Virus record (IMG/VR): IMGVR_UViG_3300010885_039212
Span: 1-64,000 of that record
DNA from: a virus
Reading direction: 5' to 3' (one strand)
Length of the DNA: 64,000 bases
Part shown: positions 1 through 64,000 of the stretch, piece after piece
How positions within the stretch are numbered: position 1 is the first letter of the stretch
How the letters are laid out: each line of letters begins with the position of its first letter
Made by a program: the position numbers and the translations under genes
The notes under the pieces: model-generated
Told to the model about the DNA's origin: nothing
Database searches by the model: none
What the model saw: only the letters and a program-made list of their open reading frames with translations

Positions 1-2
1 CT

Positions 3-401
3 ATTACTGGTTACGCAACTGGCAATACATATAAAGTTTCTGCCGTTACTGGTACTTCACCATCAGTAACTGGTTTCACACTAACTACTGAAGCAGCTGT
101 TGCAATTGTTACTACTGCTGGTACTTTAGTTGGTTTGACATATACAACTGAAACAGTTATCGATATTTCTGGTACTGGTAACAATGCTCAGTACTTTGAA
201 ATTCAAGCAACTGCTGATCAAGCTACTGCAACGGCATCATTGGGTTCTGGTGCTGGTGGTACTACTTTGACGCATGCTGGTTGGGTACGTCGCACTGTTG
301 GTACTGGTGGTCGTGCTGGTCGTATCAATCAAGAAGTCTTGGTAGCCATGGGTTCAATGACTGGCGATCAGGCTGACGATATCCAATATCCAGACGCTTA
401 A
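3..401 (+). CDS. virion structural protein, 3' part only
   Basis: The frame is already open at the left edge and ends at TAA 399-401, so only about the last 132 residues are visible. The protein is rich in Thr, Gly and Val and has a C-terminal block with GWVRRTVGTGGRAGR followed by an acidic tail ending QYPDA. From family knowledge, a C-terminal GWV..GGRAGR block occurs in virion proteins of T4-like aquatic phages; the exact role (tail, neck or decoration) cannot be told from this fragment. A hairpin terminator follows directly, which fits the end of a late transcription unit. Confidence 0.6.
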   Translation: MTGYATGNTYKVSAVTGTSPSVTGFTLTTEAAVAIVTTAGTLVGLTYTTETVIDISGTGNNAQYFEIQATADQATATASLGSGAGGTTLTHAGWVRRTVGTGGRAGRINQEVLVAMGSMTGDQADDIQYPDA

Positions 402-409
402 TAAATAAG
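401..409 (+). promoter_or_regulatory. candidate late promoter (ATAAATAAG)
   Basis: ATAAATAAG overlaps the preceding stop codon and lies 43 bases before the next start. It matches the short T4-type late -10 box loosely. Because it sits upstream of a terminator hairpin (414-438), its use is doubtful. Confidence 0.25.
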
Positions 410-413
410 TGAC

Positions 414-438
414 GAGAGGAAATTATTCCTCTCTCTTT
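414..438 (+). terminator. hairpin terminator after virion gene
   Basis: GAGAGGAA (414-421), loop ATTA, TTCCTCTC (426-433), then a short T-rich run. Perfect 8-bp stem directly after the structural gene. Confidence 0.7.
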
Positions 439-451
439 ACAATGGAATATT

Positions 452-829
452 ATGTTAGAGAAGTTGACCGAAAGTAATTTTTTACTATATGCAATGCACA
501 ACTATGACAATCCACAGTGTCATAGTCTAGATGAGTTTCAAGAAGATTTAAAAAAGTTTTTATATCTGAAAAAACTCATCTCTCGTTATAAGAAAGATAA
601 TGAGTTGAGGGAAAGATTAATCCTCAACCACATTATCGTTCTGTATAATGTTTTCGGTGATGCAACAACTAATATGTTATTCTATAAGATAGATGAACAA
701 AGTTGGGATGTTTTAGTAACATTTTTGGTGTATCTAGAACGTATGCCAGAAGAGTTACCAAATTATGCTATAAAATTATCTAACATAAAGTTAGATGAAA
801 TAATAATTGCCAGTTTAAGGAAAATATGA
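452..829 (+). CDS. conserved T4-like phage protein of unknown function
   Basis: 125 residues with a recognisable core NYDNPQCHSLDEF, then ELRERLILNHIIVLYNVFG and a C-terminal helix-rich part. Proteins with this same core are, to my knowledge, widespread in cyanophage-like T4 relatives without assigned function. It overlaps the next gene by 4 bases (ATGA), so the pair is probably translated together. No signal peptide, membrane segment or catalytic motif is visible. Confidence 0.6.
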   Translation: MLEKLTESNFLLYAMHNYDNPQCHSLDEFQEDLKKFLYLKKLISRYKKDNELRERLILNHIIVLYNVFGDATTNMLFYKIDEQSWDVLVTFLVYLERMPEELPNYAIKLSNIKLDEIIIASLRKI

Positions 830-1386
830 GTCGTCTCATAGACAATCTGATCGCTTATAAAATACTAAGCAAACTGATTCAACCATTTGATAGCACACCT
901 GCATTCAAATTAGGAATTATTGATGCGCATGGCAAGAATTTAATTAAACCATCTCAGTTTCACACATCGGTTCAGCAAGATGCTTATACATATCTTGATC
1001 GTTTAGTTTTCAATATGAAAAAAATTATTAATCGTCTTCCAGGTGGTGAGAGTAGATTGAAAAGTATGGTTGCTGCATTGTTTCTTATTAAAGAATATCA
1101 TGAACATAAAGGTAGTATTCCTTTAATGGAAACAAAATTCCTTAAAATTCTTGAGAAGATGAATAAAGAAAATGTTTGTTTAGTCGAAGAAGAGATTGTA
1201 ACAGTTAGATTTTTTGAAGGTAAACTCAATGAAGATGGTGTAGTTACAACTGGACCAGCCAATGTGACTGGTTCTGCAGTTTCAACAGACAAGCCAAAGA
1301 TTATGCCAAAAGACATTAAGAAGTACCAAAAGATGAACCGCAGACCAGCACCTTTATCGGTAGGTACTACAAGTGTGGCTTCTTAG
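826..1386 (+). CDS. conserved T4-like phage protein of unknown function
   Basis: 186 residues, starting MSRLIDNLIAYKILSKL and containing LPGGESRLKSMVAALFL. The N-terminal two thirds is well ordered and helix-like; the C-terminal 50 residues are Thr/Ser/Pro-rich and probably flexible. It is coupled to the upstream gene (ATGA overlap) and overlaps the downstream i-spanin by 14 bases. I recognise it as a protein conserved in T4-like aquatic phages but no function is known to me. Confidence 0.6.
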   Translation: MSRLIDNLIAYKILSKLIQPFDSTPAFKLGIIDAHGKNLIKPSQFHTSVQQDAYTYLDRLVFNMKKIINRLPGGESRLKSMVAALFLIKEYHEHKGSIPLMETKFLKILEKMNKENVCLVEEEIVTVRFFEGKLNEDGVVTTGPANVTGSAVSTDKPKIMPKDIKKYQKMNRRPAPLSVGTTSVAS

Positions 1387-1825
1387 TTTCATACCCGATT
1401 CGATATTACATTTAGCAGTACTGGGAATTTTATTTTCTGGTATTGCTTTTTACATTTGTAGTTTTTTTGTTAAATTTATTCCACCATTCATTCCATATGC
1501 TGGTGGAATAAGAGTATTTGGAACTGTATTATTGATAGCTGGCGTATACTTTTATGGCAGTTATGATACAGAAATGTCATGGAGAACGAAAGTAGAAGAG
1601 GTTCAGGCTAAAGTTACCAAGGCTGAAGCCGAATCTAAAGTGTATAATAATAAACTTACAGAAGAACGTAAGAAGAAACAAAAGGTTCGTGTTGAGTATT
1701 ATACAACTGTGAAAGAACGAATTAAAGAAGTAGAAAAACAAATTGATGTTAAGTGTGAATTAGATCCTGCGGTTTCGCAAATACATAACACAGCAGCATC
1801 AAACCCAAGTAAAGGAACTAAATGA
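1373..1825 (+). CDS. i-spanin-like inner-membrane lysis protein
   Basis: 150 residues: two hydrophobic segments at about residues 11-35 and 45-63, then a long charged coiled-coil region (about 70-125) projecting from the membrane. This matches the Rz-type i-spanin plan apart from the extra membrane segment. The next gene, overlapping by 4 bases, encodes a small lipoprotein, the expected o-spanin partner. Together they would bridge inner and outer membranes and disrupt the outer membrane at lysis. Assignment rests on architecture and pairing, not on sequence similarity. Confidence 0.65.
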   Translation: MWLLSFIPDSILHLAVLGILFSGIAFYICSFFVKFIPPFIPYAGGIRVFGTVLLIAGVYFYGSYDTEMSWRTKVEEVQAKVTKAEAESKVYNNKLTEERKKKQKVRVEYYTTVKERIKEVEKQIDVKCELDPAVSQIHNTAASNPSKGTK

Positions 1826-2088
1826 AAGCAATACTTTTAGTTTCTGTTTTGTTATTGACTGGATGTGCAACAACAGTTCCAGTTACAGTGAAATTTCCTG
1901 ATGTGCCAAAGGAACTTCTTTCAGCATGTCCTGATTTAAATAAGGTCGATTCGACCACCACAAAACTAAGTGATATTTTGGATGTTGTTGTAGATAATTA
2001 TAAAACGTATTATGATTGTAAAGCGAATGTGGACGATTGGATAGAATGGTATAAAACACAAAAGACAATCTTCGAAAGCGTTAAGTAA
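1822..2088 (+). CDS. o-spanin-like outer-membrane lipoprotein
   Basis: 88 residues with a lipoprotein signal: MKAILLVSVLLLTGCA, lipobox LLTG-C at residues 12-15. The mature part is short with two further cysteines. Its start overlaps the stop of the i-spanin-like gene (ATGA), the usual arrangement of a two-component spanin. It would be anchored in the outer membrane and bind the periplasmic coiled coil of its partner. Mature length, about 73 residues, is within the o-spanin range. Confidence 0.65.
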   Translation: MKAILLVSVLLLTGCATTVPVTVKFPDVPKELLSACPDLNKVDSTTTKLSDILDVVVDNYKTYYDCKANVDDWIEWYKTQKTIFESVK

Positions 2089-2089
2089 A

Positions 2090-2425
2090 ATGGCAACACA
2101 AAAATTGGACAACGAGAGGATCGCTAAATTGGAAGCACAAATGGAAGATCTAAAGGTAGACGTAGCCGATGTTAAGTCAGACATCAAAGAACTACATTCA
2201 AGAATCACAACGACCACTCGTGAGATTACTGATCACATCGATGCAAAGATTGATGCGCTTGCAAAAGATGACAAAGCCCAGCATGATGTTATGTCAAAGA
2301 AAATTGATGGAATTAAAGATCGTGTAGATCTATTAGAAAAATGGCGTTATATGATTGTTGGTGGTGCAATTGCACTTGGTTATCTGATGGCTCACACAGA
2401 AGTGTTTACTAAATTCTTTAAATAA
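2090..2425 (+). CDS. coiled-coil protein with C-terminal membrane anchor
   Basis: 111 residues: a heptad-rich coiled coil over most of the length and one hydrophobic segment near the end (about 90-104, MIVGGAIALGYLMAH). This plan resembles the XhlA/haemolysin-type accessory lysis proteins that sit beside holins or endolysins. Position directly after the spanin pair, one base away, supports a lysis role, but this is inference. Confidence 0.5.
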   Translation: MATQKLDNERIAKLEAQMEDLKVDVADVKSDIKELHSRITTTTREITDHIDAKIDALAKDDKAQHDVMSKKIDGIKDRVDLLEKWRYMIVGGAIALGYLMAHTEVFTKFFK

Positions 2426-2428
2426 AAT

Positions 2429-2457
2429 TTGCTTTGCAATACATTTTAGGGTATAAT
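2429..2457 (+). promoter_or_regulatory. sigma70-type promoter for the primase-thyX-nrd operon
   Basis: TTGCTT (2429-2434), 17-base spacer, TATAAT (2452-2457), about 20 bases before the primase start, which has the Shine-Dalgarno GGAG. Confidence 0.7.
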
Positions 2458-2477
2458 AGCTCTAAAGTGGAGTTATT

Positions 2478-3500
2478 ATGTTATACATTGATGCAAAATA
2501 TGCTAGTATCGTAGGATCACGTCTACGAAACTTTAAGCAAAAGAAAGATTATCTTTGGAACTATTCCTGCCCTGTTTGTGGAGATAGTTCTAAGAACAAA
2601 CTAAAGGCACGTGGCTTTATCTACAAAGCCAAGAATGATTTATTCGTTAAGTGTCACAACTGTGGTTATGGTACTAATCTTGGTAACTTTATCAAGTATG
2701 TTGACTCTCAACTTTATGATGAATATGTTTTGGAGCGTTATAAATCTGGCGCATCAAAATACAATGATCACAAAGACATTGCTGAAACCAATGTTGTCCT
2801 TACTCAAAGCAAACTTCTTGAAGATGATATATTGGATGGTCTAAAGAGATTAGACATCCTTGACGACGATCACCCTGCAGTTCAATATTTAATCGATCGA
2901 AAGATCCCACAAGATAAATGGGATCTTTTGTATTTTGCTCCGAAGTTTAAAGCGTATACAAACAATGTTACTCCAAAATTTGCAGAGCCAATTCAGGATG
3001 ACCATCCTAGAATGATTATTCCTTTCTTCACACCTGCAGGCAAATGTTTTGCTTATCAAGGCAGATCCTACGGTAAAGAAGAACCTAAGTATTATACCAT
3101 TAAAGTCGATGAGACACAGGAGAAAATTTATGGAATCGATCGTGTTGATTATAGTAAACGCATATACGTGGTTGAGGGACCAATTGATTCCTTATTTCTC
3201 CCGAATTGCATTGCTGTGTCAGGAGCAAGTTTTGATACCCCTACTATTCGTCAGTTATTGGTTAACGCAACGATTATAATGGACAATGAACCACGTAATA
3301 AAGAAATAGTAAAACAACTTGACAAATATATTGAATTAGGGTATAATGTTTGTATGTTTCCAGATAGTGTAAAAGAAAAAGACATTAATGAAATGATTCT
3401 TGCTGGTCGTTCATCTTATGAAATCCTAGAACTGATAAATACGAATACCACTTCGGGAATTGAGGCAAAATTGAAATTTAGTAATTGGAAGAAAATATGA
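2478..3500 (+). CDS. 61: DNA primase (T4 gp61-like)
   Basis: 340 residues, the usual length for T4 gp61. An N-terminal zinc ribbon is visible (CPVCGDS at about residues 33-39 and CHNCG at 59-63), followed by a Toprim-like core with the acidic YVVEGPIDSLFLP segment (about 231-243) and IMDNE (268-272). It would lay down RNA primers for lagging-strand synthesis together with the phage helicase. First gene of a tightly packed operon with thyX, nrdA and nrdB; its stop overlaps the thyX start (ATGA). Confidence 0.9.
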   Translation: MLYIDAKYASIVGSRLRNFKQKKDYLWNYSCPVCGDSSKNKLKARGFIYKAKNDLFVKCHNCGYGTNLGNFIKYVDSQLYDEYVLERYKSGASKYNDHKDIAETNVVLTQSKLLEDDILDGLKRLDILDDDHPAVQYLIDRKIPQDKWDLLYFAPKFKAYTNNVTPKFAEPIQDDHPRMIIPFFTPAGKCFAYQGRSYGKEEPKYYTIKVDETQEKIYGIDRVDYSKRIYVVEGPIDSLFLPNCIAVSGASFDTPTIRQLLVNATIIMDNEPRNKEIVKQLDKYIELGYNVCMFPDSVKEKDINEMILAGRSSYEILELINTNTTSGIEAKLKFSNWKKI

Positions 3501-4180
3501 AAGTGAAGTTGATCAGTAGCAGTAAACCATCCCGAGAACTTATTAGCGAAGGTTTATATGATGCGCAGGAGTTAATTGCTTTCTGTGCACGTGTTAGTAA
3601 TCCAAGCAATCAACTCAACACAGAGACATCAGAGAAGTTAATTAAATACCTAGTCAAGAATAAACATTGGTCACCTTTAGAGATGGTTAGTGTTTGTCTT
3701 GAAATCGAAACGACTCGTGATATAGCAAGGCAAATCTTACGTCATCGTTCATTTTCATTCCAAGAATTTAGTCAGCGATATGCTGACCCAACAAAAGATC
3801 TTTCATTCGAGTATAAAGAAGCACGAAGACAAGATAATAAAAATAGACAGAACAGTACAGAATTGGATTTAAATGTTGATGATGATCGTAGACTTGCATA
3901 TCAATGGGAAAATATGCAACGAAATATTATCGAGAACGCAAAACAGACATATGAATGGGCGATCAGTATGGGTATTGCTAAAGAACAAGCAAGAGCCGTA
4001 TTACCAGAGGGACTTACAGTTTCTCGTCTGTATATGAATGGAACATTACGTAGCTGGATACATTTCATTGAATTACGAAGTGCCAATGGCACTCAAAAAG
4101 AACACCAATTGGTAGCACTTGAATGTGCAAAAATTATTGCCGAAGTATTTCCTTTGGCTGAAGAATTAGTAAAAGAATAA
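3497..4180 (+). CDS. thyX: flavin-dependent thymidylate synthase ThyX
   Basis: 227 residues from the ATG at 3497, chosen because it forms an ATGA overlap with the primase stop; a longer TTG start at 3485 is possible but lies inside the primase gene. The ThyX signature RHRSFSFQEFSQRY is present and the C-terminal half has the expected LYMNGTLRSWIHF segment. It converts dUMP to dTMP using FAD, NADPH and methylene-tetrahydrofolate. T4 itself uses the unrelated Td; ThyX is common in aquatic T4-like phages. Works with the reductase genes downstream to supply dTTP. Confidence 0.95.
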   Translation: MKVKLISSSKPSRELISEGLYDAQELIAFCARVSNPSNQLNTETSEKLIKYLVKNKHWSPLEMVSVCLEIETTRDIARQILRHRSFSFQEFSQRYADPTKDLSFEYKEARRQDNKNRQNSTELDLNVDDDRRLAYQWENMQRNIIENAKQTYEWAISMGIAKEQARAVLPEGLTVSRLYMNGTLRSWIHFIELRSANGTQKEHQLVALECAKIIAEVFPLAEELVKE

Positions 4181-4191
4181 CTGGAGTAAGT

Positions 4192-6000
4192 ATGCAAGAG
4201 ATTGTGCATGGGATAAGGGTAGATTACACACGAGATAATTTGTTTGACGAACTAGGAAAGATAAGATTACGAGAAAGTTATATGCAAGATGAAGAAGTAA
4301 GCCCACAAGAAAGGTTTGCTTTTGTTTCAAAATCATTTGGCTCCAACCCAGAACATGCGCAACGACTATATGAATATTCCTCTAATCATTGGCTCTCTTA
4401 TTCTACTCCCATTCTTTCTTTTGGTCGCAGTAAGCGTGGTTTGCCTATATCATGTTTCCTTAATTATATTGAAGATACAGCAGAAGGTTTAGTTGATAAC
4501 TTATCTGAAACAAATTGGCTCTCGATGTTGGGAGGCGGTGTCGGCATTGGGTTCGGTATTCGCAGTGCTGATGATAAGTCTACTGGTGTTATGCCTCATC
4601 TTAAAATGTACGATGCTTCTTCTTTGGCTTATCGTCAAGGTAGGACTCGCAGAGGAAGTTATGCTGCTTACCTTGACATTTCTCATCCTGATCTTATTAA
4701 TTTTCTTGAGATGAGAAAGCCAACTGGCGATCAAAACATGCGTTGTTTAAATCTACACCATGGCTTGAATATTCCAGATTCCTTTATGGAAATCATCGAA
4801 AGATGTATGCTTGATCCAGAAGCAGATGACTCTTGGGATTTAGTTGATCCGCATTCAAAAGAAGTTCGTGAAACAGTTTCAGCGAAAGAATTGTGGCAAC
4901 GTGTTCTTGAGATGAGAATGATGACTGGTGAACCATACCTACACTTTATCGATGAATCAAATCGTCAAATGCCAAAGTGGTTAAAAGATCAAGGATTGCG
5001 TATTAATCAATCTAATCTTTGTTCTGAAATTATTTTACCAACTAATGAAGAAAGAACTGCTGTATGTTGTTTATCATCTTTAAATTTAGAGTACTATGAT
5101 GAGTGGAAAGACCATCCTACTTTCCTTCGTGATATTGCTGAAATGCTTGACAATGTTCTTCAGTATTTTATTGATAATGCACCTTCCGCCATTGAACGTG
5201 CAAGGTATAGTGCCAGTCGTGAGCGCAGTATTGGTATCGGTGCTTTGGGTTGGCATGCTTATCTACAACGAAATAACTTGCCATGGGAATCTTCCCAAGC
5301 AGTCGGAAGAAACAAACAAATCTTTAGGACTATCAGAGAGAAATTAAATGAAGCAAATTTACAACTGGGTACAGAGCGTGGAGAAGCACCAGATGCTGTT
5401 GGCACTGGACTTCGCTTTAGTCATCTTATGGCTATTGCTCCCAATGCTTCTTCTTCCATTCTTATGGGCAATACTAGTCCTAGCATTGAACCTTATCGTG
5501 CCAATGCGTATAGACAAGATACTCTCTCGGGTTCTCACCTGAATAAGAATCGTTGGTTAGATAAAGTTATTCAAGATTATTTGTCTAGTGATAGTGGAAC
5601 AGTATCACAAAATGATTATAACGATATTTGGTCTTCAATTATTGCCAATGATGGATCTGTTCAACACTTGACCTGGATGGATGAATGGACAAAAGATGTA
5701 TTCAAGACTTCAATGGAGATTGACCAGCGTTGGGTAATTCAGCATGCTGCAGATCGTCAAGAATATATTGACCAAGCACAATCATTGAATGTTTTCTTTA
5801 GACCAGACAGTAATATCAAATACATTCATGCTGTTCACTTTATGGCATGGAAATTAAAATTGAAAACGATGTATTACTGTCGTAGCGATAAAATCGCAAA
5901 GGCAGATAAAGTATCAAAACGTATTGAACGTGAAGTTATTAAAGAAATCGATCTTATTGCCATGGCTGCAGGTAATGAGTGTTTAGCATGCGAGGGATAA
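4192..6000 (+). CDS. nrdA: ribonucleoside-diphosphate reductase alpha subunit, class Ia
   Basis: 602 residues. The barrel active-site region is clear: NQSNLCSEI (about 267-275) with the N-x-C-x-E catalytic triad, and the C-terminal redox pair CLACEG closes the protein. It starts directly in the barrel fold and lacks the N-terminal ATP-cone that gives activity control in cellular NrdA, so the phage enzyme should be insensitive to dATP shut-off (inference). It makes deoxyribonucleotides with NrdB encoded 54 bases downstream. Confidence 0.95.
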   Translation: MQEIVHGIRVDYTRDNLFDELGKIRLRESYMQDEEVSPQERFAFVSKSFGSNPEHAQRLYEYSSNHWLSYSTPILSFGRSKRGLPISCFLNYIEDTAEGLVDNLSETNWLSMLGGGVGIGFGIRSADDKSTGVMPHLKMYDASSLAYRQGRTRRGSYAAYLDISHPDLINFLEMRKPTGDQNMRCLNLHHGLNIPDSFMEIIERCMLDPEADDSWDLVDPHSKEVRETVSAKELWQRVLEMRMMTGEPYLHFIDESNRQMPKWLKDQGLRINQSNLCSEIILPTNEERTAVCCLSSLNLEYYDEWKDHPTFLRDIAEMLDNVLQYFIDNAPSAIERARYSASRERSIGIGALGWHAYLQRNNLPWESSQAVGRNKQIFRTIREKLNEANLQLGTERGEAPDAVGTGLRFSHLMAIAPNASSSILMGNTSPSIEPYRANAYRQDTLSGSHLNKNRWLDKVIQDYLSSDSGTVSQNDYNDIWSSIIANDGSVQHLTWMDEWTKDVFKTSMEIDQRWVIQHAADRQEYIDQAQSLNVFFRPDSNIKYIHAVHFMAWKLKLKTMYYCRSDKIAKADKVSKRIEREVIKEIDLIAMAAGNECLACEG

Positions 6001-6053
6001 TACCTCAAATTGGTGATATAGAATAGGATTTGTATTAAAAAACAAGGAATAGA

Positions 6054-7046
6054 ATGTTAGCAAAAACTAAAACAAGACTTACAGATCAACGTAATTATTT
6101 TAAACCATTCAACTATCCATGGGCATATGATGCATGGTTGAAACACGAACAAGCACATTGGCTTCATTCAGAAGTACCGATGGCTGAAGATGTAAAAGAC
6201 TGGAAAAAAAGGTTAACCAATGAAGAAAAACAATTTCTCACCAATATCTTTCGTTTCTTTACTCAAGGAGATATTGATGTTGCGGGTGGCTATGTTAATA
6301 ATTATCTACCTTACTTTCCGCAGCCAGAAATACGAATGATGCTAATGGGATTTGCGGCACGTGAAGCATTACACATTGCTGCATATTCTCATCTGATTGA
6401 AACTCTTGGTCTTCCAGAATCTACTTACAATCAGTTTCTTGAGTATCAGGAAATGAAAGATAAACATGATTATGTAACAGATCTATCAAGTAAGAATGGT
6501 ACTTTAGAGTCAACTGCAACCCACATTGCCGTGTTCAGTGCTTTCACTGAAGGGATGCAGTTGTTCTCTTCATTTATTATGTTACTTAACTTTCCTCGCC
6601 ATGGTCTTATGAAAGGTATGGGGCAGATTGTTACTTGGTCTATTGTTGATGAAACAATGCATGCTGAATCAATGATTCGTCTATTCAAAGAATTTATCAA
6701 AGAAAACAATGAAATTTGGAATGATGAATTGAAAGGTAAAATTTATACAATCGCTGAAAAGATGGTTGAACTTGAAGATAAATTTATTGATTTATCTTTT
6801 GCAAACGCTGATATGAGAGAGTTAACTGCAGAAGATGTTAAAAAGTATATTCGTTATATTGCTGATCGCAGATTGATCAGTCTTGGTATGAAAGGTATTT
6901 TTAAAGTTAAAAAGAATCCTCTTCCATGGGTCGAAGAAATGATTAATGCACCAGTGCATGGTAACTTCTTTGAGAATAGAGTTACCGATTATGCTAAAGG
7001 TGCATTAGGTGGTTCATGGAGTGATGTTTGGGCAAAGGCATCATAA
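6054..7046 (+). CDS. nrdB: ribonucleoside-diphosphate reductase beta subunit
   Basis: 330 residues of the ferritin-like radical-generating subunit. Metal ligand segments are visible: FAAREALHIAAYSHL, FAFTEGMQL-like (SAFTEGMQLFSSF) and VDETMHAESM. It houses the di-iron tyrosyl radical used by NrdA. Preceded by AAGGAAT as ribosome binding site; its stop overlaps the start of a small zinc protein gene by one base (TAATG). Confidence 0.95.
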   Translation: MLAKTKTRLTDQRNYFKPFNYPWAYDAWLKHEQAHWLHSEVPMAEDVKDWKKRLTNEEKQFLTNIFRFFTQGDIDVAGGYVNNYLPYFPQPEIRMMLMGFAAREALHIAAYSHLIETLGLPESTYNQFLEYQEMKDKHDYVTDLSSKNGTLESTATHIAVFSAFTEGMQLFSSFIMLLNFPRHGLMKGMGQIVTWSIVDETMHAESMIRLFKEFIKENNEIWNDELKGKIYTIAEKMVELEDKFIDLSFANADMRELTAEDVKKYIRYIADRRLISLGMKGIFKVKKNPLPWVEEMINAPVHGNFFENRVTDYAKGALGGSWSDVWAKAS

Positions 7047-7195
7047 TGGTTACCAAAGTATTTGAGTGCGAGCACTGTGGTTCTCATGGAAAGATCGTTA
7101 TTAAAGGCGACGATCAAAGGTATGAGGATATAGTATATTGTCCAATTTGTTCAGGTGATATATACGAAGAAGAGGACTTCGAAGAAGAGGAATAA
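7046..7195 (+). CDS. small zinc-ribbon protein following nrdB
   Basis: 49 residues, with two Cys pairs CEHCG (residues 8-12) and CPIC (32-35) and a very acidic tail. The paired Cys-x-x-Cys motifs suggest a zinc or iron-sulfur ribbon. It is translationally coupled to nrdB (TAATG). Small ribbon proteins directly after nrdB occur in other aquatic T4-like phages; a redox or chaperone role for the reductase is only a guess. Confidence 0.7.
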   Translation: MVTKVFECEHCGSHGKIVIKGDDQRYEDIVYCPICSGDIYEEEDFEEEE

Positions 7196-7200
7196 ATAGT
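7192..7200 (+). promoter_or_regulatory. candidate late promoter (ATAAATAGT)
   Basis: ATAAATAGT overlaps the previous stop and lies 24 bases before the start of the GIY-YIG gene. The same (C/A)TAAATA motif precedes 8792, 37197, gp48 and gp4. Confidence 0.4.
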
Positions 7201-7224
7201 TCAGTGTCACACTGGATTATTTAA

Positions 7225-7650
7225 ATGTGGATTTTTGAAAACGAAGTTATTGAACAACTGCCTGAAGATTGTATAGGATTCGTGTATTTGATCACATCCA
7301 ATCTTACAGGCAGAAAATATATTGGTAAGAAATTGGCGAAGTTTTCAAAAACTACATATAAGACAGTTAAGTTAAAGAACGGCACAAAGAAGAAAAAAAA
7401 GATCAGAAGTAAAATAGATTCTGATTGGATGGAATATTATGGATCAAGCATTGAATTAAATAAAGATGTTGAGACCTACGGAAAAGAAAACTTTACTAGG
7501 GAAATTTTATATTTTTGCAAATCTAAAGCTGAATGTAGTTATATTGAAGCCAGAGAACAATTTTCAAGGAGAGTATTAGAATCAACTGAATACTATAATG
7601 GACAAATATCTGTTCGTGTTCATGGTTCTCATATTATAAACAAATTATGA
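7225..7650 (+). CDS. GIY-YIG family endonuclease (SegE-like)
   Basis: 141 residues. The GIY-YIG core is read as GFVYLITSNLTGRKYIGKK (about 18-36), followed by a Lys-rich stretch and a conserved second half with WMEYYGSS, YGKENFTREIL and CSYIEAREQ. This is the short stand-alone type of T4-like phages (Seg-like), a single-domain nuclease that may act in homing or host DNA cleavage. T4 also carries a GIY-YIG nuclease (denA) next to nrdB, but sequence resemblance here is closer to Seg-type proteins. Stop overlaps the next start (ATGA). Confidence 0.75.
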   Translation: MWIFENEVIEQLPEDCIGFVYLITSNLTGRKYIGKKLAKFSKTTYKTVKLKNGTKKKKKIRSKIDSDWMEYYGSSIELNKDVETYGKENFTREILYFCKSKAECSYIEAREQFSRRVLESTEYYNGQISVRVHGSHIINKL

Positions 7651-8762
7651 CATATCTACTATTCGCTTGCGCACTGTCTTTATCTTCAGTTGCCGCATAC
7701 TATTCTATTATGGGTCTTGTTGCTATTTTTGCATCGGCACCCATCCCGATCTTTATCATGGGCAGTCTGCTTGAAGCATCTAAATTGGTAGTTGCTTCAT
7801 GGTTGTATCGTTCATGGAAAGAAGTACCAATGCTAATGAAATCTTATTTCACAATGGCTCTGGTAGTTTTGATGATACTCACCTCAATGGGTATTTTTGG
7901 TTATCTATCGAAAGCGCATTTAGATCAGGCAATCCCGTCTGGAGATGTTGCTGCGAAATTATCACTCATTGATGAGAAAATTAAAACCGAAAAGGAGAAC
8001 TTAAATGCCAGCCGTAAAGAACTTAATCAATTGGATGTTCAAGTCGATCAAACCATCAGTCGAACCACCGAAGCCAGTGGAGCAGAGCGAGCCATTGCCA
8101 TCCGCAGAGGTCAGCAAAGAGATCGTGCCAGAATCCTTACCGAAATCGGAACCACGCAAACCAAGATCGCCAAACTCAACGAAGAACGTGCGCCAATCGC
8201 CAGCGAAGTCCGTAAAGTCGAAGCCGAAGTCGGTCCAATAAAATATATTGCAGCATTGCTATATGGAGATAACCCAGAAACGGATGTTCTAGAAAAAGCA
8301 GTTCGCTGGGTTATCATTATGATTGTTATGGTATTTGATCCATTGGCAGTTTTAATGTTAGTTGCTGGAAACTGGCAGTTAAAACAAATCAAAGTAGAAC
8401 CAGAATACATACCTACCATAAAAGAGTTAGATACAGATGTTGTTGAAAAACCAACTGAAGAAGAAAATATTGTTACACCAATTGTTTCAGAAAATCCTAA
8501 CATTTCAATTTGGGAAAAGTTTACAGATAAACTGAAAATAAATCAATCTTTCACTAAAACTGCAGATCCAATACCAGAAGAAACAAAAAAAATCATTACA
8601 GAATTTTTTCAAAAAGAAGAAGCGAAACTAAAGCCAATTGAGTTCGATTCTGCTGGCAGAAGAATTACTCCATACAGTGAAGAAGAATTAAAAGCGATGG
8701 CGAATGCAAAAACCATCGAAATTGAAGTAGAAGACTTGCAAAGACCCCAAAACCCTAAATAG
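7647..8762 (+). CDS. multi-pass membrane protein with long coiled coil
   Basis: 371 residues. Three hydrophobic segments in the first 95 residues, a charged coiled coil (about 105-200), a fourth membrane segment near 219-240 (VIIMIVMVFDPLAVLMLVAG) and a charged C-terminal tail rich in Glu, Thr and Pro. The architecture is known from T4-like aquatic phages but no function is established. The middle section (8005-8241) has strikingly different codon choice and contains a second open frame with its own Shine-Dalgarno sequence. Confidence 0.65.
   Translation: MTYLLFACALSLSSVAAYYSIMGLVAIFASAPIPIFIMGSLLEASKLVVASWLYRSWKEVPMLMKSYFTMALVVLMILTSMGIFGYLSKAHLDQAIPSGDVAAKLSLIDEKIKTEKENLNASRKELNQLDVQVDQTISRTTEASGAERAIAIRRGQQRDRARILTEIGTTQTKIAKLNEERAPIASEVRKVEAEVGPIKYIAALLYGDNPETDVLEKAVRWVIIMIVMVFDPLAVLMLVAGNWQLKQIKVEPEYIPTIKELDTDVVEKPTEEENIVTPIVSENPNISIWEKFTDKLKINQSFTKTADPIPEETKKIITEFFQKEEAKLKPIEFDSAGRRITPYSEEELKAMANAKTIEIEVEDLQRPQNPK
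8005..8241 (+). CDS. possible nested gene: basic Pro/Lys/Ser-rich protein
   Basis: A 78-residue frame lies wholly inside the membrane-protein gene in another phase. Its ATG is preceded by AAGGAG at a good distance (about 9 bases), better than many single-frame genes here. The product begins MPAVKNLINWMF and becomes Pro-, Ser- and Lys-rich (KSEPRKPRSPNST), with no recognisable domain. The section coincides with a local shift to C-ending codons in the main frame, which by itself removes stops in other frames, so the frame could be a by-product. No family is recognised. Confidence 0.35.
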   Translation: MPAVKNLINWMFKSIKPSVEPPKPVEQSEPLPSAEVSKEIVPESLPKSEPRKPRSPNSTKNVRQSPAKSVKSKPKSVQ

Positions 8763-8763
8763 T
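8755..8763 (+). promoter_or_regulatory. candidate late promoter (CTAAATAGT)
   Basis: CTAAATAGT spans the stop of the membrane-protein gene and lies 28 bases before the next start at 8792, the spacing expected for a T4-type late -10 box. Confidence 0.45.
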
Positions 8764-8791
8764 TTTATAGATTAACTACTATGGAACTAAA

Positions 8792-9322
8792 ATGGAAGCA
8801 CCAAAACCTCTTTCTCGTTCTGAGAAAGAAGCAAAAATCAAAGATAAGGCTGGCTGGGTAATTACAGTACTTGCTGCATTACTCGCTATCAACACACTTG
8901 TTGGTGGAAGTAATTCCAGTAAAATCCTAAACAATACCATTGCAGCGAATGATACTTGGTCGTTTTATCAAGCGAAAAGTATCAAACAAACTGCATATGA
9001 GTTAGCAGCACTTCAAACCACAAATAAAGAACTTGCCGTAAAGTGGAAGGCTAAAGCTGATTCTTATGAATCCGATCCAGTATCTGGAGAAGGTAAAAAA
9101 GAATTGATGGCTAAAGCAAAGAAACTAGAAGCAGAAAGAGCAGACGCTAAATTGCGTTCACCATGGTATACCTATGCTGGTTCTTTATATCAAATTGCCA
9201 TTGTTTTATTAACTGCAAGTATTTTAGCAGTTAACATGAGACTATTCTGGGCAAGTATCGTAGTTGGTTCTGTTGCTATTGCTTCAATGGCACAAGCACT
9301 TTGGTTGTTGTTGCCTTTGTAA
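8792..9322 (+). CDS. DUF4337-like membrane protein
   Basis: 176 residues. One hydrophobic helix at about 22-38, then the segment NDTWSFYQAKSIKQTAYELAA, which is typical of the DUF4337 family, a charged helix region, and two C-terminal membrane helices (about 127-175). DUF4337 proteins are small bacterial membrane proteins of unknown function, so this may be of host origin. Start chosen for GGAACTAAA upstream; a late-type promoter motif lies 28 bases before. Confidence 0.65.
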   Translation: MEAPKPLSRSEKEAKIKDKAGWVITVLAALLAINTLVGGSNSSKILNNTIAANDTWSFYQAKSIKQTAYELAALQTTNKELAVKWKAKADSYESDPVSGEGKKELMAKAKKLEAERADAKLRSPWYTYAGSLYQIAIVLLTASILAVNMRLFWASIVVGSVAIASMAQALWLLLPL

Positions 9323-9337
9323 TTATGGATATTAAAA

Positions 9338-10051
9338 ATGGCGACAAAGAAACCTGTGGTAAAGACCACACCAGTGAAAAGAACGCCAGCGAAAAAACAG
9401 GTTGCGAAAAGACCTGTTAAGAAAATTACTACTCCACCTATAGAATTCAAAAAACCTGATTCTATGGTTGATAAAGCCATCGACCTAGTCAAATGGGTCG
9501 ATACACCATTTAAATTATTTGAAGTTATCATCCTTGCATGTGTATTCTTTTTTGGATACTTTGCATGGGATTCTCGTCAGGTGATTCTTACATCAATTAC
9601 AAATAACACACATAAGTCTGCATTACGTGAAGTGCCTGCGTTAGAAAAAATTGCGCAAAGTGTTATGAAAGATTTGGAAGCTGAAACTATTGTTGTTCAT
9701 AAAGCCAATCTTGTAATTAATAATAGAACTACATTAGTTGCATATGGACCAAAGGGTCGTGAGACTGCCTTTGATGGTTATAATTCTACACTATTCAATA
9801 AAGATCCTGTTCGCAATGCTGCTATGATTGCGATGATGAATGGAGAAGTTTATTGCTCTAAACAAGAAGTAACTGGAAAAACTTCTGACTGGGAACGTGC
9901 GAATGGTGTAAATTTTGCCTGTTGGGCATCTATCCCACCTGAGATCGGTGAATTCGAAGGTTATATTTCAGTGGGTTTTTCCAAAGAGCCATCTGATCTA
10001 TCAGTTGTTAAGACCAGAATGAATCTGGCATCTACGGAAATGGCGAAATGA
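9338..10051 (+). CDS. single-pass membrane protein with basic cytoplasmic tail
   Basis: 237 residues. The first 35 residues are Lys/Pro/Thr-rich like a DNA- or membrane-contacting tail; a membrane helix follows at about 61-78 (LFEVIILACVFFFGYFAW), and a C-terminal domain of about 150 residues with two cysteines (VYCSKQE, FACWAS) probably faces the periplasm. No family recognised. Stop overlaps the next start (ATGA). Confidence 0.5.
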   Translation: MATKKPVVKTTPVKRTPAKKQVAKRPVKKITTPPIEFKKPDSMVDKAIDLVKWVDTPFKLFEVIILACVFFFGYFAWDSRQVILTSITNNTHKSALREVPALEKIAQSVMKDLEAETIVVHKANLVINNRTTLVAYGPKGRETAFDGYNSTLFNKDPVRNAAMIAMMNGEVYCSKQEVTGKTSDWERANGVNFACWASIPPEIGEFEGYISVGFSKEPSDLSVVKTRMNLASTEMAK

Positions 10052-10377
10052 AATGGATAGTAATTTTATTATCATTTCTGAGTGTATCGAGTTTAAGTCA
10101 AGAGTGCGATGATTGCATAGGTAAACTTATAAAAACAGATAACAGAACTTGTTCGGTATCTAATTTTTATAATATTGCATATTCAATACATGATCCTGGT
10201 TTACGACACCAACAACTATCATTATGGTTGACAACAAATGGAGACAAGTGTGATAGTAAACAACTTGTCTTAATTTGGAATCGTCTTGCTGAATGGGCAG
10301 GTGCATCTGACTCAGCTGAATTGCGAGGAAAACTTCTTTATTATTTTTCTAGGGCTGAAGAGCGAGAAAGAAAATAA
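10048..10377 (+). CDS. exported Cys-containing small protein
   Basis: 109 residues with a signal peptide (MKWIVILLSFLSVSSLSQ, cleavage near residue 18) and mature cysteines in CDDC, TCSVS and DKCDSK, consistent with disulfides in the periplasm. No family recognised. Coupled on both sides: ATGA overlap upstream and a one-base overlap (TAATG) downstream. Confidence 0.5.
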   Translation: MKWIVILLSFLSVSSLSQECDDCIGKLIKTDNRTCSVSNFYNIAYSIHDPGLRHQQLSLWLTTNGDKCDSKQLVLIWNRLAEWAGASDSAELRGKLLYYFSRAEERERK

Positions 10378-10622
10378 TGGATATTGTAAATTGCCCAATA
10401 ACATGGGCACCAATTATCCCACCAGATTATGCACCAGTTGACGCCATTCTCGCAACAGTCCACGCTAGGAAGACGCACGCTGATTATGAAGCCACATTAA
10501 AACAAGCTAAAGAACAACAAGGATTAAACGATTTTAAGTACGAGTTATATTTAAAAAAAGCGCATGAGAATGACATACGTATGGAAATATTTCAACTCGG
10601 TAGTATTGATGTTTATGTTTAA
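10377..10622 (+). CDS. small soluble phage protein, unknown
   Basis: 81 residues, Pro-rich start (CPITWAPIIPPDYAP) followed by a helical, charged remainder. No signal peptide or membrane segment and no family recognised. It is translationally coupled to the exported protein gene before it by a one-base overlap. Confidence 0.45.
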   Translation: MDIVNCPITWAPIIPPDYAPVDAILATVHARKTHADYEATLKQAKEQQGLNDFKYELYLKKAHENDIRMEIFQLGSIDVYV

Positions 10623-10625
10623 AAC

Positions 10626-11399
10626 ATGGATCCATTAACCCTTTTTGCACTTGCCAATGGTGCTGTCGCTGCAGTTAAAAAAGGATGTCAACTTTATAAA
10701 GACATCAAAGGTGCTGCTGGCGATGTAAAGGCTGTTCTAAAAGATCTTGATGAACAGTTCGCTGCTAACCATAAAGATAAGCCAGCAACAGTTACACAAC
10801 GTAATGCTTATATTGAAGAAAAAAATCGTGTAATTGACTTAAATAAAAAACAAGGTGAAACTGCTGGTATCTACCAAGAACTGGCAAATTACCTTGGAGA
10901 TTTCTTCGATGCTATGAATAAATGCATAACTGTCATCGAAGAAGAAGAGCGTAAAAATCGTGAAGAGATCTACGAAGGTGACGAAAGTCTAGGTCGTCGC
11001 GCACTGCAACTTGTTATAATGAAAAAACAACTTGATCAAATGAAAGTCGAGTTGCGAGAAATGATGGTATATCAGGCACCACCAGAACTTGGTGGTCTTT
11101 GGACTGATGTGAGTGAGATGATGGATGAAATGGGAGGTCAGCAAAAAAAACTCCTAACTGAAAAAATGCGTAGAGATGAAAGGGAAGCAGAACGCAGACG
11201 TAAAAAAATGAAAATGCTTCGAGATGAAGCCATATATGGATTTGTAACACTTTTTACTATGTTATTTTTTGGGTTTATGATTGCATGGGTAGTTGATGAC
11301 AGAATAAAGAAATATCCACAATATGGAACTGGTTGGATTCCAAAATCTGAAGACCAAAGAAAACGTGAATCTATGCCACCTGTTTATATTGGTCGTTGA
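10626..11399 (+). CDS. coiled-coil protein with C-terminal membrane anchor
   Basis: 257 residues. It begins MDPLTLFALANGAVAAVKKG and continues as long charged helices up to about residue 200, then one membrane segment (about 204-221) and a short polar tail ending PVYIGR. Proteins with this opening are, to my knowledge, conserved in T4-like aquatic phages without assigned function. A scaffold or envelope-tethering role would fit the shape but is not shown. Confidence 0.55.
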   Translation: MDPLTLFALANGAVAAVKKGCQLYKDIKGAAGDVKAVLKDLDEQFAANHKDKPATVTQRNAYIEEKNRVIDLNKKQGETAGIYQELANYLGDFFDAMNKCITVIEEEERKNREEIYEGDESLGRRALQLVIMKKQLDQMKVELREMMVYQAPPELGGLWTDVSEMMDEMGGQQKKLLTEKMRRDEREAERRRKKMKMLRDEAIYGFVTLFTMLFFGFMIAWVVDDRIKKYPQYGTGWIPKSEDQRKRESMPPVYIGR

Positions 11400-11414
11400 T
11401 TGGAGGGAATAATA

Positions 11415-11522
11415 ATGCATGTATTTGGTGATAACTTAAGAAGCCAAAATGTCATTAATAAAAAAATCTTTAATTACAGCAAGCGTCGCAACGGCAGTTG
11501 TAACTGCGGTCGTGCCAGATAA
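11415..11522 (+). CDS. possible 35-residue leader ORF
   Basis: A short frame (MHVFGDNLRSQNV…) with a perfect GGAGG Shine-Dalgarno at 11402-11406. It overlaps the beginning of the next gene at 11449 in another frame, and that gene has only a weak ribosome binding site of its own. It may be a translated leader that brings ribosomes to 11449, or a small protein (SCNCGRAR end). No homology claim. Confidence 0.3.
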   Translation: MHVFGDNLRSQNVINKKIFNYSKRRNGSCNCGRAR

Positions 11523-11742
11523 TTTTGATTTAAAGATCTCTGTACCGATTACAGTTGAAGCAAATTATGTTAAAAGACATGAAGAAATTGTTTTGCAAAG
11601 ATGTTCTTTAGTTGAAGAGAAATATGATAAATTGCAGATCTGTAGCTATAAATGTTCATCTACTGTTATACATAAAACTTATCGAAACAATAGTCGTAGT
11701 TGCCCACTTGAAATAACAGAGAAGGTAAAACAATCTAAATAG
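11449..11742 (+). CDS. exported or membrane-anchored small protein
   Basis: 97 residues: hydrophobic N-terminus (about 4-22) like an uncleaved signal anchor, then a mature part with four or five cysteines (LQRCSL, LQICSYKCSS, SRSCPLE), suggesting disulfides in the periplasm. No family recognised. Followed 20 bases later by the secreted nuclease gene. Confidence 0.45.
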   Translation: MSLIKKSLITASVATAVVTAVVPDNFDLKISVPITVEANYVKRHEEIVLQRCSLVEEKYDKLQICSYKCSSTVIHKTYRNNSRSCPLEITEKVKQSK

Positions 11743-11762
11743 GATACATAATAGGAGATTTT

Positions 11763-12578
11763 ATGAGAAAAATTATTGGGTTGTTTTTGATATTTTTGTC
11801 TTTAAATGGTTTTGCTTGGACTCAACGTCCACCACAAGACCCTCAAACTTGTAAGGTTCACGCACCTTATGGTTTTCCGCAAACAGCTGGTATTCAACCA
11901 ATTTGTCGTCAGGCATATCTTGTTGGTTACGACGCACCAGCTAAATTACCACGATACGTAACTTACGAATTGCTACCGCAAAATGCATTGGGCTGTGTAG
12001 CACGTACAAACGCATTTGTAATTGATCAATCAATTCAAAATGGTGCACGTCCAGATGATTACATAGGAACTGGATACGACAAAGGTCATATGAGTCCAGA
12101 TGGCGATTTATCTTGGGATGTACAAGTAGAGTTTGAATCATTCCTAATGACAAATATGTCACCGCAAGCAGGTTCATTGAATCGTGGTATCTGGAAACTA
12201 CTGGAGACCTCTGTTCGTGGATGGGTTGTTCAACGTAATCAATCATACACGATTTACGTAGGTGGTGTTTACAATGCTCAAGATAAAACGATTGGCAATG
12301 GTGTTGTAGTTCCACATGCCTTCTACAAGATTGTTATCAATAATCAAACCAATGAAGTTGCAGGTTGGATGTTCCCGCATAATCCTCCATATCCAAATCT
12401 TGGAAATGATATGACTAAGTTTAGACTTCCAATTGCACAGATTCAATCTGAAGGTGGAGTTAAATACGCATTTCCAGCTAATGCAAAAGAACTGCAACCT
12501 GGACAAGAATGGCCAGTTGACTTTGGTGCATTGACCAAAGCAAAACGTGCTAAATGTGGTGCTAACGCCACTGACTAA
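11763..12578 (+). CDS. secreted DNA/RNA non-specific endonuclease (NucA/Serratia type)
   Basis: 271 residues with a cleavable signal peptide (first 18 residues, ends GFAW). The beta-beta-alpha-metal motif is clear: YDKGHMSP (DxGH, catalytic His) and TNMSPQAGSLNRGIWKLLE, with the metal-binding Asn. This family cleaves DNA and RNA without sequence preference, normally outside the cytoplasm. In a phage it could degrade extracellular DNA, periplasmic competitor DNA or host debris (inference). Ribosome site GGAG before ATG. Confidence 0.88.
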   Translation: MRKIIGLFLIFLSLNGFAWTQRPPQDPQTCKVHAPYGFPQTAGIQPICRQAYLVGYDAPAKLPRYVTYELLPQNALGCVARTNAFVIDQSIQNGARPDDYIGTGYDKGHMSPDGDLSWDVQVEFESFLMTNMSPQAGSLNRGIWKLLETSVRGWVVQRNQSYTIYVGGVYNAQDKTIGNGVVVPHAFYKIVINNQTNEVAGWMFPHNPPYPNLGNDMTKFRLPIAQIQSEGGVKYAFPANAKELQPGQEWPVDFGALTKAKRAKCGANATD

Positions 12579-12580
12579 AA

Positions 12581-12712
12581 ATGAAACTACACAAGTTACG
12601 TAAAAAATTATACCGAGCCATTTTTCAACATAATTTAAATGCTGAGAAAAGGGTTTGGTATAAAATTCTTAAAAAATCTGTCAAACATAAACATACAGAG
12701 GATATTAGATGA
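12581..12712 (+). CDS. small basic protein, unknown
   Basis: 43 residues, very Lys/Arg/His-rich (MKLHKLRKKLYRAIF…). It starts 3 bases after the nuclease stop and its TGA overlaps the ATG of the next lipoprotein gene. Coupling on the downstream side supports real translation. No family recognised. Confidence 0.45.
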   Translation: MKLHKLRKKLYRAIFQHNLNAEKRVWYKILKKSVKHKHTEDIR

Positions 12713-13050
12713 AAAAGTTTTTACTAATAAGCGTATTAGTTCTTTCTGGTTGTTCGATATTATTTCCGATCCCACATGATCCAGTGATGTTTGACTCAAT
12801 TGTTTCAACTAAAATTGCAGTTGAAAATTTAAAATGTGACAACAAAGACTGGACAGACACACAACAAAAGATTCATCAACTTAAAGTATATACTCAACTG
12901 AGGAAAGATCCTCAGGCAGAATCAGTTGCTCAGTTAGAAGAAGCTATTGGTAAAGCCAAGGATACTAAAAATCCTATATTTTGTGAAAGCATTTTAAAAA
13001 TCAATAAAACCAGAGTCGATGTTATAGTTGACGCATGGAAAGGAAGATAA
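12709..13050 (+). CDS. small lipoprotein
   Basis: 113 residues with lipoprotein signal MKKFLLISVLVLSGCS (lipobox LSG-C at about 12-15). The mature part is polar and helical, with two cysteines (LKCDN, IFCES). It is the second lipoprotein gene in the window, after the o-spanin-like one. Envelope location is sure by motif; function is not. Confidence 0.6.
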   Translation: MKKFLLISVLVLSGCSILFPIPHDPVMFDSIVSTKIAVENLKCDNKDWTDTQQKIHQLKVYTQLRKDPQAESVAQLEEAIGKAKDTKNPIFCESILKINKTRVDVIVDAWKGR

Positions 13051-13278
13051 ATGTTAGAACAACTACGAGAAGTGGCAGGAATGGGTGGTCCAGCAGCATC
13101 ATTGGCAAATGAGTTGTTGGTTCTCAATGAACAATATACTACTGGTAATCTTAACAAAGAAGAATATCAGTATCTAGTTCAACAAATCGGTGAAGTACGT
13201 GCGTCACAAGAATTAGCCAGTGATGAGCAGGCATGTAGATTCATTGTTAATGCTGCACAAATGATTTTTATGGTCTGA
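13051..13278 (+). CDS. small helical phage protein
   Basis: 75 residues, no signal peptide, helix-rich (NKEEYQYLVQQIGEVRASQEL). Begins right after the lipoprotein stop and its stop overlaps the ATG of the amidotransferase-like gene by one base (TGATG). It resembles small helical tail-region proteins but no family can be named with certainty. Confidence 0.5.
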   Translation: MLEQLREVAGMGGPAASLANELLVLNEQYTTGNLNKEEYQYLVQQIGEVRASQELASDEQACRFIVNAAQMIFMV

Positions 13279-13949
13279 TGAAAAATCTTGCATTGTATGT
13301 GCGCCATCCAGAATGTTCTACGGATTGCGCATACGCAATGGTGCATGCTTTATCTTCAGATTATCAAATAAGAATATTTGAAGAAAAGGAATTAGACGAT
13401 GATTCTTTTTTCGACCACATTGATGTTATTGCTTTTCCTGGTGGAATTGGTGATAGCGACACATATCCTAATTTCTTCACTAGAAGGCGAGCGAATAGAA
13501 TCGCCAGATTCATATCAGATGGTGGTTGCTATCTTGGTATATGCATGGGTGCTTATTGGGCTGGAAGTAGGTACTTTGACATTCTGGATAATGTAGAACC
13601 TACTCAATATATCAAAAGACCTAACGCAGATGTTAAAAGAAGCTACGGAACAGTGGCTTCAGTCACATGGAAAGACCAAAATGAAAAAATGTATTTCTAT
13701 GATGGGTGTTCTCTGATTGGTGATGAAAGCAAATTTAAAACTGTTGCGAGATATGCCAATGGAGACCCAATGGCAATCATACAAGGAAGAATTGGTCTCA
13801 TAGGTTGTCATCCAGAAGCACCTTTGTATTGGTATGAAAAGCCATGGCAATACATAAATAAACACTGGAATGGTGGAAGCCACCACCAACTACTACTGAA
13901 TTTTGTGAACGAACTTACATCCCTCGAGCCAGAGGAAAAAACCCTTTAA
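13278..13949 (+). CDS. BPL_N / class I glutamine-amidotransferase-like protein
   Basis: 223 residues. The nucleophile elbow GGCYLGICMGAYWAG (Cys at about 92) and the late GCHPEAP segment are those of the biotin-protein-ligase N-terminal (BPL_N) group of the amidotransferase superfamily; AFPGGIGDS corresponds to the oxyanion loop. Substrate is unknown: BPL_N proteins are mostly uncharacterised. Unusual gene for a phage. Terminator follows the gene. Confidence 0.7.
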   Translation: MKNLALYVRHPECSTDCAYAMVHALSSDYQIRIFEEKELDDDSFFDHIDVIAFPGGIGDSDTYPNFFTRRRANRIARFISDGGCYLGICMGAYWAGSRYFDILDNVEPTQYIKRPNADVKRSYGTVASVTWKDQNEKMYFYDGCSLIGDESKFKTVARYANGDPMAIIQGRIGLIGCHPEAPLYWYEKPWQYINKHWNGGSHHQLLLNFVNELTSLEPEEKTL

Positions 13950-13966
13950 AATCAATGACTTAGCAA

Positions 13967-13990
13967 TCCCTTACAATTCGTAGGGTTTTT
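13967..13990 (+). terminator. hairpin terminator
   Basis: CCCTTAC / GTAGGG stem with one bulge, then TTTTT. Separates the envelope operon from the early unit whose promoter begins at 14002. Confidence 0.65.
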
Positions 13991-14001
13991 ACAACGTCCG
14001 C

Positions 14002-14030
14002 TTTACTTTAATTGCGAACTGTAGTATAAT
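14002..14030 (+). promoter_or_regulatory. sigma70-type early promoter
   Basis: TTTACT (14002-14007), 17-base spacer, TATAAT (14025-14030). The expected start of transcription falls at the ATG of 14037, 24 bases before the Shine-Dalgarno-led ATG at 14061. Confidence 0.75.
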
Positions 14031-14060
14031 TCTATTATGATGAATAAAAAGGAGTTAGTT

Positions 14061-14318
14061 ATGAAACAGTTGAATGCCTACATTGCAAAAGCCAACCAGT
14101 GGAACGCCATCTTCAAAGGTGAGCAGTACGAGATCCAAACTTCACAGGGTCGCCAGCGTTTGGCAGACCGACTTGACTCTGACCTGAGTCCAGAAAACTT
14201 GACCTGTGATGGTGAACTTCCACGAAATGTCGTGCAAGCAAAGTACAAAGAATTGACTACTGTTGCTCGCCAACTCAAACAGTTGGATCCTTCAGTAAAA
14301 TTTTATGAGTTTGAGTGA
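14061..14318 (+). CDS. small phage protein, unknown
   Basis: 85 residues from ATG 14061, chosen for AAAGGAG at 14048-14054. An in-frame ATG at 14037 lies at the predicted transcription start and could add 8 residues by leaderless initiation. The product is charged with a Lys/Gln-rich start (MKQLNAYIAKANQW); no family recognised. GC content is higher than the neighbours. Confidence 0.55.
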   Translation: MKQLNAYIAKANQWNAIFKGEQYEIQTSQGRQRLADRLDSDLSPENLTCDGELPRNVVQAKYKELTTVARQLKQLDPSVKFYEFE

Positions 14319-14325
14319 GGTCTAT

Positions 14326-14505
14326 ATGAAGTACACTGATATCAGCGTTATGAAAGATGGTGTGAAAGTTACTGTATGTGAATATCGTAAACCTCGCAAA
14401 ACTCAAAAAACATGGTCCAGCGAAGTTGGTCATGCATTTAATTACGTGGGACTTCCTGGTCGTGGAAAAGCCAAAGGTAATTCTACAAAAACAAATCGTT
14501 TCTGA
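14326..14505 (+). CDS. small basic phage protein
   Basis: 59 residues (MKYTDISVMKDGVKVTVCEY…), basic in the second half with GLPGRGKAKG. Start at 14326 has GAGG upstream; an ATG at 14305 in the same frame overlaps the previous stop. No family recognised. Confidence 0.5.
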   Translation: MKYTDISVMKDGVKVTVCEYRKPRKTQKTWSSEVGHAFNYVGLPGRGKAKGNSTKTNRF

Positions 14506-14515
14506 GGAGAAAATT

Positions 14516-14758
14516 ATGAGCAGAATGTCTGATATTGATATTGAAATTGTTGAACTACTTGAAGAAGGTTTAAAGCCAACTTCAATCGCTGGTCTCTTAC
14601 GCATCCCATTGGAAATGGTTTACGATGCGGTTAGTGCGTACGATGAATCATTGGATGAAAATGGTTATGATGAGTCTATGGATGGTGACCATGATAGCGC
14701 AATGACATCCGCTGGGTTTGGTACCGATGAAGATTATGGTTATTATGGAGATGAATAA
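14516..14758 (+). CDS. small HTH-like acidic protein
   Basis: 80 residues. The first 40 look like a helix-turn-helix: DIDIEIVELLEEGLKPTSI, then AGLLRIPLEMVYDAVSAY; the rest is acidic and Tyr/Gly-rich. Two other genes here (35854 and 37197) have the same short plan. GAGGAG precedes the ATG. DNA binding is inferred only from the pattern. Confidence 0.55.
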   Translation: MSRMSDIDIEIVELLEEGLKPTSIAGLLRIPLEMVYDAVSAYDESLDENGYDESMDGDHDSAMTSAGFGTDEDYGYYGDE

Positions 14759-14759
14759 A

Positions 14760-14993
14760 ATGGAAACTGAATTTTATACTGAGTGTGTTTATGACGAACG
14801 ACATGGTGGACCATATGATCGTGGTTCAGCTGATTCTTACTATGATCGCGATTTTGATCCTCACTACTATATCGCTGGTAGTTATCGTGGTAATCGTATT
14901 GAATTGAAGGATATGACCGTAGAAGAGATCGTAGCCTATACTGCAGGTTATCGTGACAATGAAGCAAGTGGCAACAAAAAAGATTGGAGTTAA
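14760..14993 (+). CDS. conserved small phage protein (RHGGPYDRGSAD family)
   Basis: 77 residues with the block DERHGGPYDRGSADSYYDR, then PHYYIAG and a C-terminal helix TVEEIVAYTAGYRDNEASG. I recognise this as a small protein repeated in many T4-like and other phages; function unknown. Start at 14760 has GGAG 10 bases upstream; ATG 14751 in frame is too close to it. Confidence 0.65.
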   Translation: METEFYTECVYDERHGGPYDRGSADSYYDRDFDPHYYIAGSYRGNRIELKDMTVEEIVAYTAGYRDNEASGNKKDWS

Positions 14994-14994
14994 T

Positions 14995-15219
14995 ATGATT
15001 GATGATGCAGTATTTGTTCTTTCTGTTGTGGAAGAAATGGGTAGTTGCGAGAGAGAAATCCTCGGAGTATTCAGAGAATATGATGACGCAGTGAAATATA
15101 AAAACATTTATATTCGTGAGGCACTTGCAATAGACGATGATGATGTTCCCGATGAAGAACTTGAAGATGAAGCAAGTTATTGTTATGAATTTACAATTGG
15201 AAGGTATGTGATAGAATGA
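14995..15219 (+). CDS. small acidic phage protein
   Basis: 74 residues, mostly Asp/Glu (DDDDVPDEELEDEAS), starting MIDDAVFVLSVVEE. GGAG lies 7 bases before the ATG. Its stop overlaps the start of the MazG-like gene (ATGA). Function unknown. Confidence 0.5.
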   Translation: MIDDAVFVLSVVEEMGSCEREILGVFREYDDAVKYKNIYIREALAIDDDDVPDEELEDEASYCYEFTIGRYVIE

Positions 15220-15518
15220 ATAAGTTTGCAAAAATGAAAGAAATTAATGAAGTGAATCGAGAGATTCTTTTGATTACTCAAGAAGAATGTGCTGAAGTTA
15301 CACAAGCGATAAGTAAGGTGTTTCGGTTTGGCATGGATGACAGTCATAAAGGTGAAACTAATCGTGAGCATCTTGAAGAAGAGATCGGTGATCTTATGTG
15401 TATGATTGATCTTCTTATTGACCATGGAATTGTTTCTGAGTCAGCAGTAATGACTGCAAAGAATGAGAAGTTGAATAAACTAATGACTTGGTCTGGAATT
15501 TTTAAGGAGACTGTATGA
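15216..15518 (+). CDS. MazG-like nucleotide pyrophosphohydrolase
   Basis: 100 residues, a single MazG-fold unit. The metal-binding pattern is visible: LITQEECAEVTQAISKV (E-E-x-x-E) and HLEEEIGDLMCMIDLL (E-x-x-D). Such enzymes hydrolyse non-canonical or excess NTPs, and phage copies have been proposed to act on nucleotide pools or alarmones. A second, different MazG-like gene is at 39860. Confidence 0.8.
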   Translation: MNKFAKMKEINEVNREILLITQEECAEVTQAISKVFRFGMDDSHKGETNREHLEEEIGDLMCMIDLLIDHGIVSESAVMTAKNEKLNKLMTWSGIFKETV

Positions 15519-15736
15519 GCGATATCACTATCCATGGAGTAAGTAAGCGTCAGAAACGTATGCTAAACATTATGTGGAACATCAAGTCTGAAGAAGACTA
15601 CTTTGAGTGGTACAACTCTTTGGATGAAGAATTGCAAAAAGAAGCAGAGTTGATGCAACGTATGATCATAATGGCAGAGTTGGATAAAGAAGAATTGGAT
15701 TTAACAGAAGCAAGGAAATTGTTGTCAAAATTTTAA
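15515..15736 (+). CDS. small conserved phage protein
   Basis: 73 residues, helical and charged (KSEEDYFEWYNSLDEELQKEAELMQRM). Starts with an ATGA overlap with the MazG-like gene. Resembles short phage proteins found beside MazG-like genes; no function known. Confidence 0.5.
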   Translation: MSDITIHGVSKRQKRMLNIMWNIKSEEDYFEWYNSLDEELQKEAELMQRMIIMAELDKEELDLTEARKLLSKF

Positions 15737-15756
15737 TTGACAGAAAAGAGGAAATG

Positions 15757-15897
15757 ATGTATAATAAACCTTTGAAACCTAAAAATCTTGTAGCAAAAGA
15801 TTTAAGGACTCCTAAGTACCGCATGCGTGTCGTGGAGTCAAAGATTCAGTACATTCGTCAACCTAAACACAAGAAAGGCAACTATGACCAGCTTTAA
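15757..15897 (+). CDS. small basic phage protein (KYRMRVVESK family)
   Basis: 46 residues (47 from the tandem ATG at 15754), with the block VAKDLRTPKYRMRVVESK and a Lys-rich end. The block is familiar from small T4-like phage proteins of unknown function. GAGG precedes the start. It overlaps the next gene by 14 bases. Confidence 0.55.
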   Translation: MYNKPLKPKNLVAKDLRTPKYRMRVVESKIQYIRQPKHKKGNYDQL

Positions 15898-16138
15898 TCG
15901 TGAGTATGAATATTTTAAAAGTGGTTTGCTAAAGACCATTACTGTTAAAGAACATCCAGATTTTGACACTGTTGAAATTAGATTCAAACAAAAATTGACT
16001 GAAGATGATGGTAGAAATATTATCAACAGTGATAATGTATGGTTCTTTACCAAAGAAGAATTCGAAAGTTTCTTTACACCTATTATTAATGATTTGAAAG
16101 CGAAATTTGAAAATGACAACTCTAACCAAACTGAATGA
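15884..16138 (+). CDS. small phage protein, unknown
   Basis: 84 residues from ATG 15884 (MTSFNREYEYFKSG…) with AAAGGC upstream. Mixed alpha/beta-looking, charged, ends in NDNSNQTE. No family recognised. It overlaps the next gene's start. Confidence 0.5.
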   Translation: MTSFNREYEYFKSGLLKTITVKEHPDFDTVEIRFKQKLTEDDGRNIINSDNVWFFTKEEFESFFTPIINDLKAKFENDNSNQTE

Positions 16139-16394
16139 AGATGAAGTACTCAACTCCCTGCGCACTAACCTCGAAGGCGTCCGAGTTCTATTCACCAAAA
16201 AAGATGGAACAGAACGAGAAATGCTCTGCACTCTTGTCTCAGCAAATATCCCAACAGAAAGCCAACCAAAAGAGTCAACGCAAAGTTCCAGCGTTGTTGG
16301 ATCCGCAGTTCGTGTATTCGATCTTGACATAAAAGAATGGCGATCTTTCCGCTGGGACTCAGTAAAATCTGTAAATGGAGTGTTGTATGATTAA
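16113..16394 (+). CDS. SH3-like phage protein (WYL_2/DUF2693-like)
   Basis: 93 residues. The segment VLFTKKDGTEREMLCTL and the end RVFDLDIKEWRSFRWDSVKS match a small beta-barrel protein common in T4-like phages. Start at ATG 16113 chosen over TTG 16107. Codon choice from about 16150 to 16330 shifts towards C-ending codons, and an unrelated 65-codon frame opens there; see findings. Function unknown. Confidence 0.65.
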   Translation: MTTLTKLNEDEVLNSLRTNLEGVRVLFTKKDGTEREMLCTLVSANIPTESQPKESTQSSSVVGSAVRVFDLDIKEWRSFRWDSVKSVNGVLYD

Positions 16395-16617
16395 AATATT
16401 TGATGAACTAAAGATGAGTGGTGGTATGGGAACAGGAATTGCAATAATGTTCTTTGTAGCATTAATTTTAGCACTAGTGGCACTTGGTCCGCTGACTATT
16501 ATTTGGGCACTGAATACCTTATTTCCCGTGTTAGCGATTCCCTACACACTTGAAACATGGTTGGCTGTTGTTTTGATGCATGGTTTCTGCCATACTGTTC
16601 TAACCTTCAAAAAATAA
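16387..16617 (+). CDS. conserved small membrane protein
   Basis: 76 residues with two hydrophobic segments (about 15-37 and 40-70) around GPLTIIWALNTLFPVLAIPYTLETW. This arrangement is conserved in small membrane proteins of T4-like aquatic phages. Holin activity has been suggested for look-alikes but cannot be judged here. Overlaps the previous gene's stop. Confidence 0.6.
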   Translation: MIKIFDELKMSGGMGTGIAIMFFVALILALVALGPLTIIWALNTLFPVLAIPYTLETWLAVVLMHGFCHTVLTFKK

Positions 16618-16638
16618 CCCTACAATGTGCAGGGTTAT
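16614..16638 (+). terminator. hairpin terminator
   Basis: ATAACCCT (16614-16621) and AGGGTTAT (16631-16638), perfect 8-bp stem, 9-base loop. The following promoter starts within 4 bases. Confidence 0.65.
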
Positions 16639-16641
16639 CGC

Positions 16642-16670
16642 TTTACTTTTATTCAGTTTTAAGGTATAAT
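16642..16670 (+). promoter_or_regulatory. sigma70-type early promoter
   Basis: TTTACT (16642-16647), 17-base spacer, TATAAT (16665-16670). Followed by GGAGG ahead of the start at 16696. Confidence 0.75.
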
Positions 16671-16695
16671 AAATTATATTATGGAGGTTTAACCT

Positions 16696-17832
16696 ATGGC
16701 TATGAATACTGCAAAACGTAAACAAGCGATTGCTCGTGCTCAGCAAAGTGCACTTGGATCAGAGTTTGTTTTATCTGAAGCAAACTACACACGTGATTTG
16801 ATCCTTGCATTAAATTACTACAACATGAATCATGACGACAAAGAAAAGAAAAAATGGTTCATCAGTCACATAGCGCAAGTTGACAAAAAATTGGCAGTTG
16901 CGTTATTGCGAGTCGATGAGTACCACTTTCGTCATGCTGGAATTCTTGCACGATTGATGGATGGTGGTTCAGTCCTCAATGAGAAAGAAGCCAACTATTT
17001 TTCTGAGCGTATAGAGTTTCTCAAATCCCAAACACAAAAGCGTCAAAAATCTGAGGATAAGCAAGCCGAGAAAGATGCTGACGCAGAAACTGCTAAACTC
17101 GCAACTAATGTTATATCGATTCAGCAACGCATGGAAGATAAAGCCCATGAGTATGCTGGAGAAATTGAAGGTGCTATTGATGACTTTGTTCTTGCTGGTT
17201 GTAAGAGTGATTTCTCTACCAAGAATTACTTACTTGCTAATCAAGTGGCTGGACCCATTGCTAAACGCATTGGAGAACTATTTGTGGGTACTGCCAAAGA
17301 ACTTCGTGAAGCGATTGATGGAGATGATGCGCAACTGGTAGAAGGTTACTCACACTTCAACAAACGTGAACTAAAACGATTTGCTGAGTTTGTTGAGACT
17401 ATCATTGCAGACTGTCAGCAAATGGTTCAAACTGCCAAGGCTAATCGTGCTCCACGCAAACGTAAAGAAGTATCACCTACTAAGTTGGTATCTAAGATGA
17501 AGTTTATGCGTGAGTTTGCAGAGTTGAGTTTAAAGTCTATCAAGCCAGATACCATTATCGGTTCAAGTGAATTGTGGTTCTATAACACAAAGTATCGTAA
17601 AGTTGGTGTATACAAAGCCATCGGTGATACTTTATCAGTAAAGGGAACATCTATCATTGGTTTTGATGTAAAAGAATCAAAGGTATTTACGCTACGTAAG
17701 CCAGAAGAATTCTTTAAAGGTCTTGCGATGGGCAAACGTGCATTAAATAATGCAATGAAGACTTTGACGACTAAACCATCAGCTCCAAATGGACGTATTA
17801 ATGAAGAAATTATTTTGATTGGAGCATTTTAA
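16696..17832 (+). CDS. large conserved early phage protein, unknown
   Basis: 378 residues, soluble, helix-rich. Notable segments: ALNYYNMNHDDKEKKKWF near the start, a Lys/Gln/Glu linker at about 115-135, and a C-terminal domain with SSELWFYNTKYRKVGVYK and GFDVKESKVFTLRKPEEFF. I recall related proteins in large T4-like phages, without known function. It is first in a unit with RNase H, under its own promoter and a GGAGG site, so it is probably abundant early. Confidence 0.55.
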   Translation: MAMNTAKRKQAIARAQQSALGSEFVLSEANYTRDLILALNYYNMNHDDKEKKKWFISHIAQVDKKLAVALLRVDEYHFRHAGILARLMDGGSVLNEKEANYFSERIEFLKSQTQKRQKSEDKQAEKDADAETAKLATNVISIQQRMEDKAHEYAGEIEGAIDDFVLAGCKSDFSTKNYLLANQVAGPIAKRIGELFVGTAKELREAIDGDDAQLVEGYSHFNKRELKRFAEFVETIIADCQQMVQTAKANRAPRKRKEVSPTKLVSKMKFMREFAELSLKSIKPDTIIGSSELWFYNTKYRKVGVYKAIGDTLSVKGTSIIGFDVKESKVFTLRKPEEFFKGLAMGKRALNNAMKTLTTKPSAPNGRINEEIILIGAF

Positions 17833-18041
17833 TGAACAGAGGAATAACAATACCTTTCGAAGTTGCCGATGAGATTGTGCTGGCTACTTTAAAACAACAA
17901 CTCCAGTATCTAGAGAAAGAAGTTAAAGATCATGTAGAGACAGGTAGTTGGATGCATCCTGAAGACTATCATAACTCTATGACTAAGTTAATTCCTTCTT
18001 TAAAAATAGTGATTGATTACTTTGGTGGAAATTTAGAATGA
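17832..18041 (+). CDS. small phage protein, unknown
   Basis: 69 residues, charged and helical (FEVADEIVLATLKQQLQYLEK). Coupled on both sides by overlapping starts/stops (TAATG and ATGA). Sits between the large early protein and RNase H. No family recognised. Confidence 0.5.
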   Translation: MNRGITIPFEVADEIVLATLKQQLQYLEKEVKDHVETGSWMHPEDYHNSMTKLIPSLKIVIDYFGGNLE

Positions 18042-18931
18042 TTTTAATTGATTATAGTCAGGTGGCTTTGTCCGCCATCTTGACTTTCCAACGTGAACTA
18101 AAGGGTACTGAGTCAGAAGTTAAAAATCTGATTCGGCACGTAACTTTGTCTACACTCAAATCATATAAAAAGAAATATGGTAAAGAGTATGGTGATATTG
18201 TTATTTGTTGCGATGGACGTAAGTACTGGCGTAGAGAATACTACCAGCACTACAAAGCAGGTCGTAAGAAAGCACGTGAAGCATCTGATCTTGATTGGGG
18301 TTTGATCTTTGATACACTGTCAGAAATGCGTGAAGACATTGCCAAGAATTTTCCATATAAAGTGTTACACATTGAACGATGTGAAGCAGATGACATCATT
18401 GCTGCATTGAGTAAGTATGCACAAGAAAATGAATTGATAATGGAAGGTCTGGAAGAAACTTCACAGAAGATTTTGATTGTTTCATCTGATAATGACTTCA
18501 AGCAATTACAGTTGTATCCAAAAGTAAAGCAATGGTCTCCGATGCAAAAGAAATATGTTAATGCAACTCAACGAGAAATTATTGAGTATAAGATTGAACA
18601 TATTGTTAAAGGTGATGCTGGCGATGGTATACCAAACATTCTGAGTAAGGATGATGTATTTGTTTCTGGAGAAAGACAGAAACCTATGTCAGCGAAACGA
18701 CTGAAAGAGTTTATTGATAATGGATTCATTGCATGCAAAACTGATGATGAACGTCGTAACTGGCAACGTAACATAACGCTGGTTGACTTTGATCATATTC
18801 CAGATGATGTTCGTCAAGAGATTGTTACAACGTATATAAATACTAAACCAACAGGGGACAAAATGGCAATTATGAATTATTTGATTGCCAACAAATGTCG
18901 TTTATTACTTGACGAACTAGAGGATTTTTGA
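18038..18931 (+). CDS. rnh: RNase H / 5'-3' exonuclease (T4 Rnh, FEN family)
   Basis: 297 residues. Acidic metal-binding positions of the FEN fold are visible: ILIDYSQ at the start, VICCDGRKYWRREYY, CEADDIIAAL and VSSDNDFKQLQ, followed by the helix-hairpin region KGDAGDGIPNIL. It removes RNA primers from lagging-strand fragments and trims 5' flaps, working with gp32. Length and order match T4 Rnh. Overlaps both neighbours. Confidence 0.92.
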   Translation: MILIDYSQVALSAILTFQRELKGTESEVKNLIRHVTLSTLKSYKKKYGKEYGDIVICCDGRKYWRREYYQHYKAGRKKAREASDLDWGLIFDTLSEMREDIAKNFPYKVLHIERCEADDIIAALSKYAQENELIMEGLEETSQKILIVSSDNDFKQLQLYPKVKQWSPMQKKYVNATQREIIEYKIEHIVKGDAGDGIPNILSKDDVFVSGERQKPMSAKRLKEFIDNGFIACKTDDERRNWQRNITLVDFDHIPDDVRQEIVTTYINTKPTGDKMAIMNYLIANKCRLLLDELEDF

Positions 18932-19380
18932 TGAGAAAATATATTACACAGATGTTAGATGATATCAATGGTGATCCAAAGATGATTGAACAATACAAAA
19001 GTGATGGTGCTTTGCGTTTGATTTTTGAACATGCGTTTGATCCAGAGAAGAAAATGATTCTTCCTGAAGGAGAACCACCATTTAAACCATCAGCTGAACC
19101 ATTGGGAATGACGCCAACTAATTTGTTTAGCGAGTTGCGTCGTCTCTATGTTTTCTGTCGTGCAGATTTAAAACCTTTGAAAAGAGAAAGTCTGTTTATA
19201 TCATTGCTAGAAGGTGTTCATCCAACTGAAGCAAAGATGTTGATTGCAGTAAAAGATCAAGAGTTGCATAAACTCTATCCAAAGATCACGCATAAACTTG
19301 TATACGAGTCTGGCTTTGTTGCAAATGCACCTGTAAAGAAGGTTGCAACAAAAAAATCCGTGGCTGGAGCGACGCAGTAA
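18931..19380 (+). CDS. DUF6433-like conserved phage protein
   Basis: 149 residues from ATG 18931, which overlaps the RNase H stop. Contains LRLIFEHAFDPEKKMILPEGEPPFKP, then LRRLYVFCRADLKPLKRESLFISLLEGVHPTEAKMLIAVKDQ, a set of blocks conserved in T4-like aquatic phages (DUF6433-like). The tail is Lys/Ala/Val-rich. Function unknown; the position after RNase H is conserved in relatives as I recall. Confidence 0.6.
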   Translation: MRKYITQMLDDINGDPKMIEQYKSDGALRLIFEHAFDPEKKMILPEGEPPFKPSAEPLGMTPTNLFSELRRLYVFCRADLKPLKRESLFISLLEGVHPTEAKMLIAVKDQELHKLYPKITHKLVYESGFVANAPVKKVATKKSVAGATQ

Positions 19381-19427
19381 TGAAACTGAGGGTCGCCCAG
19401 CCTTGGTGGCAGAGGGTAATAAATCGC

Positions 19428-19456
19428 TTTACTTTAATTCATAAATAGTGTATAAT
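19428..19456 (+). promoter_or_regulatory. sigma70-type early promoter
   Basis: TTTACT (19428-19433), 17-base spacer, TATAAT (19451-19456). An ATG at 19462 lies at the expected transcript start, 24 bases and in frame before the start at 19486. Confidence 0.75.
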
Positions 19457-19485
19457 TAGTTATGGAAACGAAAAAGGAAAGTACC

Positions 19486-19842
19486 ATGAAGAAACTTATT
19501 GCAAGTCTAATCGTTGCTGGTTCAGTTATTGCGGTTCCAGCACAGGCTCAACATTATCAACATCACCATGGCTATCGCTGGGGTGGTGGTAGTTGGGTTG
19601 CCCCAGCAATTATCGGTGGTGTTATTGGGTATGAATTGAATCGTCCAAGATACGATCCATATTATTATCCACCACAGCAAGTTATTATTCAGCAACCACC
19701 TGTGATTTATCAGCAACCACAAGTGATTTATGGAGCACCAACTCAGGCTCCAGTAATGTCAATGCCTGGACAGGTATGTGAATTAAAGAGTGAGATGATT
19801 AATGGTCAGGTAGTAACAGGAAACTTCTGCTACCAAAAATAA
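19486..19842 (+). CDS. exported Tyr/Pro/Gln-rich protein
   Basis: 118 residues from ATG 19486 (AAAAAGG upstream). A signal peptide ends VPAQA (about residue 21); next comes a His-rich stretch, a Gly-rich hydrophobic segment (APAIIGGVIGYELNRP) and a Tyr/Pro/Gln region (YYPPQQVIIQQPPVIYQQP). This looks like small envelope proteins of proteobacteria rather than a typical phage protein, so acquisition from a host is likely. Possibly an outer-membrane-associated protein. Two Cys near the end. Confidence 0.6.
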   Translation: MKKLIASLIVAGSVIAVPAQAQHYQHHHGYRWGGGSWVAPAIIGGVIGYELNRPRYDPYYYPPQQVIIQQPPVIYQQPQVIYGAPTQAPVMSMPGQVCELKSEMINGQVVTGNFCYQK

Positions 19843-19869
19843 ATTGTTTTTTTATAATGGAGTTATATT

Positions 19870-20562
19870 ATGCCAAATTGGTGCGACAATAGTGTCCGAC
19901 TAACACATTCGGATAAATCAAAAATCGATGCATTGGAAGCTGTTCTTCAATCTGAAGATAAGCAAGTCTTTCAACATCTGCGTCCTAGTTCCACTGGTGA
20001 ATGGGAATATGATTGGTCAGTAACCAACTGGGGAACCAAATGGGAGATGTCTGTAATCGATTGGGATCGTTCAGAAGATAACACGATTTGGATTTCATTT
20101 GAAACTGCATGGGCACCACCACTTGCACTTTATGAATTTCTTCATAGCGAGGAATGGGAAATTGAAGGTTTCTACCATGAGCCAGGAATGACATTCTGTG
20201 GTTGTTATAAAGATGGTTATGATGATTACTATGAATATGATATTAGCGATCTTGAATCGTTGGAATCAATTCCAAGTGATATTGAAGAATTCGCTGGTTT
20301 GATCGACTATCATCATGATCACATAGCCGATCAAGAAGCAGAAGCAGAATGGGAAGCAGAAGAAGCCAAGAAAACTGAATGGTATCCTGCTGATGTAAAC
20401 CCTTATCATATGGGTCGTTATGAAGCCAAAGATCCTAAGATTCCTAATTGGCCATTTCCTGAGTATGCAAATTGGGATGGAAAGAAATGGATAAATGATG
20501 AAGGTAAGAAAATCAAAGTTGCATCATGGCGTGGCTTAAAAGAAGAGCCACTAATTGATTGA
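19870..20562 (+). CDS. Api92-like / DUF1281 ferredoxin-fold protein
   Basis: 230 residues, opening MPNWCDNSVRL, with NWGTKWEMSVIDWDR and ISFETAWAPPLALYEF, the hallmarks of the Api92/YubB-like family found on phages and plasmids. The C-terminal third is acidic and Trp-rich (NWPFPEYANWDGKKW). Function of the family is unknown. GGAG lies 11 bases before the start. Confidence 0.75.
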   Translation: MPNWCDNSVRLTHSDKSKIDALEAVLQSEDKQVFQHLRPSSTGEWEYDWSVTNWGTKWEMSVIDWDRSEDNTIWISFETAWAPPLALYEFLHSEEWEIEGFYHEPGMTFCGCYKDGYDDYYEYDISDLESLESIPSDIEEFAGLIDYHHDHIADQEAEAEWEAEEAKKTEWYPADVNPYHMGRYEAKDPKIPNWPFPEYANWDGKKWINDEGKKIKVASWRGLKEEPLID

Positions 20563-20569
20563 GAATGTT

Positions 20570-20698
20570 ATGAGCAATTTAATTATTGGATTTGTAATGG
20601 GGTTGGTCGTTGCTACTGTAGGATTTAGCAATCTTGCTAGTTTTGCAGATAAACAGGTCAACAATGCGAAAGTGATTATTAAGGAGAATGTGAAATGA
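20570..20698 (+). CDS. small single-pass membrane protein
   Basis: 42 residues: hydrophobic segment at about 4-22 (IIGFVMGLVVATVGF), then a short charged tail. Its stop overlaps the ATG of the following lipoprotein gene, and its end encodes the GGAG used by that gene. First member of the exported LPP20/entericidin/FlgT-like cassette. Confidence 0.5.
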   Translation: MSNLIIGFVMGLVVATVGFSNLASFADKQVNNAKVIIKENVK

Positions 20699-21372
20699 AA
20701 CGAAGTATATTGGCAGTTGCTGTTCTTGGATTATTTGTTACTGGATGTTCTTCCTTTGGAAGTAAGTCTCCAGAACCAGTGGTCAAAGTCGAGAATAAAC
20801 TCGAACAGAAACCAGACGTAAAGAAAGCAGAAGCAGAATTCTTGGAAACTGCTGGCACAGTCCAGATACAGTTTTCAGATGAAGGTGAGTGGCTTGTTCT
20901 AAAGACATCTGGCACAGCACCTATCAACTTCAACCATGCTCAAGGAAGAGAAGAAGCATTCCTTCTAGCCACTATGCGTGCTAAACGTAACCTAATAGAA
21001 TTTCTCAACAACGATGTTAAGTCTGGTAAAGTTGCAGAGAATTTAACCAAGTCTGCACTACAAGATTTAGTTACATCTAAAAACAGTGAGAGTGTGAAGA
21101 AAAACAAAGATACAAAATCTGATAGTATTTTTGGAAGTGACTCTGATGTTGATGGTGGACAATTCAGCGAAGAAGAACGTAAACGTGCAAGTAAGATATC
21201 TCAATCTGTAGTTGAAAAACTTACAGATAACTCTCAAGGTATTTTGAAAGGTGCGTTTGTTTCTAGACGTGATGTTGATCGTGAATCAAATATGGTTGCA
21301 GTTCAACTTATGGTTTCAAAGAAAAGTATCAATGCAGCATCTACAATTCGAGTAATGATGAACGGGATTTAA
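20695..21372 (+). CDS. lipoprotein with LPP20-like domain
   Basis: 225 residues. Lipoprotein signal MKRSILAVAVLGLFVTGCSS (lipobox VTG-C). A mature domain contains GREEAFLLATMRAKRNLIEFL, similar to the helix of LPP20-type lipoproteins, then a Ser/Lys/Asp-rich linker (about 125-150) and a second alpha/beta segment. Probably in the outer membrane. Grouped tightly with an entericidin-like peptide and a FlgT-like exported protein. Confidence 0.6.
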   Translation: MKRSILAVAVLGLFVTGCSSFGSKSPEPVVKVENKLEQKPDVKKAEAEFLETAGTVQIQFSDEGEWLVLKTSGTAPINFNHAQGREEAFLLATMRAKRNLIEFLNNDVKSGKVAENLTKSALQDLVTSKNSESVKKNKDTKSDSIFGSDSDVDGGQFSEEERKRASKISQSVVEKLTDNSQGILKGAFVSRRDVDRESNMVAVQLMVSKKSINAASTIRVMMNGI

Positions 21373-21373
21373 T

Positions 21374-21490
21374 ATGAAACTCTTTATTATGATATGTGTG
21401 ATCTCCATGGTTTCTGCCTGCAGTACTGTTGCTGGTATCGGTAAAGATATTCAGTCAACTGCTGAGTGGACAAAAGAGAAGATGAATTGA
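21374..21490 (+). CDS. entericidin-like lipoprotein
   Basis: 38 residues. Signal and lipobox VSACST followed by VAGIGKDIQSTAEW; bacterial entericidins share the ACNTVAGxGKDIQ pattern. Entericidins are tiny outer-membrane lipoproteins; EcnB is linked with bacteriolysis, EcnA with protection. The gene starts 2 bases after the LPP20-like stop and its own stop overlaps the next ATG. Likely captured from a host; role in infection is not known. Confidence 0.7.
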   Translation: MKLFIMICVISMVSACSTVAGIGKDIQSTAEWTKEKMN

Positions 21491-22482
21491 TGAAGAAAAC
21501 CATTCTTGCGATGATGTTAATTGCATCATTTGCGCATGCTGAACAGGTTACTGTTACTGGTTATGGTCAAAGTTACGAGAGAGCACTTGAGAATGCAAAA
21601 GTTCAAGCATTGGAAAAGATAGCTGGAACTTTTATTATTGGAGAGAACCAAGCCAGAAATGGCAGAGTAACTGAAGAAATCGCTCAGTACAATGGTGGTG
21701 TTATCAAACACTATGATGTAATTTCGCATGGAACAAATGGTAAAGAACATCAGGTCATCATAACTGCAGATGTTATCGAGAAAAAAGATAACAGAGTTAT
21801 TCGAAACAATACTGACTTCAGTGCGGACTTTAATGAGTTTGAAGAACGAGCCAAAGTTGTAAATCGTCTTGACAATGTGAATGTGGCAATTGGTGCAACA
21901 GTCATAAATCCCAGATACACTGTTGGTAGATATTCAACTAATGCAACTGGGACAGTGATATTGGCATATCAACCAAAGTGGATATCTGATCTGAAAGAAT
22001 TTTCAAAGGTAGTGAACCAAGAAGGTAAAGTATCAAACAATGCATATAACAGTGGGCATGGCAGTGTTGTAGGTGCATTACTTCGAGTCAATCCCTTTAG
22101 TGCAGTTGCAGTTCAATATGCTGGTCAACAGCAGCCGATGCAATCAAGTAAAGAGATGATGGTTTGTTTTGATGGTTCAAATGATTGTCATACAATTGGT
22201 GTTAATTTCCAACATATACCAAGAGTTCCCAATCTGCTGGTAGTTGGTAGTGGTAGTGGTAGAGATTATATCTTATATCGTAGAGAACTGGATATGAAGA
22301 TGTATGAATTGCTTAGTGCTGGTGATAGTAGAAGTGAAACCATTTTTACTAACTTCAAAACTACATATCAACAACCAACATTGTTAGTACATAGTCAACG
22401 AAGGTATTCTGTAGATTTTAATTTTGAGATAAACAATTCAATTGCAACACAACTAGAAAACATAAAGGTATATTTACAATGA
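21490..22482 (+). CDS. exported FlgT-N/LPP20-like protein
   Basis: 330 residues from ATG 21490 (TGATG overlap with the entericidin-like gene). Signal peptide ends SFAHA (about 19). The mature N-terminus, VTGYGQSYERALENAKVQAL then NGRVTEEIAQYNGGVIKHYDVI, resembles the N-terminal domain of flagellar assembly protein FlgT and related periplasmic proteins. The remaining 200 residues show beta-rich segments without a known family. Likely periplasmic or outer-membrane associated. Confidence 0.6.
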   Translation: MKKTILAMMLIASFAHAEQVTVTGYGQSYERALENAKVQALEKIAGTFIIGENQARNGRVTEEIAQYNGGVIKHYDVISHGTNGKEHQVIITADVIEKKDNRVIRNNTDFSADFNEFEERAKVVNRLDNVNVAIGATVINPRYTVGRYSTNATGTVILAYQPKWISDLKEFSKVVNQEGKVSNNAYNSGHGSVVGALLRVNPFSAVAVQYAGQQQPMQSSKEMMVCFDGSNDCHTIGVNFQHIPRVPNLLVVGSGSGRDYILYRRELDMKMYELLSAGDSRSETIFTNFKTTYQQPTLLVHSQRRYSVDFNFEINNSIATQLENIKVYLQ

Positions 22483-23252
22483 ATTGGTTAAATCAAATGT
22501 TCTTTTTTAAACGAAAACAAATTGTAGTTGATTGTTTTATTAAAGATTTAATTGTATATAATAATTTCAAAATACAAAGAGCCAGTAAATTTATTCCAAA
22601 AGAGTGGAAAGATCTACCCCCACATTTTTCACATAAAATGAATCCTGATCCAAATTCAAAAATGGTTCAGGAAATAGCAACACTAAAAAAATGTAATGCT
22701 TTTAGAGACTTATTTGCAAATGGATTCATAATTCCTTTATGGGCAGATTGTCAACTGGAAGCGCATAACGATCGGTTTGTTTTTGGTGGACATAATATGT
22801 TCGAAGCAAACTCTACAGCATCAGGACACCATAGAAGCCAAATTGGAGATTTTTATCTAAATTACAATCACATTAAAATAGAGTCACCATGGTTTCTACG
22901 AGAGAAAACTGGAGTAAAGTTTTCATGGAATGGTTGTTTATGGAATAATACTCACAATTTAGAGCATGTGCAATTTTTACCTGGAGTTTTAGATTTTAAA
23001 TACCAAAATGCTACTCACATAAATCTCTTTATAAAAAGAGGTGTAGTAATTAAGTATTTTGCAAATGATCCTATGGTTCATTTGATTCCATTGTCAGACA
23101 GTAAAATTAAACTAAAACATCATTTGTTAAGTGAAGACGAATATGTGAAAATGCACGATGCAATGGATAAGAGCATTCGTTATCATAATCCAAGAGATTT
23201 ACGGGATGGAATTTTTCCAGAGAAAAAATGTCCTTTTGGATTTGGTAAATGA
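22479..23252 (+). CDS. conserved phage protein (DUF6065-like)
   Basis: 257 residues, soluble, Trp/His-rich. It has FIPKEWKDLPPHF, CNAFRDLFANGFIIPLWADCQLEA and WFLREKTGVKFSWNGCLWNN. The pattern of a Cys-containing segment followed by GFIIPLWAD resembles DUF6065-type proteins of marine phages and bacteria, of unknown function. ATGA overlap upstream and downstream. Confidence 0.5.
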   Translation: MNWLNQMFFFKRKQIVVDCFIKDLIVYNNFKIQRASKFIPKEWKDLPPHFSHKMNPDPNSKMVQEIATLKKCNAFRDLFANGFIIPLWADCQLEAHNDRFVFGGHNMFEANSTASGHHRSQIGDFYLNYNHIKIESPWFLREKTGVKFSWNGCLWNNTHNLEHVQFLPGVLDFKYQNATHINLFIKRGVVIKYFANDPMVHLIPLSDSKIKLKHHLLSEDEYVKMHDAMDKSIRYHNPRDLRDGIFPEKKCPFGFGK

Positions 23253-23698
23253 AACAAAAGTGGATTGATGCATTTATGGATACAGCTGAACGATTTGCTC
23301 AACTGTCCAGTGCAATTCGTTTGAAGGTAGGTGCGGTAGTTGTTAAAGACAATCGCATCATCTCAATCGGTTACAATGGCATGCCAGCTGGTTGGACAAA
23401 CGAATGTGAGTATCATGTAAGTGAATATTGTGATGCCACAAAATCTTGGTATCCTACTAGTGAAACAAAAACGAAAGACGAGGTTATTCATGCTGAAGCA
23501 AATGCTATACTTAAACTTGCACGTGATGGTGAATCAGGTAATGGTGCCAGTTTATTCTGTACTCATGCTCCATGTATTGATTGCGCTAAATTGATCTATG
23601 GTGCTGGTATTTCAAGTTTTTACTATCGTAACGCATATCGCAATACTGATGGTATTGATTTTTTAAACAAGTGTAGTATAAATGTTCTCGAAAGATAA
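23249..23698 (+). CDS. dCMP deaminase
   Basis: 149 residues. Zinc ligands are in place: HAEANAIL (His and catalytic Glu) and THAPCIDCAKLI (two Cys). It turns dCMP into dUMP, feeding ThyX upstream in the window. An extra segment CEYHVSEYCDATKSWYP lies before the HAE motif, typical of phage-type dCMP deaminases. Overlaps the next gene by 17 bases. Confidence 0.92.
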   Translation: MKQKWIDAFMDTAERFAQLSSAIRLKVGAVVVKDNRIISIGYNGMPAGWTNECEYHVSEYCDATKSWYPTSETKTKDEVIHAEANAILKLARDGESGNGASLFCTHAPCIDCAKLIYGAGISSFYYRNAYRNTDGIDFLNKCSINVLER

Positions 23699-24218
23699 AA
23701 TTATTTCCTATCAATTGGTAGGTGAAGAGTTTAATAATGTTCAAAAAGAATTAGAGCAATTTTACAACCTTGATATACCATATGCCAATCCATTTGATAC
23801 AAAAGATCCAGAGTCAAGAATACCGTATCCAAGATTAGATGTAAGTTATGCTACCTTTAATTACAGTGTTATTAGAATGCATAACTTAACTAAATTGGGT
23901 GATGCAATAATAATGCATTCTCCGAATAAAAATTGTATGATTGGTGAGAACTGGGCAACTGATATGAAGATAGGTAGTATTTCTGATGCTCACACTCATA
24001 TTAATTATTCAGAAGATACATTTTTCTGTGGAGTTTATTACTACGATGTAGATCAATCAGATGTTAATATACAATTTTTAATTGACGATATATGGGTTGA
24101 TTTTGATATGAGACCTGGAAAGTTAATGTATTGGCCAACTAATTATTTTCATCGTATACCAATGAAAACTTCTAATGTAACAAGAAGATCGTTTTCTTTT
24201 AATTTATATAAAAGATAA
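23682..24218 (+). CDS. 2OG-Fe(II) oxygenase-like protein
   Basis: 178 residues. The C-terminal half carries SDAHTHINYSEDTFFCGVYYYD, then GKLMYWPTNYFHRIPM and RRSFSFNLY, the order expected for a double-stranded beta-helix dioxygenase with iron ligands in the first His segment and the later His, and the Arg for 2-oxoglutarate. Substrate unknown. T4-like aquatic phages often carry such genes. A terminator follows. Confidence 0.6.
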   Translation: MFSKDKIISYQLVGEEFNNVQKELEQFYNLDIPYANPFDTKDPESRIPYPRLDVSYATFNYSVIRMHNLTKLGDAIIMHSPNKNCMIGENWATDMKIGSISDAHTHINYSEDTFFCGVYYYDVDQSDVNIQFLIDDIWVDFDMRPGKLMYWPTNYFHRIPMKTSNVTRRSFSFNLYKR

Positions 24219-24235
24219 ATTATGCTAAATAAGAG

Positions 24236-24269
24236 ATAACCCTACTGCAAAGAGGGTTATTATTTTTTT
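24236..24269 (+). terminator. hairpin terminator
   Basis: ATAACCCT (24236-24243) and AGGGTTAT (24253-24260), followed by TATTTTTTTA. Directly precedes a promoter. Confidence 0.8.
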
Positions 24270-24271
24270 AC

Positions 24272-24300
24272 TTTACTTTAATTCAAAAAGAGCGTATAAT
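24272..24300 (+). promoter_or_regulatory. sigma70-type promoter for a short transcript
   Basis: TTTACT (24272-24277), 17-base spacer, TATAAT (24295-24300). A strong terminator lies only about 150 bases downstream. Confidence 0.75.
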
Positions 24301-24306
24301 TTCAAT

Positions 24307-24478
24307 TATGAAATCAGTAATCTGTCTGTCGTTAGCAAAACATCTTCCACTAAACTGTGGCTGGTCATTTGCACGCCCACAGTATGAGATTACAGCCGAT
24401 AGTGGGGGTTTTGGAAAGTAAATTAAATTTACGTTTATTTCCCAAAGCCCTCTGAGATGAAAGTCCAGAGGGTTTTTT
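24307..24478 (+). ncRNA. candidate short structured RNA (about 170 nt)
   Basis: This stretch is bounded by its own promoter and a strong terminator. Paired segments: GGGTTTTGGAAA against TTTCCCAAAGCCC, with the palindrome GTAAATTAAATTTAC between them. A 37-codon frame (24308, MKSVICLSLAKHL…) begins at the expected transcript start without a ribosome site, so a leaderless peptide is an alternative. No known RNA family recognised. Confidence 0.45.
24448..24478 (+). terminator. strong hairpin terminator
   Basis: CCCTCTG (24448-24454) and CAGAGGG (24466-24472), followed by TTTTTT. Ends the short transcript just before the tRNA cluster. Confidence 0.85.
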
Positions 24479-24530
24479 GTTTGTTATCGTACAAACAAAA
24501 TTGTTCTTTAAAAATTTGCGTACCAAATGT

Positions 24531-24604
24531 TGGGGTATGGTGAAGTGGTATCACAACGGATTTTGATTCCGTCGTTCTTGGTTCGATTCCAAGTACCCCT
24601 GCCA
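24531..24604 (+). tRNA. tRNA-Gln (TTG)
   Basis: Acceptor TGGGGTA/TACCCCT, anticodon loop TTTTGAT with anticodon TTG, T-loop TTCGATT, CCA encoded. First tRNA of the cluster. Confidence 0.9.
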
Positions 24605-24608
24605 AATT

Positions 24609-24684
24609 GCGTCGGTAGCTCAGCTGGTAGAGCAGTAGACTTTTAATCTATTGGTCGTGGGTTCGAATCCCGCCCGACGCACCA
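24609..24684 (+). tRNA. tRNA-Lys (TTT)
   Basis: Acceptor GCGTCGG/CCGACGC, anticodon loop CTTTTAA, CCA encoded. Followed by an inverted repeat (CATATTAAAA…TTTTAATATG) that may form a processing hairpin before tRNA-His. Confidence 0.92.
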
Positions 24685-24733
24685 TATTAAAATATATTAG
24701 AGATAAGCAGGAACTTATAGTATGTTTTAATAT

Positions 24734-24809
24734 GGTGACTGTAGATCAATGGTAGATCCCTGGATTGTGATTCCAGTCGTTGGGAGTTCGAGTCTCCTCA
24801 GTCACCCCA
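24734..24809 (+). tRNA. tRNA-His (GTG)
   Basis: Encoded extra G at -1 pairing C73, acceptor GTGACTG/CAGTCAC, anticodon loop TTGTGAT, CCA encoded. Confidence 0.92.
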
Positions 24810-24814
24810 AGTAT

Positions 24815-24890
24815 GCCAAGATAGCTCAGTTGGTAGAGCACCTGTTTGAAGCACAGGGTGTGGGCAGTTCGATTCTGTCTCTTGGTACCA
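24815..24890 (+). tRNA. tRNA-Phe (GAA)
   Basis: Acceptor GCCAAGA/TCTTGGT, anticodon loop TTGAAGC between CCTGT and ACAGG, CCA encoded. Confidence 0.92.
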
Positions 24891-24891
24891 T

Positions 24892-24965
24892 TCCCTTGTA
24901 GCTCAATGGTAGAGCAAAGTGCTGATAACGCTGAGACACAAGTTCGATTCTTGTCGAGGGAACCA
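24892..24965 (+). tRNA. tRNA-Ile (GAT)
   Basis: Acceptor TCCCTTG/CGAGGGA, anticodon loop CTGATAA; the anticodon stem has one mismatch at its outer pair. CCA encoded. Confidence 0.85.
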
Positions 24966-24970
24966 GTTAT

Positions 24971-25045
24971 GCCTTGTTAGCTCAGTGGTAGAGCGTCTCG
25001 TTTACACCGAGAGGGTCGGCAGTTCGAAACTGTCACAAGGTACCA
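24971..25045 (+). tRNA. tRNA-Val (TAC)
   Basis: Acceptor GCCTTGT/ACAAGGT, anticodon loop TTTACAC between TCTCG and CGAGA, CCA encoded. Confidence 0.92.
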
Positions 25046-25047
25046 AT

Positions 25048-25122
25048 ACCCGATTAGTGAAATGAATATCACACCTTGCTACGAACGAGGAGTTGGGAGT
25101 TTGATTCTCTCATTGGGTGCCA
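25048..25122 (+). tRNA. tRNA-Arg (ACG)
   Basis: Acceptor ACCCGAT/ATTGGGT, anticodon loop CTACGAA, T-loop TTTGATT, CCA encoded. A34 would need host TadA to become inosine. Confidence 0.88.
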
Positions 25123-25127
25123 ATAAT

Positions 25128-25217
25128 GGAAGTATGGTCGAGTCTGGTTTATGGCACCTGTCTTGAAAACAGGCAACTCGAAAGGGTTCGTGGGTTCAAA
25201 TCCTACTACTTCCGCCA
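25128..25217 (+). tRNA. tRNA-Ser (TGA)
   Basis: Class II tRNA with long variable arm. Acceptor GGAAGTA/TACTTCC, anticodon loop CTTGAAA between CCTGT and ACAGG, CCA encoded. Confidence 0.92.
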
Positions 25218-25233
25218 ATTTAAGGAGATGTAT

Positions 25234-25812
25234 ATGCCAAGTGTATTTTTAGTAAGCGATACTCACTTTGGTCATGCTGGTGTATGCAGATTCACTACGC
25301 AGACTGGAGAGAAGTTAAGACCATGGGATAATGCCGATGAAATGGATGAAGCCATGGTTGAAATGTGGAATGAAACAGTGAAGCCAACTGACAAGGTTTA
25401 CCATTTAGGTGACGTTGTCATTAACCGCAAAGCCATGGGAATCATGCGCAGGTTAAATGGTGACAAAGTTTTAATTCGTGGTAACCATGATATCTTTAGA
25501 GATGATGAGTATCGTGAACACTTTCGTGAGTTACGTGCTTATCATGTGATGAATGGTATGATCTTAAGTCATATTCCTATTCATCCTGAATCTTTAGGTA
25601 GATTTGGTGTTAACATCCATGGTCATTTACACTCAGGTAGAGTGATGATGAATGATCCATTTGGACATCGTGAACCAATGATCGATCCTAGATATCATTG
25701 TGTTTGTGTTGAACAAACTGATTTTCGTCCTATCTTATTTGAACGTGTAATTGAACGCATCAAAGAAGAAGGTGGCGAAGTTGGATTTCGTAATGGTAAT
25801 GGACCAACTTAG
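25234..25812 (+). CDS. calcineurin-like metallophosphoesterase
   Basis: 192 residues from ATG 25234 (AAGGAG upstream). The metal-binding motifs appear in order: SDTHFGH (D-x-H), LGDVV (G-D), GNHD, and SHIPIHPES and NIHGHLHSG (G-H-x-H). Substrate unknown; phage enzymes of this type act on phosphoesters, nucleotides or nucleic acids. It lies between two tRNA-Ser genes, and its TAG overlaps the first base of the next tRNA. A second, different phosphoesterase is at 38061. Confidence 0.85.
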   Translation: MPSVFLVSDTHFGHAGVCRFTTQTGEKLRPWDNADEMDEAMVEMWNETVKPTDKVYHLGDVVINRKAMGIMRRLNGDKVLIRGNHDIFRDDEYREHFRELRAYHVMNGMILSHIPIHPESLGRFGVNIHGHLHSGRVMMNDPFGHREPMIDPRYHCVCVEQTDFRPILFERVIERIKEEGGEVGFRNGNGPT

Positions 25813-25900
25813 GAAGACGGGCAGGACGGTAATGCAGCAGATTGCTAATCTGTAGATTGTATAATATGATCATAGGGTTCGACTCCCTAGTCTTCCGCCA
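25812..25900 (+). tRNA. tRNA-Ser (GCT)
   Basis: Class II tRNA with a long variable arm. Acceptor GGAAGAC/GTCTTCC, anticodon loop TTGCTAA, CCA encoded. First base shared with the TAG of the phosphoesterase gene. Confidence 0.88.
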
Positions 25901-25916
25901 ATTTAAGGAGAAAAAT

Positions 25917-25964
25917 ATGTCAGTAGAAGAGTATTGGAAATGGATAAGAGATAATGCACAGTAA
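25917..25964 (+). CDS. possible 15-residue peptide
   Basis: AAGGAG then ATG at ideal spacing, coding MSVEEYWKWIRDNAQ and ending just before tRNA-Leu. Too short to judge by coding statistics; noted because the ribosome site is as good as that of neighbouring real genes. Confidence 0.3.
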   Translation: MSVEEYWKWIRDNAQ

Positions 25965-25965
25965 C

Positions 25966-26049
25966 ACGAGAATGGTGGAATGGTATACACAGGAGACTTA
26001 AAATCTCCCGACGCAAGTCATGAGGGTTCGAGTCCCTCTTCTCGTACCA
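25966..26049 (+). tRNA. tRNA-Leu (TAA)
   Basis: Class II. Acceptor ACGAGAA/TTCTCGT, anticodon loop CTTAAAA between GGAGA and TCTCC, CCA encoded. Confidence 0.9.
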
Positions 26050-26052
26050 ATT

Positions 26053-26129
26053 GTCTCGGTAGCTCAGTAGGATAGAGCAACAACCTTCTAAGTTGTGGGT
26101 CAGGAGTTCGAATCTCTTCCGAGACGCCA
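26053..26129 (+). tRNA. tRNA-Arg (TCT)
   Basis: Acceptor GTCTCGG/CCGAGAC, anticodon loop CTTCTAA between ACAAC and GTTGT, CCA encoded. Confidence 0.92.
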
Positions 26130-26133
26130 GTTT

Positions 26134-26208
26134 GGGCTGATAGCTTAATGGTAAAGCAGTGAACTCATAATTCATTGAGTGTAGGTTCAATTCCTACTCA
26201 GCCCACCA
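26134..26208 (+). tRNA. tRNA-Met or tRNA-Ile2 (CAT)
   Basis: Acceptor GGGCTGA/TCAGCCC, anticodon loop CTCATAA, CCA encoded. No initiator features. One of three CAT tRNAs here; it could be elongator Met or the lysidine-modified Ile2. Confidence 0.85.
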
Positions 26209-26213
26209 TATAT

Positions 26214-26288
26214 GCACGTGTGACTGAATGGTAAGGTAGCGGTTTGCAAGTCCGATGTTCGTAGGTTCGATTCCTACCACGTGTTCCA
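26214..26288 (+). tRNA. tRNA-Cys (GCA)
   Basis: Acceptor GCACGTG/CACGTGT with G-U first pair, anticodon loop TTGCAAG with a T-T mismatch beside it, discriminator T, CCA encoded. Confidence 0.8.
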
Positions 26289-26290
26289 GA

Positions 26291-26437
26291 TTATTTTTTG
26301 TTGTAAAGATCGAAAAGAGTTTTAACTTTTTCTTCAAGAACAGCAATTCTATTATCTGCTTTTGCAAGAATAATTACTAAAGTGATGAAACCAACAAAAA
26401 CTGGCCACAACTTCATGATGTTATCGATTAGATCCAT
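26291..26437 (-). CDS. small minus-strand membrane/coiled-coil protein
   Basis: 48 residues read on the minus strand from ATG at 26437 with a perfect GGAGG upstream. One membrane segment (LWPVFVGFITLVIILAK) then a short coiled coil (ADNRIAVLEEKVKTLFDL). The shape fits small lysis-accessory or XhlA-like phage proteins, which I recall in T4-like aquatic phages. It runs against all neighbouring tRNAs, so it needs its own minus-strand transcript. Confidence 0.65.
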   Translation of the reverse strand: MDLIDNIMKLWPVFVGFITLVIILAKADNRIAVLEEKVKTLFDLYNKK

Positions 26438-26463
26438 GCTACCTCCATTTTTGCTTATTTATC

Positions 26464-26490
26464 AATAACCATGTTGCAAGAATGGTTATT
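26464..26490. terminator. perfect inverted repeat upstream of minus-strand gene
   Basis: AATAACCAT (26464-26472) and ATGGTTATT (26482-26490) with a 9-base loop. Lies between the minus-strand gene and a plus-strand promoter; could end read-through on either strand or be a protein-binding site. No long T run. Confidence 0.4.
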
Positions 26491-26500
26491 AAATTAGTGC

Positions 26501-26529
26501 TTTACAAATAATAAAAAGTGTAGTATAAT
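26501..26529 (+). promoter_or_regulatory. sigma70-type promoter
   Basis: TTTACA (26501-26506), 17-base spacer, TATAAT (26524-26529). Followed only by a 14-codon frame at 26536 before the next promoter. Confidence 0.65.
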
Positions 26530-26599
26530 AAATCTATGATGAGAAGAAAAGAGAGTGGTTTGAAAGACCCTCTGAAATGAAAGGTTATTAAATTATCTC

Positions 26600-26628
26600 T
26601 TTACTTTTAATCATAAATGCGGTATAAT
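26600..26628 (+). promoter_or_regulatory. sigma70-type promoter
   Basis: TTTACT (26600-26605), 17-base spacer, TATAAT (26623-26628). Leader CTGGAATCAAAAAAGG leads to the start at 26659. Confidence 0.7.
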
Positions 26629-26658
26629 TCTATTCTGGAATCAAAAAAGGAAAACAAA

Positions 26659-26727
26659 ATGGAATGTTTGAAATGTAAAAAATGGCACTTTAAAATGAAT
26701 CCTTGTAATCCTGGAAAACAAAGGTAA
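26659..26727 (+). CDS. 22-residue Cys-rich mini-protein
   Basis: Codes MECLKCKKWHFKMNPCNPGK plus two residues. It has its own promoter and AAAAAAGG ribosome site with the same 24-base leader spacing as larger early genes. The three Cys could bind a metal. It may equally be a decayed remnant of a longer early gene. Confidence 0.4.
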   Translation: MECLKCKKWHFKMNPCNPGKQR

Positions 26728-26735
26728 GGATAGTT

Positions 26736-26810
26736 GCTCGGCTCGTCTATCGGTTAGGACACTGCCCTTTCACGGCAGGAAGACCAGTTCGATTCTGGTG
26801 CCGAGTACCA
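26736..26810 (+). tRNA. tRNA-Glu (TTC)
   Basis: Acceptor GCTCGGC/GCCGAGT (G-U first pair), anticodon loop CTTTCAC between CTGCC and GGCAG, CCA encoded. Confidence 0.9.
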
Positions 26811-26820
26811 AATTTAATTG

Positions 26821-27180
26821 CATTGGGTTACCAATACCAGTAGGTGATCTAGTTTGTCTACAACTGACGGAGTTGTAACTGCTAGATTACACGAAACCTC
26901 GAGATAATATCAGAAGGACGCTGGAGCAAGTTGGTCTGTAATGTGGTTGACAAACAAATCCGTGGACGACACGGTAGGGCAGGTTCAAAACTGTTATTTT
27001 TGTCAAACATCCCAGTGTGATTAAATTTGGTATTAGTTTAGTGCTATCAAGGTATCGTGATCTGATCAATCACTATTCGGGTCCAACTGGCGAGGGACGG
27101 ATCCTAATATAACTGCTTAGTCGCTATGGGATGTTAGCTACAGACCCCTAAATCGAGCAGATAGCACTAAACTAATACCA
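26821..27180 (+). ncRNA. candidate large structured RNA, about 360 nt
   Basis: No credible gene on either strand, but many exact helices. Domain 1 is closed by CATTGGG (26821-26827) with CCCAGTG (27011-27017) and contains GTGATCTAG/CTAGATTAC (26844-26852/26882-26890) with inner ACAACT/AGTTGT, TTGACAAA/TTTGTCAA (26947-26954/26999-27006) with inner CCGTG/CACGG. Domain 2 is closed by a perfect 21-bp repeat (27028-27048/27160-27180) with inner GTGAT/ATCAC. It sits between tRNA-Glu and tRNA-Tyr. GOLLD- or ROOL-like ornate phage RNA is possible; not recognised with certainty. Confidence 0.55.
27028..27180 (+). repeat. perfect 21-bp inverted repeat enclosing 111 nt
   Basis: TGGTATTAGTTTAGTGCTAT begins the left arm (27028-27048); the right arm (27160-27180) is its exact complement. 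The longest perfect stem noticed in the window, ending one base before the tRNA-Tyr. Confidence 0.85.
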
Positions 27181-27181
27181 T

Positions 27182-27267
27182 GGAGAATGAGAAGCATTGG
27201 TGACTTCAGCAGACTGTAAATCTGTCGCCTTATGGCATATGGGGTTCGAATCCCTGATTCTCCACCA
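27182..27267 (+). tRNA. tRNA-Tyr (GTA)
   Basis: Class II with long variable arm. Acceptor GGAGAAT/ATTCTCC, anticodon loop CTGTAAA between GCAGA and TCTGT, CCA encoded. Starts directly after the 21-bp inverted repeat. Confidence 0.9.
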
Positions 27268-27274
27268 AGTATTT

Positions 27275-27349
27275 GGTCTCGAAGTGTTCATGGACGCACA
27301 CAACACTGTCACTGTTGAAGAAGGGGATCGTTACCCCTCGAGACCGCCA
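27275..27349 (+). tRNA. tRNA-Asp (GTC), divergent T-loop
   Basis: Acceptor GGTCTCG/CGAGACC, D-stem GTGT/GCAC, anticodon loop CTGTCAC between CAACA and TGTTG, CCA encoded. The T-loop reads ATCGTTA instead of TTC-purine type, so position 54 is unusual. Confidence 0.8.
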
Positions 27350-27356
27350 TGTTTAT

Positions 27357-27484
27357 GTCCTGGTAATCCACGCCAAGTTCGCAACTTGGGTTCTACGATG
27401 AGTTCGCAACTCATGGCAGTAGAGAGGTAAAAACCCTGTTTATAGGGTCTCCAGTGAGTAGGTGAAACTCCTATAAGGACGCCA
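27357..27484 (+). ncRNA. tRNA-like element with two inserted hairpins
   Basis: GTCCT (27357-27361) pairs AGGAC (27476-27480), followed by GCCA; a T-arm-like hairpin GTAGG/CCTAT with loop TGAAACT abuts it, and an ACCCT/AGGGT hairpin stands where an anticodon arm would be, with only a 6-base loop. Between lie two similar hairpins, CCAAGTTCGCAACTTGG and ATGAGTTCGCAACTCAT. It looks like a tRNA shape with about 70 extra bases: a decayed tRNA, an interrupted one, or a distinct RNA. Confidence 0.45.
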
Positions 27485-27665
27485 TTTTTGTTGGAATGAA
27501 TTCAAAGTCTTGTGACTTTTTTAGTAGTTCGTCAGGAACGAATTTGACAGATACATATTTATCAGGAATGAAATGTTTTGATGTAGTATAAGTCGATTGT
27601 GTGTATTTAATGTTGTCTATTTTATACAACATTAAATATGAATCTTCAGGTGGGATATGTGACAT
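27471..27665 (-). CDS. possible minus-strand small protein
   Basis: 64 residues on the minus strand (MSHIPPEDSYLMLYKIDNIKYTQ…), with plausible phage codon use and composition, no signal or membrane segment. No ribosome site is visible before the ATG and no family is recognised. An internal 9-bp hairpin (TAATGTTGT/ACAACATTA) lies within. The end overlaps the tRNA-like element. Confidence 0.45.
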   Translation of the reverse strand: MSHIPPEDSYLMLYKIDNIKYTQSTYTTSKHFIPDKYVSVKFVPDELLKKSQDFEFIPTKMASL

Positions 27666-27680
27666 AAGTATATTTATTAT

Positions 27681-27755
27681 TCCAGAGTAGCACAGCGGTA
27701 GTGCAGTTGACTGTTAATCAATTGGTCGTAGGTTCGATCCCTGCCTCTGGAGCCA
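27681..27755 (+). tRNA. tRNA-Asn (GTT)
   Basis: Acceptor TCCAGAG/CTCTGGA, anticodon loop CTGTTAA between GTTGA and TCAAT, CCA encoded. Confidence 0.92.
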
Positions 27756-27760
27756 GTTAT

Positions 27761-27835
27761 CGCAGAGTGGAGAAGTAGTATCTCATCAGGTTCATACCCT
27801 GAAGATCGGTGGTGCGATTCCACCCTCTGCAACCA
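27761..27835 (+). tRNA. initiator-type tRNA-fMet (CAT)
   Basis: Acceptor CGCAGAG/CTCTGCA has the C1-A72 mismatch typical of bacterial initiators. Anticodon loop TTCATAC between TCAGG and CCTGA; the three consecutive G-C pairs of cellular initiators are only partly present. CCA encoded. Confidence 0.8.
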
Positions 27836-27840
27836 AACAT

Positions 27841-27923
27841 GCCCCGATGGTGGAATGGTAGACACGCTGGTCTTAGAAGCCAGTGCCTAGTGCGTGAGAG
27901 TTCGAGTCTCTCTTGGGGCACCA
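27841..27923 (+). tRNA. tRNA-Leu (TAG)
   Basis: Class II. Acceptor GCCCCGA/TTGGGGC, anticodon loop CTTAGAA, CCA encoded. Confidence 0.9.
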
Positions 27924-27930
27924 GAATTTC

Positions 27931-28005
27931 GGTGATGTAGCACAGTGGTAGTGCAACTGCTTCATACGCAGTTGGTCGGTGGTTCAAATCCACCCATCAC
28001 CACCA
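27931..28005 (+). tRNA. tRNA-Met or tRNA-Ile2 (CAT)
   Basis: Acceptor GGTGATG/CATCACC, anticodon loop TTCATAC between ACTGC and GCAGT, CCA encoded. Fully paired first position, so not an initiator. Confidence 0.88.
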
Positions 28006-28036
28006 GTCATAAGTAGATAACATTGGAGATTTTTAT

Positions 28037-28255
28037 ATGGATATGGATCAAGCAGCAGTCTTTTTGGCAGGAAGTATTTTAATGTCAGTGGGTGTGCTTG
28101 TTATTGTTGGTGCGGTAGTTGCTATCAATAACATCATACACAGATATTGGAAAAATCTTGGATGGAATTTACTTCCATTTGATTATAGACCAGCAGTGTT
28201 TCTTGATCCAAGTGAGATGAAGAAAGAAGAACCAGTGTTAGAGAAGAAGAAATAA
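28037..28255 (+). CDS. conserved small membrane protein
   Basis: 72 residues: one long membrane segment (about 7-32, AVFLAGSILMSVGVLVIVGAVV) then INNIIHRYWKNLGW and a Lys/Glu-rich tail. I recognise the opening AAVFLAGSIL and NNIIH-KYW from small T4-like phage proteins. GGAG upstream of the start. Lies between tRNA-Met and tRNA-Pro. Confidence 0.6.
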   Translation: MDMDQAAVFLAGSILMSVGVLVIVGAVVAINNIIHRYWKNLGWNLLPFDYRPAVFLDPSEMKKEEPVLEKKK

Positions 28256-28257
28256 TA

Positions 28258-28334
<77 letters not shown>

Positions 28335-28347
28335 ATTTAGGTAATGC

Positions 28348-28821
28348 ATGTATACAATAGAACAACATAAAATCGATGATGAAATAATTTCTTCACTAGA
28401 AAGTATTTTAGATTGTTGCGTTGAGTTCAATGAGAAATTGATTCCACTGAACAGTACCTACACCAAAAATGGAATACAAACAGAGAATCTTTGTGGTTAT
28501 AAAAATGTTGATGAAGTAATAACAAAAATCTTAATCAACATAAACCATACAGAGTTGACTTGTAAACATCTGCATATGATATCTTATAACGAAGGTGGTA
28601 TGCAAGAGGTTCACGATCACGCAAAGACTGAAACACATTCTTTCGTGTTGTATCTATCGACTTGTGAAGATGGTGGTGAAACTGTCTTTATAGATGAAAC
28701 TGGTAATGAAGTTTCAGTTCCTCCAAAGAGGGGTAGTTTATTGTTATTTGATTCAAGAATACTGCACTACAGTAAACCCACAAAAAGTAAAAAGAAGGTA
28801 GTTGTTGCAGCATTAATTTAA
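28348..28821 (+). CDS. 2OG-Fe(II) oxygenase (prolyl-4-hydroxylase-like)
   Basis: 157 residues. The catalytic order is visible: SYNEGGMQEVHDHAK (HxD/H iron ligands), LYLSTCEDGGETVF, PKRGSLLLFDSRILHYS (distal His) and KSKKKVVVAA (Lys for 2-oxoglutarate). Such phage enzymes may hydroxylate proteins or nucleotides; no substrate can be inferred. Inside the tRNA cluster between tRNA-Pro and tRNA-Ala. Confidence 0.8.
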   Translation: MYTIEQHKIDDEIISSLESILDCCVEFNEKLIPLNSTYTKNGIQTENLCGYKNVDEVITKILININHTELTCKHLHMISYNEGGMQEVHDHAKTETHSFVLYLSTCEDGGETVFIDETGNEVSVPPKRGSLLLFDSRILHYSKPTKSKKKVVVAALI

Positions 28822-28825
28822 ATAT

Positions 28826-28900
28826 GGGTTGTTAGTTTAGTTGGGAAAACACTTGCCTTGCACGCAGGAGTGGGGAGTTCGAATCTCCCACGATCCACCA
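28826..28900 (+). tRNA. tRNA-Ala (TGC)
   Basis: Acceptor GGGTTGT/ACGATCC (two wobble pairs), anticodon loop CTTGCAC, CCA encoded. Confidence 0.88.
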
Positions 28901-28904
28901 ATTT

Positions 28905-28978
28905 GCCCTTTTAGTATAATGGTATTACACCTGTTTTGTAATCAGGTTACGGCAGTTCGATTCTGTCATGGGGCACCA
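28905..28978 (+). tRNA. tRNA-Thr (TGT)
   Basis: Acceptor GCCCTTT/ATGGGGC with one T-T mismatch, anticodon loop TTTGTAA, CCA encoded. Confidence 0.85.
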
Positions 28979-28982
28979 ATAT

Positions 28983-29056
28983 ATCTCTCTAGTGTAATGG
29001 CAGCACGTCGGTCTCCAAAACCGCCAGTCGGGGTTCGATTCCCTGGAGGGATGCCA
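28983..29056 (+). tRNA. tRNA-Trp (CCA)
   Basis: Acceptor ATCTCTC/GAGGGAT, anticodon loop CTCCAAA, discriminator G, CCA encoded. Confidence 0.88.
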
Positions 29057-29060
29057 TATT

Positions 29061-29134
29061 GCGGGATTAGTTTAATGGTCAAACGAAACCTTGCCAAGGT
29101 TTAGTCACCAGTTCGATTCTGGTATCCCGCTCCA
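29061..29134 (+). tRNA. tRNA-Gly (GCC)
   Basis: Acceptor GCGGGAT/ATCCCGC, anticodon loop TTGCCAA between AAACC and GGTTT, discriminator T, CCA encoded. Confidence 0.92.
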
Positions 29135-29145
29135 ATAAAGTTCAT

Positions 29146-29835
29146 ATGAAACACATAATCACACTTTTATCGTTCGTAGCATTAAACAGTTTTTCTAAAC
29201 CAGTTGTAACTGAATCTTATGTTCTTTATGATGCAGATTCTCATACAACAATAACTGGTAAAGACATGAACGAAGTTAAACCAGTGGCTAGTTTAACTAA
29301 ATTAATGACTGCAATGATCGCAATTGACAGAGGAATTGGTGATAGAGAATCATTTGAGAAACTGCTTATTCGTTCTGATAATGGTGTGGCAGAAAGTCTC
29401 GCAAAGAAATATCCAGGTGGTAAACTAGCATTCATTAAAGCAATGAATACTAAAGCAGAATCACTTGGATTACATTACACTTCATATCATGATCCAAGTG
29501 GTCTCAGTGTTTTCAATCGTAGTACAGCAAAAGAATATGTCTCCGTAGTATTGGAAGCAAACAAGTATCCAATGATTCGAGAGATATCATCGATGCCACT
29601 CAAAAAAATAAAGAATAAAAAACGATCATACGTAATCTACAATACTAATAGTGCTCTACTAAAGGAGTATGAAAATATTGTGATAAGTAAAACAGGGTTT
29701 ACCAGTCATGCTGGTAGATGTCTTGCTTTGTATGTGGAAGAGAAACCTAAGAAGCACATTATTGTGATACTCGGTGAACCAACTCCGCAGAAGAGAGCAG
29801 AAATAGCGAGAGAGTTAATCAATATGACGAAGTAA
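29146..29835 (+). CDS. exported S11-family D-Ala-D-Ala peptidase (PBP-like)
   Basis: 229 residues with a signal peptide (first 17 residues). All three penicillin-binding active-site motifs are present: SLTK (about 49-52), SDN (77-79) and KTG (182-184). It is shorter than DacA (about 400) and closer in size to PBP7/PbpG. It would cut or trim peptide cross-links of peptidoglycan in the periplasm. An S11 enzyme is unusual in a phage; it may remodel the wall during infection or lysis. Directly downstream of tRNA-Gly. Confidence 0.85.
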   Translation: MKHIITLLSFVALNSFSKPVVTESYVLYDADSHTTITGKDMNEVKPVASLTKLMTAMIAIDRGIGDRESFEKLLIRSDNGVAESLAKKYPGGKLAFIKAMNTKAESLGLHYTSYHDPSGLSVFNRSTAKEYVSVVLEANKYPMIREISSMPLKKIKNKKRSYVIYNTNSALLKEYENIVISKTGFTSHAGRCLALYVEEKPKKHIIVILGEPTPQKRAEIARELINMTK

Positions 29836-29845
29836 GGAGATAATC

Positions 29846-30328
29846 ATGCGTCCTATCGACATCAATGAAGTAAAAACATTCATTGAAGCACAAAGTCCAG
29901 AAACAAAAATTTACATTGGGGCTGATTCCGAAAGATTTAATATAGGTAATGATTGGTACGCAGATTATACTTTGGCAATCGTTGTTCACATTAATGGTAA
30001 CAGTGGTTGTAAAATTTTTGGTGAAGTTCAGAGAGAACGTGATTATGATAGAAAGCAGAACAGACCACGTATGCGGTTAATGACTGAAGTCTACAAGATT
30101 GCAGATCTATATTTGAAACTACAAGATGTTCTTGAAGATCGAGATGTAGAAGTTCACCTAGATATTAATCCAAACGAGATGCATGGATCATCTTGTGTGA
30201 TTAATGAAGCAACAGGATATATAAGAGGTATGTGTAATGTGGTGCCATTGGTTAAACCAAATGCATTTGCGGCATCATACTGTGCAGATCGAATGAAAGA
30301 TATTTTGTCAAATAGAATGGTAGCATAA
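29846..30328 (+). CDS. YkuK-like RNase H-fold protein (DUF458)
   Basis: 160 residues. The opening strand IYIGADSERF with acidic residue and HLDINPNEMHGSSCVINEATGY match the YkuK/DUF458 group of predicted RNase H-like nucleases. Activity is unproven for the family. GGAG lies before the start; the gene ends one base before tRNA-Gly(TCC). Confidence 0.7.
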   Translation: MRPIDINEVKTFIEAQSPETKIYIGADSERFNIGNDWYADYTLAIVVHINGNSGCKIFGEVQRERDYDRKQNRPRMRLMTEVYKIADLYLKLQDVLEDRDVEVHLDINPNEMHGSSCVINEATGYIRGMCNVVPLVKPNAFAASYCADRMKDILSNRMVA

Positions 30329-30329
30329 T

Positions 30330-30403
30330 GCGGGATTCGTAAAATGGTATTACCTTAGCCTTCCAAGCTAAAGTCGGGAGTTCGATTCTCCCATCCCGCT
30401 CCA
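30330..30403 (+). tRNA. tRNA-Gly (TCC)
   Basis: Acceptor GCGGGAT/ATCCCGC, anticodon loop CTTCCAA between TTAGC and GCTAA, CCA encoded. Last tRNA of the cluster; acceptor identical to the GCC tRNA. Confidence 0.92.
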
Positions 30404-30417
30404 ATCAAAGGATTATT

Positions 30418-30636
30418 ATGAACGAAGAAGTTACAATAGATGAACCAAAACCAATGTCATTCTCTGAGAAATGGCATGCTGAGAAACTTCTGAAGCGATC
30501 TAAAAAGAAAGCCAAGAAAGCACTGATCGACAAAGGGTATGATCCAACATCAGCCACATCCATGGTAAAGAAAGCACTTAAGAAAATTGTCAATGACAAT
30601 AAACCAGTGAAGAGAGCAGCAGGACGTGGCGGATAA
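30418..30636 (+). CDS. small basic conserved phage protein
   Basis: 72 residues, Lys-rich (KRSKKKAKKALIDKGYDPTSAT) and ending VKRAAGRGG. The GYDPTSATSMVKKALKKI helix and the RAAGRG tail are familiar from T4-like aquatic phages. Function unknown; the charge suggests nucleic-acid contact. Confidence 0.6.
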   Translation: MNEEVTIDEPKPMSFSEKWHAEKLLKRSKKKAKKALIDKGYDPTSATSMVKKALKKIVNDNKPVKRAAGRGG

Positions 30637-30658
30637 AACCTAATGTATGGAGATGATG

Positions 30659-30934
30659 ATGGACGAATTAACAAAAGCCAAGCACAGCAAGAGAATGCAT
30701 CAAAAAGAAGTCGTGTCAAAGCGAAAAGCAAAGATAGCGAAAGCCCACGGGATACCAGTGGAAAACGCACACGAACTACTAGATCACAGCCCAGTAAGTT
30801 GCTCAAGTCCACTGTGCGTAATGTGTCGAAATCCAAGAAAGACATTCAAGGAATTGACGATTCAGGAACAAAGAAAGTTTCAAAACCCAGACGAAACAAG
30901 AGATCGTCGCAGTAATGGATTAGTAACAGAATGA
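30659..30934 (+). CDS. small Cys-containing conserved phage protein
   Basis: 91 residues from ATG 30659, chosen because GGAG ends 6 bases upstream; earlier in-frame ATGs at 30647-30656 overlap that site. Contains HGIPVENAHELLDHSPVSC and CVMCRNPRKTFKELTIQEQR, a block seen in many T4-like phages (probable metal site with 3-4 Cys). A second open frame (30643-30915) overlaps almost completely but lacks a ribosome site. ATGA overlap with the next gene. Confidence 0.65.
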   Translation: MDELTKAKHSKRMHQKEVVSKRKAKIAKAHGIPVENAHELLDHSPVSCSSPLCVMCRNPRKTFKELTIQEQRKFQNPDETRDRRSNGLVTE

Positions 30935-31191
30935 TGCCATTTTTTGTAAGCGTAGACAAAGCCAGAGAACGATCTGATATATGCAGATCTTGCGATAAGT
31001 TCAAAGTAGGATTTTGTACAGAGTGTAATTGTCTTTTAAAATTTAAAGTTGTATTTGCAAATGTCGATTGTCCACTAAACAAATGGACAACTGAAGATCC
31101 AACTGATATTTGTATTCACAATGTAACTGAAGATCTATCCAGTATCGAGGAAAGCACTACATCATGGGATAATTGGAAAGCAATCGAATGA
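30931..31191 (+). CDS. small zinc-ribbon protein (DUF6171-like)
   Basis: 86 residues with cysteines in ICRSCDKF, GFCTECNC and VDCPLNKW, a four-to-six Cys zinc site conserved among phage proteins of this type. Acidic C-terminus. Starts with ATGA overlap. Function unknown. Confidence 0.65.
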   Translation: MMPFFVSVDKARERSDICRSCDKFKVGFCTECNCLLKFKVVFANVDCPLNKWTTEDPTDICIHNVTEDLSSIEESTTSWDNWKAIE

Positions 31192-31379
31192 ATATAAGTA
31201 CAGAAAGAATCAAGTCTTACTATGACACGATGAGAACACATCAGATTGAAAAGCGCAAGCAACAACTGAACCTGGAACAACGACGTGTAGAATACGATTT
31301 AAAAATGGCAGAGCAACGACGTATCGCAATCAATCGAGAGTTGAATTTTATTGGACAAAACATAGATACATACGCATGA
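31188..31379 (+). CDS. small coiled-coil protein
   Basis: 63 residues from ATG 31188 (ATGA overlap), almost entirely one charged helix (RKQQLNLEQRRVEYDLKMAEQRR). No family recognised. Confidence 0.5.
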   Translation: MNISTERIKSYYDTMRTHQIEKRKQQLNLEQRRVEYDLKMAEQRRIAINRELNFIGQNIDTYA

Positions 31380-31507
31380 AAACATTATCACAACAAGAAG
31401 CTGAAGTAGTAATACAAATGGGTGAGAAAATCTCAGCCTTAGAAATCGAAGTAGAACGATTGAAAGCCATTATCGCAGAGCTGGAAGAACTACTACAAAG
31501 TAAATAG
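31376..31507 (+). CDS. small coiled-coil protein
   Basis: 43 residues, again joined by ATGA overlap, with a heptad pattern (EKISALEIEVERLKAIIAEL) like a leucine zipper. Last gene of this run, followed by a terminator. Function unknown. Confidence 0.5.
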   Translation: MKTLSQQEAEVVIQMGEKISALEIEVERLKAIIAELEELLQSK

Positions 31508-31532
31508 AAACCAAAAGTATTCATTTTAAATG

Positions 31533-31555
31533 ACCCTACATTTTGTAGGGTTTTT
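31533..31555 (+). terminator. hairpin terminator
   Basis: CCCTAC (31534-31539), loop ATTTT, GTAGGG (31545-31550), TTTTT. Confidence 0.85.
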
Positions 31556-31565
31556 CACATTGGGC

Positions 31566-31594
31566 TTTACAATAATTCATTAATCCTGTATAAT
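31566..31594 (+). promoter_or_regulatory. sigma70-type early promoter
   Basis: TTTACA (31566-31571), 17-base spacer, TATAAT (31589-31594), then TCTATT and an in-frame ATG at 31601, 24 bases before the ATG at 31625. Confidence 0.78.
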
Positions 31595-31624
31595 TCTATT
31601 ATGGAATCAAAAAAGGAGTTAAAA

Positions 31625-31816
31625 ATGTTGAAATACGAAACAATGATTGTCAAGTTGGCAAAAATGAAAGCTGGCATTTACTTGAGTGGTGCCTATGGTT
31701 CAGTCGGTACTGAGGTCAAAATGGTTGCCATGATTTACCGTAAAAAAGAATCAACTGTTTCCAAAGATATCGCAACAGTTTATCCAAAGATTTTCCGTAA
31801 AATGGCTGGTTGTTAA
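31625..31816 (+). CDS. small early protein, unknown
   Basis: 63 residues from ATG 31625 (AAAAAGGAG upstream). Gly/Lys-rich, no membrane segment: AKMKAGIYLSGAYGSVGTEV, then MIYRKKESTVSKDIATVYP. It is alone between two promoters. No family recognised. A leaderless start at 31601 would add 8 residues. Confidence 0.55.
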   Translation: MLKYETMIVKLAKMKAGIYLSGAYGSVGTEVKMVAMIYRKKESTVSKDIATVYPKIFRKMAGC

Positions 31817-31831
31817 AAAACAACGAAGCAC

Positions 31832-31860
31832 TTTACTTTTAATCAATCTTGCAGTATAAT
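31832..31860 (+). promoter_or_regulatory. sigma70-type early promoter
   Basis: TTTACT (31832-31837), 17-base spacer, TATAAT (31855-31860). Confidence 0.75.
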
Positions 31861-31887
31861 TATACTATCGATTTGAAAGGATTAAAA

Positions 31888-32073
31888 ATGCGATTTACTA
31901 CTATTGGTTTTCTGTACTTTATCACTGGTCTATTGGCTTTGTTTGGTGTAGTTGGTGGCTTTGAGACCAGCGATAATCTTACAGTGTTGGAAGTAATTCA
32001 ATTATTTGTAGTTGCACTAGTTGGTATTGCTTCAATGATGGTCGGTGTTTCATATCTAAAGGATGCTGAATAA
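31888..32073 (+). CDS. small two-helix membrane protein
   Basis: 61 residues from ATG 31888 (AAAGGA upstream): hydrophobic segments at about 4-22 and 32-55 separated by FETSDNLT. No family recognised. Stop overlaps the next start by one base. Confidence 0.55.
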   Translation: MRFTTIGFLYFITGLLALFGVVGGFETSDNLTVLEVIQLFVVALVGIASMMVGVSYLKDAE

Positions 32074-32345
32074 TGCGTACAAAAACAATCATCGATGGCT
32101 TTAAAAACAGCCAAAAATTCCGTATCATCTTTAAAGGTGATGGCTCAGAAAATGACGTGGGTTTTTACATGACCATACAGCAAATGACAACTCAGTTTGC
32201 CACTGTAAATGCAAGAGCCATTTGCTGGGATGCGCTATTGCAACTGAATTATCTACGCTATACAGCAAAGCGTAAAGGTGACGCAATACCCAGTGGTTTG
32301 GGAACAACCATTCGTAATAAGCAAGTACAGTTAGATTTAATTTAA
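32073..32345 (+). CDS. small phage protein, unknown
   Basis: 90 residues (MRTKTIIDGFKNSQKFRIIFKG…), soluble, mixed alpha/beta. Coupled to the membrane protein gene before it. No family recognised. Confidence 0.5.
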   Translation: MRTKTIIDGFKNSQKFRIIFKGDGSENDVGFYMTIQQMTTQFATVNARAICWDALLQLNYLRYTAKRKGDAIPSGLGTTIRNKQVQLDLI

Positions 32346-32353
32346 GGGTTACT

Positions 32354-32962
32354 ATGCATAAGCACTTTGTTATGGCATGTGGGATTTTGTTGGCTCAAAC
32401 AAGTTATTCGATGTGGACTGAGGATAGACATGGTAACACCATTATCCCACCCAAGAAAGAAACACTTAATAAAATCGATTTACAAATTATCAAAGTGGTG
32501 GATAAAAAGCCAAACAAAGGTATTGCAAAGATATCCAACACCAGTTTAAAAGATACAGGTAATCGTATCGTTGGTCAAAGTGATGAAGACGTAAAGTGCC
32601 TTGCATATTCCATCTATCGTGAAGCAGGAAACCTATTATCCCATGATCAATACGCTGTAGGACAAGTTCATATCAACAGACTTAGAGAAGGATCATGGGG
32701 AAATACTCTTTGTAAAGTGGTGTTTGCAAAAGCACAATTTAGTTGGACGTTAGAAAAGAAATTGGTAAAATGGTCAACTTCACAAAGAGATAAATTCTAT
32801 ACAATGGCAAAGTTATTAATCAATGGTGTACGAGTCAAATCATTGGATAATGATCATGTGCTTTGGTACCATGCAAACTACGTCAATCCCAAATGGGCAA
32901 ACAAGAACAAAATCGTGGCCATGGCTGGTCCACATATATTTTACAGAGATATACCACACTAG
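32354..32962 (+). CDS. SleB-like cell wall hydrolase, exported
   Basis: 202 residues. N-terminal signal-like segment (about 1-19), linker, then the Hydrolase_2 domain: KCLAYSIYREAGN with catalytic Glu, AVGQVHINRLREGSWGNTLC, AQFSW and LWYHANYVNPKWA…GPHIFY. SleB enzymes cleave peptidoglycan glycan strands. A second member is at 48130. Its domain is complete, so it probably acts in lysis or entry. Confidence 0.82.
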   Translation: MHKHFVMACGILLAQTSYSMWTEDRHGNTIIPPKKETLNKIDLQIIKVVDKKPNKGIAKISNTSLKDTGNRIVGQSDEDVKCLAYSIYREAGNLLSHDQYAVGQVHINRLREGSWGNTLCKVVFAKAQFSWTLEKKLVKWSTSQRDKFYTMAKLLINGVRVKSLDNDHVLWYHANYVNPKWANKNKIVAMAGPHIFYRDIPH

Positions 32963-32970
32963 GAGTTAAT

Positions 32971-33273
32971 ATGAGTAAACTAATTGAACTATCAGAAATC
33001 GCCAGAAAATCCGTGCCACAAGGTGTATTGGTGGAAGATTGGATCGAATTATACAATGCAAAATTTGCAGATCTAATCCTACAAGAATGTTATCAAATCT
33101 GTGAACAAGGATCTGCAACTCAAACTACATCAGTAGGTATCATACCTAGACTGAAACAACACTTTCAAAATGATGCAGAATATGAACTAACAACTCATGA
33201 GAAACAAGCAGAGTTTGATAAGGATAGAAACTATTTTTATGATCGTTTTTTCGCTGGACCAGACAATGACTGA
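32971..33273 (+). CDS. small conserved phage protein (MNERI-type family)
   Basis: 100 residues from ATG 32971 (GGAG upstream). Begins MSKLIELSEIARKSVPQG and contains FADLILQECYQICEQ, then LKQHF. The order of helices matches the shorter proteins at 33723 and 36795 (…ELIVRECADIA… KHFG). Function unknown. Confidence 0.55.
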   Translation: MSKLIELSEIARKSVPQGVLVEDWIELYNAKFADLILQECYQICEQGSATQTTSVGIIPRLKQHFQNDAEYELTTHEKQAEFDKDRNYFYDRFFAGPDND

Positions 33274-33553
33274 ATTTATTACTCATGACTTTGCAATAGG
33301 TGGAAAAATGGTCTTGGGAACGGCAGAAATGTCAACAGAATTTCATATGATGCTGGAAGATGGAGATCAAACAGCCATTATGCAAGTCAAAGAAAAACTA
33401 ACAAGAGATATGGTATCATATATGCTAGAGAACAAACTGGTTGAATTTACACACTATGATGATCCAGTATCATTAAGTCGGAAGTTAGCAGTTAGAGCAT
33501 ATCTTGCTCCATCAGATCAGGTAAAGATACTAAGATTATCGAATAAAATATGA
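33266..33553 (+). CDS. small phage protein, unknown
   Basis: 95 residues from ATG 33266, overlapping the previous stop by 8 bases. Soluble, with MTEFITHDFAIGGKMVLG and KLTRDMVSYMLENKLVEF. Familiar as a small T4-like phage protein type but no function known. ATGA overlap downstream. Confidence 0.5.
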   Translation: MTEFITHDFAIGGKMVLGTAEMSTEFHMMLEDGDQTAIMQVKEKLTRDMVSYMLENKLVEFTHYDDPVSLSRKLAVRAYLAPSDQVKILRLSNKI

Positions 33554-33726
33554 ATAACAAAGATTATGATGTAGTACTAGATACGCTACAGAAACAAAGG
33601 GATATTCTATGGAAAATGATGATGAATATTATGGATGATATTCGTTTAAAACAAATATATGATATTCGTTTAAAACAAATATATGAATTAGATAAAGCAA
33701 TGGAATTGTGGAAAGAAAGAAAATGA
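33550..33726 (+). CDS. small helical protein with tandem duplication
   Basis: 58 residues, joined by ATGA overlaps on both sides. A perfect 24-base tandem repeat (33637-33684) encodes DIRLKQIY twice, keeping the frame and one more helical turn pair. No family recognised. Confidence 0.5.
   Translation: MNNKDYDVVLDTLQKQRDILWKMMMNIMDDIRLKQIYDIRLKQIYELDKAMELWKERK
33637..33684 (+). repeat. perfect 24-bp tandem duplication
   Basis: Copies at 33637-33660 and 33661-33684 are identical (GATATTCGTTTAAAACAAAT begins each). In-frame within a small gene; likely a recent slippage event. Confidence 0.9.
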
Positions 33727-33905
33727 ACGAACGAATTAAAGAACTAATGAAACAAGCAGATTATCCTGCGCCTGAGATTGCTTTACGTGCTCAAAAACTC
33801 GTTGAGTTGATTGTGAGGGAATGTGCTGATATTGCTACAATGAATCAATTTCAATATGATGCTGTTGGTAATTATGTACTAAAACATTTCGGAGTTGAAG
33901 AATGA
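33723..33905 (+). CDS. small conserved phage protein (MNERI-type family)
   Basis: 60 residues from ATG 33723: MNERIKELMKQADYPAPEIA, RAQKLVELIVRECADIAT and a final LKHFGVEE. A paralogue with the same plan is at 36795, and a longer relative at 32971. Function unknown. Confidence 0.6.
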   Translation: MNERIKELMKQADYPAPEIALRAQKLVELIVRECADIATMNQFQYDAVGNYVLKHFGVEE

Positions 33906-33952
33906 GCCAAGAATATGGTAGTGATCGCTCTATGGTTAAAAACAAAGATTGA
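33902..33952 (+). CDS. possible 16-residue peptide
   Basis: ATGA overlap with the previous stop leads to MSQEYGSDRSMVKNKD. May be a leftover of a longer gene; included for completeness. Confidence 0.2.
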   Translation: MSQEYGSDRSMVKNKD

Positions 33953-33968
33953 GTGTGTCTAGCCACGT

Positions 33969-34307
33969 ATGGGTTCATATCGCCAAAAAACTTGTCCAAC
34001 ATGTGGTGTTACGCATAACAAACGTGGTCCATATTGCTCTAGATCATGTGGAAATTCACGCACATTCACTCATAAAGCACGAAAAAATCTGTCTGAAAAG
34101 ATAACCACACGTTGGTCTACTACTGGAACCAATGAAGACAGAGAAAGAGTTGCCCTTGTTGGTAAATTACAGCTGAAAAAAATGCATAACAAGGATGATG
34201 AGGACTTGCAGCAGATGACTTTGGACGATTTTATGGTGGAACCAGTAGTGGTAAAGTTGCCAAACAACCAATTTGTGCAAGATGGCGACCTTTGGACCGA
34301 AGATTGA
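33969..34307 (+). CDS. small zinc-finger phage protein
   Basis: 112 residues. N-terminal zinc site TCPTCGVTHNKRGPYCSRSC with four Cys, typical of treble-clef fingers found in phage nuclease-associated and stand-alone proteins, then a basic helix and an acidic C-terminus (LWTED). Possible DNA or RNA binding. No catalytic residues seen. Confidence 0.65.
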   Translation: MGSYRQKTCPTCGVTHNKRGPYCSRSCGNSRTFTHKARKNLSEKITTRWSTTGTNEDRERVALVGKLQLKKMHNKDDEDLQQMTLDDFMVEPVVVKLPNNQFVQDGDLWTED

Positions 34308-34315
34308 AAATAAAT

Positions 34316-34344
34316 TTGACATAATTTCGGGTCTGTGGTAAAAT
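34316..34344 (+). promoter_or_regulatory. sigma70-type promoter
   Basis: Consensus TTGACA (34316-34321), 17-base spacer, TAAAAT (34339-34344). Followed by only a 21-codon frame (34361) before the next promoter; the 34345-34470 stretch holds nothing else I can name, so a short RNA is possible. Confidence 0.7.
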
Positions 34345-34473
34345 AACAGTGTCGGGTTTGATGAAAGAGATAGAAAACCAAAGGTTTACATTCTGGATCG
34401 TGATTTTGAGACGTTTTCATCCCTAGAAGAGAGAGAAAAGACCCTACCATCTGTAAGGTCATGAAGAAAGTGC

Positions 34474-34502
34474 TTTACAATAAATCAGTCTTCAGGCATA
34501 AT
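34474..34502 (+). promoter_or_regulatory. sigma70-type early promoter
   Basis: TTTACA (34474-34479), 17-base spacer, CATAAT (34497-34502). In-frame ATG at 34509 lies 24 bases before the real start at 34533. Confidence 0.7.
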
Positions 34503-34532
34503 TCTATTATGGAATTAAGAAAAGGACTGAAA

Positions 34533-35468
34533 ATGCTGAATACTCTCAAAATCTCTGTTAAGACTGACAAATCTGGTAAATCTGTGATCTTTTTGGGTGA
34601 CAAAAAGGTTACTACTGCTAAAACTGGTCGTGGTCTTGAAGAAGTCATTGAGTTTCATTATCGCAAAATCACTGGTGTAAAAGCACCTTACAACATGATC
34701 ATGGGTGAAACCAAATTGCAAGAACCAAAAAGTGAAAAATTCGACATCAACACTCGATTTGGCTTTGTTGAGAAATTGGTAAACATGGTTGCTACTGGTG
34801 TTCAGCCATCAGCTGTGATCACTGGTGAAGGTGGTCTTGGTAAGACTTACACTGTGACCAAGACTCTTGAGTCAGCTGGTTACAAAGACATTAGCGACCT
34901 TGCTGAATTCCAAGTTGGTACTGTGTTGAATGCTCGCAAGTGCTTTACCATGGTCAAAGGTTACAGTACTCCCAAAGGTTTATATCGCACCTTGTTTGAA
35001 AACAACAAATCAATTATTGTGTTTGATGACTGTGACTCAGTGTTGAAAGACCCAGTTGCGTTGAACCTTCTCAAAAGTGCTCTTGACTCATACGGTAAGC
35101 GTATCATCTCTTGGAATGCAGACATGAAGGATGAGGATCTACCCAGATCTTTTAACTTTGAAGGTCGTGTGATCTTTATCTCTAACATGGAAGAAGGTCG
35201 TATCGACCAAGCCATTCGTTCACGTTCAATGATGATTGACTTGAGCATGACTACCGACCAGAAAATTGACCGCATGGAGCACATCGCGATGTGCAAAGAC
35301 TTTTTGCCTGAGTATGATGCCCAGTGCAAGAAAGATGCTCTAGCACTGATTCGTGAGATCGCCAGCGAGTGCAAAGAAATCACGTTGCGTACTCTGATCT
35401 CTGTAACAAAGGTTCGTGCCAGCAACAAAGACTGGAAAGATTTGGCTACTTATATGTTGACTGCTTAA
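34533..35468 (+). CDS. AAA+ ATPase
   Basis: 311 residues from ATG 34533 (AAAAGGA upstream). Walker A GEGGLGKT (about 96-103), Walker B SIIVFDDCD, sensor-1-like FISNM and an arginine-finger region AIRSRSMMIDL. The N-terminal 80 residues are not recognised. Role unknown; single AAA+ ATPases of this sort occur among early genes of large phages. GC content is higher than its neighbours. No partner protein is obvious nearby. Confidence 0.8.
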   Translation: MLNTLKISVKTDKSGKSVIFLGDKKVTTAKTGRGLEEVIEFHYRKITGVKAPYNMIMGETKLQEPKSEKFDINTRFGFVEKLVNMVATGVQPSAVITGEGGLGKTYTVTKTLESAGYKDISDLAEFQVGTVLNARKCFTMVKGYSTPKGLYRTLFENNKSIIVFDDCDSVLKDPVALNLLKSALDSYGKRIISWNADMKDEDLPRSFNFEGRVIFISNMEEGRIDQAIRSRSMMIDLSMTTDQKIDRMEHIAMCKDFLPEYDAQCKKDALALIREIASECKEITLRTLISVTKVRASNKDWKDLATYMLTA

Positions 35469-35478
35469 GGAGAGCATT

Positions 35479-35688
35479 ATGAAGATGATGATTATAGTAA
35501 ATGGTATTAGCTTCTATACTACTAGTACTGCTATTAAACGAGGTGTAGGCAACAATAGTAACATCAATGTAGCAATACAGCAAGTGTTCGCAGACCTACA
35601 CAATGCAATTGGTATTAGCACTAGCATTCGACTGTACGACCATAAGATGCAACAACACAAATACGATATACAATTAAGGAGAATGTAA
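35479..35688 (+). CDS. small phage protein, unknown
   Basis: 69 residues, Ile/Asn/Gln-rich (MKMMIIVNGISFYTT…). AAGGAG before the start; its TAA overlaps the next ATG. No family recognised. Confidence 0.5.
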   Translation: MKMMIIVNGISFYTTSTAIKRGVGNNSNINVAIQQVFADLHNAIGISTSIRLYDHKMQQHKYDIQLRRM

Positions 35689-35861
35689 TGAAGACGATTC
35701 GTGTGTATAAAATTGTTCACCATTGGATAGATGTTGAAATTGAAGACTTTCTACCAGATGAACATGCAATGGATCTGGCAATGGACCAAGATGAGTGCAA
35801 TTGGGATTCTGAGATTCAAGATGAAGGTTGTTTAACATTGGATGGAGATGAAGATGAGTAA
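35688..35861 (+). CDS. small acidic phage protein
   Basis: 57 residues (MKTIRVYKIVHHWIDVEIED…) with an acidic C-terminus (LDGDEDE). Coupled by TAATG to the gene before and overlapping the next by 8 bases. Similar small acidic proteins are common in T4-like phages; unknown. Confidence 0.5.
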   Translation: MKTIRVYKIVHHWIDVEIEDFLPDEHAMDLAMDQDECNWDSEIQDEGCLTLDGDEDE

Positions 35862-36045
35862 AATGGCTGACTTACACTTAGAGATTACTGACTATCTGGA
35901 CAACACCAAATTTATGATAGACGAGATTGCAAATGCAATTGGTTGTCCCATAGAGTTGGTAGAAGCGTTGGTGGAGCAACGCTGGACTGATATGGTTGAA
36001 GATGCGGTAGAGCCACTGTCGCCTTTTGCAACTTGTAACTCATAA
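35854..36045 (+). CDS. small HTH-like protein
   Basis: 63 residues from ATG 35854, GGAG 6 bases upstream. Helix-turn-helix-like FMIDEIANAIGCPIELVEAL; related in pattern to the products of 14516 and 37197. May bind DNA. Confidence 0.55.
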   Translation: MSKMADLHLEITDYLDNTKFMIDEIANAIGCPIELVEALVEQRWTDMVEDAVEPLSPFATCNS

Positions 36046-36051
36046 TTATAC

Positions 36052-36080
36052 TTGACTTGCAATATAAAGTAAAGTAGAAT
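36052..36080 (+). promoter_or_regulatory. sigma70-type promoter
   Basis: TTGACT (36052-36057), 17-base spacer, TAGAAT (36075-36080). The transcript start region holds a 16-codon frame at 36087 and a hairpin CTAGGG/CCCTAG. Confidence 0.6.
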
Positions 36081-36104
36081 TGGCTTATGAAAGCCATTTC
36101 GGCA

Positions 36105-36130
36105 CTAGGGACTCCTACGCCATGCCCTAG
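36105..36130 (+). promoter_or_regulatory. leader hairpin
   Basis: CTAGGG and CCCTAG pair around a 14-base loop shortly after a promoter and about 110 bases before the next gene. No T run follows, so it is more likely a leader element than a terminator. Coordinates approximate. Confidence 0.3.
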
Positions 36131-36245
36131 ACTATGACTTTAAAGCATCATCATTCTTTAAAAGGATTCGGAAAATCGCCAAGAGTTTCATTTTCACACT
36201 GGCCAAAAAATTCCGCCAAAAATTTTTTATCACTAAAGGTTCGAT

Positions 36246-36461
36246 ATGATTGATTTGAATAAGTACACTTCTCCTGATGTCGAGGAATCATTCTATAAGA
36301 ATATTCCCATAGAGCATCTACAGACAGTTCAAAAACACTTTGCCTCACGTGCTTCAGGACTACGCTATGTATTTCGTGGACCACGTTATGATGGTACTCG
36401 AGGATTTACCAAGAAATGCGATGCAACTGGCTTTTCCATCTATAAGAAATGTTGGTATTAA
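36246..36461 (+). CDS. small conserved phage protein (RGPRYDG type)
   Basis: 71 residues. The block LRYVFRGPRYDGTRGFTKKCDATGFSIY is familiar from small T4-like phage proteins. AAAGG precedes the start. Function unknown. Confidence 0.6.
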   Translation: MIDLNKYTSPDVEESFYKNIPIEHLQTVQKHFASRASGLRYVFRGPRYDGTRGFTKKCDATGFSIYKKCWY

Positions 36462-36462
36462 T

Positions 36463-36591
36463 ATGGCAAATGTAAAGCAAGGTAATCTTACAAGTCCTCC
36501 CCAATGGTGGAAACACCTCAAGGATTGGAAACGTGTGTTTTGGAAATCAGAACGTCAAGAACAAAAGAAAGTGATCAAAAATGAACATTAA
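36463..36591 (+). CDS. small basic Trp-rich phage protein
   Basis: 42 residues: VKQGNLTSPPQWWKHLKDW followed by KRVFWKSERQEQKK. A QGNLT..WWKHL..FWK..R block recurs in T4-like aquatic phages. Overlaps the next gene by 11 bases. Function unknown. Confidence 0.6.
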   Translation: MANVKQGNLTSPPQWWKHLKDWKRVFWKSERQEQKKVIKNEH

Positions 36592-36793
36592 TTCAATTAT
36601 GGTACAAAACGAATTTGGTATTTGGGTACATGATATCTTTGCCGAGTGGTTATCAGTCCATACCCTTGGAGAGATTATTGATTTGAACCCGATTCATAAC
36701 GCTGTATCAGTTGATATCTTTGCAGTTGCATTAATGGGTATTGCTAATAATGATTGGGGCGGTGCAGGTGGTATATTGGCATTTGGGTATTAA
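36581..36793 (+). CDS. small phage protein, unknown
   Basis: 70 residues (MNINSIMVQNEFGIWVHDIF…), hydrophobic and Gly-rich towards the end (DWGGAGGILAFGY). No family recognised. Start could also be the ATG at 36599. Confidence 0.45.
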   Translation: MNINSIMVQNEFGIWVHDIFAEWLSVHTLGEIIDLNPIHNAVSVDIFAVALMGIANNDWGGAGGILAFGY

Positions 36794-36794
36794 A

Positions 36795-36998
36795 ATGAAT
36801 GACCGAATTATACAACTTTACGATCAAGCTATTGTGATAGAACAAGGTAAAGATTATGTCTGTGGTGAATTGGATCCAGAAAAGTTTGCCCAATTGATTA
36901 TACAAGATTGTACGAATATAATTGCAAATCAAGGTAAATTCTTGGGTTATGTTGCTCTTGAAGAAAAAGTTAAAAAACATTTTGGTATTGAAAAATGA
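36795..36998 (+). CDS. small conserved phage protein (MNERI-type family)
   Basis: 67 residues from ATG 36795: MNDRIIQLYDQA, DPEKFAQLIIQDCTNIIANQ and final KKHFGIEK. Clear paralogue of the 33723 product. ATGA overlap downstream. Confidence 0.6.
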   Translation: MNDRIIQLYDQAIVIEQGKDYVCGELDPEKFAQLIIQDCTNIIANQGKFLGYVALEEKVKKHFGIEK

Positions 36999-37150
36999 AC
37001 TGGATCCTTTATATAATTTTAGGCACCACCATGCCCACTCTACATCAGGTAAATCGCTATGCCAACGAAACTGGTTGTCGTGCAGCAATTACTGAATTGA
37101 CCAGTCAAGGAGTAAGAGCGGTATGCTTATTTAAACAAGATTCAAAATGA
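36995..37150 (+). CDS. small phage protein, unknown
   Basis: 51 residues, joined by ATGA overlap. Short hydrophobic start (NWILYIILGTT) then a soluble part with two Cys. No family recognised. Confidence 0.45.
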   Translation: MNWILYIILGTTMPTLHQVNRYANETGCRAAITELTSQGVRAVCLFKQDSK

Positions 37151-37168
37151 ATGTCAGCATCGATTCCC

Positions 37169-37177
37169 CTAAATAGT
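37169..37177 (+). promoter_or_regulatory. candidate late-type promoter (CTAAATAGT)
   Basis: CTAAATAGT in a short gap, 19 bases before the start at 37197. Same motif as at 8755. Confidence 0.35.
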
Positions 37178-37196
37178 AACCAAATCTGGAAGTTAT

Positions 37197-37322
37197 ATGC
37201 GTGATACAATTATTAATGCAGTTCGAGAGATGATGGAAAGACACTGGGATGTTTATGAAATTGCCAGTAAACTAAAGATTGATATTGCAGTGGTGCAAGC
37301 AATTGTAGATATGTTATCATAG
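37197..37322 (+). CDS. small HTH-like protein
   Basis: 41 residues, nearly all a helix-turn-helix: HWDVYEIASKLKIDIAVVQAI. GGAAG upstream. Third member of the pattern seen at 14516 and 35854. Confidence 0.55.
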   Translation: MRDTIINAVREMMERHWDVYEIASKLKIDIAVVQAIVDMLS

Positions 37323-37329
37323 GAGTGAT

Positions 37330-37659
37330 ATGTTAAATGACAAATTAGGTGTAAGTGATACAATCTCAATACAGATTGTAAAAGGAACACCAAAACAAGA
37401 AGGAGAACGAATGAGTTATTCTCGCTGGGGTGTTTCCACATGGTACGCATTCTACAATGTAAATGGATGCCTTTCTCTTTGGAGTGATATGGATCATATC
37501 ATCGACTGGGAATTTGAAGATCTAAAATATATTACGATTCAGAAATTACTGGAAGTTTATGGTTGCACTGAGGAAGACGCCAAAGAAGCAATGACTTACA
37601 TTGCGCAATATTTGCAAGATTATAAAGAGGATAATAAAGATGGACAAGAATCTGTTTAA
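37330..37659 (+). CDS. small phage protein, unknown
   Basis: 109 residues, soluble, Trp/Tyr-rich (WGVSTWYAFYNVNGCLSLW) with an acidic C-terminus. GGAG upstream. Overlaps the next gene by 20 bases. No family recognised. Confidence 0.5.
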   Translation: MLNDKLGVSDTISIQIVKGTPKQEGERMSYSRWGVSTWYAFYNVNGCLSLWSDMDHIIDWEFEDLKYITIQKLLEVYGCTEEDAKEAMTYIAQYLQDYKEDNKDGQESV

Positions 37660-37834
37660 TTATAGTATTCGTATTACTCCACAAGGTACGTATGTTTGGA
37701 ATCAAAACCCAAAGAAAGAAAAAGTTTCAGATTGGGTCGAAGACACGATTGACGCATATTTGCAATCTACCAATGACTATGCTGTTGCAAATGCGCTACT
37801 ACAAAAATATCGCTTGACAAATAATAAGAATTAA
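37640..37834 (+). CDS. small phage protein, unknown
   Basis: 64 residues from ATG 37640 (GAGG upstream), soluble (RITPQGTYVWNQNPKKEK). No family recognised. Its 3' end contains the promoter for 37849. Confidence 0.5.
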   Translation: MDKNLFNYSIRITPQGTYVWNQNPKKEKVSDWVEDTIDAYLQSTNDYAVANALLQKYRLTNNKN

Positions 37835-37842
37835 GGTATAAT
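37814..37842 (+). promoter_or_regulatory. sigma70 consensus promoter, leaderless target
   Basis: TTGACA (37814-37819), 17-base spacer, TATAAT (37837-37842). The next start codon (37849) lies 7 bases after the -10 box, at the expected +1. Confidence 0.8.
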
Positions 37843-37848
37843 TATACT

Positions 37849-38064
37849 ATGATACCTGATAATGAACTTGTTGAATTAGCCAATAAAGTAGATAGACTTA
37901 TGTCTAACTTAATGGTAGAATATAAAATCTCGCCTTTAATCCTTGGAAGTGTTATTCTTGCAAGACTTATGGTGCTCACTGAGATGACAAAAGAAAATAA
38001 AGACTTTCGCACAATAATGCAGTCTGCCCTTGATAAACCCTTTACTGATAGAACACTACAATGA
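37849..38064 (+). CDS. small helical protein, probably leaderless mRNA
   Basis: 71 residues, helix-rich (NELVELANKVDRLMSNLM, then ILGSVILARLMVLTEMTKE). No Shine-Dalgarno; the ATG coincides with the predicted transcription start. ATGA overlap with the phosphoesterase gene. No family recognised. Confidence 0.55.
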   Translation: MIPDNELVELANKVDRLMSNLMVEYKISPLILGSVILARLMVLTEMTKENKDFRTIMQSALDKPFTDRTLQ

Positions 38065-38927
38065 AAATCGCTATTTGCTCCGATGTCCATTTGGAATTTG
38101 GGCAACTCAGATTAAGAAATACTGAAAATGCTGAAGTCCTTATTCTATCTGGTGATATTTGCACTGCTTGTGATTTATTATCCAACGACGATCGGTCTTT
38201 TATTGGGACTGCTAAGTCTAATCGTTATCATGAGTTTTTCAGCAACTGTAGTAGTGAGTTTCATCATGTTGTTTATGTTGCTGGGAATCATGAACATTAT
38301 CATGGAGATTATGCTGAAACTTTGAAAATCCTCAAAGAACAATTAGCATACCTTGGTAATGTTCATATTCTAGACAATGAATCTTGGGATTTTGAAGACT
38401 ATTGTTTTATCGGTGGAACACTTTGGACTAATATGAATGATGAAGATGAAATGACCATGCAACATGTTCAACATCGTATGAATGATTTTCGTATTTGTGA
38501 AAACAGTAACAACATGGTTAACTATCGATCAATTGATAAACATGGCGAAACTATATTTCGCAAGCGTCCAGGAACACTGAGTCCTGCTGATGTTGTTGAA
38601 GAACACAAAGCCATGATGAAGTTCATTGAGGATACTTACACAAATACTCCTCCATGGATAACAACGATTGTTGTTGGTCACCATGCTCCAAGTAAACTGT
38701 CTGAGCATCCTCGCTACAAACAAGATGTTTTAATGAATGGTGCGTACAACTCTAATCTGGATCAGTTTATTCTTGATCGTCCAGGAATTAAATTGTGGAC
38801 TCATGGTCATACTCATGAAGACTTTGATTATATGATTGGTTCCACTCGTGTAATTTGTAATCCTCGTGGTTATATCGATTATGAAGATCGTGCTGATCGA
38901 TTTGAACTAAAGGTAGTTGAAGTATGA
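38061..38927 (+). CDS. calcineurin-like phosphoesterase
   Basis: 288 residues with metal motifs SDVHLEFG, LSGDICTACD, AGNHEHYHG, VGHHAPS and THGHTHED in order. Longer than the phosphoesterase at 25234 and only distantly alike. Substrate unknown; phage members include nucleotide and nucleic-acid phosphatases. ATGA overlap on both sides. Confidence 0.85.
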   Translation: MKIAICSDVHLEFGQLRLRNTENAEVLILSGDICTACDLLSNDDRSFIGTAKSNRYHEFFSNCSSEFHHVVYVAGNHEHYHGDYAETLKILKEQLAYLGNVHILDNESWDFEDYCFIGGTLWTNMNDEDEMTMQHVQHRMNDFRICENSNNMVNYRSIDKHGETIFRKRPGTLSPADVVEEHKAMMKFIEDTYTNTPPWITTIVVGHHAPSKLSEHPRYKQDVLMNGAYNSNLDQFILDRPGIKLWTHGHTHEDFDYMIGSTRVICNPRGYIDYEDRADRFELKVVEV

Positions 38928-39259
38928 GTGACTATCATCCTGATAAATGGTTAGTTGTTAAAATTACTGGAAAAGATTATCCACCTGTCCATAAAGTTTT
39001 TGCCAACTGGTATGGTGGATATCTTGGATCAGACTCATGGAAACTAAACAGTGGTATTACTAAGGCTACTCTTATTGGTGGCCATTACGAGTTTGATGGT
39101 AGTTCTGGTTCTGTTTACTTTTGTAATGTTAACAGTTATGGAAGTAATGGATATGGATCAGGAGTTCTCGCTGATATGATTGAGAAGGCTGCTAAAAATG
39201 GTATTACCATTGAAGTGTTAGATGAAACTACAAATTTTCTGGAGATAAATTATGAATAG
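38924..39259 (+). CDS. conserved phage protein, unknown
   Basis: 111 residues: PDKWLVVKITGKDYPPVHKV, WYGGYLGSDSWKLNSGI and a Gly/Ser/Tyr-rich stretch. Beta-rich in look. I recall related proteins in T4-like aquatic phages, without function. Confidence 0.55.
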   Translation: MSDYHPDKWLVVKITGKDYPPVHKVFANWYGGYLGSDSWKLNSGITKATLIGGHYEFDGSSGSVYFCNVNSYGSNGYGSGVLADMIEKAAKNGITIEVLDETTNFLEINYE

Positions 39260-39428
39260 GTATACAATTACTGTTGAAGAAGATCCAGAAACTGGAGATC
39301 TAGTTCTTCCATTTACTGACGAAATTCTTTCTGCAGTTGGATGGAAAGCTGGAGACACACTTAACTGGACAGTGAATAAAGATGGTTCTTGGACTTTAGA
39401 GAAGAAGCAAGATGAACCAACAGAATGA
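39252..39428 (+). CDS. small AbrB/SpoVT-like protein
   Basis: 58 residues: LPFTDEILSAVGWKAGDTLNW and a final beta strand DGSWTLEKK. The pattern 'proline-leading strand, helix, GWK-GD-L' resembles AbrB/MazE-type swapped-hairpin proteins. DNA binding not shown. Overlaps both neighbours. Confidence 0.55.
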   Translation: MNRYTITVEEDPETGDLVLPFTDEILSAVGWKAGDTLNWTVNKDGSWTLEKKQDEPTE

Positions 39429-39543
39429 GCAAGACAATGCACTTGAACATTATATAAAAAAGTGTATGCAGTTAGAAGAAGAAAATCGTGAGTTGAAGAA
39501 TCAAATTAAACAATTACTTTGGATATTAGAGGAGAAAGATTAA
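39412..39543 (+). CDS. small coiled-coil protein
   Basis: 43 residues, leucine-zipper-like (QLEEENRELKNQIKQLLWIL). Starts inside the end of the previous gene in another frame, with GAAG upstream, and its stop overlaps the next ATG. Unknown. Confidence 0.5.
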   Translation: MNQQNEQDNALEHYIKKCMQLEEENRELKNQIKQLLWILEEKD

Positions 39544-39863
39544 TGAGCAAATTTACATTTATGTGCGAAGAAGAACCGATGCCATTTGCAGCAAATGTTC
39601 TTACTAAAAGAGTTTTTGAATTCAATGCGGTATCACTAAATGATATTCTGCAAGAATTTGAATATTTCTTAAGAGGTGCAGGATTCTGCATTAATGGAAC
39701 AGTTGATATTGTTCCAGAAGAAACTTATGAAGAAATGAATGAAGACAATGATGAGGTTCAAACATTTTCAGTTCCACAAGAACTAGATGAATGGACTCGT
39801 GTTATTCGTGAAGACAACATGGGACATTCACATCACTACTTTGATACAGAAAGAAACAAATGA
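39543..39863 (+). CDS. conserved phage protein, unknown
   Basis: 106 residues from ATG 39543 (GAGG upstream). FEFNAVSLNDILQEFEYFLRGAGFCING is a block I recognise from T4-like aquatic phage proteins of unknown role. Acidic middle, His-rich end. ATGA overlap downstream. Confidence 0.55.
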   Translation: MSKFTFMCEEEPMPFAANVLTKRVFEFNAVSLNDILQEFEYFLRGAGFCINGTVDIVPEETYEEMNEDNDEVQTFSVPQELDEWTRVIREDNMGHSHHYFDTERNK

Positions 39864-40234
39864 CAAAAGTATTTACAGACGTAGCAGTCTTTATGACAGC
39901 ATGTGGGCAAGAATGTCCAACTACACCATCAAAACCATCAGATCTTTCAGCTTTGTATGTAAAGTTAATTCAAGAAGAATATTTTGAATTTATGAAAGCC
40001 ACTAAAAATAATAATGACACTGAAGAACTCGATGCGTGTTTTGATATAATGTGGGTCATTGTTGGTTATATGCGATCACGTGGTTGGGATTGTGAAATGG
40101 CATGGGACGAAGGTGCTAAATCAAACCTAAGTAAAATTGATCCTACCACTGGAAATGTAATTACACGTGAAGATGGAAAGATTCTTAAACCAGAGGGTTG
40201 GCAACCACCCAATTTTAGGCAATTTGTAAAATGA
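39860..40234 (+). CDS. MazG/PRA-PH-like pyrophosphohydrolase
   Basis: 124 residues. Metal-binding helix pattern YVKLIQEEYFEFMKA and EELDACFDIMWVIVGYM (E-x-x-E, D-x-x-D), then SNLSKIDPTTGNVITREDGK and GWQPPN, typical of phage-type NTP pyrophosphohydrolases. Different subfamily from the 15216 enzyme. Adjacent to a 5'-nucleotidase gene, so both probably tune nucleotide pools. Confidence 0.75.
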   Translation: MTKVFTDVAVFMTACGQECPTTPSKPSDLSALYVKLIQEEYFEFMKATKNNNDTEELDACFDIMWVIVGYMRSRGWDCEMAWDEGAKSNLSKIDPTTGNVITREDGKILKPEGWQPPNFRQFVK

Positions 40235-40737
40235 TTCTTGATTTATATTTGGATATGGATGGCGTGTTGTGTAATTTTGACAAAGCATATCGCAAAATTA
40301 CAGATATACGTGTAAAAGACCATAAACAATTTCGTGACGCAGTTATGAATTATAAAATTTTTGAAGATTTGGAATTTATGCCAGATGCTCAAGAACTTCT
40401 TAATCATGTTACTAAGATAGATGGTGTTAATATTCAAATTTTAACATCTATGGGAACATATGATAAACCACAGGCAAATGAAGCAATGCGTCAAAAACAA
40501 AAGTGGTTAGATAAACACAATATTCCATATCCTGCAAATTTCGTTCATTCCAAAGAAGAGAAGTCGATGTATGCTTCGTCAATTTCTATTTTGATTGATG
40601 ATTCAGTTGGATGTATTAAACCATTTGAGTATGAAGGTGGATATGGTATACTACACACATCTGCAAAAGAATCTATAAAACACTTGGAATATGTTATGAC
40701 TCAAATTAGAGCAATGCATGCTGTGAGGTTCGTGTGA
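40231..40737 (+). CDS. HAD-family 5'(3')-deoxyribonucleotidase-like
   Basis: 168 residues. HAD motif I LDMDGVLCNFD at the N-terminus, motif II around ILTSMG and the late acidic motif ILIDDSVGCIKPF. This matches small phage and bacterial deoxyribonucleotidases that dephosphorylate dNMPs. ATGA overlap with the MazG-like gene. Confidence 0.8.
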   Translation: MILDLYLDMDGVLCNFDKAYRKITDIRVKDHKQFRDAVMNYKIFEDLEFMPDAQELLNHVTKIDGVNIQILTSMGTYDKPQANEAMRQKQKWLDKHNIPYPANFVHSKEEKSMYASSISILIDDSVGCIKPFEYEGGYGILHTSAKESIKHLEYVMTQIRAMHAVRFV

Positions 40738-41021
40738 ACGAACTATTAAAACCGACATTTGACTGGATTCATGATGACTATAGTAGTAATCGTTTTCGTT
40801 TTATTCTTGAGTTGTTGGCTTGGATTATTAGTATCGGTTGCTCTCTTACTATGGCAATTACAGTCCCCAGTCCTCCACTGCTTGCTCTCTATCCTGTTTG
40901 GATTACTGGGTGCGTTATCTATAGTTGGTGCGCTTATAGTAGGAAATCGTTTGGCATGTTGGCTAACTATGTACTGCTGACAACTATTGATACTGTTGGA
41001 CTTATAAGGATGCTTATGTAA
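40734..41021 (+). CDS. conserved small membrane protein
   Basis: 95 residues from a GTG start at 40734 that overlaps the previous stop (GTGA). Three hydrophobic segments; blocks FILELLAWIISIGCSLTMA and RKSFGMLANYVLLTTIDTVG are familiar from T4-like aquatic phages. A PnuC-like transporter fragment has been imagined for such proteins, but nothing here proves it. Confidence 0.6.
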   Translation: MNELLKPTFDWIHDDYSSNRFRFILELLAWIISIGCSLTMAITVPSPPLLALYPVWITGCVIYSWCAYSRKSFGMLANYVLLTTIDTVGLIRMLM

Positions 41022-41170
41022 TGTGGCGACTATGGGCTAAAGCACTTGGCGAAAAAACTGGTAGTAGCGATTGTGAATCCGATCAGATCGCTATTATCCG
41101 CACTATTATTGTTTTATCTTATATTATTACAAATTTTTTTATTATTGCTGGCGTAATCCGCCATTGGTGA
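41021..41170 (+). CDS. conserved small membrane protein
   Basis: 49 residues: MWRLWAKALGEKTG, then CESDQIAIIRTIIVLSYIIT and a final AGVIRHW. One membrane segment. A well-conserved tiny protein in T4-like aquatic phages as I recall. TAATG coupling with the gene before. Confidence 0.6.
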   Translation: MWRLWAKALGEKTGSSDCESDQIAIIRTIIVLSYIITNFFIIAGVIRHW

Positions 41171-41174
41171 ACTT

Positions 41175-42197
41175 ATGAATATTTCTAAAATTGGTTTTGC
41201 TTGTAAATGGATTGATAATGCTAATCAAGTTGATGGCATCAGTCCAAAAGACGATGCTCGTAAATACAGCACAGGTACTACTACTATTGCTTGGCTTGCT
41301 CGTCAAAGCGTAGAAGATGCTGAACAAAAAATTTATGACATTGTTAAACAAAATCTTCAAAATACACTTAACCTTGTAATTAAAATATCGACCTTACCAG
41401 TTGGTTTACGCATGGTTCGTCTCAGTAGTGAAATCTTACCAGTGTATACTCACAAGGACTGGTCTTATTTTTACAAACGTGCAGATGTTATTAAATTAAT
41501 GGAATACTGTTTTAACAAAATTGGTGAAGTTGCCAGAACTTCTGGTGTTCGCCTTTCTTTTCATCCAGGACAGTTTACTGTTCTTGCTTCAGAAAATCCA
41601 GGTATTGTTAATAACTCTATCAATGAATTTGAATACCATACCGACATGGCACGAATGATGGGTTATGGTAAAACATTTCAAGACTTTAAAATCAACGTGC
41701 ATATCTCAGGTAAACTTGGACCAGAAGGTATTCGTGCTGCGTATAAAAGATTATCACTAGAAGCACGTAATTGTATCACTATTGAAAATGAAGAAAACGC
41801 ATGGGGTCTTGATGATTCGCTAGAACTTGCTGATCTGTTACCAATTGTTCTTGACATACATCATCACTGGTGTCGTGAAGGTATATGGTTAGATCCAAAT
41901 AGCGATCAAGTCAAACGTGTTATTGATTCTTGGCGTGGAGTTCGTCCAACAATGCACTACTCGCAATCACGTGAAGATTATCTTATTGATCATCCAACTA
42001 ATATCCAACCAGATATGAATTTATTAAAAGACGCAGGATATAAAAAATCTAAACTGCGTGCACATTCAGACTTTTATTGGAATACTGCATCAAATGATTG
42101 GGTTCTTGGGTATTTACCAACTCACGATATTATGTGCGAAAGTAAAGCAAAAAATCTTGCTAGTTTTGCTCTTTATGAGAAATCTCTTGCTGTATGA
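41175..42197 (+). CDS. uvdE: UV damage endonuclease UvdE
   Basis: 340 residues, TIM-barrel type. Metal-ligand segments: RLSFHPGQFTVLAS, NVHISGK, ITIENEE, VLDIHHHW and KLRAHSDFYW. It nicks DNA 5' of UV photoproducts and starts repair, useful in sunlit water. T4 uses DenV instead; UvdE is typical for aquatic T4-like phages. ATGA overlap with the next gene. Confidence 0.92.
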   Translation: MNISKIGFACKWIDNANQVDGISPKDDARKYSTGTTTIAWLARQSVEDAEQKIYDIVKQNLQNTLNLVIKISTLPVGLRMVRLSSEILPVYTHKDWSYFYKRADVIKLMEYCFNKIGEVARTSGVRLSFHPGQFTVLASENPGIVNNSINEFEYHTDMARMMGYGKTFQDFKINVHISGKLGPEGIRAAYKRLSLEARNCITIENEENAWGLDDSLELADLLPIVLDIHHHWCREGIWLDPNSDQVKRVIDSWRGVRPTMHYSQSREDYLIDHPTNIQPDMNLLKDAGYKKSKLRAHSDFYWNTASNDWVLGYLPTHDIMCESKAKNLASFALYEKSLAV

Positions 42198-42742
42198 AAA
42201 TAGTTTCATACTATACTGCATTGTATCAATTTGAAGCATCAAACCTTAGAGAATCTCTTAAGAAATTTCCAGATATACATTATGATATTGACGAACGATC
42301 AGAAAGTGGTAGTTGGGAACTAAACACACACTATAAAGCAGTTTATATTAAAGAGAAATTAATCGAACCAGTTATTTGGACTGATGCCGATTCAGTTTTA
42401 AAACAGTATCCCACGTTAATTGAAACGATAGATTGTGATTTTGCTGCTCATTGGTTTAAAGATAAAGAACTTATATCAGCAACAATGTATTGGAATAATA
42501 CACCTAAAGCCCATGAGTTATTGGATAAGTGGATAGAATTAAATAAACTAAATTCAAAACTATGGGATCAGGTAAATTTACAAAATGCTTTAACTGAAAT
42601 TGAAGATATTAAAGTAATTAAGTTACCGCCAGAGTATAATTTTATATTTGATTTAAGTCGAGAATATTATGGTAATTTGAACCCTGTATTTGAGCACTAT
42701 CAAGCAAGTCGAAAATATAAAAATCGACTAAATAGAACGTAA
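42194..42742 (+). CDS. glycosyltransferase-like protein (GT-A fold)
   Basis: 182 residues. YKAVYIKEKLIEPVIWTDADSVL gives a DxD-type nucleotide-sugar site (about 57-71), and the end has the EHYQASRKYKNR segment seen in small phage glycosyltransferase-like proteins. Acceptor unknown. Confidence 0.65.
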   Translation: MKIVSYYTALYQFEASNLRESLKKFPDIHYDIDERSESGSWELNTHYKAVYIKEKLIEPVIWTDADSVLKQYPTLIETIDCDFAAHWFKDKELISATMYWNNTPKAHELLDKWIELNKLNSKLWDQVNLQNALTEIEDIKVIKLPPEYNFIFDLSREYYGNLNPVFEHYQASRKYKNRLNRT

Positions 42743-42751
42743 GGAGTTATT

Positions 42752-43000
42752 ATGCCAACGTATGTATTTCGAGACAAAGAAACTGGTGAGCAATTTGAAC
42801 AGATTATGAAGATGTCTGAACTTGACTTGTTCAGAGAACAAAATCCCCACCTAGAAACAATAATTCAAGCAGTAGCGTTTGGGGATAGTCACAAGTTAAG
42901 TGGTAGTCGTAAGTTTGATTCAGGATTCAAGGAGGTTCTACAAAGAGTACACGAAAAAACACCAGGAAGCCAACTCAATAAGTCGTCATCACAATTATAA
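42752..43000 (+). CDS. FmdB-like phage protein without zinc ligands
   Basis: 82 residues starting MPTYVFRDKETGEQFEQIM and continuing MSELDLFREQNPHLETII. The MPTY.F opening is that of FmdB-type zinc ribbons, but no Cys is present. T4-like aquatic phages share this version. AAGGAG upstream. Confidence 0.6.
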   Translation: MPTYVFRDKETGEQFEQIMKMSELDLFREQNPHLETIIQAVAFGDSHKLSGSRKFDSGFKEVLQRVHEKTPGSQLNKSSSQL

Positions 43001-43009
43001 GGAAACTCA

Positions 43010-43777
43010 ATGGCTCGTACTTTCGCAGCAAAAAAAGTAGTAGAAATTCATAATGAAGAACGTGAGACAAAGCCAGTTACAAATAATCAATTAAGATTAC
43101 GTTTAGATAATCTAAAAACTTTCCAACCATTAACAGAAAATCAAAAACTATTTTATGATGCGTATAAGCGTGGTGACTATTTTGTAGCACTACATGGTGT
43201 GGCAGGAACAGGAAAAACATTTATTGCTTTATATAAAGCAATAGAAGAAGTATTAGATAAATCAAATCCCTTTAATAAAATTATTGTAGTTCGTTCTGCA
43301 GTTCAATCTAGAGAAATGGGTCATCTTCCAGGTGATGCTGGTGAGAAGATGGAAATCTATGAACAACCATATCGTCAGATCTGCCATCAATTATTTGAAC
43401 GTAAAGATGCATGGGATCGTTTAGAAGAACAGGGTTATATTCAATTTATCTCTACGTCATTTATTCGTGGTATGTCTTTTGATAATGCAATTATTATCGT
43501 AGATGAAATGCAAAACTTGACTTATGAAGAGATTGACACAGTTATGACTCGTGTTGGTCATATGTCTAAAATTATTTGGTGTGGGGACTATCGTCAGACT
43601 GATCTAAATAAACGAAAGAACGACGTTACTGGTATTTTAAAATTCTTTGATATCGCCCAACATATGAAGGCATTTACTCGCATTGAATTTACTGTAGATG
43701 ACATTGTTCGTTCATCATTAGTTAAAGATTATATCTTGGCTAAATTAAAGTACGAAGATTACGAGGATAAAAAATGA
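43010..43777 (+). CDS. phoH: PhoH-like ATPase
   Basis: 255 residues. Walker A HGVAGTGKT (about 62-70), Walker B NAIIIVDEMQN and the following GDYRQTD. PhoH-like proteins are widespread in aquatic phages; possible RNA helicase/nuclease-related role, not established. AAGGAA ribosome site. ATGA overlap with the endolysin gene. Confidence 0.9.
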   Translation: MARTFAAKKVVEIHNEERETKPVTNNQLRLRLDNLKTFQPLTENQKLFYDAYKRGDYFVALHGVAGTGKTFIALYKAIEEVLDKSNPFNKIIVVRSAVQSREMGHLPGDAGEKMEIYEQPYRQICHQLFERKDAWDRLEEQGYIQFISTSFIRGMSFDNAIIIVDEMQNLTYEEIDTVMTRVGHMSKIIWCGDYRQTDLNKRKNDVTGILKFFDIAQHMKAFTRIEFTVDDIVRSSLVKDYILAKLKYEDYEDKK

Positions 43778-44394
43778 TAACATCAGAACAGTTCCATCAC
43801 TTATTTCCACACAACCCAGATCCTGAACTCTGGGCACATGCCATGGCAGAAGTATTTCCAACTTATGATATTAACACACCAAGAAGGATTGCTGCATTCC
43901 TTGCGCAATGCGGACATGAGTCTGGTGGTTGGGTAGTATTTGAAGAAAATTTAAATTACTCTGCTCAAGGATTGAATGGTATTTTTAAGAAATACTTTCC
44001 AACGATTGAATCTGCACAACCATATGCACGTCAACCAGAAAGAATTGCCAATAAGATTTATGCAAATCGTATGGGTAATGGATCAGAAGAATCTGGAGAT
44101 GGTTTTAAATATCGTGGACGTGGACCAATTCAGTTAACTGGTAAATCTAACTATACTTCATTTGCAAAAGAAATGTTTGATGACTGGCAGAATGTAGTTG
44201 ATAATCCTGATTGGGTTACTGAAGATAAAGACTTTGCTTTAATGTCAGCAATTTGGTTTTGGAATAAAAATAAACTAAATGCTCTTGCTGATGTTGAAGA
44301 TATAAAGTTAATGACTAAAAAGATTAATGGTGGTTATATCGGTCTTGATGATCGTATTAAACACTATAACGAAGCAATACAATTACTTGCATAA
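43774..44394 (+). CDS. endolysin, glycoside hydrolase family 19
   Basis: 206 residues, one GH19 domain from end to end: AAFLAQCGHESGGWVVFEENLNY with catalytic Glu residues, RMGNGSEESGDGFKYRGRGPIQLTGKSNY and the KKINGGYIGLDDRI end. No signal peptide, so it needs a holin to reach the wall. It cuts peptidoglycan glycan strands at lysis. Confidence 0.9.
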   Translation: MITSEQFHHLFPHNPDPELWAHAMAEVFPTYDINTPRRIAAFLAQCGHESGGWVVFEENLNYSAQGLNGIFKKYFPTIESAQPYARQPERIANKIYANRMGNGSEESGDGFKYRGRGPIQLTGKSNYTSFAKEMFDDWQNVVDNPDWVTEDKDFALMSAIWFWNKNKLNALADVEDIKLMTKKINGGYIGLDDRIKHYNEAIQLLA

Positions 44395-44407
44395 TTAGGA
44401 GAATAAA

Positions 44408-44524
44408 ATGTTAGACATTCTATTTTGGGTAGCATTTGGCGCATTTGTTGGTTGGAATTTTCCACAGCCTTTCTGGGCTAAAATTATACAAGAAAAAATT
44501 CAAACAATGATCGCTAAAAAATAA
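44408..44524 (+). CDS. conserved small membrane protein
   Basis: 38 residues: one membrane segment (ILFWVAFGAFVGWNFPQPF) and a short basic tail. This GWNFPQP motif recurs in tiny T4-like phage proteins. AGGAG upstream; TAATG coupling with iscU. Confidence 0.6.
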   Translation: MLDILFWVAFGAFVGWNFPQPFWAKIIQEKIQTMIAKK

Positions 44525-44898
44525 TGGCTTACTCCGATAAGGTAATCGATCACTACGAGAACCCAAGAAATGTTGGTTCTTTAGATAAAGACGATCCATC
44601 AGTTGGCACTGGTATGGTTGGTGCACCTGCTTGCGGTGACGTAATGAAACTACAAATAAAGGTAGATGAAAATGGTATTATTAGAGATGCTCGTTTCAAG
44701 ACATATGGATGCGGTTCAGCAATCGCCAGTTCGTCGTTGGTTACAGAATGGGTTAAAGGGATGCATATTGATGCTGCTGCTAATCTACGCAACTCTCAGA
44801 TTGCCGAAGAACTAGCATTACCTCCAGTTAAGATTCACTGCTCCATACTTGCAGAAGATGCGATTAAAGCAGCAGTAGAAGACTATAGAAAAAAATAA
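44524..44898 (+). CDS. iscU: IscU/NifU-like iron-sulfur scaffold
   Basis: 124 residues, full length for IscU. Cluster ligands are in place: GAPACGD (Cys and Asp), YGCGSAIAS and HCSIL. The LPPVK motif, recognised by the HscA chaperone in cells, is intact just before the last Cys. It would build [2Fe-2S] clusters with host IscS and chaperones. With two A-type carriers downstream this makes an unusual phage-borne assembly set. Confidence 0.9.
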   Translation: MAYSDKVIDHYENPRNVGSLDKDDPSVGTGMVGAPACGDVMKLQIKVDENGIIRDARFKTYGCGSAIASSSLVTEWVKGMHIDAAANLRNSQIAEELALPPVKIHCSILAEDAIKAAVEDYRKK

Positions 44899-44909
44899 TT
44901 AGATAAAAA

Positions 44910-45029
44910 ATGAAAAAACTTATACATTTTTTAAGACTATCTTATAGGATGTGTTGTATAGCTCGACTTGCAGCATCTTATACGAATTTGGGTCAAGTTA
45001 ACAAAGCCAGAGCCTTGTACGTAAAATGA
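44910..45029 (+). CDS. small basic conserved phage protein
   Basis: 39 residues: SYRMCCIARLAASYTNLGQVNKARALY. The MC-IA-LAA-Y..LG..-KAR pattern looks like one TPR-like helix pair and is seen in small phage proteins. Sits between iscU and the IscA-type gene, overlapping the latter (ATGA). Confidence 0.55.
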   Translation: MKKLIHFLRLSYRMCCIARLAASYTNLGQVNKARALYVK

Positions 45030-45355
45030 TAACGCTTACCGAAAAAGCCTGTGAAAAAATAAAAACTCAAATTAAAAATCGTGGTACTGGCGATGGGATT
45101 AGGCTTGGTGTAAAGACCACAGGATGCAGTGGCTTAGCATATACAATGGAGTATGTCGATAAATATGAATTTGAAGAAGGTGTAACTAATTACGCTCAAA
45201 AAGATTTTGCAGTTCTTGTAGATACAAAGAGTGATCCTTATCTAAATGGATTAACCATGGATTGGGTTCGTAATGGACTCAATGAAGGATTTGATTTTCA
45301 AAACCCAAACGAACGAGACCGCTGTGGTTGCGGAGAAAGTTTCAGAGTAAAATAA
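45026..45355 (+). CDS. A-type iron-sulfur carrier (IscA-like)
   Basis: 109 residues with the three conserved Cys of A-type carriers: KTTGCSGLAYTMEY and CGCGESF near the C-terminus. It accepts clusters from IscU and passes them to target enzymes. More IscA-like by its TTGCSG segment than the second carrier at 45750. Confidence 0.88.
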   Translation: MITLTEKACEKIKTQIKNRGTGDGIRLGVKTTGCSGLAYTMEYVDKYEFEEGVTNYAQKDFAVLVDTKSDPYLNGLTMDWVRNGLNEGFDFQNPNERDRCGCGESFRVK

Positions 45356-45368
45356 AAAGGAGATTCTA

Positions 45369-45746
45369 ATGGAATTAGAACAAATGAAGGAGCAGATGAG
45401 TGCCAACGCCAGCAAAGGCGCACTGATCGAAAAAGTAACATTTGCAGTATTGCCAATCATGTTTGCCTGTGTGGTGTATTTGATGAATGCGCTGTCTCAT
45501 GTTAATCATCAGTTGACCATTCTTGAAAGCAAGATGCAGTTGGTGGTGACATCAGACAACAAACAAGCACCAAACATGGGTGCTGAACTGGCTCGTGAAA
45601 AACTGCGCCAAGACTTTATGCAACAGAATACAGAAGCACTATCAAGAAGCGGTGCCAACAAAGCTGTGTTGGACACATTAGTATGGCGTGTGCAAGAGTT
45701 GGAAAAGTACAAAGAGAAACAATCTAACAATGGTGGGAAGAAGTAA
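45369..45746 (+). CDS. coiled-coil membrane-anchored protein
   Basis: 125 residues: one hydrophobic segment (about 24-42) followed by a long charged coiled coil. GC-richer with C/G-ending codons compared with both Fe-S carrier genes around it, so probably inserted with a different history. Function unknown; known as a T4-like phage protein type by shape only. Confidence 0.5.
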   Translation: MELEQMKEQMSANASKGALIEKVTFAVLPIMFACVVYLMNALSHVNHQLTILESKMQLVVTSDNKQAPNMGAELAREKLRQDFMQQNTEALSRSGANKAVLDTLVWRVQELEKYKEKQSNNGGKK

Positions 45747-45749
45747 TAA

Positions 45750-46073
45750 ATGATAACAATAACAGAATCAGCAAAGATAAAAATTCTAGATCTTTTCGCA
45801 GAAGAAGGTAATCCTGACTTATGTTTAAGAACATTCGTACAAGGTGGTGGATGTAGCGGAATGAGTTATGGATTTACATTTGATGAGATAATGAACGAAG
45901 ACGATTTTGAAGTACCTCTTGAAAAAACTAAAATACTAATAGATTCCATGAGTATGCAATATCTAACAGGAGCAACTGTGGATTATAAAGAAGATATACA
46001 AGGCTCACAATTTGTTATAACTAATCCAAATGCACAATCAACCTGTGGTTGTGGAAGTAGTTTCTCAGTATAA
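45750..46073 (+). CDS. A-type iron-sulfur carrier (ErpA-like)
   Basis: 107 residues with [19 protein letters not shown] and STCGCGSSF, very close in pattern to ErpA (GGGCSG..YGFTFDE). Second carrier of the cassette. Phage targets could include the class of Fe-S or radical enzymes of the host; none is obvious among the phage genes seen. Confidence 0.88.
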
Positions 46074-46074
46074 T

Positions 46075-46728
46075 ATGAAGACATTTATACACCATGAATT
46101 CGATAAACTCCAACGTGAAACCTCTCCCGATGGTAAAAGAGTTTACAAAACTCCGTCGGGTCGAGCCTACCCTAGCGTCACAACAGTTACAGGACTCCAC
46201 TCAGCAAAATCAATCGCACAGTGGAGAGCAAGAGTCGGAGAAGCAGAAGCCAACAGAATATCAGGTCGCGCAAGTGCACGTGGCACAAGAATCCACAGTC
46301 TCTGCGAATCATTCCTCCGCAATGAAAGATGTGAGCCTGATATCTTCGATCGAGAATTATTTCAGGGAATTTCACCCCACCTTGAAGAAATAGATAATAT
46401 ACATGCGCTTGAAGATCCTCTGTACTCAGATCATCTTGAAGTTGCGGGAACTGTTGATTGTATTGCTGAGTTTAGAGGTAAGTTATCTGTAATAGATTTT
46501 AAAACTTCAAGTAAAGTAAAAACTCGTGATGATATTCACAATTACTTTATGCAAACATCAGCATATGCAGTTGCCTTTGAAGAACGAACTGGGATTCCTG
46601 TTGGTAGACTTGTAGTTATTATGGGAGTTGATAATGAGGATCCATTGATATTTGTCGAGAAGAGAGATACTTGGATTGATGGTTTCTGCAAATTGAGAGA
46701 AGAATATAAAAATAAATTTGCTTTATAA
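46075..46728 (+). CDS. PD-(D/E)XK exonuclease
   Basis: 217 residues from ATG 46075. RecB/Cas4-like core: GTRIHSLCESFL, LEVAGTVDCIAEF and SVIDFKTSSKVK (D…D-x-K), then NYFMQTSAYAVAFEE. Phage nucleases of this kind act in recombination or DNA degradation. The first 310 bases have C-rich third positions and then the composition drops sharply to AT-rich; the protein reads smoothly through. Its end carries the tmRNA promoter. Confidence 0.8.
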   Translation: MKTFIHHEFDKLQRETSPDGKRVYKTPSGRAYPSVTTVTGLHSAKSIAQWRARVGEAEANRISGRASARGTRIHSLCESFLRNERCEPDIFDRELFQGISPHLEEIDNIHALEDPLYSDHLEVAGTVDCIAEFRGKLSVIDFKTSSKVKTRDDIHNYFMQTSAYAVAFEERTGIPVGRLVVIMGVDNEDPLIFVEKRDTWIDGFCKLREEYKNKFAL

Positions 46729-46746
46729 CTAAATATAAGGTATAAT
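46718..46746 (+). promoter_or_regulatory. sigma70-type promoter for tmRNA
   Basis: TTGCTT (46718-46723), 17-base spacer, TATAAT (46741-46746). Overlaps the end of the exonuclease gene; expected start near 46752. Confidence 0.75.
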
Positions 46747-46952
46747 GAAGGTATTGCTGTATGAAGTGATGTAAAACGTGTTCTGGACGGGAGTTCGATT
46801 CTCCCCACCTCCACCAAAACGGCACTACACCCCTCTTAACAATGGGCAACCTTGTAGTGCGTTTTTGATGGGGGTGACTAGGTTTCGACAGGGCAATTAG
46901 TAACTGCGTGGACAGCACATCAGAGTAGATGTTAAAACTAAACAAAGTAAAC

Positions 46953-46985
46953 GCAAACGACTCACAGTTCGCATTGGCAGCCTAA
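46953..46985 (+). other. tmRNA tag reading frame (ANDSQFALAA)
   Basis: Resume codon GCA at 46953-46955; ten residues ANDSQFALAA, then TAA. The ALAA end is the degron read by ClpXP in bacteria. Confidence 0.9.
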
Positions 46986-47002
46986 ACGCTGACTAGGGTT
47001 TC

Positions 47003-47040
47003 GGTAGGTTTCCTCGTAACAGAATAACCTACCATTTTTT
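47003..47040 (+). terminator. terminator of the tmRNA transcript
   Basis: GGTAGGTT (47003-47010) and AACCTACC (47026-47033) then TTTTTT. Confidence 0.85.
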
Positions 47041-47058
47041 AAATAAAGGAATATAATC

Positions 47059-47562
47059 TTGTTGGGTATTATATTAGGTAATGGACCAAGTAAACAGTTT
47101 TACGATAGAAGCGGAGACTGTGTAATTGGTTGTAATATCCCAAGCAAGGAATTTAGTGTTGACGCAACTGTAATATGTGATGTGGAGATTGTTTATCTTT
47201 TAGCGACATCTCCAGAATTAGTTCAATGTCCAGTTATTGTCAGCACTAAAGCATGGGAAAAAATGAAAGAGTTACGTATCGATCATTATTTTGATATTCG
47301 ATACGTGTTTCAACCTAAAGACTGGTATAATACTGCACATTATGCTGCAGAGTTTTTGCTCGAGCATGGAGACTTCAATACAATACATATATGGGGATGC
47401 GATTCTATATTCAGTGATACTACAGAATCTTCTACTGATAAGTTTGTAAAAAAAGAAAACACTAAAGACCAAAAATTTATTAAAAATTGGCGTAGAGTGT
47501 GGGATGAGATTTTTAACCGATACCCAAATATCGACTTTAACACGATGAGGATAGAAAAATGA
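47059..47562 (+). CDS. MptE/DUF115-like protein
   Basis: 167 residues with a TTG start at 47059 (AAAGGAAT upstream). ILGNGPSKQFYD and DCVIGCNIP near the start, and HIWGCDSIFSD later, match the DUF115/MptE-like Rossmann-type proteins linked to sugar or pterin chemistry. Short compared with cellular members. Substrate unknown. Confidence 0.6.
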   Translation: MLGIILGNGPSKQFYDRSGDCVIGCNIPSKEFSVDATVICDVEIVYLLATSPELVQCPVIVSTKAWEKMKELRIDHYFDIRYVFQPKDWYNTAHYAAEFLLEHGDFNTIHIWGCDSIFSDTTESSTDKFVKKENTKDQKFIKNWRRVWDEIFNRYPNIDFNTMRIEK

Positions 47563-47738
47563 AATCATTAATAATTTTTGCTATGAGTTTAGTTCTTTTA
47601 ACGTCTAATGCAATCGCAGCAGATAAGAAAGATACCAAGAAAGAAAAATGCGTTCCTTCTAAAGAAGTTGTTTGTAAGGATTCACTAAAAGGTAAAGAGC
47701 GTCCTACACCAAAGAAGAAAACAGAAGAAGCTAAATAA
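47559..47738 (+). CDS. exported Lys-rich small protein
   Basis: 59 residues. Signal peptide ends AIA-ADKK (about residue 21). The mature part is 40% Lys/Glu with two Cys (EKCVPSKEVVCK). No family recognised. ATGA overlap with the gene before. Confidence 0.55.
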   Translation: MKSLIIFAMSLVLLTSNAIAADKKDTKKEKCVPSKEVVCKDSLKGKERPTPKKKTEEAK

Positions 47739-47741
47739 TAG

Positions 47742-47758
47742 AGGGTTGGTGAACCCTA
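47742..47758 (+). terminator. short hairpin after exported-protein gene
   Basis: AGGGTT and AACCCT with a 4-base loop GGTG; no T run follows, so termination is uncertain. Confidence 0.35.
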
Positions 47759-47799
47759 CAAAATCACTATTTTACACAACACACAAAAAGGAGTAAATT

Positions 47800-48075
47800 A
47801 TGTCAAACTTGACACCATTCGAGATTCGCCTAGAATTATTAAAAATGGCGAAAGACATGCTTAACGATGATTATTACGGTAAGCGTGAACAAATTAGCAA
47901 CGACTGGTCTACAAAAGTCGAATCTGCTAAAATCAATGGAGGCACGATCCCAGATCATCCTGGATTCCCTGCTATCCCATCCGAACTCGATATCATTGCA
48001 AAGGCGCAAGTCTTAAATGGTTTCGTTTCAAACGTCCCCTCTACAATAGAAAAGACTAGCAAAAAGTCCACCTAA
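47800..48075 (+). CDS. conserved T4-like phage protein
   Basis: 91 residues: LTPFEIRLELLKMAKDMLNDDYYGKRE, then ISNDW and PDHPGFPAIPSELDIIAKAQ. I recognise this arrangement from T4-like aquatic phages; function unknown. AAGGAG upstream; strong terminator follows. Confidence 0.6.
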   Translation: MSNLTPFEIRLELLKMAKDMLNDDYYGKREQISNDWSTKVESAKINGGTIPDHPGFPAIPSELDIIAKAQVLNGFVSNVPSTIEKTSKKST

Positions 48076-48083
48076 CGGGATCG

Positions 48084-48114
48084 GAAGGTGTGTGTGCGAA
48101 CACACACCTTCTTT
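48084..48114 (+). terminator. strong hairpin terminator
   Basis: GAAGGTGTGTG (48084-48094) and CACACACCTTC (48101-48111), then TTT. 11-bp perfect stem. Confidence 0.8.
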
Positions 48115-48129
48115 AACTAAAGGAGAAAC

Positions 48130-48642
48130 ATGCGAGTATATTTAAATACTTTTTTGATTATCATTGCGATGGTATGTATTACTATCTTCGTCACAACGAA
48201 ACCACAAGAAACAAAATTGTTTAATGTCAAATACAAAGAATTAACAGCTGAAGCAAGAAAACAAGTAGATTGCTTGGCAGACAACATTTATTATGAAGCA
48301 GGTTATGAACCAGATGATGGTAAACTTGCAGTTGCCCTTGTAACAATTAATAGAACGCAAGATCCAAGATTCCCAAAAGATATTTGCTCTGTAGTAAAAC
48401 AAAAGGTAAACTTACTGTGTCAGTTCTCTTGGTTTTGTGAAGGTATAAAAACCAAGAAACATGATGTTTATGCGAAATCAAAAGAGATCGCAATATTCAC
48501 TTATGTTAATTATGAGATGCTTGACGATATAACAAATGGAGCGTTATATTTCCATGCGGATTATATTAACCCAAATTGGAAACTGAAGAAGACCAAAGTT
48601 ATTGGTCGACATATATTTTATAAAGAAGGAAGAAACATCTAA
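48130..48642 (+). CDS. SleB-like cell wall hydrolase, membrane-anchored
   Basis: 170 residues. N-terminal membrane/signal segment (about 4-24), then the Hydrolase_2 domain: DCLADNIYYEAGYEPDDGKLAVALVTINR with catalytic Glu, CQFSWFCEG and ALYFHADYINPNWK…GRHIFYKE. Relative of the 32354 product. AAGGAG upstream. The stop overlaps the ClpP-like start. Confidence 0.82.
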   Translation: MRVYLNTFLIIIAMVCITIFVTTKPQETKLFNVKYKELTAEARKQVDCLADNIYYEAGYEPDDGKLAVALVTINRTQDPRFPKDICSVVKQKVNLLCQFSWFCEGIKTKKHDVYAKSKEIAIFTYVNYEMLDDITNGALYFHADYINPNWKLKKTKVIGRHIFYKEGRNI

Positions 48643-49202
48643 TGATGCAAAAATTAAACCTCCAATTGAATGAGACATCAGACTCTCGTCATTCGTTCTT
48701 TCTATTGATGGAGGAAATTACTCTTGCTGCATGCAAGCAAGCAGTTGAATGGGTGTTTGAAGCAAACTTTGCTGAAGAACGTCCAGATATGTTGAATATG
48801 ATTATCACTACTCCTGGTGGTGATTTGAATGCAGCATTTGCTTTAGTTGATACCATGCGTGGTTCTGCAATTCCGATTCGAACAATTGGTCTTGGTCAGA
48901 TTGCTTCAGCTGGATTGATGATTTTTATTGCTGGTGCCACAGGGCAACGTATTCTTACACCGAATACTTCTATCTTGTCACATCAGTATTCTTGGGGTGC
49001 GTTTGGAAAAGAACATGAATTGTTTGCTCAAATTAAAGAGTTTGACTTGACCACTAAACGCATGATTGCTCATTACAAAAAGTGCACTGGCTTGAAGGAA
49101 GACCAAATTAGAGAGTATCTACTTCCACCTCAAGATATTTGGCTAAGTGCAGCAGAATCTAAAAAGTTAGGACTATGCGATGACGTTAAAGACCTTAGGT
49201 AA
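48642..49202 (+). CDS. ClpP-like serine protease
   Basis: 186 residues. Catalytic features of ClpP/SppA fold: ITTPGGDLNAAFALVD, GLGQIASAGLMIF (nucleophile Ser in the A-S-A-G elbow), ILSHQYSWGAFG (His) and acidic residue after. No ClpX/ClpA partner gene is seen, so it would need host unfoldases or act in head maturation as proposed for aquatic T4-like phages. Lies 1.6 kb from the tmRNA, whose tag ends in a Clp degron. Confidence 0.85.
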   Translation: MMQKLNLQLNETSDSRHSFFLLMEEITLAACKQAVEWVFEANFAEERPDMLNMIITTPGGDLNAAFALVDTMRGSAIPIRTIGLGQIASAGLMIFIAGATGQRILTPNTSILSHQYSWGAFGKEHELFAQIKEFDLTTKRMIAHYKKCTGLKEDQIREYLLPPQDIWLSAAESKKLGLCDDVKDLR

Positions 49203-49371
49203 TTATGTACGTTACTCTGGTATATGGGTTAGTTTTGCACTAAATCCATTTCACTGGAGATTTTCGTTCGAGTTTATGCAACCAGATGAGATAAATCCTG
49301 CAATGCGTGGATTTTTTGTTTCGATTGCACCTGTTTCAATTCGACTCGTTATAGATGATGGATCATGGTGA
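49180..49371 (+). CDS. conserved small phage protein
   Basis: 63 residues: RYSGIWVSFALNPFHWRFSFEF and a final SIRLVIDDGSW. The same opening and IDNG-W ending recur in T4-like aquatic phages. Overlaps the protease gene by 23 bases in another frame. Function unknown. Confidence 0.6.
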   Translation: MTLKTLGNYVRYSGIWVSFALNPFHWRFSFEFMQPDEINPAMRGFFVSIAPVSIRLVIDDGSW

Positions 49372-49382
49372 GGAAAATATAT

Positions 49383-49604
49383 ATGGATAAACCTTTAGAC
49401 AAAAACCTTCTTGCAATTTTAATTAGTTGCGTATTAATACTAGTTACTGGATTTGGATGTTTAACTTATTACAAATTAAACGAATTGCAATCTATGAAAT
49501 CCAATATTGAATCTGCAATTGTCAAAGGTGTAGACCCTCTCTCAGTTCGTTGTTCTTACGACTCCAGTAGTACTGTATGTTCTATCTACGCCAGCAGAAA
49601 ATAA
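49383..49604 (+). CDS. small single-pass membrane protein
   Basis: 73 residues from ATG 49383 (GAGG upstream): hydrophobic helix about 9-31, then a periplasmic tail with CSYDSSSTVCSIY. Probably a disulfide. Common small protein type in T4-like phages; unknown function. Confidence 0.55.
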   Translation: MDKPLDKNLLAILISCVLILVTGFGCLTYYKLNELQSMKSNIESAIVKGVDPLSVRCSYDSSSTVCSIYASRK

Positions 49605-49625
49605 CCTTACTTCCAGTAAGGTTTT
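49603..49625 (+). terminator. hairpin terminator
   Basis: AACCTTAC (49603-49610) and GTAAGGTT (49616-49623), then TT. Starts inside the stop codon and directly precedes a promoter. Confidence 0.7.
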
Positions 49626-49628
49626 CGC

Positions 49629-49657
49629 TTTACTTTTATTCAAAAATGAGGTATAAT
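49629..49657 (+). promoter_or_regulatory. sigma70-type early promoter
   Basis: TTTACT (49629-49634), 17-base spacer, TATAAT (49652-49657). Drives the gp33/gp59/gp32 run. Confidence 0.78.
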
Positions 49658-49679
49658 TATATTATCGATGAAAGGATTT

Positions 49680-50027
49680 ATGATGCAAATGATACATACT
49701 TCGTTCAAGAAAGTAAAGAAGCATAAGCCAAATGCAAAACAGCGTGAGTTAGATAGTTCGTGGCAAGACTTACTAAAGAAGTATCCTGCAAAGAGTTTTT
49801 CTGATAACAAGAAAGACCTCAGTAGCGTATACTCACTTGGAAAAAGTGCTCGTGGTGACACGCCTAGGATTCCGAGTTTACCATTTACTGGAGCACCTTG
49901 TACGAAAGCACCAGATAAAGTTTATACAGGAACTATGATGAAGGGTATTGGTACGATGCATAAATCAAATGCAGTTCCAATTTTTAGTGATGAAGAAGCG
50001 ATTGCTATAGCAAACATGCGGAGATAA
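49680..50027 (+). CDS. conserved T4-like phage protein
   Basis: 115 residues from ATG 49680 (AAAGGA upstream; ATG 49668 in frame is at the transcript start). AKQRELDSSWQDLLKKY, then PRIPSLPFTGAPCTKAPDKVYTGT and MKGIGTMHKSNAVPIFSDEEA, blocks conserved in T4-like and other phages. Function unknown. Confidence 0.65.
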   Translation: MMQMIHTSFKKVKKHKPNAKQRELDSSWQDLLKKYPAKSFSDNKKDLSSVYSLGKSARGDTPRIPSLPFTGAPCTKAPDKVYTGTMMKGIGTMHKSNAVPIFSDEEAIAIANMRR

Positions 50028-50030
50028 ATA

Positions 50031-50297
50031 ATGAATCAATATTATGGTAAAATGTCAGAGTGCGCAACTTATAGAGATATTAATGGTATTAATGAAATAT
50101 ATCAAAACCTTGTAATGGATCGTATGCGTATGGATAAATTTTTCAGTATGTATCTTGATAAAGTTGGTGATAAGATGGATCCTGAATTTACGGACACACC
50201 AGTCTGGAAACTTTACAGAAAGAAATTAAAAGAATATGGCGAAGTTGAGCAAGCCATTAAAGTTGCTCAATATTATCTAAAGAAAAGTTATGTTTAA
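50031..50297 (+). CDS. conserved phage protein, unknown
   Basis: 88 residues, helical (DRMRMDKFFSMYLDKVGDKM and EYGEVEQAIKVAQYYLKK). Similar small proteins precede the gp33-like gene in related phages as I recall. Overlaps the next gene by 8 bases. Confidence 0.5.
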   Translation: MNQYYGKMSECATYRDINGINEIYQNLVMDRMRMDKFFSMYLDKVGDKMDPEFTDTPVWKLYRKKLKEYGEVEQAIKVAQYYLKKSYV

Positions 50298-50505
50298 AAA
50301 TTCAAACGAATTCTCTTTACACATCGAGCAGTTAGTCCAAGAAAAGCGTCTAAATTATATGGATGCAGTTCTTGATTATTGTCAAGAAAACTCTCTTGAA
50401 CCTTCTGATATTTCAAAACTAATTAATAAATCTCTTAAGGATAAACTTGAGATGAACTTTCGTGAATTAAATTACTTACCTAAGCAGGCACAGCTGGATG
50501 TTTAA
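50290..50505 (+). CDS. 33: late transcription coactivator gp33-like
   Basis: 71 residues: SNEFSLHIEQLVQEKRLNYMDAVLDYC and PSDISKLINKSLKDKLEMNF. This matches proteins annotated as gp33 in aquatic T4-like phages. gp33 bridges host RNA polymerase and the sliding clamp for late transcription. Supported by position next to gp59-like and gp32 genes, as in T4. Late-type motifs elsewhere in the window fit a gp33-dependent programme. Confidence 0.6.
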   Translation: MFKNSNEFSLHIEQLVQEKRLNYMDAVLDYCQENSLEPSDISKLINKSLKDKLEMNFRELNYLPKQAQLDV

Positions 50506-51119
50506 TGGACGGATTTAAGGCATATAAATATTATATTGCAATTAAATTACACTTCACAAAAGATTCCTTTGATGTATTTAAGAATCGTGGTTCTGTAAAG
50601 GGAACTCGTGAAGCATTTAATGCAAGAAACGATCGTTATATTTTTGAGAAGTTAGCACGTAAATATCCAGTGGACAAAGATTTGATTCAATTTTATGTTG
50701 CTAACTTTGCATATGGTAATGATGGAATGATTTATTCAATTGAGGAAGCAGAATCATATTTGTTAGAATGGAACAAACGTAAGCAGTCTATTACAAAAAT
50801 CTTTGCAGATGATCTTAACAAGATTTTGATGGATGCTTACAAACGCAAGATTAAAGAAACATCAATAATAAATTTTACTTTAAATCAATATCCGAGTATA
50901 CTTAACCTATACCTTGGAAAACAAATTGGGATTGAAACTCTTAGGATTTTAGATGACGTAGCGAACTTAATCGAACCATGGAAACAAAACACTTCGATGA
51001 CTTTACTTTGGGAAAATGAAATCCGTAAAGTTGAAAAGTCAAAAGGTTTTGTTAAATACGATAAAGAAAAGATAATGTCATCTTATTTGGAATTCAAGGA
51101 AGAAGTTAAAGAGTTATAA
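50505..51119 (+). CDS. 59: DNA helicase loader gp59-like
   Basis: 204 residues: YKYYIAIKLHFTKDSFDVFKNRG at the start, RNDRYIFEKLARKY, DLIQFYVANFAYGN and a C-terminal half of helices. This is the pattern of gp59 helicase loaders in aquatic T4-like phages, which place helicase on gp32-coated DNA. T4 also keeps 33, 59 and 32 together. Confidence 0.65.
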   Translation: MDGFKAYKYYIAIKLHFTKDSFDVFKNRGSVKGTREAFNARNDRYIFEKLARKYPVDKDLIQFYVANFAYGNDGMIYSIEEAESYLLEWNKRKQSITKIFADDLNKILMDAYKRKIKETSIINFTLNQYPSILNLYLGKQIGIETLRILDDVANLIEPWKQNTSMTLLWENEIRKVEKSKGFVKYDKEKIMSSYLEFKEEVKEL

Positions 51120-51120
51120 T

Positions 51121-51339
51121 ATGGGCAAGACTTACCATAAAAATCAAAATAAATTTGATGAAGAAATTTCCAGCCAGCGTTCTGGGAAACACAGTAAACA
51201 TTCCAATGGAAAGAAAACTGGGGGTATGAAAACGCTAAATAGTTATGTTGAAGAAGATTATGACGATGACTCATTTGACGATGAGTTTGAACTTAATGAT
51301 GAAATCACTATTCAACATATACAAAACGATACACCGTAA
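51121..51339 (+). CDS. small acidic/charged phage protein
   Basis: 72 residues: basic N-terminal half (KTYHKNQNKFDE… GKHSKHSNGKKT) and acidic C-terminal half (EEDYDDDSFDDEFEL). Between gp59-like and gp32 genes. No family recognised. Confidence 0.5.
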   Translation: MGKTYHKNQNKFDEEISSQRSGKHSKHSNGKKTGGMKTLNSYVEEDYDDDSFDDEFELNDEITIQHIQNDTP

Positions 51340-51365
51340 ATACAACTTATATAAGGAAAATACAA

Positions 51366-52280
51366 ATGGATATTCAAACACTTCGCAAAATGCGTTCTTC
51401 TGACTTCGGCAAAATCGCTGGAGAGTTCGAGAAAATCGCTAATCCCCAAACCAATACCAAGTCTTATGTCGATGATCGCTTCTGGAAACTTGAAGGCGAC
51501 AAGGCAGGAAATGGAACAGCCACACTTCGTTTTCTACCACGTGTAGAAGGTGATGAGTTACCATGGGTTCGTATCTTTTCTCATGGCTTCCAAGGACCAA
51601 CTGGTAAGTGGTATATTGAAAACTCACTCACTACTCTTGGTGAGAATGATCCTGTTGGTGAACTTAATTCACGTTTGTGGAACTCTGGTTCTGAAGCCAA
51701 CAAGAAAATTGCACAGGCGCAAAAGCGTCGCTTATCTTTTATTGCCAATGTTTTAATCGTTTCTGATCCAAAGCATCCTGAAAATGAAGGACAAGTTAAA
51801 CTGTTTAAGTTTGGTAAGAAAATCTTTGATAAGATCATGGATAAGGCTCGCCCAACTTATGATGATGAAAATCCAGTGAATGTGTTTGATCTTTGGGAAG
51901 GTGCTAACTTCAAATTACGCATGCGTAAGAAAGATGGTTACACTAACTATGATGAATCTTCTTTTCAAGATCCAACTCCAGTCACTGAAGATGAAGAAAA
52001 AATGTTGGGTTTTGTAAATGCTCAGCATAAATTGTCTGAATTCACTGATCGTAAGAATTTCAAATCTTATGATGAGTTGAAGAAAAAACTTGAAGAAGTT
52101 CTTTCTGGCGATTCATTCTCTGCTAAATCTGCTGCGGAGATTGCTGAAGAAGAAGATCGTCCTGTTGCTGCAGCACCACAGATTAAATCTGTACCTGCTC
52201 CAAAAGCAAAGGAAGTTTCTTTAGATGAAGATGATGAAGACGTTATGTCTTATTTTAAGAAAATTGCTCAAGAGAATTGA
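51366..52280 (+). CDS. 32: single-stranded DNA-binding protein gp32
   Basis: 304 residues with the gp32 plan: short basic N-terminal arm (LRKMRSSDFGKI), OB core with DPKHPENEGQVKLFKFGKKIFDKI and LWEGANFKLRMRKKDG, and an acidic C-terminal tail (SLDEDDEDVMSYFKKI) that contacts partners. The zinc-binding Cys cluster of T4 gp32 is absent, as in related aquatic phages. AAGGAA site; strong terminator follows. Confidence 0.93.
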   Translation: MDIQTLRKMRSSDFGKIAGEFEKIANPQTNTKSYVDDRFWKLEGDKAGNGTATLRFLPRVEGDELPWVRIFSHGFQGPTGKWYIENSLTTLGENDPVGELNSRLWNSGSEANKKIAQAQKRRLSFIANVLIVSDPKHPENEGQVKLFKFGKKIFDKIMDKARPTYDDENPVNVFDLWEGANFKLRMRKKDGYTNYDESSFQDPTPVTEDEEKMLGFVNAQHKLSEFTDRKNFKSYDELKKKLEEVLSGDSFSAKSAAEIAEEEDRPVAAAPQIKSVPAPKAKEVSLDEDDEDVMSYFKKIAQEN

Positions 52281-52299
52281 TTGAGTAATACTTAAAGGA

Positions 52300-52325
52300 A
52301 AGCCACCTTTGCGGTGGCTTTTTTC
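52300..52325. terminator. terminator between convergent operons
   Basis: AAGCCACC (52300-52307), loop TTTGC, GGTGGCTT (52313-52320), TTTT. Ends the gp32 transcript and faces the end of the minus-strand tape measure gene. Confidence 0.9.
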
Positions 52326-52328
52326 ATT

Positions 52329-54761
52329 TTAGTATGCTGCGTATCGAGTACCAATATACTTGTTAAGTGTTGAATCTTCATTCTTAAATGGAGATCTCAT
52401 TATAGTAGATTGATTAGTGTTGTTGTTAACTGTAGTTGGTGCGTTCAGAATAGCGTTGGTGTTACCACCTTTATTTGCCATATCTTCTTTTGCACCAACA
52501 ACTTCAGTTGACTTACCAGCAATAATATTACCAGATGATGGTGTTGGAGTTATAGCATTTGCTTTAGAGTTATCAACAGTAGCACCACCAGCTAATTGTT
52601 TATTATACTGCTGCATTATTTCTGCAGGATACTTATTTCCCATAGACAAGGACATAGCCATAACTGCCATCTGTTTACCAGATAATGGTTGTCCAGGAAC
52701 TACTTTTTCACCAGCAATTTGAGTATATTCTTCTTTTGAACCAGTAGATTTTATTGGTGATGTAGATGCAGGAGATGCTCCACTATCAACTCTTCTTGGA
52801 TCTTTCGCAGCAAACTCAGCTGAACCTTGTCCTGCGCCAGCAGTACTATTTCCAGCAGCAATAGGTTTCGTTTCAGCTTTTCCAAACGGATAGAATGGAC
52901 CAACAGAAACTTTCTGATTAACTACTGGTATCGTAAATCCAATTTCTGGTATACTAATACTTTGTAGCATACCAATAATACTGGCACCCATACCTTTAAA
53001 GAAATCGGTTACTGGTTTAAATACTTCTCCAATTTTACTAAATGCACCAGTTACAAGAGTACCTAATTCTTTTAGACTATTGATTGGATGCATTATCAAG
53101 TCTTGAATTTTCTGTGGGATAAACATTATCATATCCACAAAATCATCAAAAATCTTTTCAAATGAGAATGAATCTAAAAACTTTTCTATGTTTTTAAATC
53201 CAAGCGCACCAGCTACCCAAGAGACAGCACCTTTAATCATATCAGCTACGCCAAAGATTAAAGAATCAAACAACCCTTTAATTGCGCCACCGATTGCACC
53301 AACTAAACCACCTTCTTCAAATCCTTTGAACGCACCTTTAACGGTATCCCAAACTGTCATAATAATAGTAAGTGGTAGAAATAGTTTCTCAGCAATAACT
53401 GCAACTTTACCAATATATTTACCAAATTTAGAAACATATTCAGATATCCCAGTAAACATTTTGCTTAGGAATTCTGAACCACCGATTAATCCCTTTAAAG
53501 TATCATAGGCTACAACAAATGGTTTTGTTAATTTAGCAATACCATCTTTAAAACCTTCAATAACTTTTCCGATTCTTGACTCTTCTCCAAACGAGAACAG
53601 ACTTTTAATTTTGGTTCCTATCTCTTCAAAGAATTTACCGATCGATGCAAACTTTTCACCTATAAATTTTCTAAGTGATTCTGGAACTAATGTTTCAAAA
53701 AATAATTTAATTGTTTTGACCCATGCTCTAGCAAAACCAATCAGACCACCGATCAATCCACCAATAACTAGTCCTAGTCCACCTAAACCACCTTCTTCTT
53801 CTGGTTTCTGTGGACTTTTAAATTTGTCTTTACCACCAGTATTTTCTGCAATACGTTTTAGAAGTTCAGTTTGTTCTTCTTCTCTTCTAATTGCTTCAAG
53901 TTCAAGTTCATCAGTTTTTATAGCTGGGTTTGCAGCTTTAATAACGGATAGTGGCGTATTTCCTATAGGAACTATTTTTTTATTTACATTAATATTTTCA
54001 TTAACATTAGTAGCATTAACTCGATTTAAATTCGTACTAGATTCATTAGTAGCATTAACTTGTTTTTTATTAGATTCATTAGTAGTATTTAAATGTTGCT
54101 GAACTCTATAATCTATTTTAGATAATTTGTTTACTTCTGAATTTCTATTTTCAAGAAGAGTTTTACCATGAATCGTTTTAGAAAGTTGTTCTTCAGAGAT
54201 TCCTAGTTTAGTGTATTTACCAATTTCTTTTTCATTATGAGTGATATTCTTTTCATGCTCTTTAATCTGAGTTAATTTATTTCTGGCTTCTTGCTCAGAA
54301 GTACCAGACAGTTTCATATCACCTTTAATAAAGGTTTTATCGGCTTCTCTACGTTTAAGAGCATTATCAAAAACTCCACCGCCACCTTTTTTAACAACGC
54401 CCATTGTATCAAGAACATTACGTAGCGAACCAAATTTAGCATCGAACTTTGCTCTAATAGATTCACCAACAGTTCCAGGTGCTTTATCCTGAACCATTTT
54501 AGCGATATTTTTTGAGGATTCTTTTGTTAGCTCAATTAAATCTTTAATGTTAGTGCTAACTTCTTTGGTTGCCTTTAACTGGTCGTTATCTACAACTTTT
54601 TGTTCTTTAACTTCTTTAAATGAATCTTCATCAAGTTTTCTTGATAATTCTGTCAATGTTTTAATTGCAGATAATTGAGTTAAAGATTGTTGTTGTATTT
54701 CCAGAAGTTTTTTAAACTCGCTGGAACTTACATTAACGACATAGTTTGTATTTTTTGCCAT
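52329..54761 (-). CDS. 29: tail tape measure protein
   Basis: 810 residues. N-terminal half is polar and coiled-coil-like; the middle has Gly-rich hydrophobic segments (EEGGLGGLGLVIGGLIGGLI, then VGAIGGAIKGLFDSLIFGVA) typical of tape measure proteins that enter the membrane; the C-terminal part is Ser/Thr/Ala-rich and ends STLNKYIGTRYAAY. It fills the tail tube, sets tail length and helps DNA pass. Corresponds functionally to T4 gp29. Last gene of the minus-strand virion operon. Confidence 0.82.
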   Translation of the reverse strand: MAKNTNYVVNVSSSEFKKLLEIQQQSLTQLSAIKTLTELSRKLDEDSFKEVKEQKVVDNDQLKATKEVSTNIKDLIELTKESSKNIAKMVQDKAPGTVGESIRAKFDAKFGSLRNVLDTMGVVKKGGGGVFDNALKRREADKTFIKGDMKLSGTSEQEARNKLTQIKEHEKNITHNEKEIGKYTKLGISEEQLSKTIHGKTLLENRNSEVNKLSKIDYRVQQHLNTTNESNKKQVNATNESSTNLNRVNATNVNENINVNKKIVPIGNTPLSVIKAANPAIKTDELELEAIRREEEQTELLKRIAENTGGKDKFKSPQKPEEEGGLGGLGLVIGGLIGGLIGFARAWVKTIKLFFETLVPESLRKFIGEKFASIGKFFEEIGTKIKSLFSFGEESRIGKVIEGFKDGIAKLTKPFVVAYDTLKGLIGGSEFLSKMFTGISEYVSKFGKYIGKVAVIAEKLFLPLTIIMTVWDTVKGAFKGFEEGGLVGAIGGAIKGLFDSLIFGVADMIKGAVSWVAGALGFKNIEKFLDSFSFEKIFDDFVDMIMFIPQKIQDLIMHPINSLKELGTLVTGAFSKIGEVFKPVTDFFKGMGASIIGMLQSISIPEIGFTIPVVNQKVSVGPFYPFGKAETKPIAAGNSTAGAGQGSAEFAAKDPRRVDSGASPASTSPIKSTGSKEEYTQIAGEKVVPGQPLSGKQMAVMAMSLSMGNKYPAEIMQQYNKQLAGGATVDNSKANAITPTPSSGNIIAGKSTEVVGAKEDMANKGGNTNAILNAPTTVNNNTNQSTIMRSPFKNEDSTLNKYIGTRYAAY

Positions 54762-54762
54762 T

Positions 54763-54948
54763 TTAATTTTTCTTAGATTCTAATCGTTGTTTTTCTTCTT
54801 CTAGATACTGAACCAACATACTAATATAAATTTCTCTCTCAAATGGGATCATATTATTCAATTCATCCAATGAGTATTTGTGATATTGCATTAATGCAAA
54901 ATTCATTTTATAGTGATTGAATAAAGAATCATGTGAGAGATTCATCAA
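54763..54948 (-). CDS. small baseplate/tail assembly protein, gp51-like by position
   Basis: 61 residues: LMQYHKYSLDELNNMIPFEREIYISMLVQYL. Lies between gp26 and the tape measure gene with an ATGA overlap to gp26. T4-like phages have a short hub assembly factor in this neighbourhood; the sequence block LMQ.HK.SL..L..MIP.EREIY is conserved in relatives. Exact name not certain. Confidence 0.6.
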   Translation of the reverse strand: MMNLSHDSLFNHYKMNFALMQYHKYSLDELNNMIPFEREIYISMLVQYLEEEKQRLESKKN

Positions 54949-55658
54949 AAAAAACTGTCAAGTCCCTCCAAAACTTTATTATGATCACGAGAGCACATAG
55001 GGCACTTATATTGTACCTTCTGACTTAAACGTGGCATAGTTTCAAAAAAGTTTTGAATTTTTGCGAACTGTTGAGATGTTAAATTCTCAAGGAATTCCAT
55101 AATGTCTTTTTTACTGGTTTCTTTTGCATGGAACAATTCAGTATCATTGTAAATTGTTTCGATTGATGCTGAAATGACATTAAACACTGAATCTACATTA
55201 CTCATATCCAGCGTTTCTAATTCTTTAATAACATTGATAGAAGGATATTTCATTATTACACCCACATTCTCAAATAATTGAATGTTCTTAGTGTGTCCTT
55301 CTGGGAAATCTACGTTGATTTTGGTTAGATCAAATGTTATTTTAACTCTTGCTTTTTCGTCTTCACAAACATCGCAAGGGAATAGTAACTCAACATTTTC
55401 TCCAACTGACTTGGCTCTAATTTGCGTGAATAGATATTCTAGATCAAATGTTGCAAGACTATCTGGATCAACTTTATCCATCGTGCAAGACTTAATAATA
55501 TCTTTTAATGTGTCGACCATTACGACCTGATCCTCGCTATGCTGAGCAATCAAAAGAGCTTTTTCTTCTTTGACCAAGAATGGTCTAAATTTAATTGATT
55601 CCTTGGATGAAGGAATCGTTACTGAGTATACTGGTGCGGTGTTAATTGGTAAAGCCAT
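54945..55658 (-). CDS. 26: baseplate hub subunit gp26
   Basis: 237 residues, matching T4 gp26-type hub proteins: MALPINTAPVYSVTIPSS, FRPFLVKEEKALLIA at the start, LLFPCDVCEDEK and CPMCSRDH Cys pairs that likely bind a metal, and FFETMPRLSQ. Needed for assembly of the central hub. Confidence 0.85.
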   Translation of the reverse strand: MALPINTAPVYSVTIPSSKESIKFRPFLVKEEKALLIAQHSEDQVVMVDTLKDIIKSCTMDKVDPDSLATFDLEYLFTQIRAKSVGENVELLFPCDVCEDEKARVKITFDLTKINVDFPEGHTKNIQLFENVGVIMKYPSINVIKELETLDMSNVDSVFNVISASIETIYNDTELFHAKETSKKDIMEFLENLTSQQFAKIQNFFETMPRLSQKVQYKCPMCSRDHNKVLEGLDSFF

Positions 55659-55662
55659 AATT

Positions 55663-56079
55663 TTATTCTCCTAATTTCAGTTTCTTAATCATCTTGTTCA
55701 ATTCAGATGTGCTACCTACAAAGATAGCATTATTTGTAACTTTCTGGGTATTTTCTTTTGGTCCATCAAGTTTTGCTTTTTGCTGATGTATATCCATTAG
55801 TTGTTGGTTTACATCAGCGAGTTGCTTCATTAGATTACCCACGACCTCATAGGCACGTGGGTGTTCAGATTGTTTTGCCACTTCTAAGGCAGAATATAAA
55901 GCATTCTGCCCAGTGACCAATAATTCACGAAGATTGTCTCTGGCTGTGTCATAGTCAGAGGTAATTTTCTCCTCAGGAGTTTTTAGTATTTCTCCTGTGG
56001 AGTTATCAATCACTTCACGTGTAGTAGTCTCTAACTTTACAGTGTCAAAGACTTCTGATAATCTATCATCAATTTTCAT
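55663..56079 (-). CDS. 16: terminase small subunit gp16
   Basis: 138 residues: DYDTARDNLRELLVTGQNAL, VAKQSEHPRAYEVVGNLMKQLADVN and VTNNAIFVGSTSELNKMI, all recognisable in T4-type small terminases of aquatic phages. Recognises viral DNA and regulates packaging with gp17 (not in this window). Two bases from the holin-like gene. Confidence 0.82.
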   Translation of the reverse strand: MKIDDRLSEVFDTVKLETTTREVIDNSTGEILKTPEEKITSDYDTARDNLRELLVTGQNALYSALEVAKQSEHPRAYEVVGNLMKQLADVNQQLMDIHQQKAKLDGPKENTQKVTNNAIFVGSTSELNKMIKKLKLGE

Positions 56080-56080
56080 A

Positions 56081-56632
56081 TTAATCGTTTCTTGTATTTC
56101 TAGTTGGAGGATCAGACGAATCTAATCCAGAACCAAAACCTGATACACTTGGAGTCGGTTTATTTATTGTCGTTGTTGCAGGTACGCTTCCAAAGCCACC
56201 TCCGCCAAAGCCACTTGATGGAGCTGACGCTGATCCAAAACTAGGTGCTGGTGTTGATATTGGTGTATTAAAACCGCTGGTGGATGCCTGTCCGCTTGAT
56301 GGCGGAGGCGTATATGTTGTTCCGAAATTTGATGGTGCAGATATTCCGCCATTGTTAGCTCCTGCTAATTTTTCTTGAGTACGACCCATTGCAGCGATAC
56401 CAAGAACAGCACCCATGGCGACATGGAATAATCCAGCACCTTGAAGTGTTAATGGTTGCCATTGACTTGTTACTTGCCCATGACTAACTGATTGTAAAAG
56501 GCTCCATAAAATTGGAAATACAACAAAATCAAATGCACAGACTCCCATATATAACCAGCCCATCATTGGACGCCATTTGCTGTTCATCCAATCTTCTTTT
56601 TTCTTTTCGCTTGCGTTTATTTCTTCTGCCAT
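56081..56632 (-). CDS. 3TM-type holin-like protein with low-complexity tail
   Basis: 183 residues. First 90 residues form the Holin_3TMs-type domain: DWMNSKWRPMMGWLYMGVCAFDF, FPILWSLL and GLFHVAMGAVLGIAAMGRTQEK. A Gly/Ser/Pro-rich tail of about 90 residues follows (ending DPPTRNTRND), which is unusual for a holin. Found inside the virion operon, far from the endolysin at 43774, so a virion or assembly role is also possible. Confidence 0.7.
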   Translation of the reverse strand: MAEEINASEKKKEDWMNSKWRPMMGWLYMGVCAFDFVVFPILWSLLQSVSHGQVTSQWQPLTLQGAGLFHVAMGAVLGIAAMGRTQEKLAGANNGGISAPSNFGTTYTPPPSSGQASTSGFNTPISTPAPSFGSASAPSSGFGGGGFGSVPATTTINKPTPSVSGFGSGLDSSDPPTRNTRND

Positions 56633-56656
56633 GATACTTCCTTTATAATTATTGTT

Positions 56657-57382
56657 TTACCAGAATCCGCCAAACCCAGAGTTATCACCCATTGGATTTC
56701 CATAACCATAATTTGTTACTGCACCAAAAAACGAACTTGCAACAGATGTACCAAATGCTACAGCTGTTGTTACATTCTGGACCTCAGGTAAGAATTGATC
56801 TTGTGTAATTGTATATGTTGAATTTGTAGATTGTGGAAGTCTAACTGATGTGTCGGAAGTCCAATACTTATACATTAAACTAACTGTCATTTTCATAACA
56901 TCTTTTTGGTCATATCCAACTTGAACAGAACTAATTGATTTTGGATATGCTTCATATAGTGTAACAGTGTGAATCTCTTCATCTTGCATATTCTCAATAT
57001 TTATTTTCACTTGGTCGCTAATGTAATAATTGTAATATTGGAAATTTCTGGTTTTGCCGATTTGAATATTTTTAATCCATTCATCGAAAAGACCTTTTAT
57101 AATCATGTCTCCATCTACATAAAAACTAAATTGAACTGGGTCATAATTAAACTCATAAGGCATTTCTCGAACTTCACCAAAGGTTCTTATTTGAGTTGTA
57201 TTAACATTCAATCCAGGAATCTGAGCAGATTCACAAAATAGATGCATCTTTCTAAAATCATTGTCATTATAATTGCTAGTGTTTCGCATTACCAATGGGA
57301 ATGGTATTTCAATTGTATAACGATTAGATCTGGCTAATCCATTACTGTTTTGAACTTCTGCAACGAAATCTGTTATTTTCAT
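56657..57382 (-). CDS. tail tube / baseplate tube protein, gp19-gp54-like
   Basis: 241 residues: NGLARSNRYTIEIPFPLVM, FCESAQIPGLNVNTTQIRTFGEVREMPYEFNYDPV and VGYDQKDVMKMTVSLMYKYW, features of the T4 gp19/gp54 tube fold. Because it is next to gp26, gp4 and gp48 and has a Gly-rich C-terminal extension, a baseplate-tube initiator (gp54) is at least as likely as the tail tube itself. Confidence 0.75.
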   Translation of the reverse strand: MKITDFVAEVQNSNGLARSNRYTIEIPFPLVMRNTSNYNDNDFRKMHLFCESAQIPGLNVNTTQIRTFGEVREMPYEFNYDPVQFSFYVDGDMIIKGLFDEWIKNIQIGKTRNFQYYNYYISDQVKINIENMQDEEIHTVTLYEAYPKSISSVQVGYDQKDVMKMTVSLMYKYWTSDTSVRLPQSTNSTYTITQDQFLPEVQNVTTAVAFGTSVASSFFGAVTNYGYGNPMGDNSGFGGFW

Positions 57383-57984
57383 AGGTTAGCCTGTGATTCT
57401 TTCCATACTTTTTCTTTTGGTGCTTTTACAAATCTTTCAACAGGAAGCATCATTGCTGTTGCCCAATCATTAACATCGACTTTCTTAAAAGCTGTTTTTA
57501 CATGAGGTAATAGATAATGTTTTATACAAGGTTCTGCCATTTTATATTTGGAGACTCCTGCGATCAATGACCATGAATATTTGATTCTGGTGGTTCCATC
57601 CATTTTATCGTTATTTTTGAAAACTAATAAACGATCTAAAAGGCGAATACGTAGTGGATATGGAAGATAATGCATATTCAATCCCATAAAACCACCACCA
57701 GGAACTGTGGCATACGGAAACACTAAAGGAAACGTATCATAGTATGGAAGAGTTGCTTTTAATTTTGGATCGTATACAAACATATACAAATTCCCAGGAA
57801 TAATACGTGCTCTTAAATCTTGCGTATTTTCACGCATTAATTGCTGTGGCGTTATCCTTTGCTTCGAAAGAAGCAGTACTTGTTGAGTATACCATGACTT
57901 TGATCTTTTCAGAGAAGATTTGAGGTCGTATTTATTACGCTCAAATACGTCATGCATGCTCGGAGTTTTAGGTGTTGTAGCCAT
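57379..57984 (-). CDS. conserved virion-cluster protein, unknown
   Basis: 201 residues: IIPGNLYMFVYDPKLKATLPYYDTFPLVFP, GLNMHYLPYPLRIRLLDRL and EPCIKHYLLPHVKTAF. These blocks are conserved in T4-like aquatic phages. Coupled to its neighbour by an ATGA overlap. Probably a virion or assembly protein; function not known to me. Confidence 0.6.
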   Translation of the reverse strand: MATTPKTPSMHDVFERNKYDLKSSLKRSKSWYTQQVLLLSKQRITPQQLMRENTQDLRARIIPGNLYMFVYDPKLKATLPYYDTFPLVFPYATVPGGGFMGLNMHYLPYPLRIRLLDRLLVFKNNDKMDGTTRIKYSWSLIAGVSKYKMAEPCIKHYLLPHVKTAFKKVDVNDWATAMMLPVERFVKAPKEKVWKESQANL

Positions 57985-57998
57985 ATTAGTTATTTAGG

Positions 57999-58436
57999 TC
58001 ATTTAATCCCAAGCTCATGCTCTGTAATAATCTTAAATTCCCAACCTCTGTCTTTTGCATACTCAGTCGCAGCTTTCCATTTTGCCTGATTTTTGATAAA
58101 AACTAGGGATTCGTTTAGGTATCTTTGGGTTCTTTTTCCAGGATAAACTGGAGGAATTGTTTGAGCCGATGGTTTAACTTCAACTAAATATGTTCGAAGC
58201 AATCCATCTTTGTTTCTTATCTGAATCTGAAAATCTACAAAGTAACGATGGATTTTATTATCAGTTGGACATCTGTATGGAATTACTGTCTCCTCGGATA
58301 ACCACTTAACAACAGCTGGATTTTTATCGCACCAAGAAGCAAACCTAGTTTCCCAAGAACTTCGCATAATTATGCATGTGGGATCGCCAGAGTATTTTTC
58401 TGGGAACATCGGAACGAAACGTCTTTTATGGAACAT
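57999..58436 (-). CDS. 4: head completion protein gp4 (nuclease fold)
   Basis: 145 residues: YSGDPTCIIMRSSWETRFASWCDKNPAVVKW, PYRCPTDNKIHRYFVDF and YLVEVKPSAQT, matching T4 gp4 (gp50/65 family) with a PD-(D/E)XK-like core (D…E-x-K). Joins heads to tails and may trim packaged DNA. First gene of the minus-strand virion operon. Confidence 0.88.
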   Translation of the reverse strand: MFHKRRFVPMFPEKYSGDPTCIIMRSSWETRFASWCDKNPAVVKWLSEETVIPYRCPTDNKIHRYFVDFQIQIRNKDGLLRTYLVEVKPSAQTIPPVYPGKRTQRYLNESLVFIKNQAKWKAATEYAKDRGWEFKIITEHELGIK

Positions 58437-58465
58437 AAATAGTAATAGGAATAAATAACCTCATT

Positions 58466-58475
58466 TATATTTAGC
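58466..58475 (-). promoter_or_regulatory. candidate late promoter for minus virion operon
   Basis: Minus-strand CTAAATATAAATG about 30 bases before the gp4 start. Pairs with the plus-strand motif at 58483. Confidence 0.5.
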
Positions 58476-58482
58476 ATGTAAC

Positions 58483-58491
58483 CTAAATAAT
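58483..58491 (+). promoter_or_regulatory. candidate late promoter for plus virion operon
   Basis: CTAAATAAT 25 bases before the gp48 start. Confidence 0.5.
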
Positions 58492-58516
58492 CGATAGCCA
58501 ACTATTAGAGAGCAAA

Positions 58517-59626
58517 ATGGCACTAGACACCAATACATCGCCAGGTAATCGTGGTATGCCCAAAGATACCTTTAATCAAAACACATATAATGTAACTCAC
58601 ACACAATATCCGATTGACTTGTTCAGGAATGATACTGAATATGGCGGTAATTATGTTATATTTTACATTAACATAGCGCAGGATTCTAAACTTATTAAAG
58701 GTAATACCGTAACAACTATTAATGGTAATATATCAAAAAGAGTTCAAAGCGATTTAGTTGGATTAAATTTAAGTAATAAACAACTTATTGAAGCAACTGG
58801 AACTGCAGGTGCTTTTACTGGTGCAGTTGCAGGTGGCATATTTAGTGGTAATGCTATTCGAGGTGCTCTTAAAGGTGCTCTTTTTGGTGGCGTTGCAGGA
58901 ACCGCAGCAACTGGCGTTGCTACAGATGATGAAAGACAACTAGGAACACAAGCAGGAAGACAGAATAAACGTCTTGACCATGCCATCGCTTTACATATAC
59001 CAAACCAACTTAATATCAATTATAGTATGGAATGGCAAACAGATGAAACTTTTGCGTTTCAAGCAGCAGCAGTATCAAATCGTGAAATTGCTAAAGCCAT
59101 TGCATCTGGAACTCACAAAGATATAGATAATGATTCCCGTGTCAAAGAAACTCTTGGAACTATTGCTCAAAGCATTGCATTATCTAAAACTCCAGGAATG
59201 GCTGGTGCTCTTTCTGCAGCAACTGGACTTGCTGCAAACCCAAAGAAAGAACAAATATTTAAAAGCGTAAATTTCCGTGAGTTTACATTTGATTATACAT
59301 TCTCACCAAGAAGTCCTGAAGAAGCACAAGCAGTTAGAAACATAATCTATATGTTCAAACTCCATATGCATCCTGAATATAAAGATGCAAATAATTTTAT
59401 CTTTTTGTATCCATCTGAGTTTGACATTTATTACTACCAAGGTGGTAAAGAAAATCTTAATATACACAGACATCCTTCTTGTGTGCTGAAAAATATGTCA
59501 ATCAATTATACACCAAATGGTGCATTTAACACTTTTGATGATGGTATGCCTACACAAATTAATGTTCAACTACAGTTCGTTGAATTGGCTATCTTGACAA
59601 AAGAAACTATACAGAGTAATTTCTAA
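58517..59626 (+). CDS. 48: baseplate tail tube cap gp48
   Basis: 369 residues: YPIDLFRNDTEYGGNYVIFYIN near the start, a Gly/Ala-rich internal segment (TGAFTGAVAGGIFSGNAIRG), NFREFTFDYTFSPRSPEEAQAV, FLYPSEFDIYYY and HPSCVLKNMSINYTPNG. These blocks are those of gp48 in T4-like aquatic phages. It caps the baseplate where tail tube polymerisation begins. GAGAG before ATG. Confidence 0.85.
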   Translation: MALDTNTSPGNRGMPKDTFNQNTYNVTHTQYPIDLFRNDTEYGGNYVIFYINIAQDSKLIKGNTVTTINGNISKRVQSDLVGLNLSNKQLIEATGTAGAFTGAVAGGIFSGNAIRGALKGALFGGVAGTAATGVATDDERQLGTQAGRQNKRLDHAIALHIPNQLNINYSMEWQTDETFAFQAAAVSNREIAKAIASGTHKDIDNDSRVKETLGTIAQSIALSKTPGMAGALSAATGLAANPKKEQIFKSVNFREFTFDYTFSPRSPEEAQAVRNIIYMFKLHMHPEYKDANNFIFLYPSEFDIYYYQGGKENLNIHRHPSCVLKNMSINYTPNGAFNTFDDGMPTQINVQLQFVELAILTKETIQSNF

Positions 59627-60129
59627 TGGCTTATTTTAATAACTTTCCGCAAATGTTGTACAACTTCCCGATTGGAGGAAGTGATAAAGTAGTTGTCGTT
59701 CGAGACATAACTGCAAATGTAAGAGTTATAAAATCTGTATTGGAAAATATTACTTTATACGATGAATACGATATCGTTGATGGAGAATCTCCAGAAATAG
59801 TTTCAAATAAAGTTTATGAAACTTCTGACTATCATTGGGTTCTAATGATAGTAAACCAGCGTTTTGATTATTTGGCAGATTGGCCAATGACTTACGATAG
59901 ATTGGTTCAATACTGTATTGACAAATATGGAAATACAACTTCTATACATCATTATGAAGATTCGAAATTTAACGTAGTAAATTCTGATTATCCTTCAGCA
60001 ATATCAATAGATAATATAACATATGAAAACCGTATTAATGAATCTAAACGAAGAATAAAAATAATTTCAAAATCTCTTATTCAACAAATAACTAATGAAC
60101 TTAGAACAGTAATGACTCCAAATGGCTAA
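59626..60129 (+). CDS. 53: baseplate wedge subunit gp53
   Basis: 167 residues: YFNNFPQMLYNF, VVVRDITANVRVI, YDEYDIVDGESPEIVSNKVY and YHWVLMIVNQRFDYLADWPM, typical of gp53. It links baseplate wedges. Overlaps gp48 by one base and the next gene by 8. Confidence 0.88.
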   Translation: MAYFNNFPQMLYNFPIGGSDKVVVVRDITANVRVIKSVLENITLYDEYDIVDGESPEIVSNKVYETSDYHWVLMIVNQRFDYLADWPMTYDRLVQYCIDKYGNTTSIHHYEDSKFNVVNSDYPSAISIDNITYENRINESKRRIKIISKSLIQQITNELRTVMTPNG

Positions 60130-61444
60130 TACATCTTCAAATGATTTAAGATTTGCTGGTGATGTTAACGTCGGCGAAATTACCATAAAATCTTTGGTGA
60201 ATAACTCTGCATTCAACGTAAAGAATCAGTTGTTAACTATTCAACTTTATGAGGATATGTTTTCACCATTTATTACTGGATCTTTAATTTTTAGAGAGTC
60301 TTCAGATTTTGCAAGTAACTTTCCTTTTGTTGGTGAGGAAGTTGTGGACATTAGTATATTTACACCTTCCTTTGATATAAAATATCCTGATAATGGAGTT
60401 ATTAAAGGAAGGTTCTACATTTATAAAATGTCAGATCGTCAGGAAATAGCAGAACGTAATACTGTTTATCAGTTGCATTTTATTTCAGTCGAAGCCATTA
60501 ATGATTTAAATGTAAAAATCTCCAAAGGATTTAACGGTAAAATTTCAGATATTGCAAATGAATTGTTAACTGGCGAAAACGCATTATATACAAAGAAAAA
60601 AGTTTTTATCGAAGAGACAAGTAATAAAACAAAATATGTTTCTAATTTTTGGTCTCCAATCCGCAATATAAATTACATTGTGGATCATGCGTTAAATGAA
60701 AATGAATCGCCCACATATGTTTTTTATGAAAATAGAAATGGGTTCAATTTTATTTCTCTAGACACTTTAAATAGTCAACGACCATTTCAAACATTTCAAC
60801 AATATGATGTGCATCAAATTATAACACCAGATGGTGGTTCCACAAGAGATATAAATTTAGATTTTAGAAAAATAACTGAATTGACTATTCCAGTAAGTTA
60901 TGATTATATGGATAAAGCAACTTCTGGAGTTTATGGTTCTACACTATTGTATAGTGACCTTGGAACTAAAGAATATTTTAATCAAAAGTTTTCATTGTTT
61001 GATAAATGGGGTGATGATACCAAGGAAACACGACTTAATAAATTTCCTGTAGCATCTAATAAACTATTTTCAACATTTAGAGCATCAATGTTTAATGATA
61101 CTATTGAAGTTGGATTGTTTACAGATTATGAAGATGTTTCAAACATAAAGAATAGACAAAAACGTATTTCCAGATTAAAACAAGCAGAAGCCAATAAAAT
61201 TCAAATTGTTGTTTATGGAAGAACAGATTATACAGTTGGTCTTGTTGTTAAAGTTGTAAAATTTAAATCAGCACCAATTGAAAAGAACGACACTGAGAGT
61301 TCTCCCGAAAAGATTTTAGATGGACTTATAAGTGGTAATTATTTGATATCTGCAATCAACCATGTTATAGATGTAGAAAAACACGAGTGCCATATGACCC
61401 TAATTAAAGATTCACTAATTGTTGATTTAAATAACGTATCATGA
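60122..61444 (+). CDS. baseplate hub protein, gp27-like by position
   Basis: 440 residues, beta-rich: VNNSAFNVKNQLLTIQLYEDMFSPFITGSL, RFYIYKMSDRQEI, then VFYENRNGFNFISLDTL and NYLISAINHVIDVEKHECHM. Position between gp53 and the gp5-like spike and its size suggest the hub (gp27 role). Sequence similarity to T4 gp27 itself is not evident by eye. ATGA overlap with gp5. Confidence 0.65.
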   Translation: MANTSSNDLRFAGDVNVGEITIKSLVNNSAFNVKNQLLTIQLYEDMFSPFITGSLIFRESSDFASNFPFVGEEVVDISIFTPSFDIKYPDNGVIKGRFYIYKMSDRQEIAERNTVYQLHFISVEAINDLNVKISKGFNGKISDIANELLTGENALYTKKKVFIEETSNKTKYVSNFWSPIRNINYIVDHALNENESPTYVFYENRNGFNFISLDTLNSQRPFQTFQQYDVHQIITPDGGSTRDINLDFRKITELTIPVSYDYMDKATSGVYGSTLLYSDLGTKEYFNQKFSLFDKWGDDTKETRLNKFPVASNKLFSTFRASMFNDTIEVGLFTDYEDVSNIKNRQKRISRLKQAEANKIQIVVYGRTDYTVGLVVKVVKFKSAPIEKNDTESSPEKILDGLISGNYLISAINHVIDVEKHECHMTLIKDSLIVDLNNVS

Positions 61445-64000
61445 ACAAATTTTATACAGGTTGCGTAGAAGATAGAAATGACCCACTAAAACTCGGTCGT
61501 TGTCAAGTACGTATTGTTGGTCTTCATACAGAAGATAAAACAATACTACCAACTGCTGATTTACCATGGGCATTCCCAGTAACTCCTATTACATCTGCTG
61601 GTGTTTCTGGAATTGGTACTACACCAATTGGTCCAGTTGAGGGTTCTTGGGTTCTTATTATGTTTATGGATCCAGACCAACAGATGCCTATTATGATGGG
61701 TACTCTTGGTGGTATTTCTCAAATCGCAAATGCAAAAGATGATTCTAAAACAATTCAAGTTGATAGTGTAAGTCCTGATGGAACTATTAACCAGAGTTCA
61801 GGCGATCCTGAAGCAACTACTACAAAAACACCAACTAATTTACAAGATGGTAATATTTCAAAACCAGACGAGATTGTTGGTCCACTTGCAAAACTAATTG
61901 CTGGTGGTGAATCTGGTTCTGCAGGATATGATGCATTCAATAGAGGTAGTGGAGCACCAAAGGGAACTGGTTCTGTTGGTGGTCAAAAATTATCTTTGAC
62001 AGATATGACTATCAAAGATATTATGGACAAACAATCTCTTCCGCCAGGAGATCCTAATAGATTATTTGCAGTTGGTAAATATCAATGTATTCCTTCGACT
62101 TTAAAAGATGCATGTCAGAAACTTAACATTGATGTAAACCAAAGATTCTCTTCATATACACAAGATCTTATATGTCAAGAATATTTGGTAGCACGTAAAC
62201 GACCAAGATTACTTGCTTACTATCGCAATCCAAATAAAAATAATGAAACACTTTTAAAAGAAGCTGGTAAAGCACTTGCTGCTGAATTTGCTTCTATTGA
62301 AGATCCATTCAATCTTAAATTTCCTTATGGTGGTGAAACTGGAACTTATTACAAAAATGGTAATAGAGTTAAAACATCATGGGATACTATTAAAGAGAAC
62401 CTAGTTTCTGAATGGGAGTTTAGAAATAATCCTCAGGCTCCACCAGTAACAACAGCAATTGCAAGTGGTGATAAATTTGCTGCTAAAGGTACAGACTATA
62501 CTGGTGTTCAGAAGTTATTACCAAAAGACGATTCTAAAAAATCTAAACCAACTGAATCTGCTGGTGATAGTCTGGTTGGCGATATAGTTGGAGCTATTGC
62601 TGGTGATATTATTCCAGAAGGTTTAGGTGATGGTTTATTTGATGGTGGTTTTGGAGAATTGCTGGGTGGTATAACAGATCTTGGTGGTTTAACTGATTTG
62701 GCTGATCTTGGTTTAGATTTCGCTGGTCTTGCTGATCTTGGGCTTGGAAATTTAGCTGATTTAGGATTAGGAGATCTTGGAGATCTTGGAGATCTTGGTG
62801 GTTTACTTGGAGATATGGGACTTTCTGGACTTGGTAATCTTGGTCCAGACCTAGTAAGTAATATAACTGAACTGCAAGGACAGATAACTGATTTAACTAA
62901 GTCAATCGGTTTAGATTCACCACTAGATGGAATTCTTGGTAAAACTGCCAATGGTGGGTTTAACTTAAATGGAATGCTTACTGATGCTGGATTTAATGTT
63001 CAGGGAATTGATGTAAATGGTTTAGTTGCTAAAACAACTGGTATTAATGTAAATAATTTAAATGTCAATAGTTTGGTTTCTCAGGCTACTGGTGTTAATT
63101 TGAACAATTTTGCTGGTGGTTTAAATGTTAACAATTTAATTGGTCAATATACTAATGGTGATAGTTTAAATATTAACAACATAATTGGACAGGCTACCCA
63201 AGGATTAAATGTTAACAATTTGATTGGACAGGCTGTTAATGCAAGTGGAGTTAATAGTTTACTTGGACAGGTTACTGGAAATGGTTTAAACCTTAATAGT
63301 ATTCTTGGTCAATCTACTGGGTTAAATCCAAATAATTTATTGGGACAATTTGGTTCTTCATTAAATCAAATTACATCAAGTCTTGGTATTGGTAATCTTT
63401 CAGGATCAGTAACTGGATTAGTTGCAAGTCTTGGATTAACATCTTTCACGCCAAATGCTTTGATGGCTGAGTTAACTAAAATTGCTGGATCAACTCCTGG
63501 ACAAGCAAAAGCAATAGTTTCTAATTTACAAAATGAACCAACGATTCAATTACCAGAAGTTATTGGAGAACAGAAAGCCGATGGTACCATTAGTACTGGT
63601 AGTAATGTAGATCCAAATCGTGGTTTCCAAGATCCTAATGGCAGATACCCAAAATATAAAAACGAACAAGATACAAACAGACTTGCTTCTGGAAACAATC
63701 TTGGAAGAACTATTGTTCTTGAAAAAGAAGCTGCACTAAAAACTGCAGTACCAATTGCCAATGGTGGTACATGGGATCAAGCACCAGTTCCTTATAATGC
63801 TGTTTATCCATATAACAAAGTGACTCAAACTGAATCAGGACATGTGACTGAGTTTGATGATACGCCTGGATCTGAACGTATACATTTCTACCATAAAGCA
63901 GGAACATTTACTGAGACCGATGCCAATGGAACACAGGTAAATCGAATAGTCGGTGATGGTTTTGAAATTATTGAACGTAATGGTTTTGTGTATGTGCAAG
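61441..64000 (+). CDS. 5: baseplate hub spike with lysozyme-like domain, gp5-like (3' end beyond window)
   Basis: At least 853 residues, open at the right edge. N-terminal OB domain (FYTGCVEDRNDPLKLGRCQV, GSWVLIMFMDPDQQMPIMMG); a lysozyme-like section (LIAGGESGSAGYDAFN…LFAVGKYQ) at about 143-250; a long low-complexity repeat section (about 380-660: LGDLGDLGDLGG, then repeats like LNVNNLIGQ); and the start of the VgrG/gp5-like beta-helix (ESGHVTEFDDTPGSERIHFYH). It punctures the outer membrane and digests peptidoglycan at entry. The repeat section is not part of T4 gp5. Confidence 0.85.
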   Translation, partial: MNKFYTGCVEDRNDPLKLGRCQVRIVGLHTEDKTILPTADLPWAFPVTPITSAGVSGIGTTPIGPVEGSWVLIMFMDPDQQMPIMMGTLGGISQIANAKDDSKTIQVDSVSPDGTINQSSGDPEATTTKTPTNLQDGNISKPDEIVGPLAKLIAGGESGSAGYDAFNRGSGAPKGTGSVGGQKLSLTDMTIKDIMDKQSLPPGDPNRLFAVGKYQCIPSTLKDACQKLNIDVNQRFSSYTQDLICQEYLVARKRPRLLAYYRNPNKNNETLLKEAGKALAAEFASIEDPFNLKFPYGGETGTYYKNGNRVKTSWDTIKENLVSEWEFRNNPQAPPVTTAIASGDKFAAKGTDYTGVQKLLPKDDSKKSKPTESAGDSLVGDIVGAIAGDIIPEGLGDGLFDGGFGELLGGITDLGGLTDLADLGLDFAGLADLGLGNLADLGLGDLGDLGDLGGLLGDMGLSGLGNLGPDLVSNITELQGQITDLTKSIGLDSPLDGILGKTANGGFNLNGMLTDAGFNVQGIDVNGLVAKTTGINVNNLNVNSLVSQATGVNLNNFAGGLNVNNLIGQYTNGDSLNINNIIGQATQGLNVNNLIGQAVNASGVNSLLGQVTGNGLNLNSILGQSTGLNPNNLLGQFGSSLNQITSSLGIGNLSGSVTGLVASLGLTSFTPNALMAELTKIAGSTPGQAKAIVSNLQNEPTIQLPEVIGEQKADGTISTGSNVDPNRGFQDPNGRYPKYKNEQDTNRLASGNNLGRTIVLEKEAALKTAVPIANGGTWDQAPVPYNAVYPYNKVTQTESGHVTEFDDTPGSERIHFYHKAGTFTETDANGTQVNRIVGDGFEIIERNGFVYVQ
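62590..63400 (+). repeat. repetitive section inside the gp5-like gene
   Basis: First, Leu/Gly/Asp repeats including three tandem GGAGATCTT units (about 62769-62797); then roughly eight irregular repeats of about 12-15 residues with the core N-N-L-I-G-Q. The repeats differ in sequence, so they are an evolved array rather than a recent expansion. Confidence 0.75.

Follow-up and report, generated by a model that had tools for sequence, protein, structure and literature searches.

What is a densely structured stretch of apparently non-coding sequence doing in the middle of a phage tRNA array, is it one element or several, and does it act as RNA or as DNA? The usual explanation of phage tRNA islands goes no further than support of translation. 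The locus that raises these questions is the 371-nt gap separating tRNA-Glu from tRNA-Tyr in a 64-kb window, the whole stretch of DNA analysed here, which comes from a 95,733-bp IMG/VR record of an uncultured phage. A sequence-only reading had described most of this gap as a block of dense RNA structure at 26821-27180 with no gene on either strand, closed as one RNA by a 7-bp stem and belonging either to the large ornate phage RNAs of the GOLLD and ROOL class or to a new class. The structured non-coding block is real, with its start moved to 26811, the base after the CCA of tRNA-Glu, and the gap contains no credible ORF, the longest being a 60-aa TTG frame on the opposite strand. The single RNA, in turn, gives way to two modules, which we call D1 and A.

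The tRNA island and its surroundings

The window carries 24 or 25 tRNA genes within 24.5-29.1 kb (one of them recognised by Rfam only), another at 30.3 kb, and a tmRNA. The elements that frame the block are as follows.

26501..26529, + strand: sigma-70-like promoter sequence TTTACA-17-TATAAT, recognised by consensus alone, ahead of tRNA-Glu and the block
26736..26810, + strand: tRNA-Glu(ttc), found by ARAGORN; its 3' CCA (26808-26810) starts the D1 closing stem and pairs with TGG 27028-27030
26806-26827/27011-27032: inverted repeat I2, spanning the end of tRNA-Glu and the D1 closing stem
27182..27267, + strand: tRNA-Tyr(gta), found by ARAGORN; starts one base past module A

The promoter-like site matches 11 of 12 consensus positions, and such sites are not more numerous in the region than in shuffled sequence. 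A search for an intrinsic terminator (GC stem and U-run) on the + strand at the 3' end of D1 or A returned no terminator-like site. Another spacer, at 27350-27486, has many small hairpins and lies outside the present claim; its fold z-score is -1.0, and homologues were absent from the relatives collected first.

Two further RNA genes of the window deserve mention. A tRNA following tRNA-Met at 26214-26285 is tRNA-Cys-like (anticodon region gca) and scores 52 bits with Rfam, having been missed by ARAGORN. The tmRNA at 46704-47046 is of the permuted betaproteobacterial type (Rfam beta_tmRNA 124 bits, tmRNA_permuted 120 bits) with the tag ANDSQFALAA, and its type hints at a betaproteobacterial host for the phage.

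Two self-contained modules in one block

In the minimum free energy structure, the block at 26811-27180 falls into two self-contained domains, each with a long closing stem (17 bp in D1, 21 bp in A) in place of the 7-bp stem assumed before. The perfect 21-bp inverted repeat that had been noted one base before tRNA-Tyr is confirmed and forms the closing stem of A. The whole block folds at -125.1 kcal/mol, compared with a shuffled mean of -90.7 (sd 5.1), which corresponds to a z-score of -6.8, with none of 100 shuffles as low. Folded separately, D1 and A reach -4.1 and -5.5, and the median over 180-nt windows of the 64 kb is -0.4. In one segment, TGGTA at 27028-27032, the two closing stems are in competition for the outermost pairs: pairing with the upstream ACCA closes D1, and pairing with the TACCA before tRNA-Tyr closes A.

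26811..27027, + strand: RNA module D1, 217 nt, a closing stem with two branched domains (56 distinct homologues, covariation, covariance model R2 209.7 bits)
26811..26827, + strand: 5' arm of the 17-bp D1 closing stem P1 (fold and alignment)
27011..27027, + strand: 3' arm of the D1 closing stem P1 (fold and alignment)
26844..26890, + strand: D1 long hairpin with stem GTGATCTAG/CTAGATTAC and inner stem ACAAC/GTTGT
26960..26974, + strand: D1 hairpin CCGTG-GACGA-CACGG with an invariant GACG loop
27028..27180, + strand: RNA module A, 153 nt, a 21-bp closing stem with three hairpins and a pseudoknot (77 distinct homologues, covariation, covariance model R1 143 bits)
27028..27048, + strand: 5' arm of the A closing stem P1, a perfect 21-bp inverted repeat with 27160-27180
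27160..27180, + strand: 3' arm of the A closing stem P1, ending one base short of tRNA-Tyr
27057..27073, + strand: A hairpin P3
27079..27104, + strand: A hairpin P4, whose loop contains the pseudoknot strand GCGA (27090-27093)
27121..27124, + strand: pseudoknot partner TCGC, pairing with the GCGA of the P4 loop
27126..27150, + strand: A hairpin P5, of which only the inner pairs form in the window copy

Occurrence in other viruses

Relatives were first collected as 80 viral loci found through the protein encoded at 29846-30328, 2.7 kb downstream. In many of them the spacer between tRNA-Glu and tRNA-Tyr contains homologues of D1, of A or of both; in five (L005, L006, L008, L014 and L018) it measures only 6-7 nt and the block is absent, and other loci have a different stem-closed sequence in its place. 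An IMG/VR-wide scan with two degenerate DNA patterns, in which an intact closing stem was required, brought the collection to 56 distinct copies of D1 and 77 of A. The modules are separable: each also occurs without the other, and in one locus (L265) they lie more than 6 kb apart. This distance, together with the conservation of their cores whatever tRNA precedes, indicates that D1 and A are each a unit of their own.

Outside these viruses the modules were not encountered. The A pattern gave 21 hits over 84,980 GTDB genomes, none with the closing stem, and these hits are therefore attributed to chance and serve as a negative control. A blastn comparison of the block and of the relatives' A, D1 and C modules with the named phages of INPHARED recovered flanking tRNAs only, or nothing at E<=1, and models R1 and R2 had no match in cultured relatives found through a neighbouring protein (DLP6, Xanthomonas X1, Synechococcus BUCT-ZZ01, Phaeobacter MD18 and Rhizobium I1_18). 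As a side observation, the tRNA arrays of five loci (L005, L006, L017, L060 and L083) include tRNAs with a CUA anticodon, which ARAGORN assigns to Pyl and which are possibly amber suppressors.

Covariation and the sense of the RNA

Compensatory changes in related phages, proposed earlier as a check, are abundant in both modules. Covariation was assessed with a tree-aware G-test written for this analysis and modelled on R-scape, and with slid controls. In the alignment of A (A1, 56 sequences), 96.2% of helix cells are standard pairs, with 565 double-sided changes; sliding the 3' partners by 1-3 columns leaves 33-43% paired and 47-106 double changes. All 17 pairs that reach E<0.05 are canonical, and they are distributed over the closing stem, P3, P4, P5 and, with one pair, the pseudoknot. 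Double-sided change affects 15 of 21 pairs of the closing stem, 5 of 7 in P3 (4 pairs at E<0.05) and 4 of 5 in P5. The pseudoknot appears among relatives as GCGA/TCGC, GCCG/CGGC and GCTG/CAGC; its four pairs are 100% paired, two of them are double-changed in 18 sequences, and pair 67-98 reaches E ~0.02.

The alignment of D1 (A2, 45 sequences) has 91.6% of helix cells paired and 334 double-sided changes, against 36-66 in slid controls. Eight canonical and five further non-canonical pairs are significant at E<0.05; several of the non-canonical ones reflect swaps of whole hairpin variants, alternative versions of entire hairpins being found within D1, and the covariation scores are inflated in that part. 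In the long hairpin, double-sided change affects 7 of the 9 outer pairs and 4 of the 5 inner ones, and two inner pairs reach E<0.05. The hairpin at 26960-26974 is 99% paired, with double-sided change in 4 of 5 pairs, three of which fall below E 0.05.

Cells with G-U outnumber those with A-C by 134:29 and 118:41 in the two modules, and this excess over A-C mismatches identifies the tRNA-sense strand as the RNA. All neighbouring tRNAs that were found are on the same strand as the module. Covariance models were built for A (R1) and D1 (R2). The window scores 143 bits with R1 and 210 bits with R2, values that show consistency only, the window copies belonging to the training sets; complete copies of A score at least 98.7 bits with R1 and their reverse strands at most 36 bits. 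Comparative sequence evidence thus establishes D1 and A as two independent structured non-coding RNAs, arranged head to tail in a phage tRNA operon, and the G-U asymmetry and the orientation of the modules establish that both are read in the tRNA-sense direction.

Two loop sequences stand apart from this argument. GGACG hairpin loops are shared by three otherwise unrelated modules, D1 (26960-26974 in the window) and most A and C modules of relatives, the window's own A having a different loop, and a common protein or RNA contact is possible. The P3 loop of the window's A (27062-27068) reads CTGATCA and holds the self-complementary TGATCA, which could permit loop-loop dimerisation; the loop differs in most relatives.

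Docking on tRNA ends and exchange of cores

The placement of the modules relative to tRNAs is precise. Of 56 D1 copies, 52 have a tRNA CCA immediately before their first base; this tRNA is mostly that for Glu and otherwise for Ile, Gln or Ser, and in most cases its CCA can lengthen the closing stem by pairing with TGG at the module's 3' end. The closing stem of A starts within the CCA of a tRNA (Glu, Asp, Gly, Leu or Trp) in 41 of 77 copies, and many of the remaining copies come straight after D1, as in the window. The following tRNA is usually 1-18 nt away or lies past another module. Nearly all of the 77 copies of A are found in tRNA operons; the sole exception (L223:4789-4943) has no detected tRNA within 4.8 kb upstream or 7.3 kb downstream, and is a candidate for a function that does not depend on tRNAs.

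The slot after D1 is occupied by A in 25 loci, by B in 14 and by C in four. The cores of A, B and C are unrelated in sequence, and in many loci the outer arms TGGTATTAGTT...AACTAATATCA are common to them. The cores are thus exchanged like cassettes between stem arms that stay constant, and surface hairpins turn over fast. Examples of the other modules are listed here.

L011:2369-2498, L068:458-585, L060:4704-4903, L070:4273-4472 and L037 ~5430-5630: modules B, C and E, likewise structured and stem-closed, found in these slots

An Rfam search of C and E gave chance matches only. Taken over all loci, 1,115 inter-tRNA gaps hold 576 stem-closed segments, a count that includes some protein-coding stretches. 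One arm motif, typically ACCATATAAAAACACATT...AGTGTGTTTCTATATGGT, is present in 102 of the 576, and 81 of these begin at a tRNA CCA; the motif also occurs in D1 variants, for example in L090 and L094. The polarity control for this motif gave 86 against 102, the motif being nearly palindromic, so that its occurrence was used and its orientation was not. The 102 segments have differing cores of 32-211 nt and form 56 BLAST clusters (58 by cores alone), a clustering that overestimates the number of families. About a hundred of them resemble L083:464-542, L080:4808-4886 and L021:1329-1415, small shared-stem modules at a tRNA CCA with very diverse cores, and on average these small cores show only slightly more structure than shuffled sequence (mean z -0.55). 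A hammerhead-like string, CTGATGAG...CGAAA, in a core of L021 was dropped as a candidate, having no Rfam ribozyme match. A perfect T-arm is present in 7 of 87 constant-stem modules, and some of these may derive from tRNAs. The wider shared-arm set is a lead, whereas D1 and A are established.

Possible roles of the modules

What could be the fate of these modules after transcription? The reading we favour, with a probability of roughly 0.57, is that D1 and A are independent structured RNAs with exchangeable cores that are made with the tRNAs, cut out of their transcript and stable, and that act in trans. One precursor would then contain tRNA-Glu, -Tyr and -Asp, perhaps starting from the promoter-like site at 26501-26529, and within it each module would be closed by its long stem, anchored on the CCA of the upstream tRNA or on the adjoining module. 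Since the closing stem stops at the CCA and the 5' end of the next tRNA comes directly after, we infer that tRNA-processing enzymes would release tRNAs and modules alike, with RNase P acting at the 5' end of the next tRNA and a double-strand-specific or 3'-processing nuclease cutting the closing stem. The conservation of cores, and not of stems alone, across many tRNA contexts suggests that the released RNAs would most likely be stable, nuclease-resistant and trans-acting during infection. As a matter of speculation, core exchange might fit an arms race with binding partners, such as host RNA-handling or defence factors.

The main rival to the trans-acting reading is a cis role in the tRNA transcript, which we consider doubtful. 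The stems would form a duplex with the upstream CCA and determine in what order or at which site 3' processing takes place, or else the modules would act on RNA polymerase and provide antitermination through the long untranslated array in the manner of the HK022 put RNA, a phage-encoded antiterminator of ~65 nt with two stem-loops that acts in the nascent transcript; in either case the cores would matter only in the precursor. Such a role would agree with the exact siting at tRNA ends, the inclusion of the tRNA CCA in the closing stem, the near-exclusive occurrence in the sense strand of tRNA operons (the A copy of L223 excepted) and the many stem-closed inter-tRNA spacers of relatives. A spacer or processing stem, however, needs no elaborate conserved core with a pseudoknot, and unrelated cores A, B and C interchange in one slot. 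Many relatives, moreover, have spacers of 5-7 nt at the same junction, and hence no element is needed there.

Long terminal inverted repeats, presence or absence among close relatives and common arms around unrelated cores would also be expected of a DNA-level element, a miniature inverted-repeat element or an attC-like recombination cassette, whose repeats serve mobility and not RNA. We regard this as improbable. A DNA element would insert both ways, whereas the neighbouring tRNAs are all on the same strand; the internal helices and the pseudoknot show covariation, one strand prefers G-U to A-C, and inspection by eye revealed no attC consensus.

The earlier assignment to the GOLLD or ROOL class, or more generally to a divergent form or a free-standing domain of a known large phage RNA, is very improbable. 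The shared habitat near phage tRNA islands (PMC12286853) and the presence of GOLLD after D1 in one locus speak for it, but the Rfam search of the window and of the block gave chance matches only, with GOLLD, ROOL and introns absent from 26700-27700 even at E<=10, and two independent modules of 217 and 153 nt differ from the >800 nt of many GOLLDs. In the locus concerned (L028), a GOLLD match (203 bits, 1317-1780) that contains a predicted tRNA-Asn lies ~420 nt downstream of a separate D1 (680-897), in the Glu-to-Asn spacer region; D1 and this interval precede the match; D1 is thus not GOLLD, nor does it form the 5' half of one. GOLLD was not found in the D1-bearing loci L011, L019, L025 and L083. 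The sole sub-threshold Rfam match, to the Twister-P3 ribozyme, was rejected (17.2 bits against a gathering threshold of 39.9, wrong strand, E 2.5), as was a group I or II intron, the flanking tRNAs being intact and separate and no intron model matching.

Decayed tRNA genes or tRNA-derived pseudogenes, including the degenerate tRNA array that had been named as a possible exact match, are just as improbable despite the T-arm kept by 7 of 87 constant-stem modules, for the Rfam tRNA model matches the flanking tRNAs only, no T-arm occurs in 76 segments of A or 64 of D1, and covariation would not survive decay.

Strong covariation and the lack of a match to any Rfam family support the other earlier proposal, that the block represents a new class of structured RNA in the vicinity of phage tRNAs. 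Structured RNAs in phage tRNA islands are already known; the two families, the CCA docking and the core exchange appear to be new. Rfam 15 and the searched literature hold no description of D1, A, CCA docking or core exchange in constant stems, within a partial coverage of journals that makes an earlier description possible. The recurrence of D1 and A as interchangeable cassettes at tRNA ends suggests a hidden class of phage RNAs made together with tRNAs. We put forward, tentatively, that the tRNA islands of this clade harbour an undescribed RNA cassette system, in which constant CCA-docked stems carry rapidly changing unrelated cores (D1, A, B, C, E and ~56 clusters) that tRNA processing might release as counter-defence or host-takeover RNAs.

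The immediate gain is at least two new RNA families, supported by evidence on par with that for accepted Rfam families and placed with base precision in a tRNA island. If stable and trans-acting, they would point to a hidden stock of RNA effectors in phages; should they act in cis, to a new way of handling long tRNA precursors. The role of the structured RNAs that accompany phage tRNAs (T4 RNA C and D, GOLLD, ROOL), a long-open question, becomes testable with compact representatives of 150-220 nt, their alignments and models.

Comparison with known RNAs

The HK022 put RNA, the model for a cis role, differs from D1 and A in having neither a pseudoknot cassette nor a link to a tRNA CCA. Closer in setting are RNA C and RNA D of T4 (species 1 and 2 stable RNAs, NC_000866), which measure 139 and 119 nt, lie in a phage tRNA cluster on the tRNA strand and whose function, as for D1 and A, is not known; a transcript shared with the tRNAs is what we would predict for D1 and A. 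A T-arm of tRNA type persists in RNA C, and the end of RNA D lies near CCA, features that D1 and A do not have; R1 and R2 found nothing in the T4 RNA C/D locus (L291). GOLLD and ROOL both adjoin phage tRNA islands (PMC12286853). ROOL resembles D1 and A as a phage or prophage RNA with pseudoknots and no known function (PMC12286853), but it measures ~580-660 nt and its model has no match here. GOLLD (RF02032) is likewise phage-borne, located in or beside tRNA islands and elaborately conserved in structure, its function also not known; it often exceeds 800 nt, forms a 14-mer cage (PMC12286853) and is unrelated by covariance model to the 217-nt D1 and the 153-nt A. What sets D1 and A apart from GOLLD is the long closing stem at the tRNA CCA and their exchange as cassettes.

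Follow-up and report, generated by a model that had tools for sequence, protein, structure and literature searches.

The window analysed here, the first 64,000 nucleotides of a 95,733-base virus record (IMGVR_UViG_3300010885_039212; GC 36%), carries T4-like genes for gp32, the gp59 loader, a baseplate tail tube cap, ribonucleotide reductase and PhoH, with gp32 nearest (~50%) to those of Methylophilales phage Melnitz and Pelagibacter phage HTVC008M. Directly behind a gene for a PDDEXK exonuclease lies a permuted (two-piece) tmRNA gene with the tag ANDSQFALAA (~46753-47034 of the window), recognized by ARAGORN and by two Rfam models (Table 1). The ARAGORN call, with the same tag, spans 46724-47076. 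Close upstream of the exonuclease gene, two neighboring copies of an unknown family, phrog_17776, are found (45026-45355 and 45750-46073).

Table 1. Features of the tmRNA locus (positions in the window)
Feature	Position	Strand	Remarks
PDDEXK exonuclease, upstream syntenic marker	46030..46728	+	
Putative sigma-70-type promoter (TTGCTT, 17 nt, TATAAT)	46718..46746	+	9 of 12 matches; overlaps exonuclease gene end
3′ piece of tmRNA: P2 strand, T-arm, acceptor 3′ strand, encoded CCA	46753..46816	+	5′ end inferred from promoter
Intervening sequence, predicted to fold as a hairpin and presumably excised by tRNA-type processing	46817..46869	+	Fold -14.0 kcal/mol
5′ (coding) piece: acceptor 5′ strand, D-like segment GGTTTCGACAGGG, P2 partner, tag frame, 3′ hairpin	46870..47034 (3′ end approximate)	+	
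Tag reading frame GCA...TAA, ANDSQFALAA	46953..46985	+	Stop TAA
3′ hairpin GGTAGGT...ACCTACC, CCTCGTAACAGAA loop, then T run; probable terminator	47003..47040	+	Sequence and fold
ClpP-like peptidase	48642..49202	+	Pfam PF00574, 98.7 bits; Ser, His and Asp of Clp triad aligned

The sequence features of a permuted tmRNA (RF04321) are present: the CCA-bearing tRNA-like part lies 5′ of the 5′ part, the acceptor strands pair and include G3:U70, and the tag carries a protease signal. An earlier note, written from the DNA letters, had described a circularly permuted, two-piece tmRNA encoded by the phage; covariance models, synteny and covariation all agree with it, and the acceptor strands, T-arm, CCA and tag frame that it named were found in place. 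The acceptor pairing that it claimed at seven positions, between GGGGGTG (46870-46876) and CACCTCC (46806-46812), holds at 7/7, one of them being the G3:U70 wobble. The T-arm, GGGAG-TTCGATT-CTCCC, occupies 46789-46805 and the CCA ends at 46816; in the 5′ piece, which starts at 46870, the acceptor strand is followed by GGTTTCGACAGGG. TGCTGT (46755-46760) is able to pair with ACAGCA (46912-46917) as P2, a helix supported by the Rfam alignment and by sequence complementarity. Free folding of the whole precursor (z -1.7) did not recover P2, and a scripted search for the P2 partner chose alternative sites in many rows of relatives. In the same fold, the intervening sequence again formed a strong hairpin, and the linker hairpin proposed earlier stands as a predicted structure (-14 kcal/mol), with its removal presumed, by tRNA-type processing; among relatives, this sequence is 4-211 nt long. 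The proposed terminator is likewise partly upheld, as the hairpin (47003-47033) and the T run are present, but a terminator scan of the window did not list the hairpin, whose loop is too long for that scan. The tag ANDSQFALAA recurs in four other loci (L017, L026, L032 and L098).

The best-matching family is RF01850 (beta_tmRNA), with 124.3 bits over the full model length against a cut-off of 84 (E 2e-37), followed by RF04321 (tmRNA_permuted), with 119.9 bits against a cut-off of 47 (E 8e-23). The scan with standard and two-piece models that the earlier note had proposed thus gave matches well clear of the low scores that would have counted against it. The standard model RF00023 gave sub-threshold matches divided between the two halves of the gene, as expected for a permuted arrangement. 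RF01850 scores range from 87 to 157 bits in relatives; the 124 bits here, compared with 289 bits in a bacterial copy from Cupriavidus, indicate that the coding piece is divergent in parts.

The promoter proposed earlier combines a perfect TATAAT (46741-46746) with a weak -35 element, TTGCTT, and was absent from the list produced by a generic promoter scan of the window. With its 9 of 12 matches, it is credible mainly because relatives carry sigma-70-type promoters scoring 10-12 of 12, with TTGACA-17-TATAAT at the same distance. A promoter of at least 10/12 ends near the 3′ piece in 27/85 loci, mostly 7-8 nt before it, compared with 0.7 expected from mononucleotide shuffles. A T4 late-promoter-like TAAATA, which may be a chance occurrence, was also seen upstream of many copies.

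Scanning IMG/VR with a pattern for the tmRNA 3′ end retrieved at least 119 stretches, and most of the loci fetched among the pattern matches listed received a permuted-tmRNA call from ARAGORN. Because this sample is biased towards tmRNAs, two further samples were seeded by neighboring proteins alone. In the tmRNA-blind, exonuclease-seeded sample, 66/68 two-flank loci held a permuted tmRNA (65 by ARAGORN and one, L200, by Rfam), with the exonuclease on one side of it and the next syntenic gene on the other. The ClpP-seeded sample gave a tmRNA in 44/45 loci, and the one exception, L232, is the L200 contig again. Since the two samples overlap and contain near-copies, their counts are not independent. 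The recurrent gene order is exonuclease, tmRNA, small protein, cell-wall hydrolase, (ClpP), gp33-like, gp59 and gp32, and the clade carrying the tmRNA at this fixed place is a large group of uncultured phages. The gene is not absolutely required, since a very few relatives are without it: ARAGORN found no tmRNA in the similar loci L210 and L212, and L212, the one of the two scanned with Rfam, was negative there as well. The copy that ARAGORN misses and Rfam finds (L200:6726-7107) is a permuted tmRNA that has diverged and whose 3′ piece contains an insertion; its tag is ANDSVYALAA, with a TGA stop. In L200 and L212, a small frame for a GroES-like (gp31-like) co-chaperonin was noticed by eye between the exonuclease and the cell-wall hydrolase, beside or replacing the tmRNA.

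Constraint on the RNA is visible in 31 distinct tRNA-like domains, where pairing holds in 99% of the acceptor cells and in 100% of those of the T-stem. Both sides vary at pairs 4, 5 and 6 of the acceptor and at pair 2 of the T-stem, yet pairing there stays far above partner-shuffled expectation (e.g., 31/31 vs 13.4), a control that does not remove relatedness. The alanine-identity pair G3:U70 is invariant (31/31). Tags of 10 residues mostly follow A-N-D/E-x-x-F/Y-A-L-A-A, and 84/86 tags, whatever their length, end in AA. Unusually long tags of 23-31 residues occur in permuted tmRNAs of 12 other viral contigs (L014, L023, L040, L051, L060, L070, L081, L088, L112, L114, L119 and L121), two of them 212 and 383 kb long. 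These long tags often begin AN(A)(D/N/S)TF(D/E)(F/Y) and still end in AA, in open frames with a normal resume context; L081 and L121 exceed the Rfam cut-offs.

The closest published counterpart is the two-piece ssrA of Melnitz, a cultured phage of Methylophilales that is likewise T4-like. Both phages share a slot consisting of PhoH, PDDEXK nuclease, tmRNA, late coactivator, gp59 and gp32, so that the neighbors stand in the same order, but the RNA subtype differs: Melnitz has an alpha-type tmRNA (RF01849, 106.7 bits) with the tag ANDNYVPVDYALAA, whereas the one described here is beta-type with ANDSQFALAA. The 3′ end of the Melnitz tmRNA also bears a glutamine riboswitch, while Rfam gave no riboswitch match here. 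Among bacteria, the Cupriavidus copy (NZ_CP080769, RF01850) has the same permutation and tRNA-like domain, and its tag, ANDEKFALAA, resembles that of the phage in having 10 residues and ending in ALAA. Its CCTCG-AACAGAA 3′ hairpin loop is similar too, the CCTCGTAACAGAA loop here resembling the CCTCGAAACAGAA loop of the Cupriavidus tmRNA, although the two genes share 75% identity across only half of the phage gene. Two ssrA-like sequences were seen on large replicons of Cupriavidus that are recorded as plasmids, one a full beta_tmRNA (L127) and the other without a normal tag by ARAGORN (L128).

BLASTN of the gene against cultured phages gave no match at 1e-5, and a relaxed limit gave weak matches that led to unannotated permuted tmRNAs. 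Permuted tmRNAs unannotated in their records were seen in Xanthomonas phages Rb1 and X1 and in Alcaligenes phage vB_Af_QDWS595 (L129, L130 and L131). The last of these, a phage of a betaproteobacterium, has a beta-type permuted tmRNA (93.8 bits) with the tag ANDNVYAAAA, but belongs to the Schitoviridae and differs in its unrelated locus and low nucleotide similarity. The sole bacterial-genome match to the exact 36-nt 3′ end (L125) was set aside: it is a standard one-piece tmRNA in a Patescibacteria MAG, and its different gene layout means that the match reflects general T-arm conservation. In other lineages, the tmRNAs of mycobacteriophages Bxz1 and Wildcat and of Bacillus phage G are standard one-piece molecules and are not known to be permuted. 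As here, these ssrA genes are encoded by the phages themselves (PMC4131195).

Phage tmRNAs were known earlier (PMC4131195), and huge phages encode both tmRNA and SmpB (PMC7162821). Two-piece forms were described in 2022, making up 53/133 unique phage tmRNA structures, 50 of these 53 from aquatic phages (PMC9004378), and a 2025 tmRNA database holds 79 unique bacteriophage sequences (PMC11915505). The gene therefore belongs to a known kind, and the rarity implied by the earlier note does not hold, given the 2022 report and the abundance of two-piece phage tmRNAs in IMG/VR. New here are the strict slot conservation and near-core status in the clade, the beta subtype, and the evidence for constraint and for a promoter.

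A betaproteobacterial host is likely, judging from the beta-type RNA and from the relatedness to a Methylophilales phage. A tRNA array (24531-30403) comprises 25 tRNAs called by ARAGORN and one Rfam-only tRNA-Cys (26214-26285), whose anticodon loop, TTTGCAA, was read by eye as containing the anticodon GCA. By our own isotype count, the set apparently covers all 20 amino acids, which fits a phage that supports translation. A search for SmpB (PF01668) gave no match in this record, which is incomplete, or in 16 related ones, several of them 156-174 kb, with positive controls in 10 bacterial genomes. A self-contained phage trans-translation system with its own SmpB partner is accordingly not seen in these 17 records, and the tmRNA presumably uses host SmpB. 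Of the suggestion that the phage replaces or supplements host ribosome rescue, replacement finds no support, no SmpB gene having been found, and supplementation fits. A change in protein turnover brought about by the tag, which the earlier note also raised, is plausible in view of the downstream ClpP-like peptidase.

We consider it very probable that the gene is a functional two-piece phage tmRNA of betaproteobacterial type, kept by selection in a large T4-like clade and adding rescue capacity. Host sigma-70 RNA polymerase would make one precursor from the promoter directly upstream. Host tRNA-processing enzymes (RNase P and 3′ nucleases) would then cut out the hairpin linker, by analogy with bacterial permuted tmRNAs, which such enzymes cleave (PMC11915505) and whose processing we assume for the phage gene. 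The two pieces, held paired by the acceptor stem and P2, could be charged by host AlaRS via G3:U70 and brought to stalled ribosomes by host SmpB, where the stalled protein would receive ANDSQFALAA as a mark for Clp-type proteolysis. The extra rescue capacity would serve infection, when mRNA breakdown and heavy translation may raise the number of non-stop complexes. The most likely function is additional trans-translation capacity during infection, possibly supplying the phage ClpP.

Several other readings were weighed. Integration at ssrA is known to leave fragments. Such an event, a fragment source also discussed in the literature (PMC9004378), or a misassembly could in principle have left a piece of host ssrA here as a passive passenger or artefact, and the earlier note had named an assembly error placing a bacterial ssrA here as a possible refuter. 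The chance of this is slight in the extreme: the gene is complete, it is surrounded by T4-like replication and tail genes, no integrase was found among the window proteins scanned, and its order is shared by dozens of independent viral contigs and a cultured phage, a synteny that rules out a misassembled or stray host fragment. That the RNA is a decoy titrating host SmpB and so inhibiting host tmRNA is very improbable as well; the tag-less tmRNA of mycobacteriophage DS6A offers a phage precedent (PMC4131195), but this RNA is full-length and its tag frame is constrained in relatives, whereas a decoy needs no tag. A use in counter-defence or takeover, offsetting the cleavage of mRNA or tRNA by nucleases of the host or of defence systems, or the decay of host tmRNA, is conceivable though doubtful. 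The tRNA set, apparently complete for the 20 amino acids, points that way, as does the promoter-like site, which suggests early transcription in many relatives, but that set is open to other explanations.

A reading in which the tmRNA and the phage ClpP-like peptidase form a trans-translation module, with tagged fragments of host or phage proteins degraded by a Clp protease that the phage has modified and their amino acids recycled or turnover changed, is unlikely in our estimate. The ClpP-like gene lies ~1.6 kb downstream on the same strand, is syntenic in most close relatives, and encodes a protein whose triad was aligned to ClpP of known structure. The peptidase is probably not the head protease and is not needed as one, since seven relatives of near-complete size have a separate T4-type S77 prohead protease. 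Against the module, more distant phages hold the tmRNA slot without ClpP in it, and the pair is therefore not obligatory; a joint role is possible, attractive and unproved. The nearest ClpP-like proteins in cultured phages are those of Synechococcus phage BUCT-ZZ01 and Sinorhizobium phage Phosso (~52%). Equally unlikely is a wider proposal, that the lytic T4-like lineage runs its own tagging and degradation branch, from a near-core tmRNA to the phage ClpP with the host giving only SmpB and the unfoldase, and that RNAs of different bacterial types have replaced one another within a slot that was itself retained.

In close relatives, the upstream portion of the 3′ piece comes in two forms, TATGAAG and TAATCCCTTC. 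Placed on a ClpP tree, these forms require no fewer than 8 changes, and branches with good support impose at least 3 of these. This suggests RNA exchange at a fixed slot; recombination including ClpP could blur it. The alpha-type ssrA of Melnitz has been read as evidence of a host switch (PMC9004378). If the slot is old and the RNA was swapped in place, RNA type alone would be weaker evidence on past hosts.

The conservation of the gene bears on how phage tmRNAs are regarded, usually as curiosities or accidental captures. That it is kept almost universally at a single locus across a large clade suggests a lytic phage group that relies on, or profits strongly from, a copy of its own, and the role of trans-translation in infection becomes testable.
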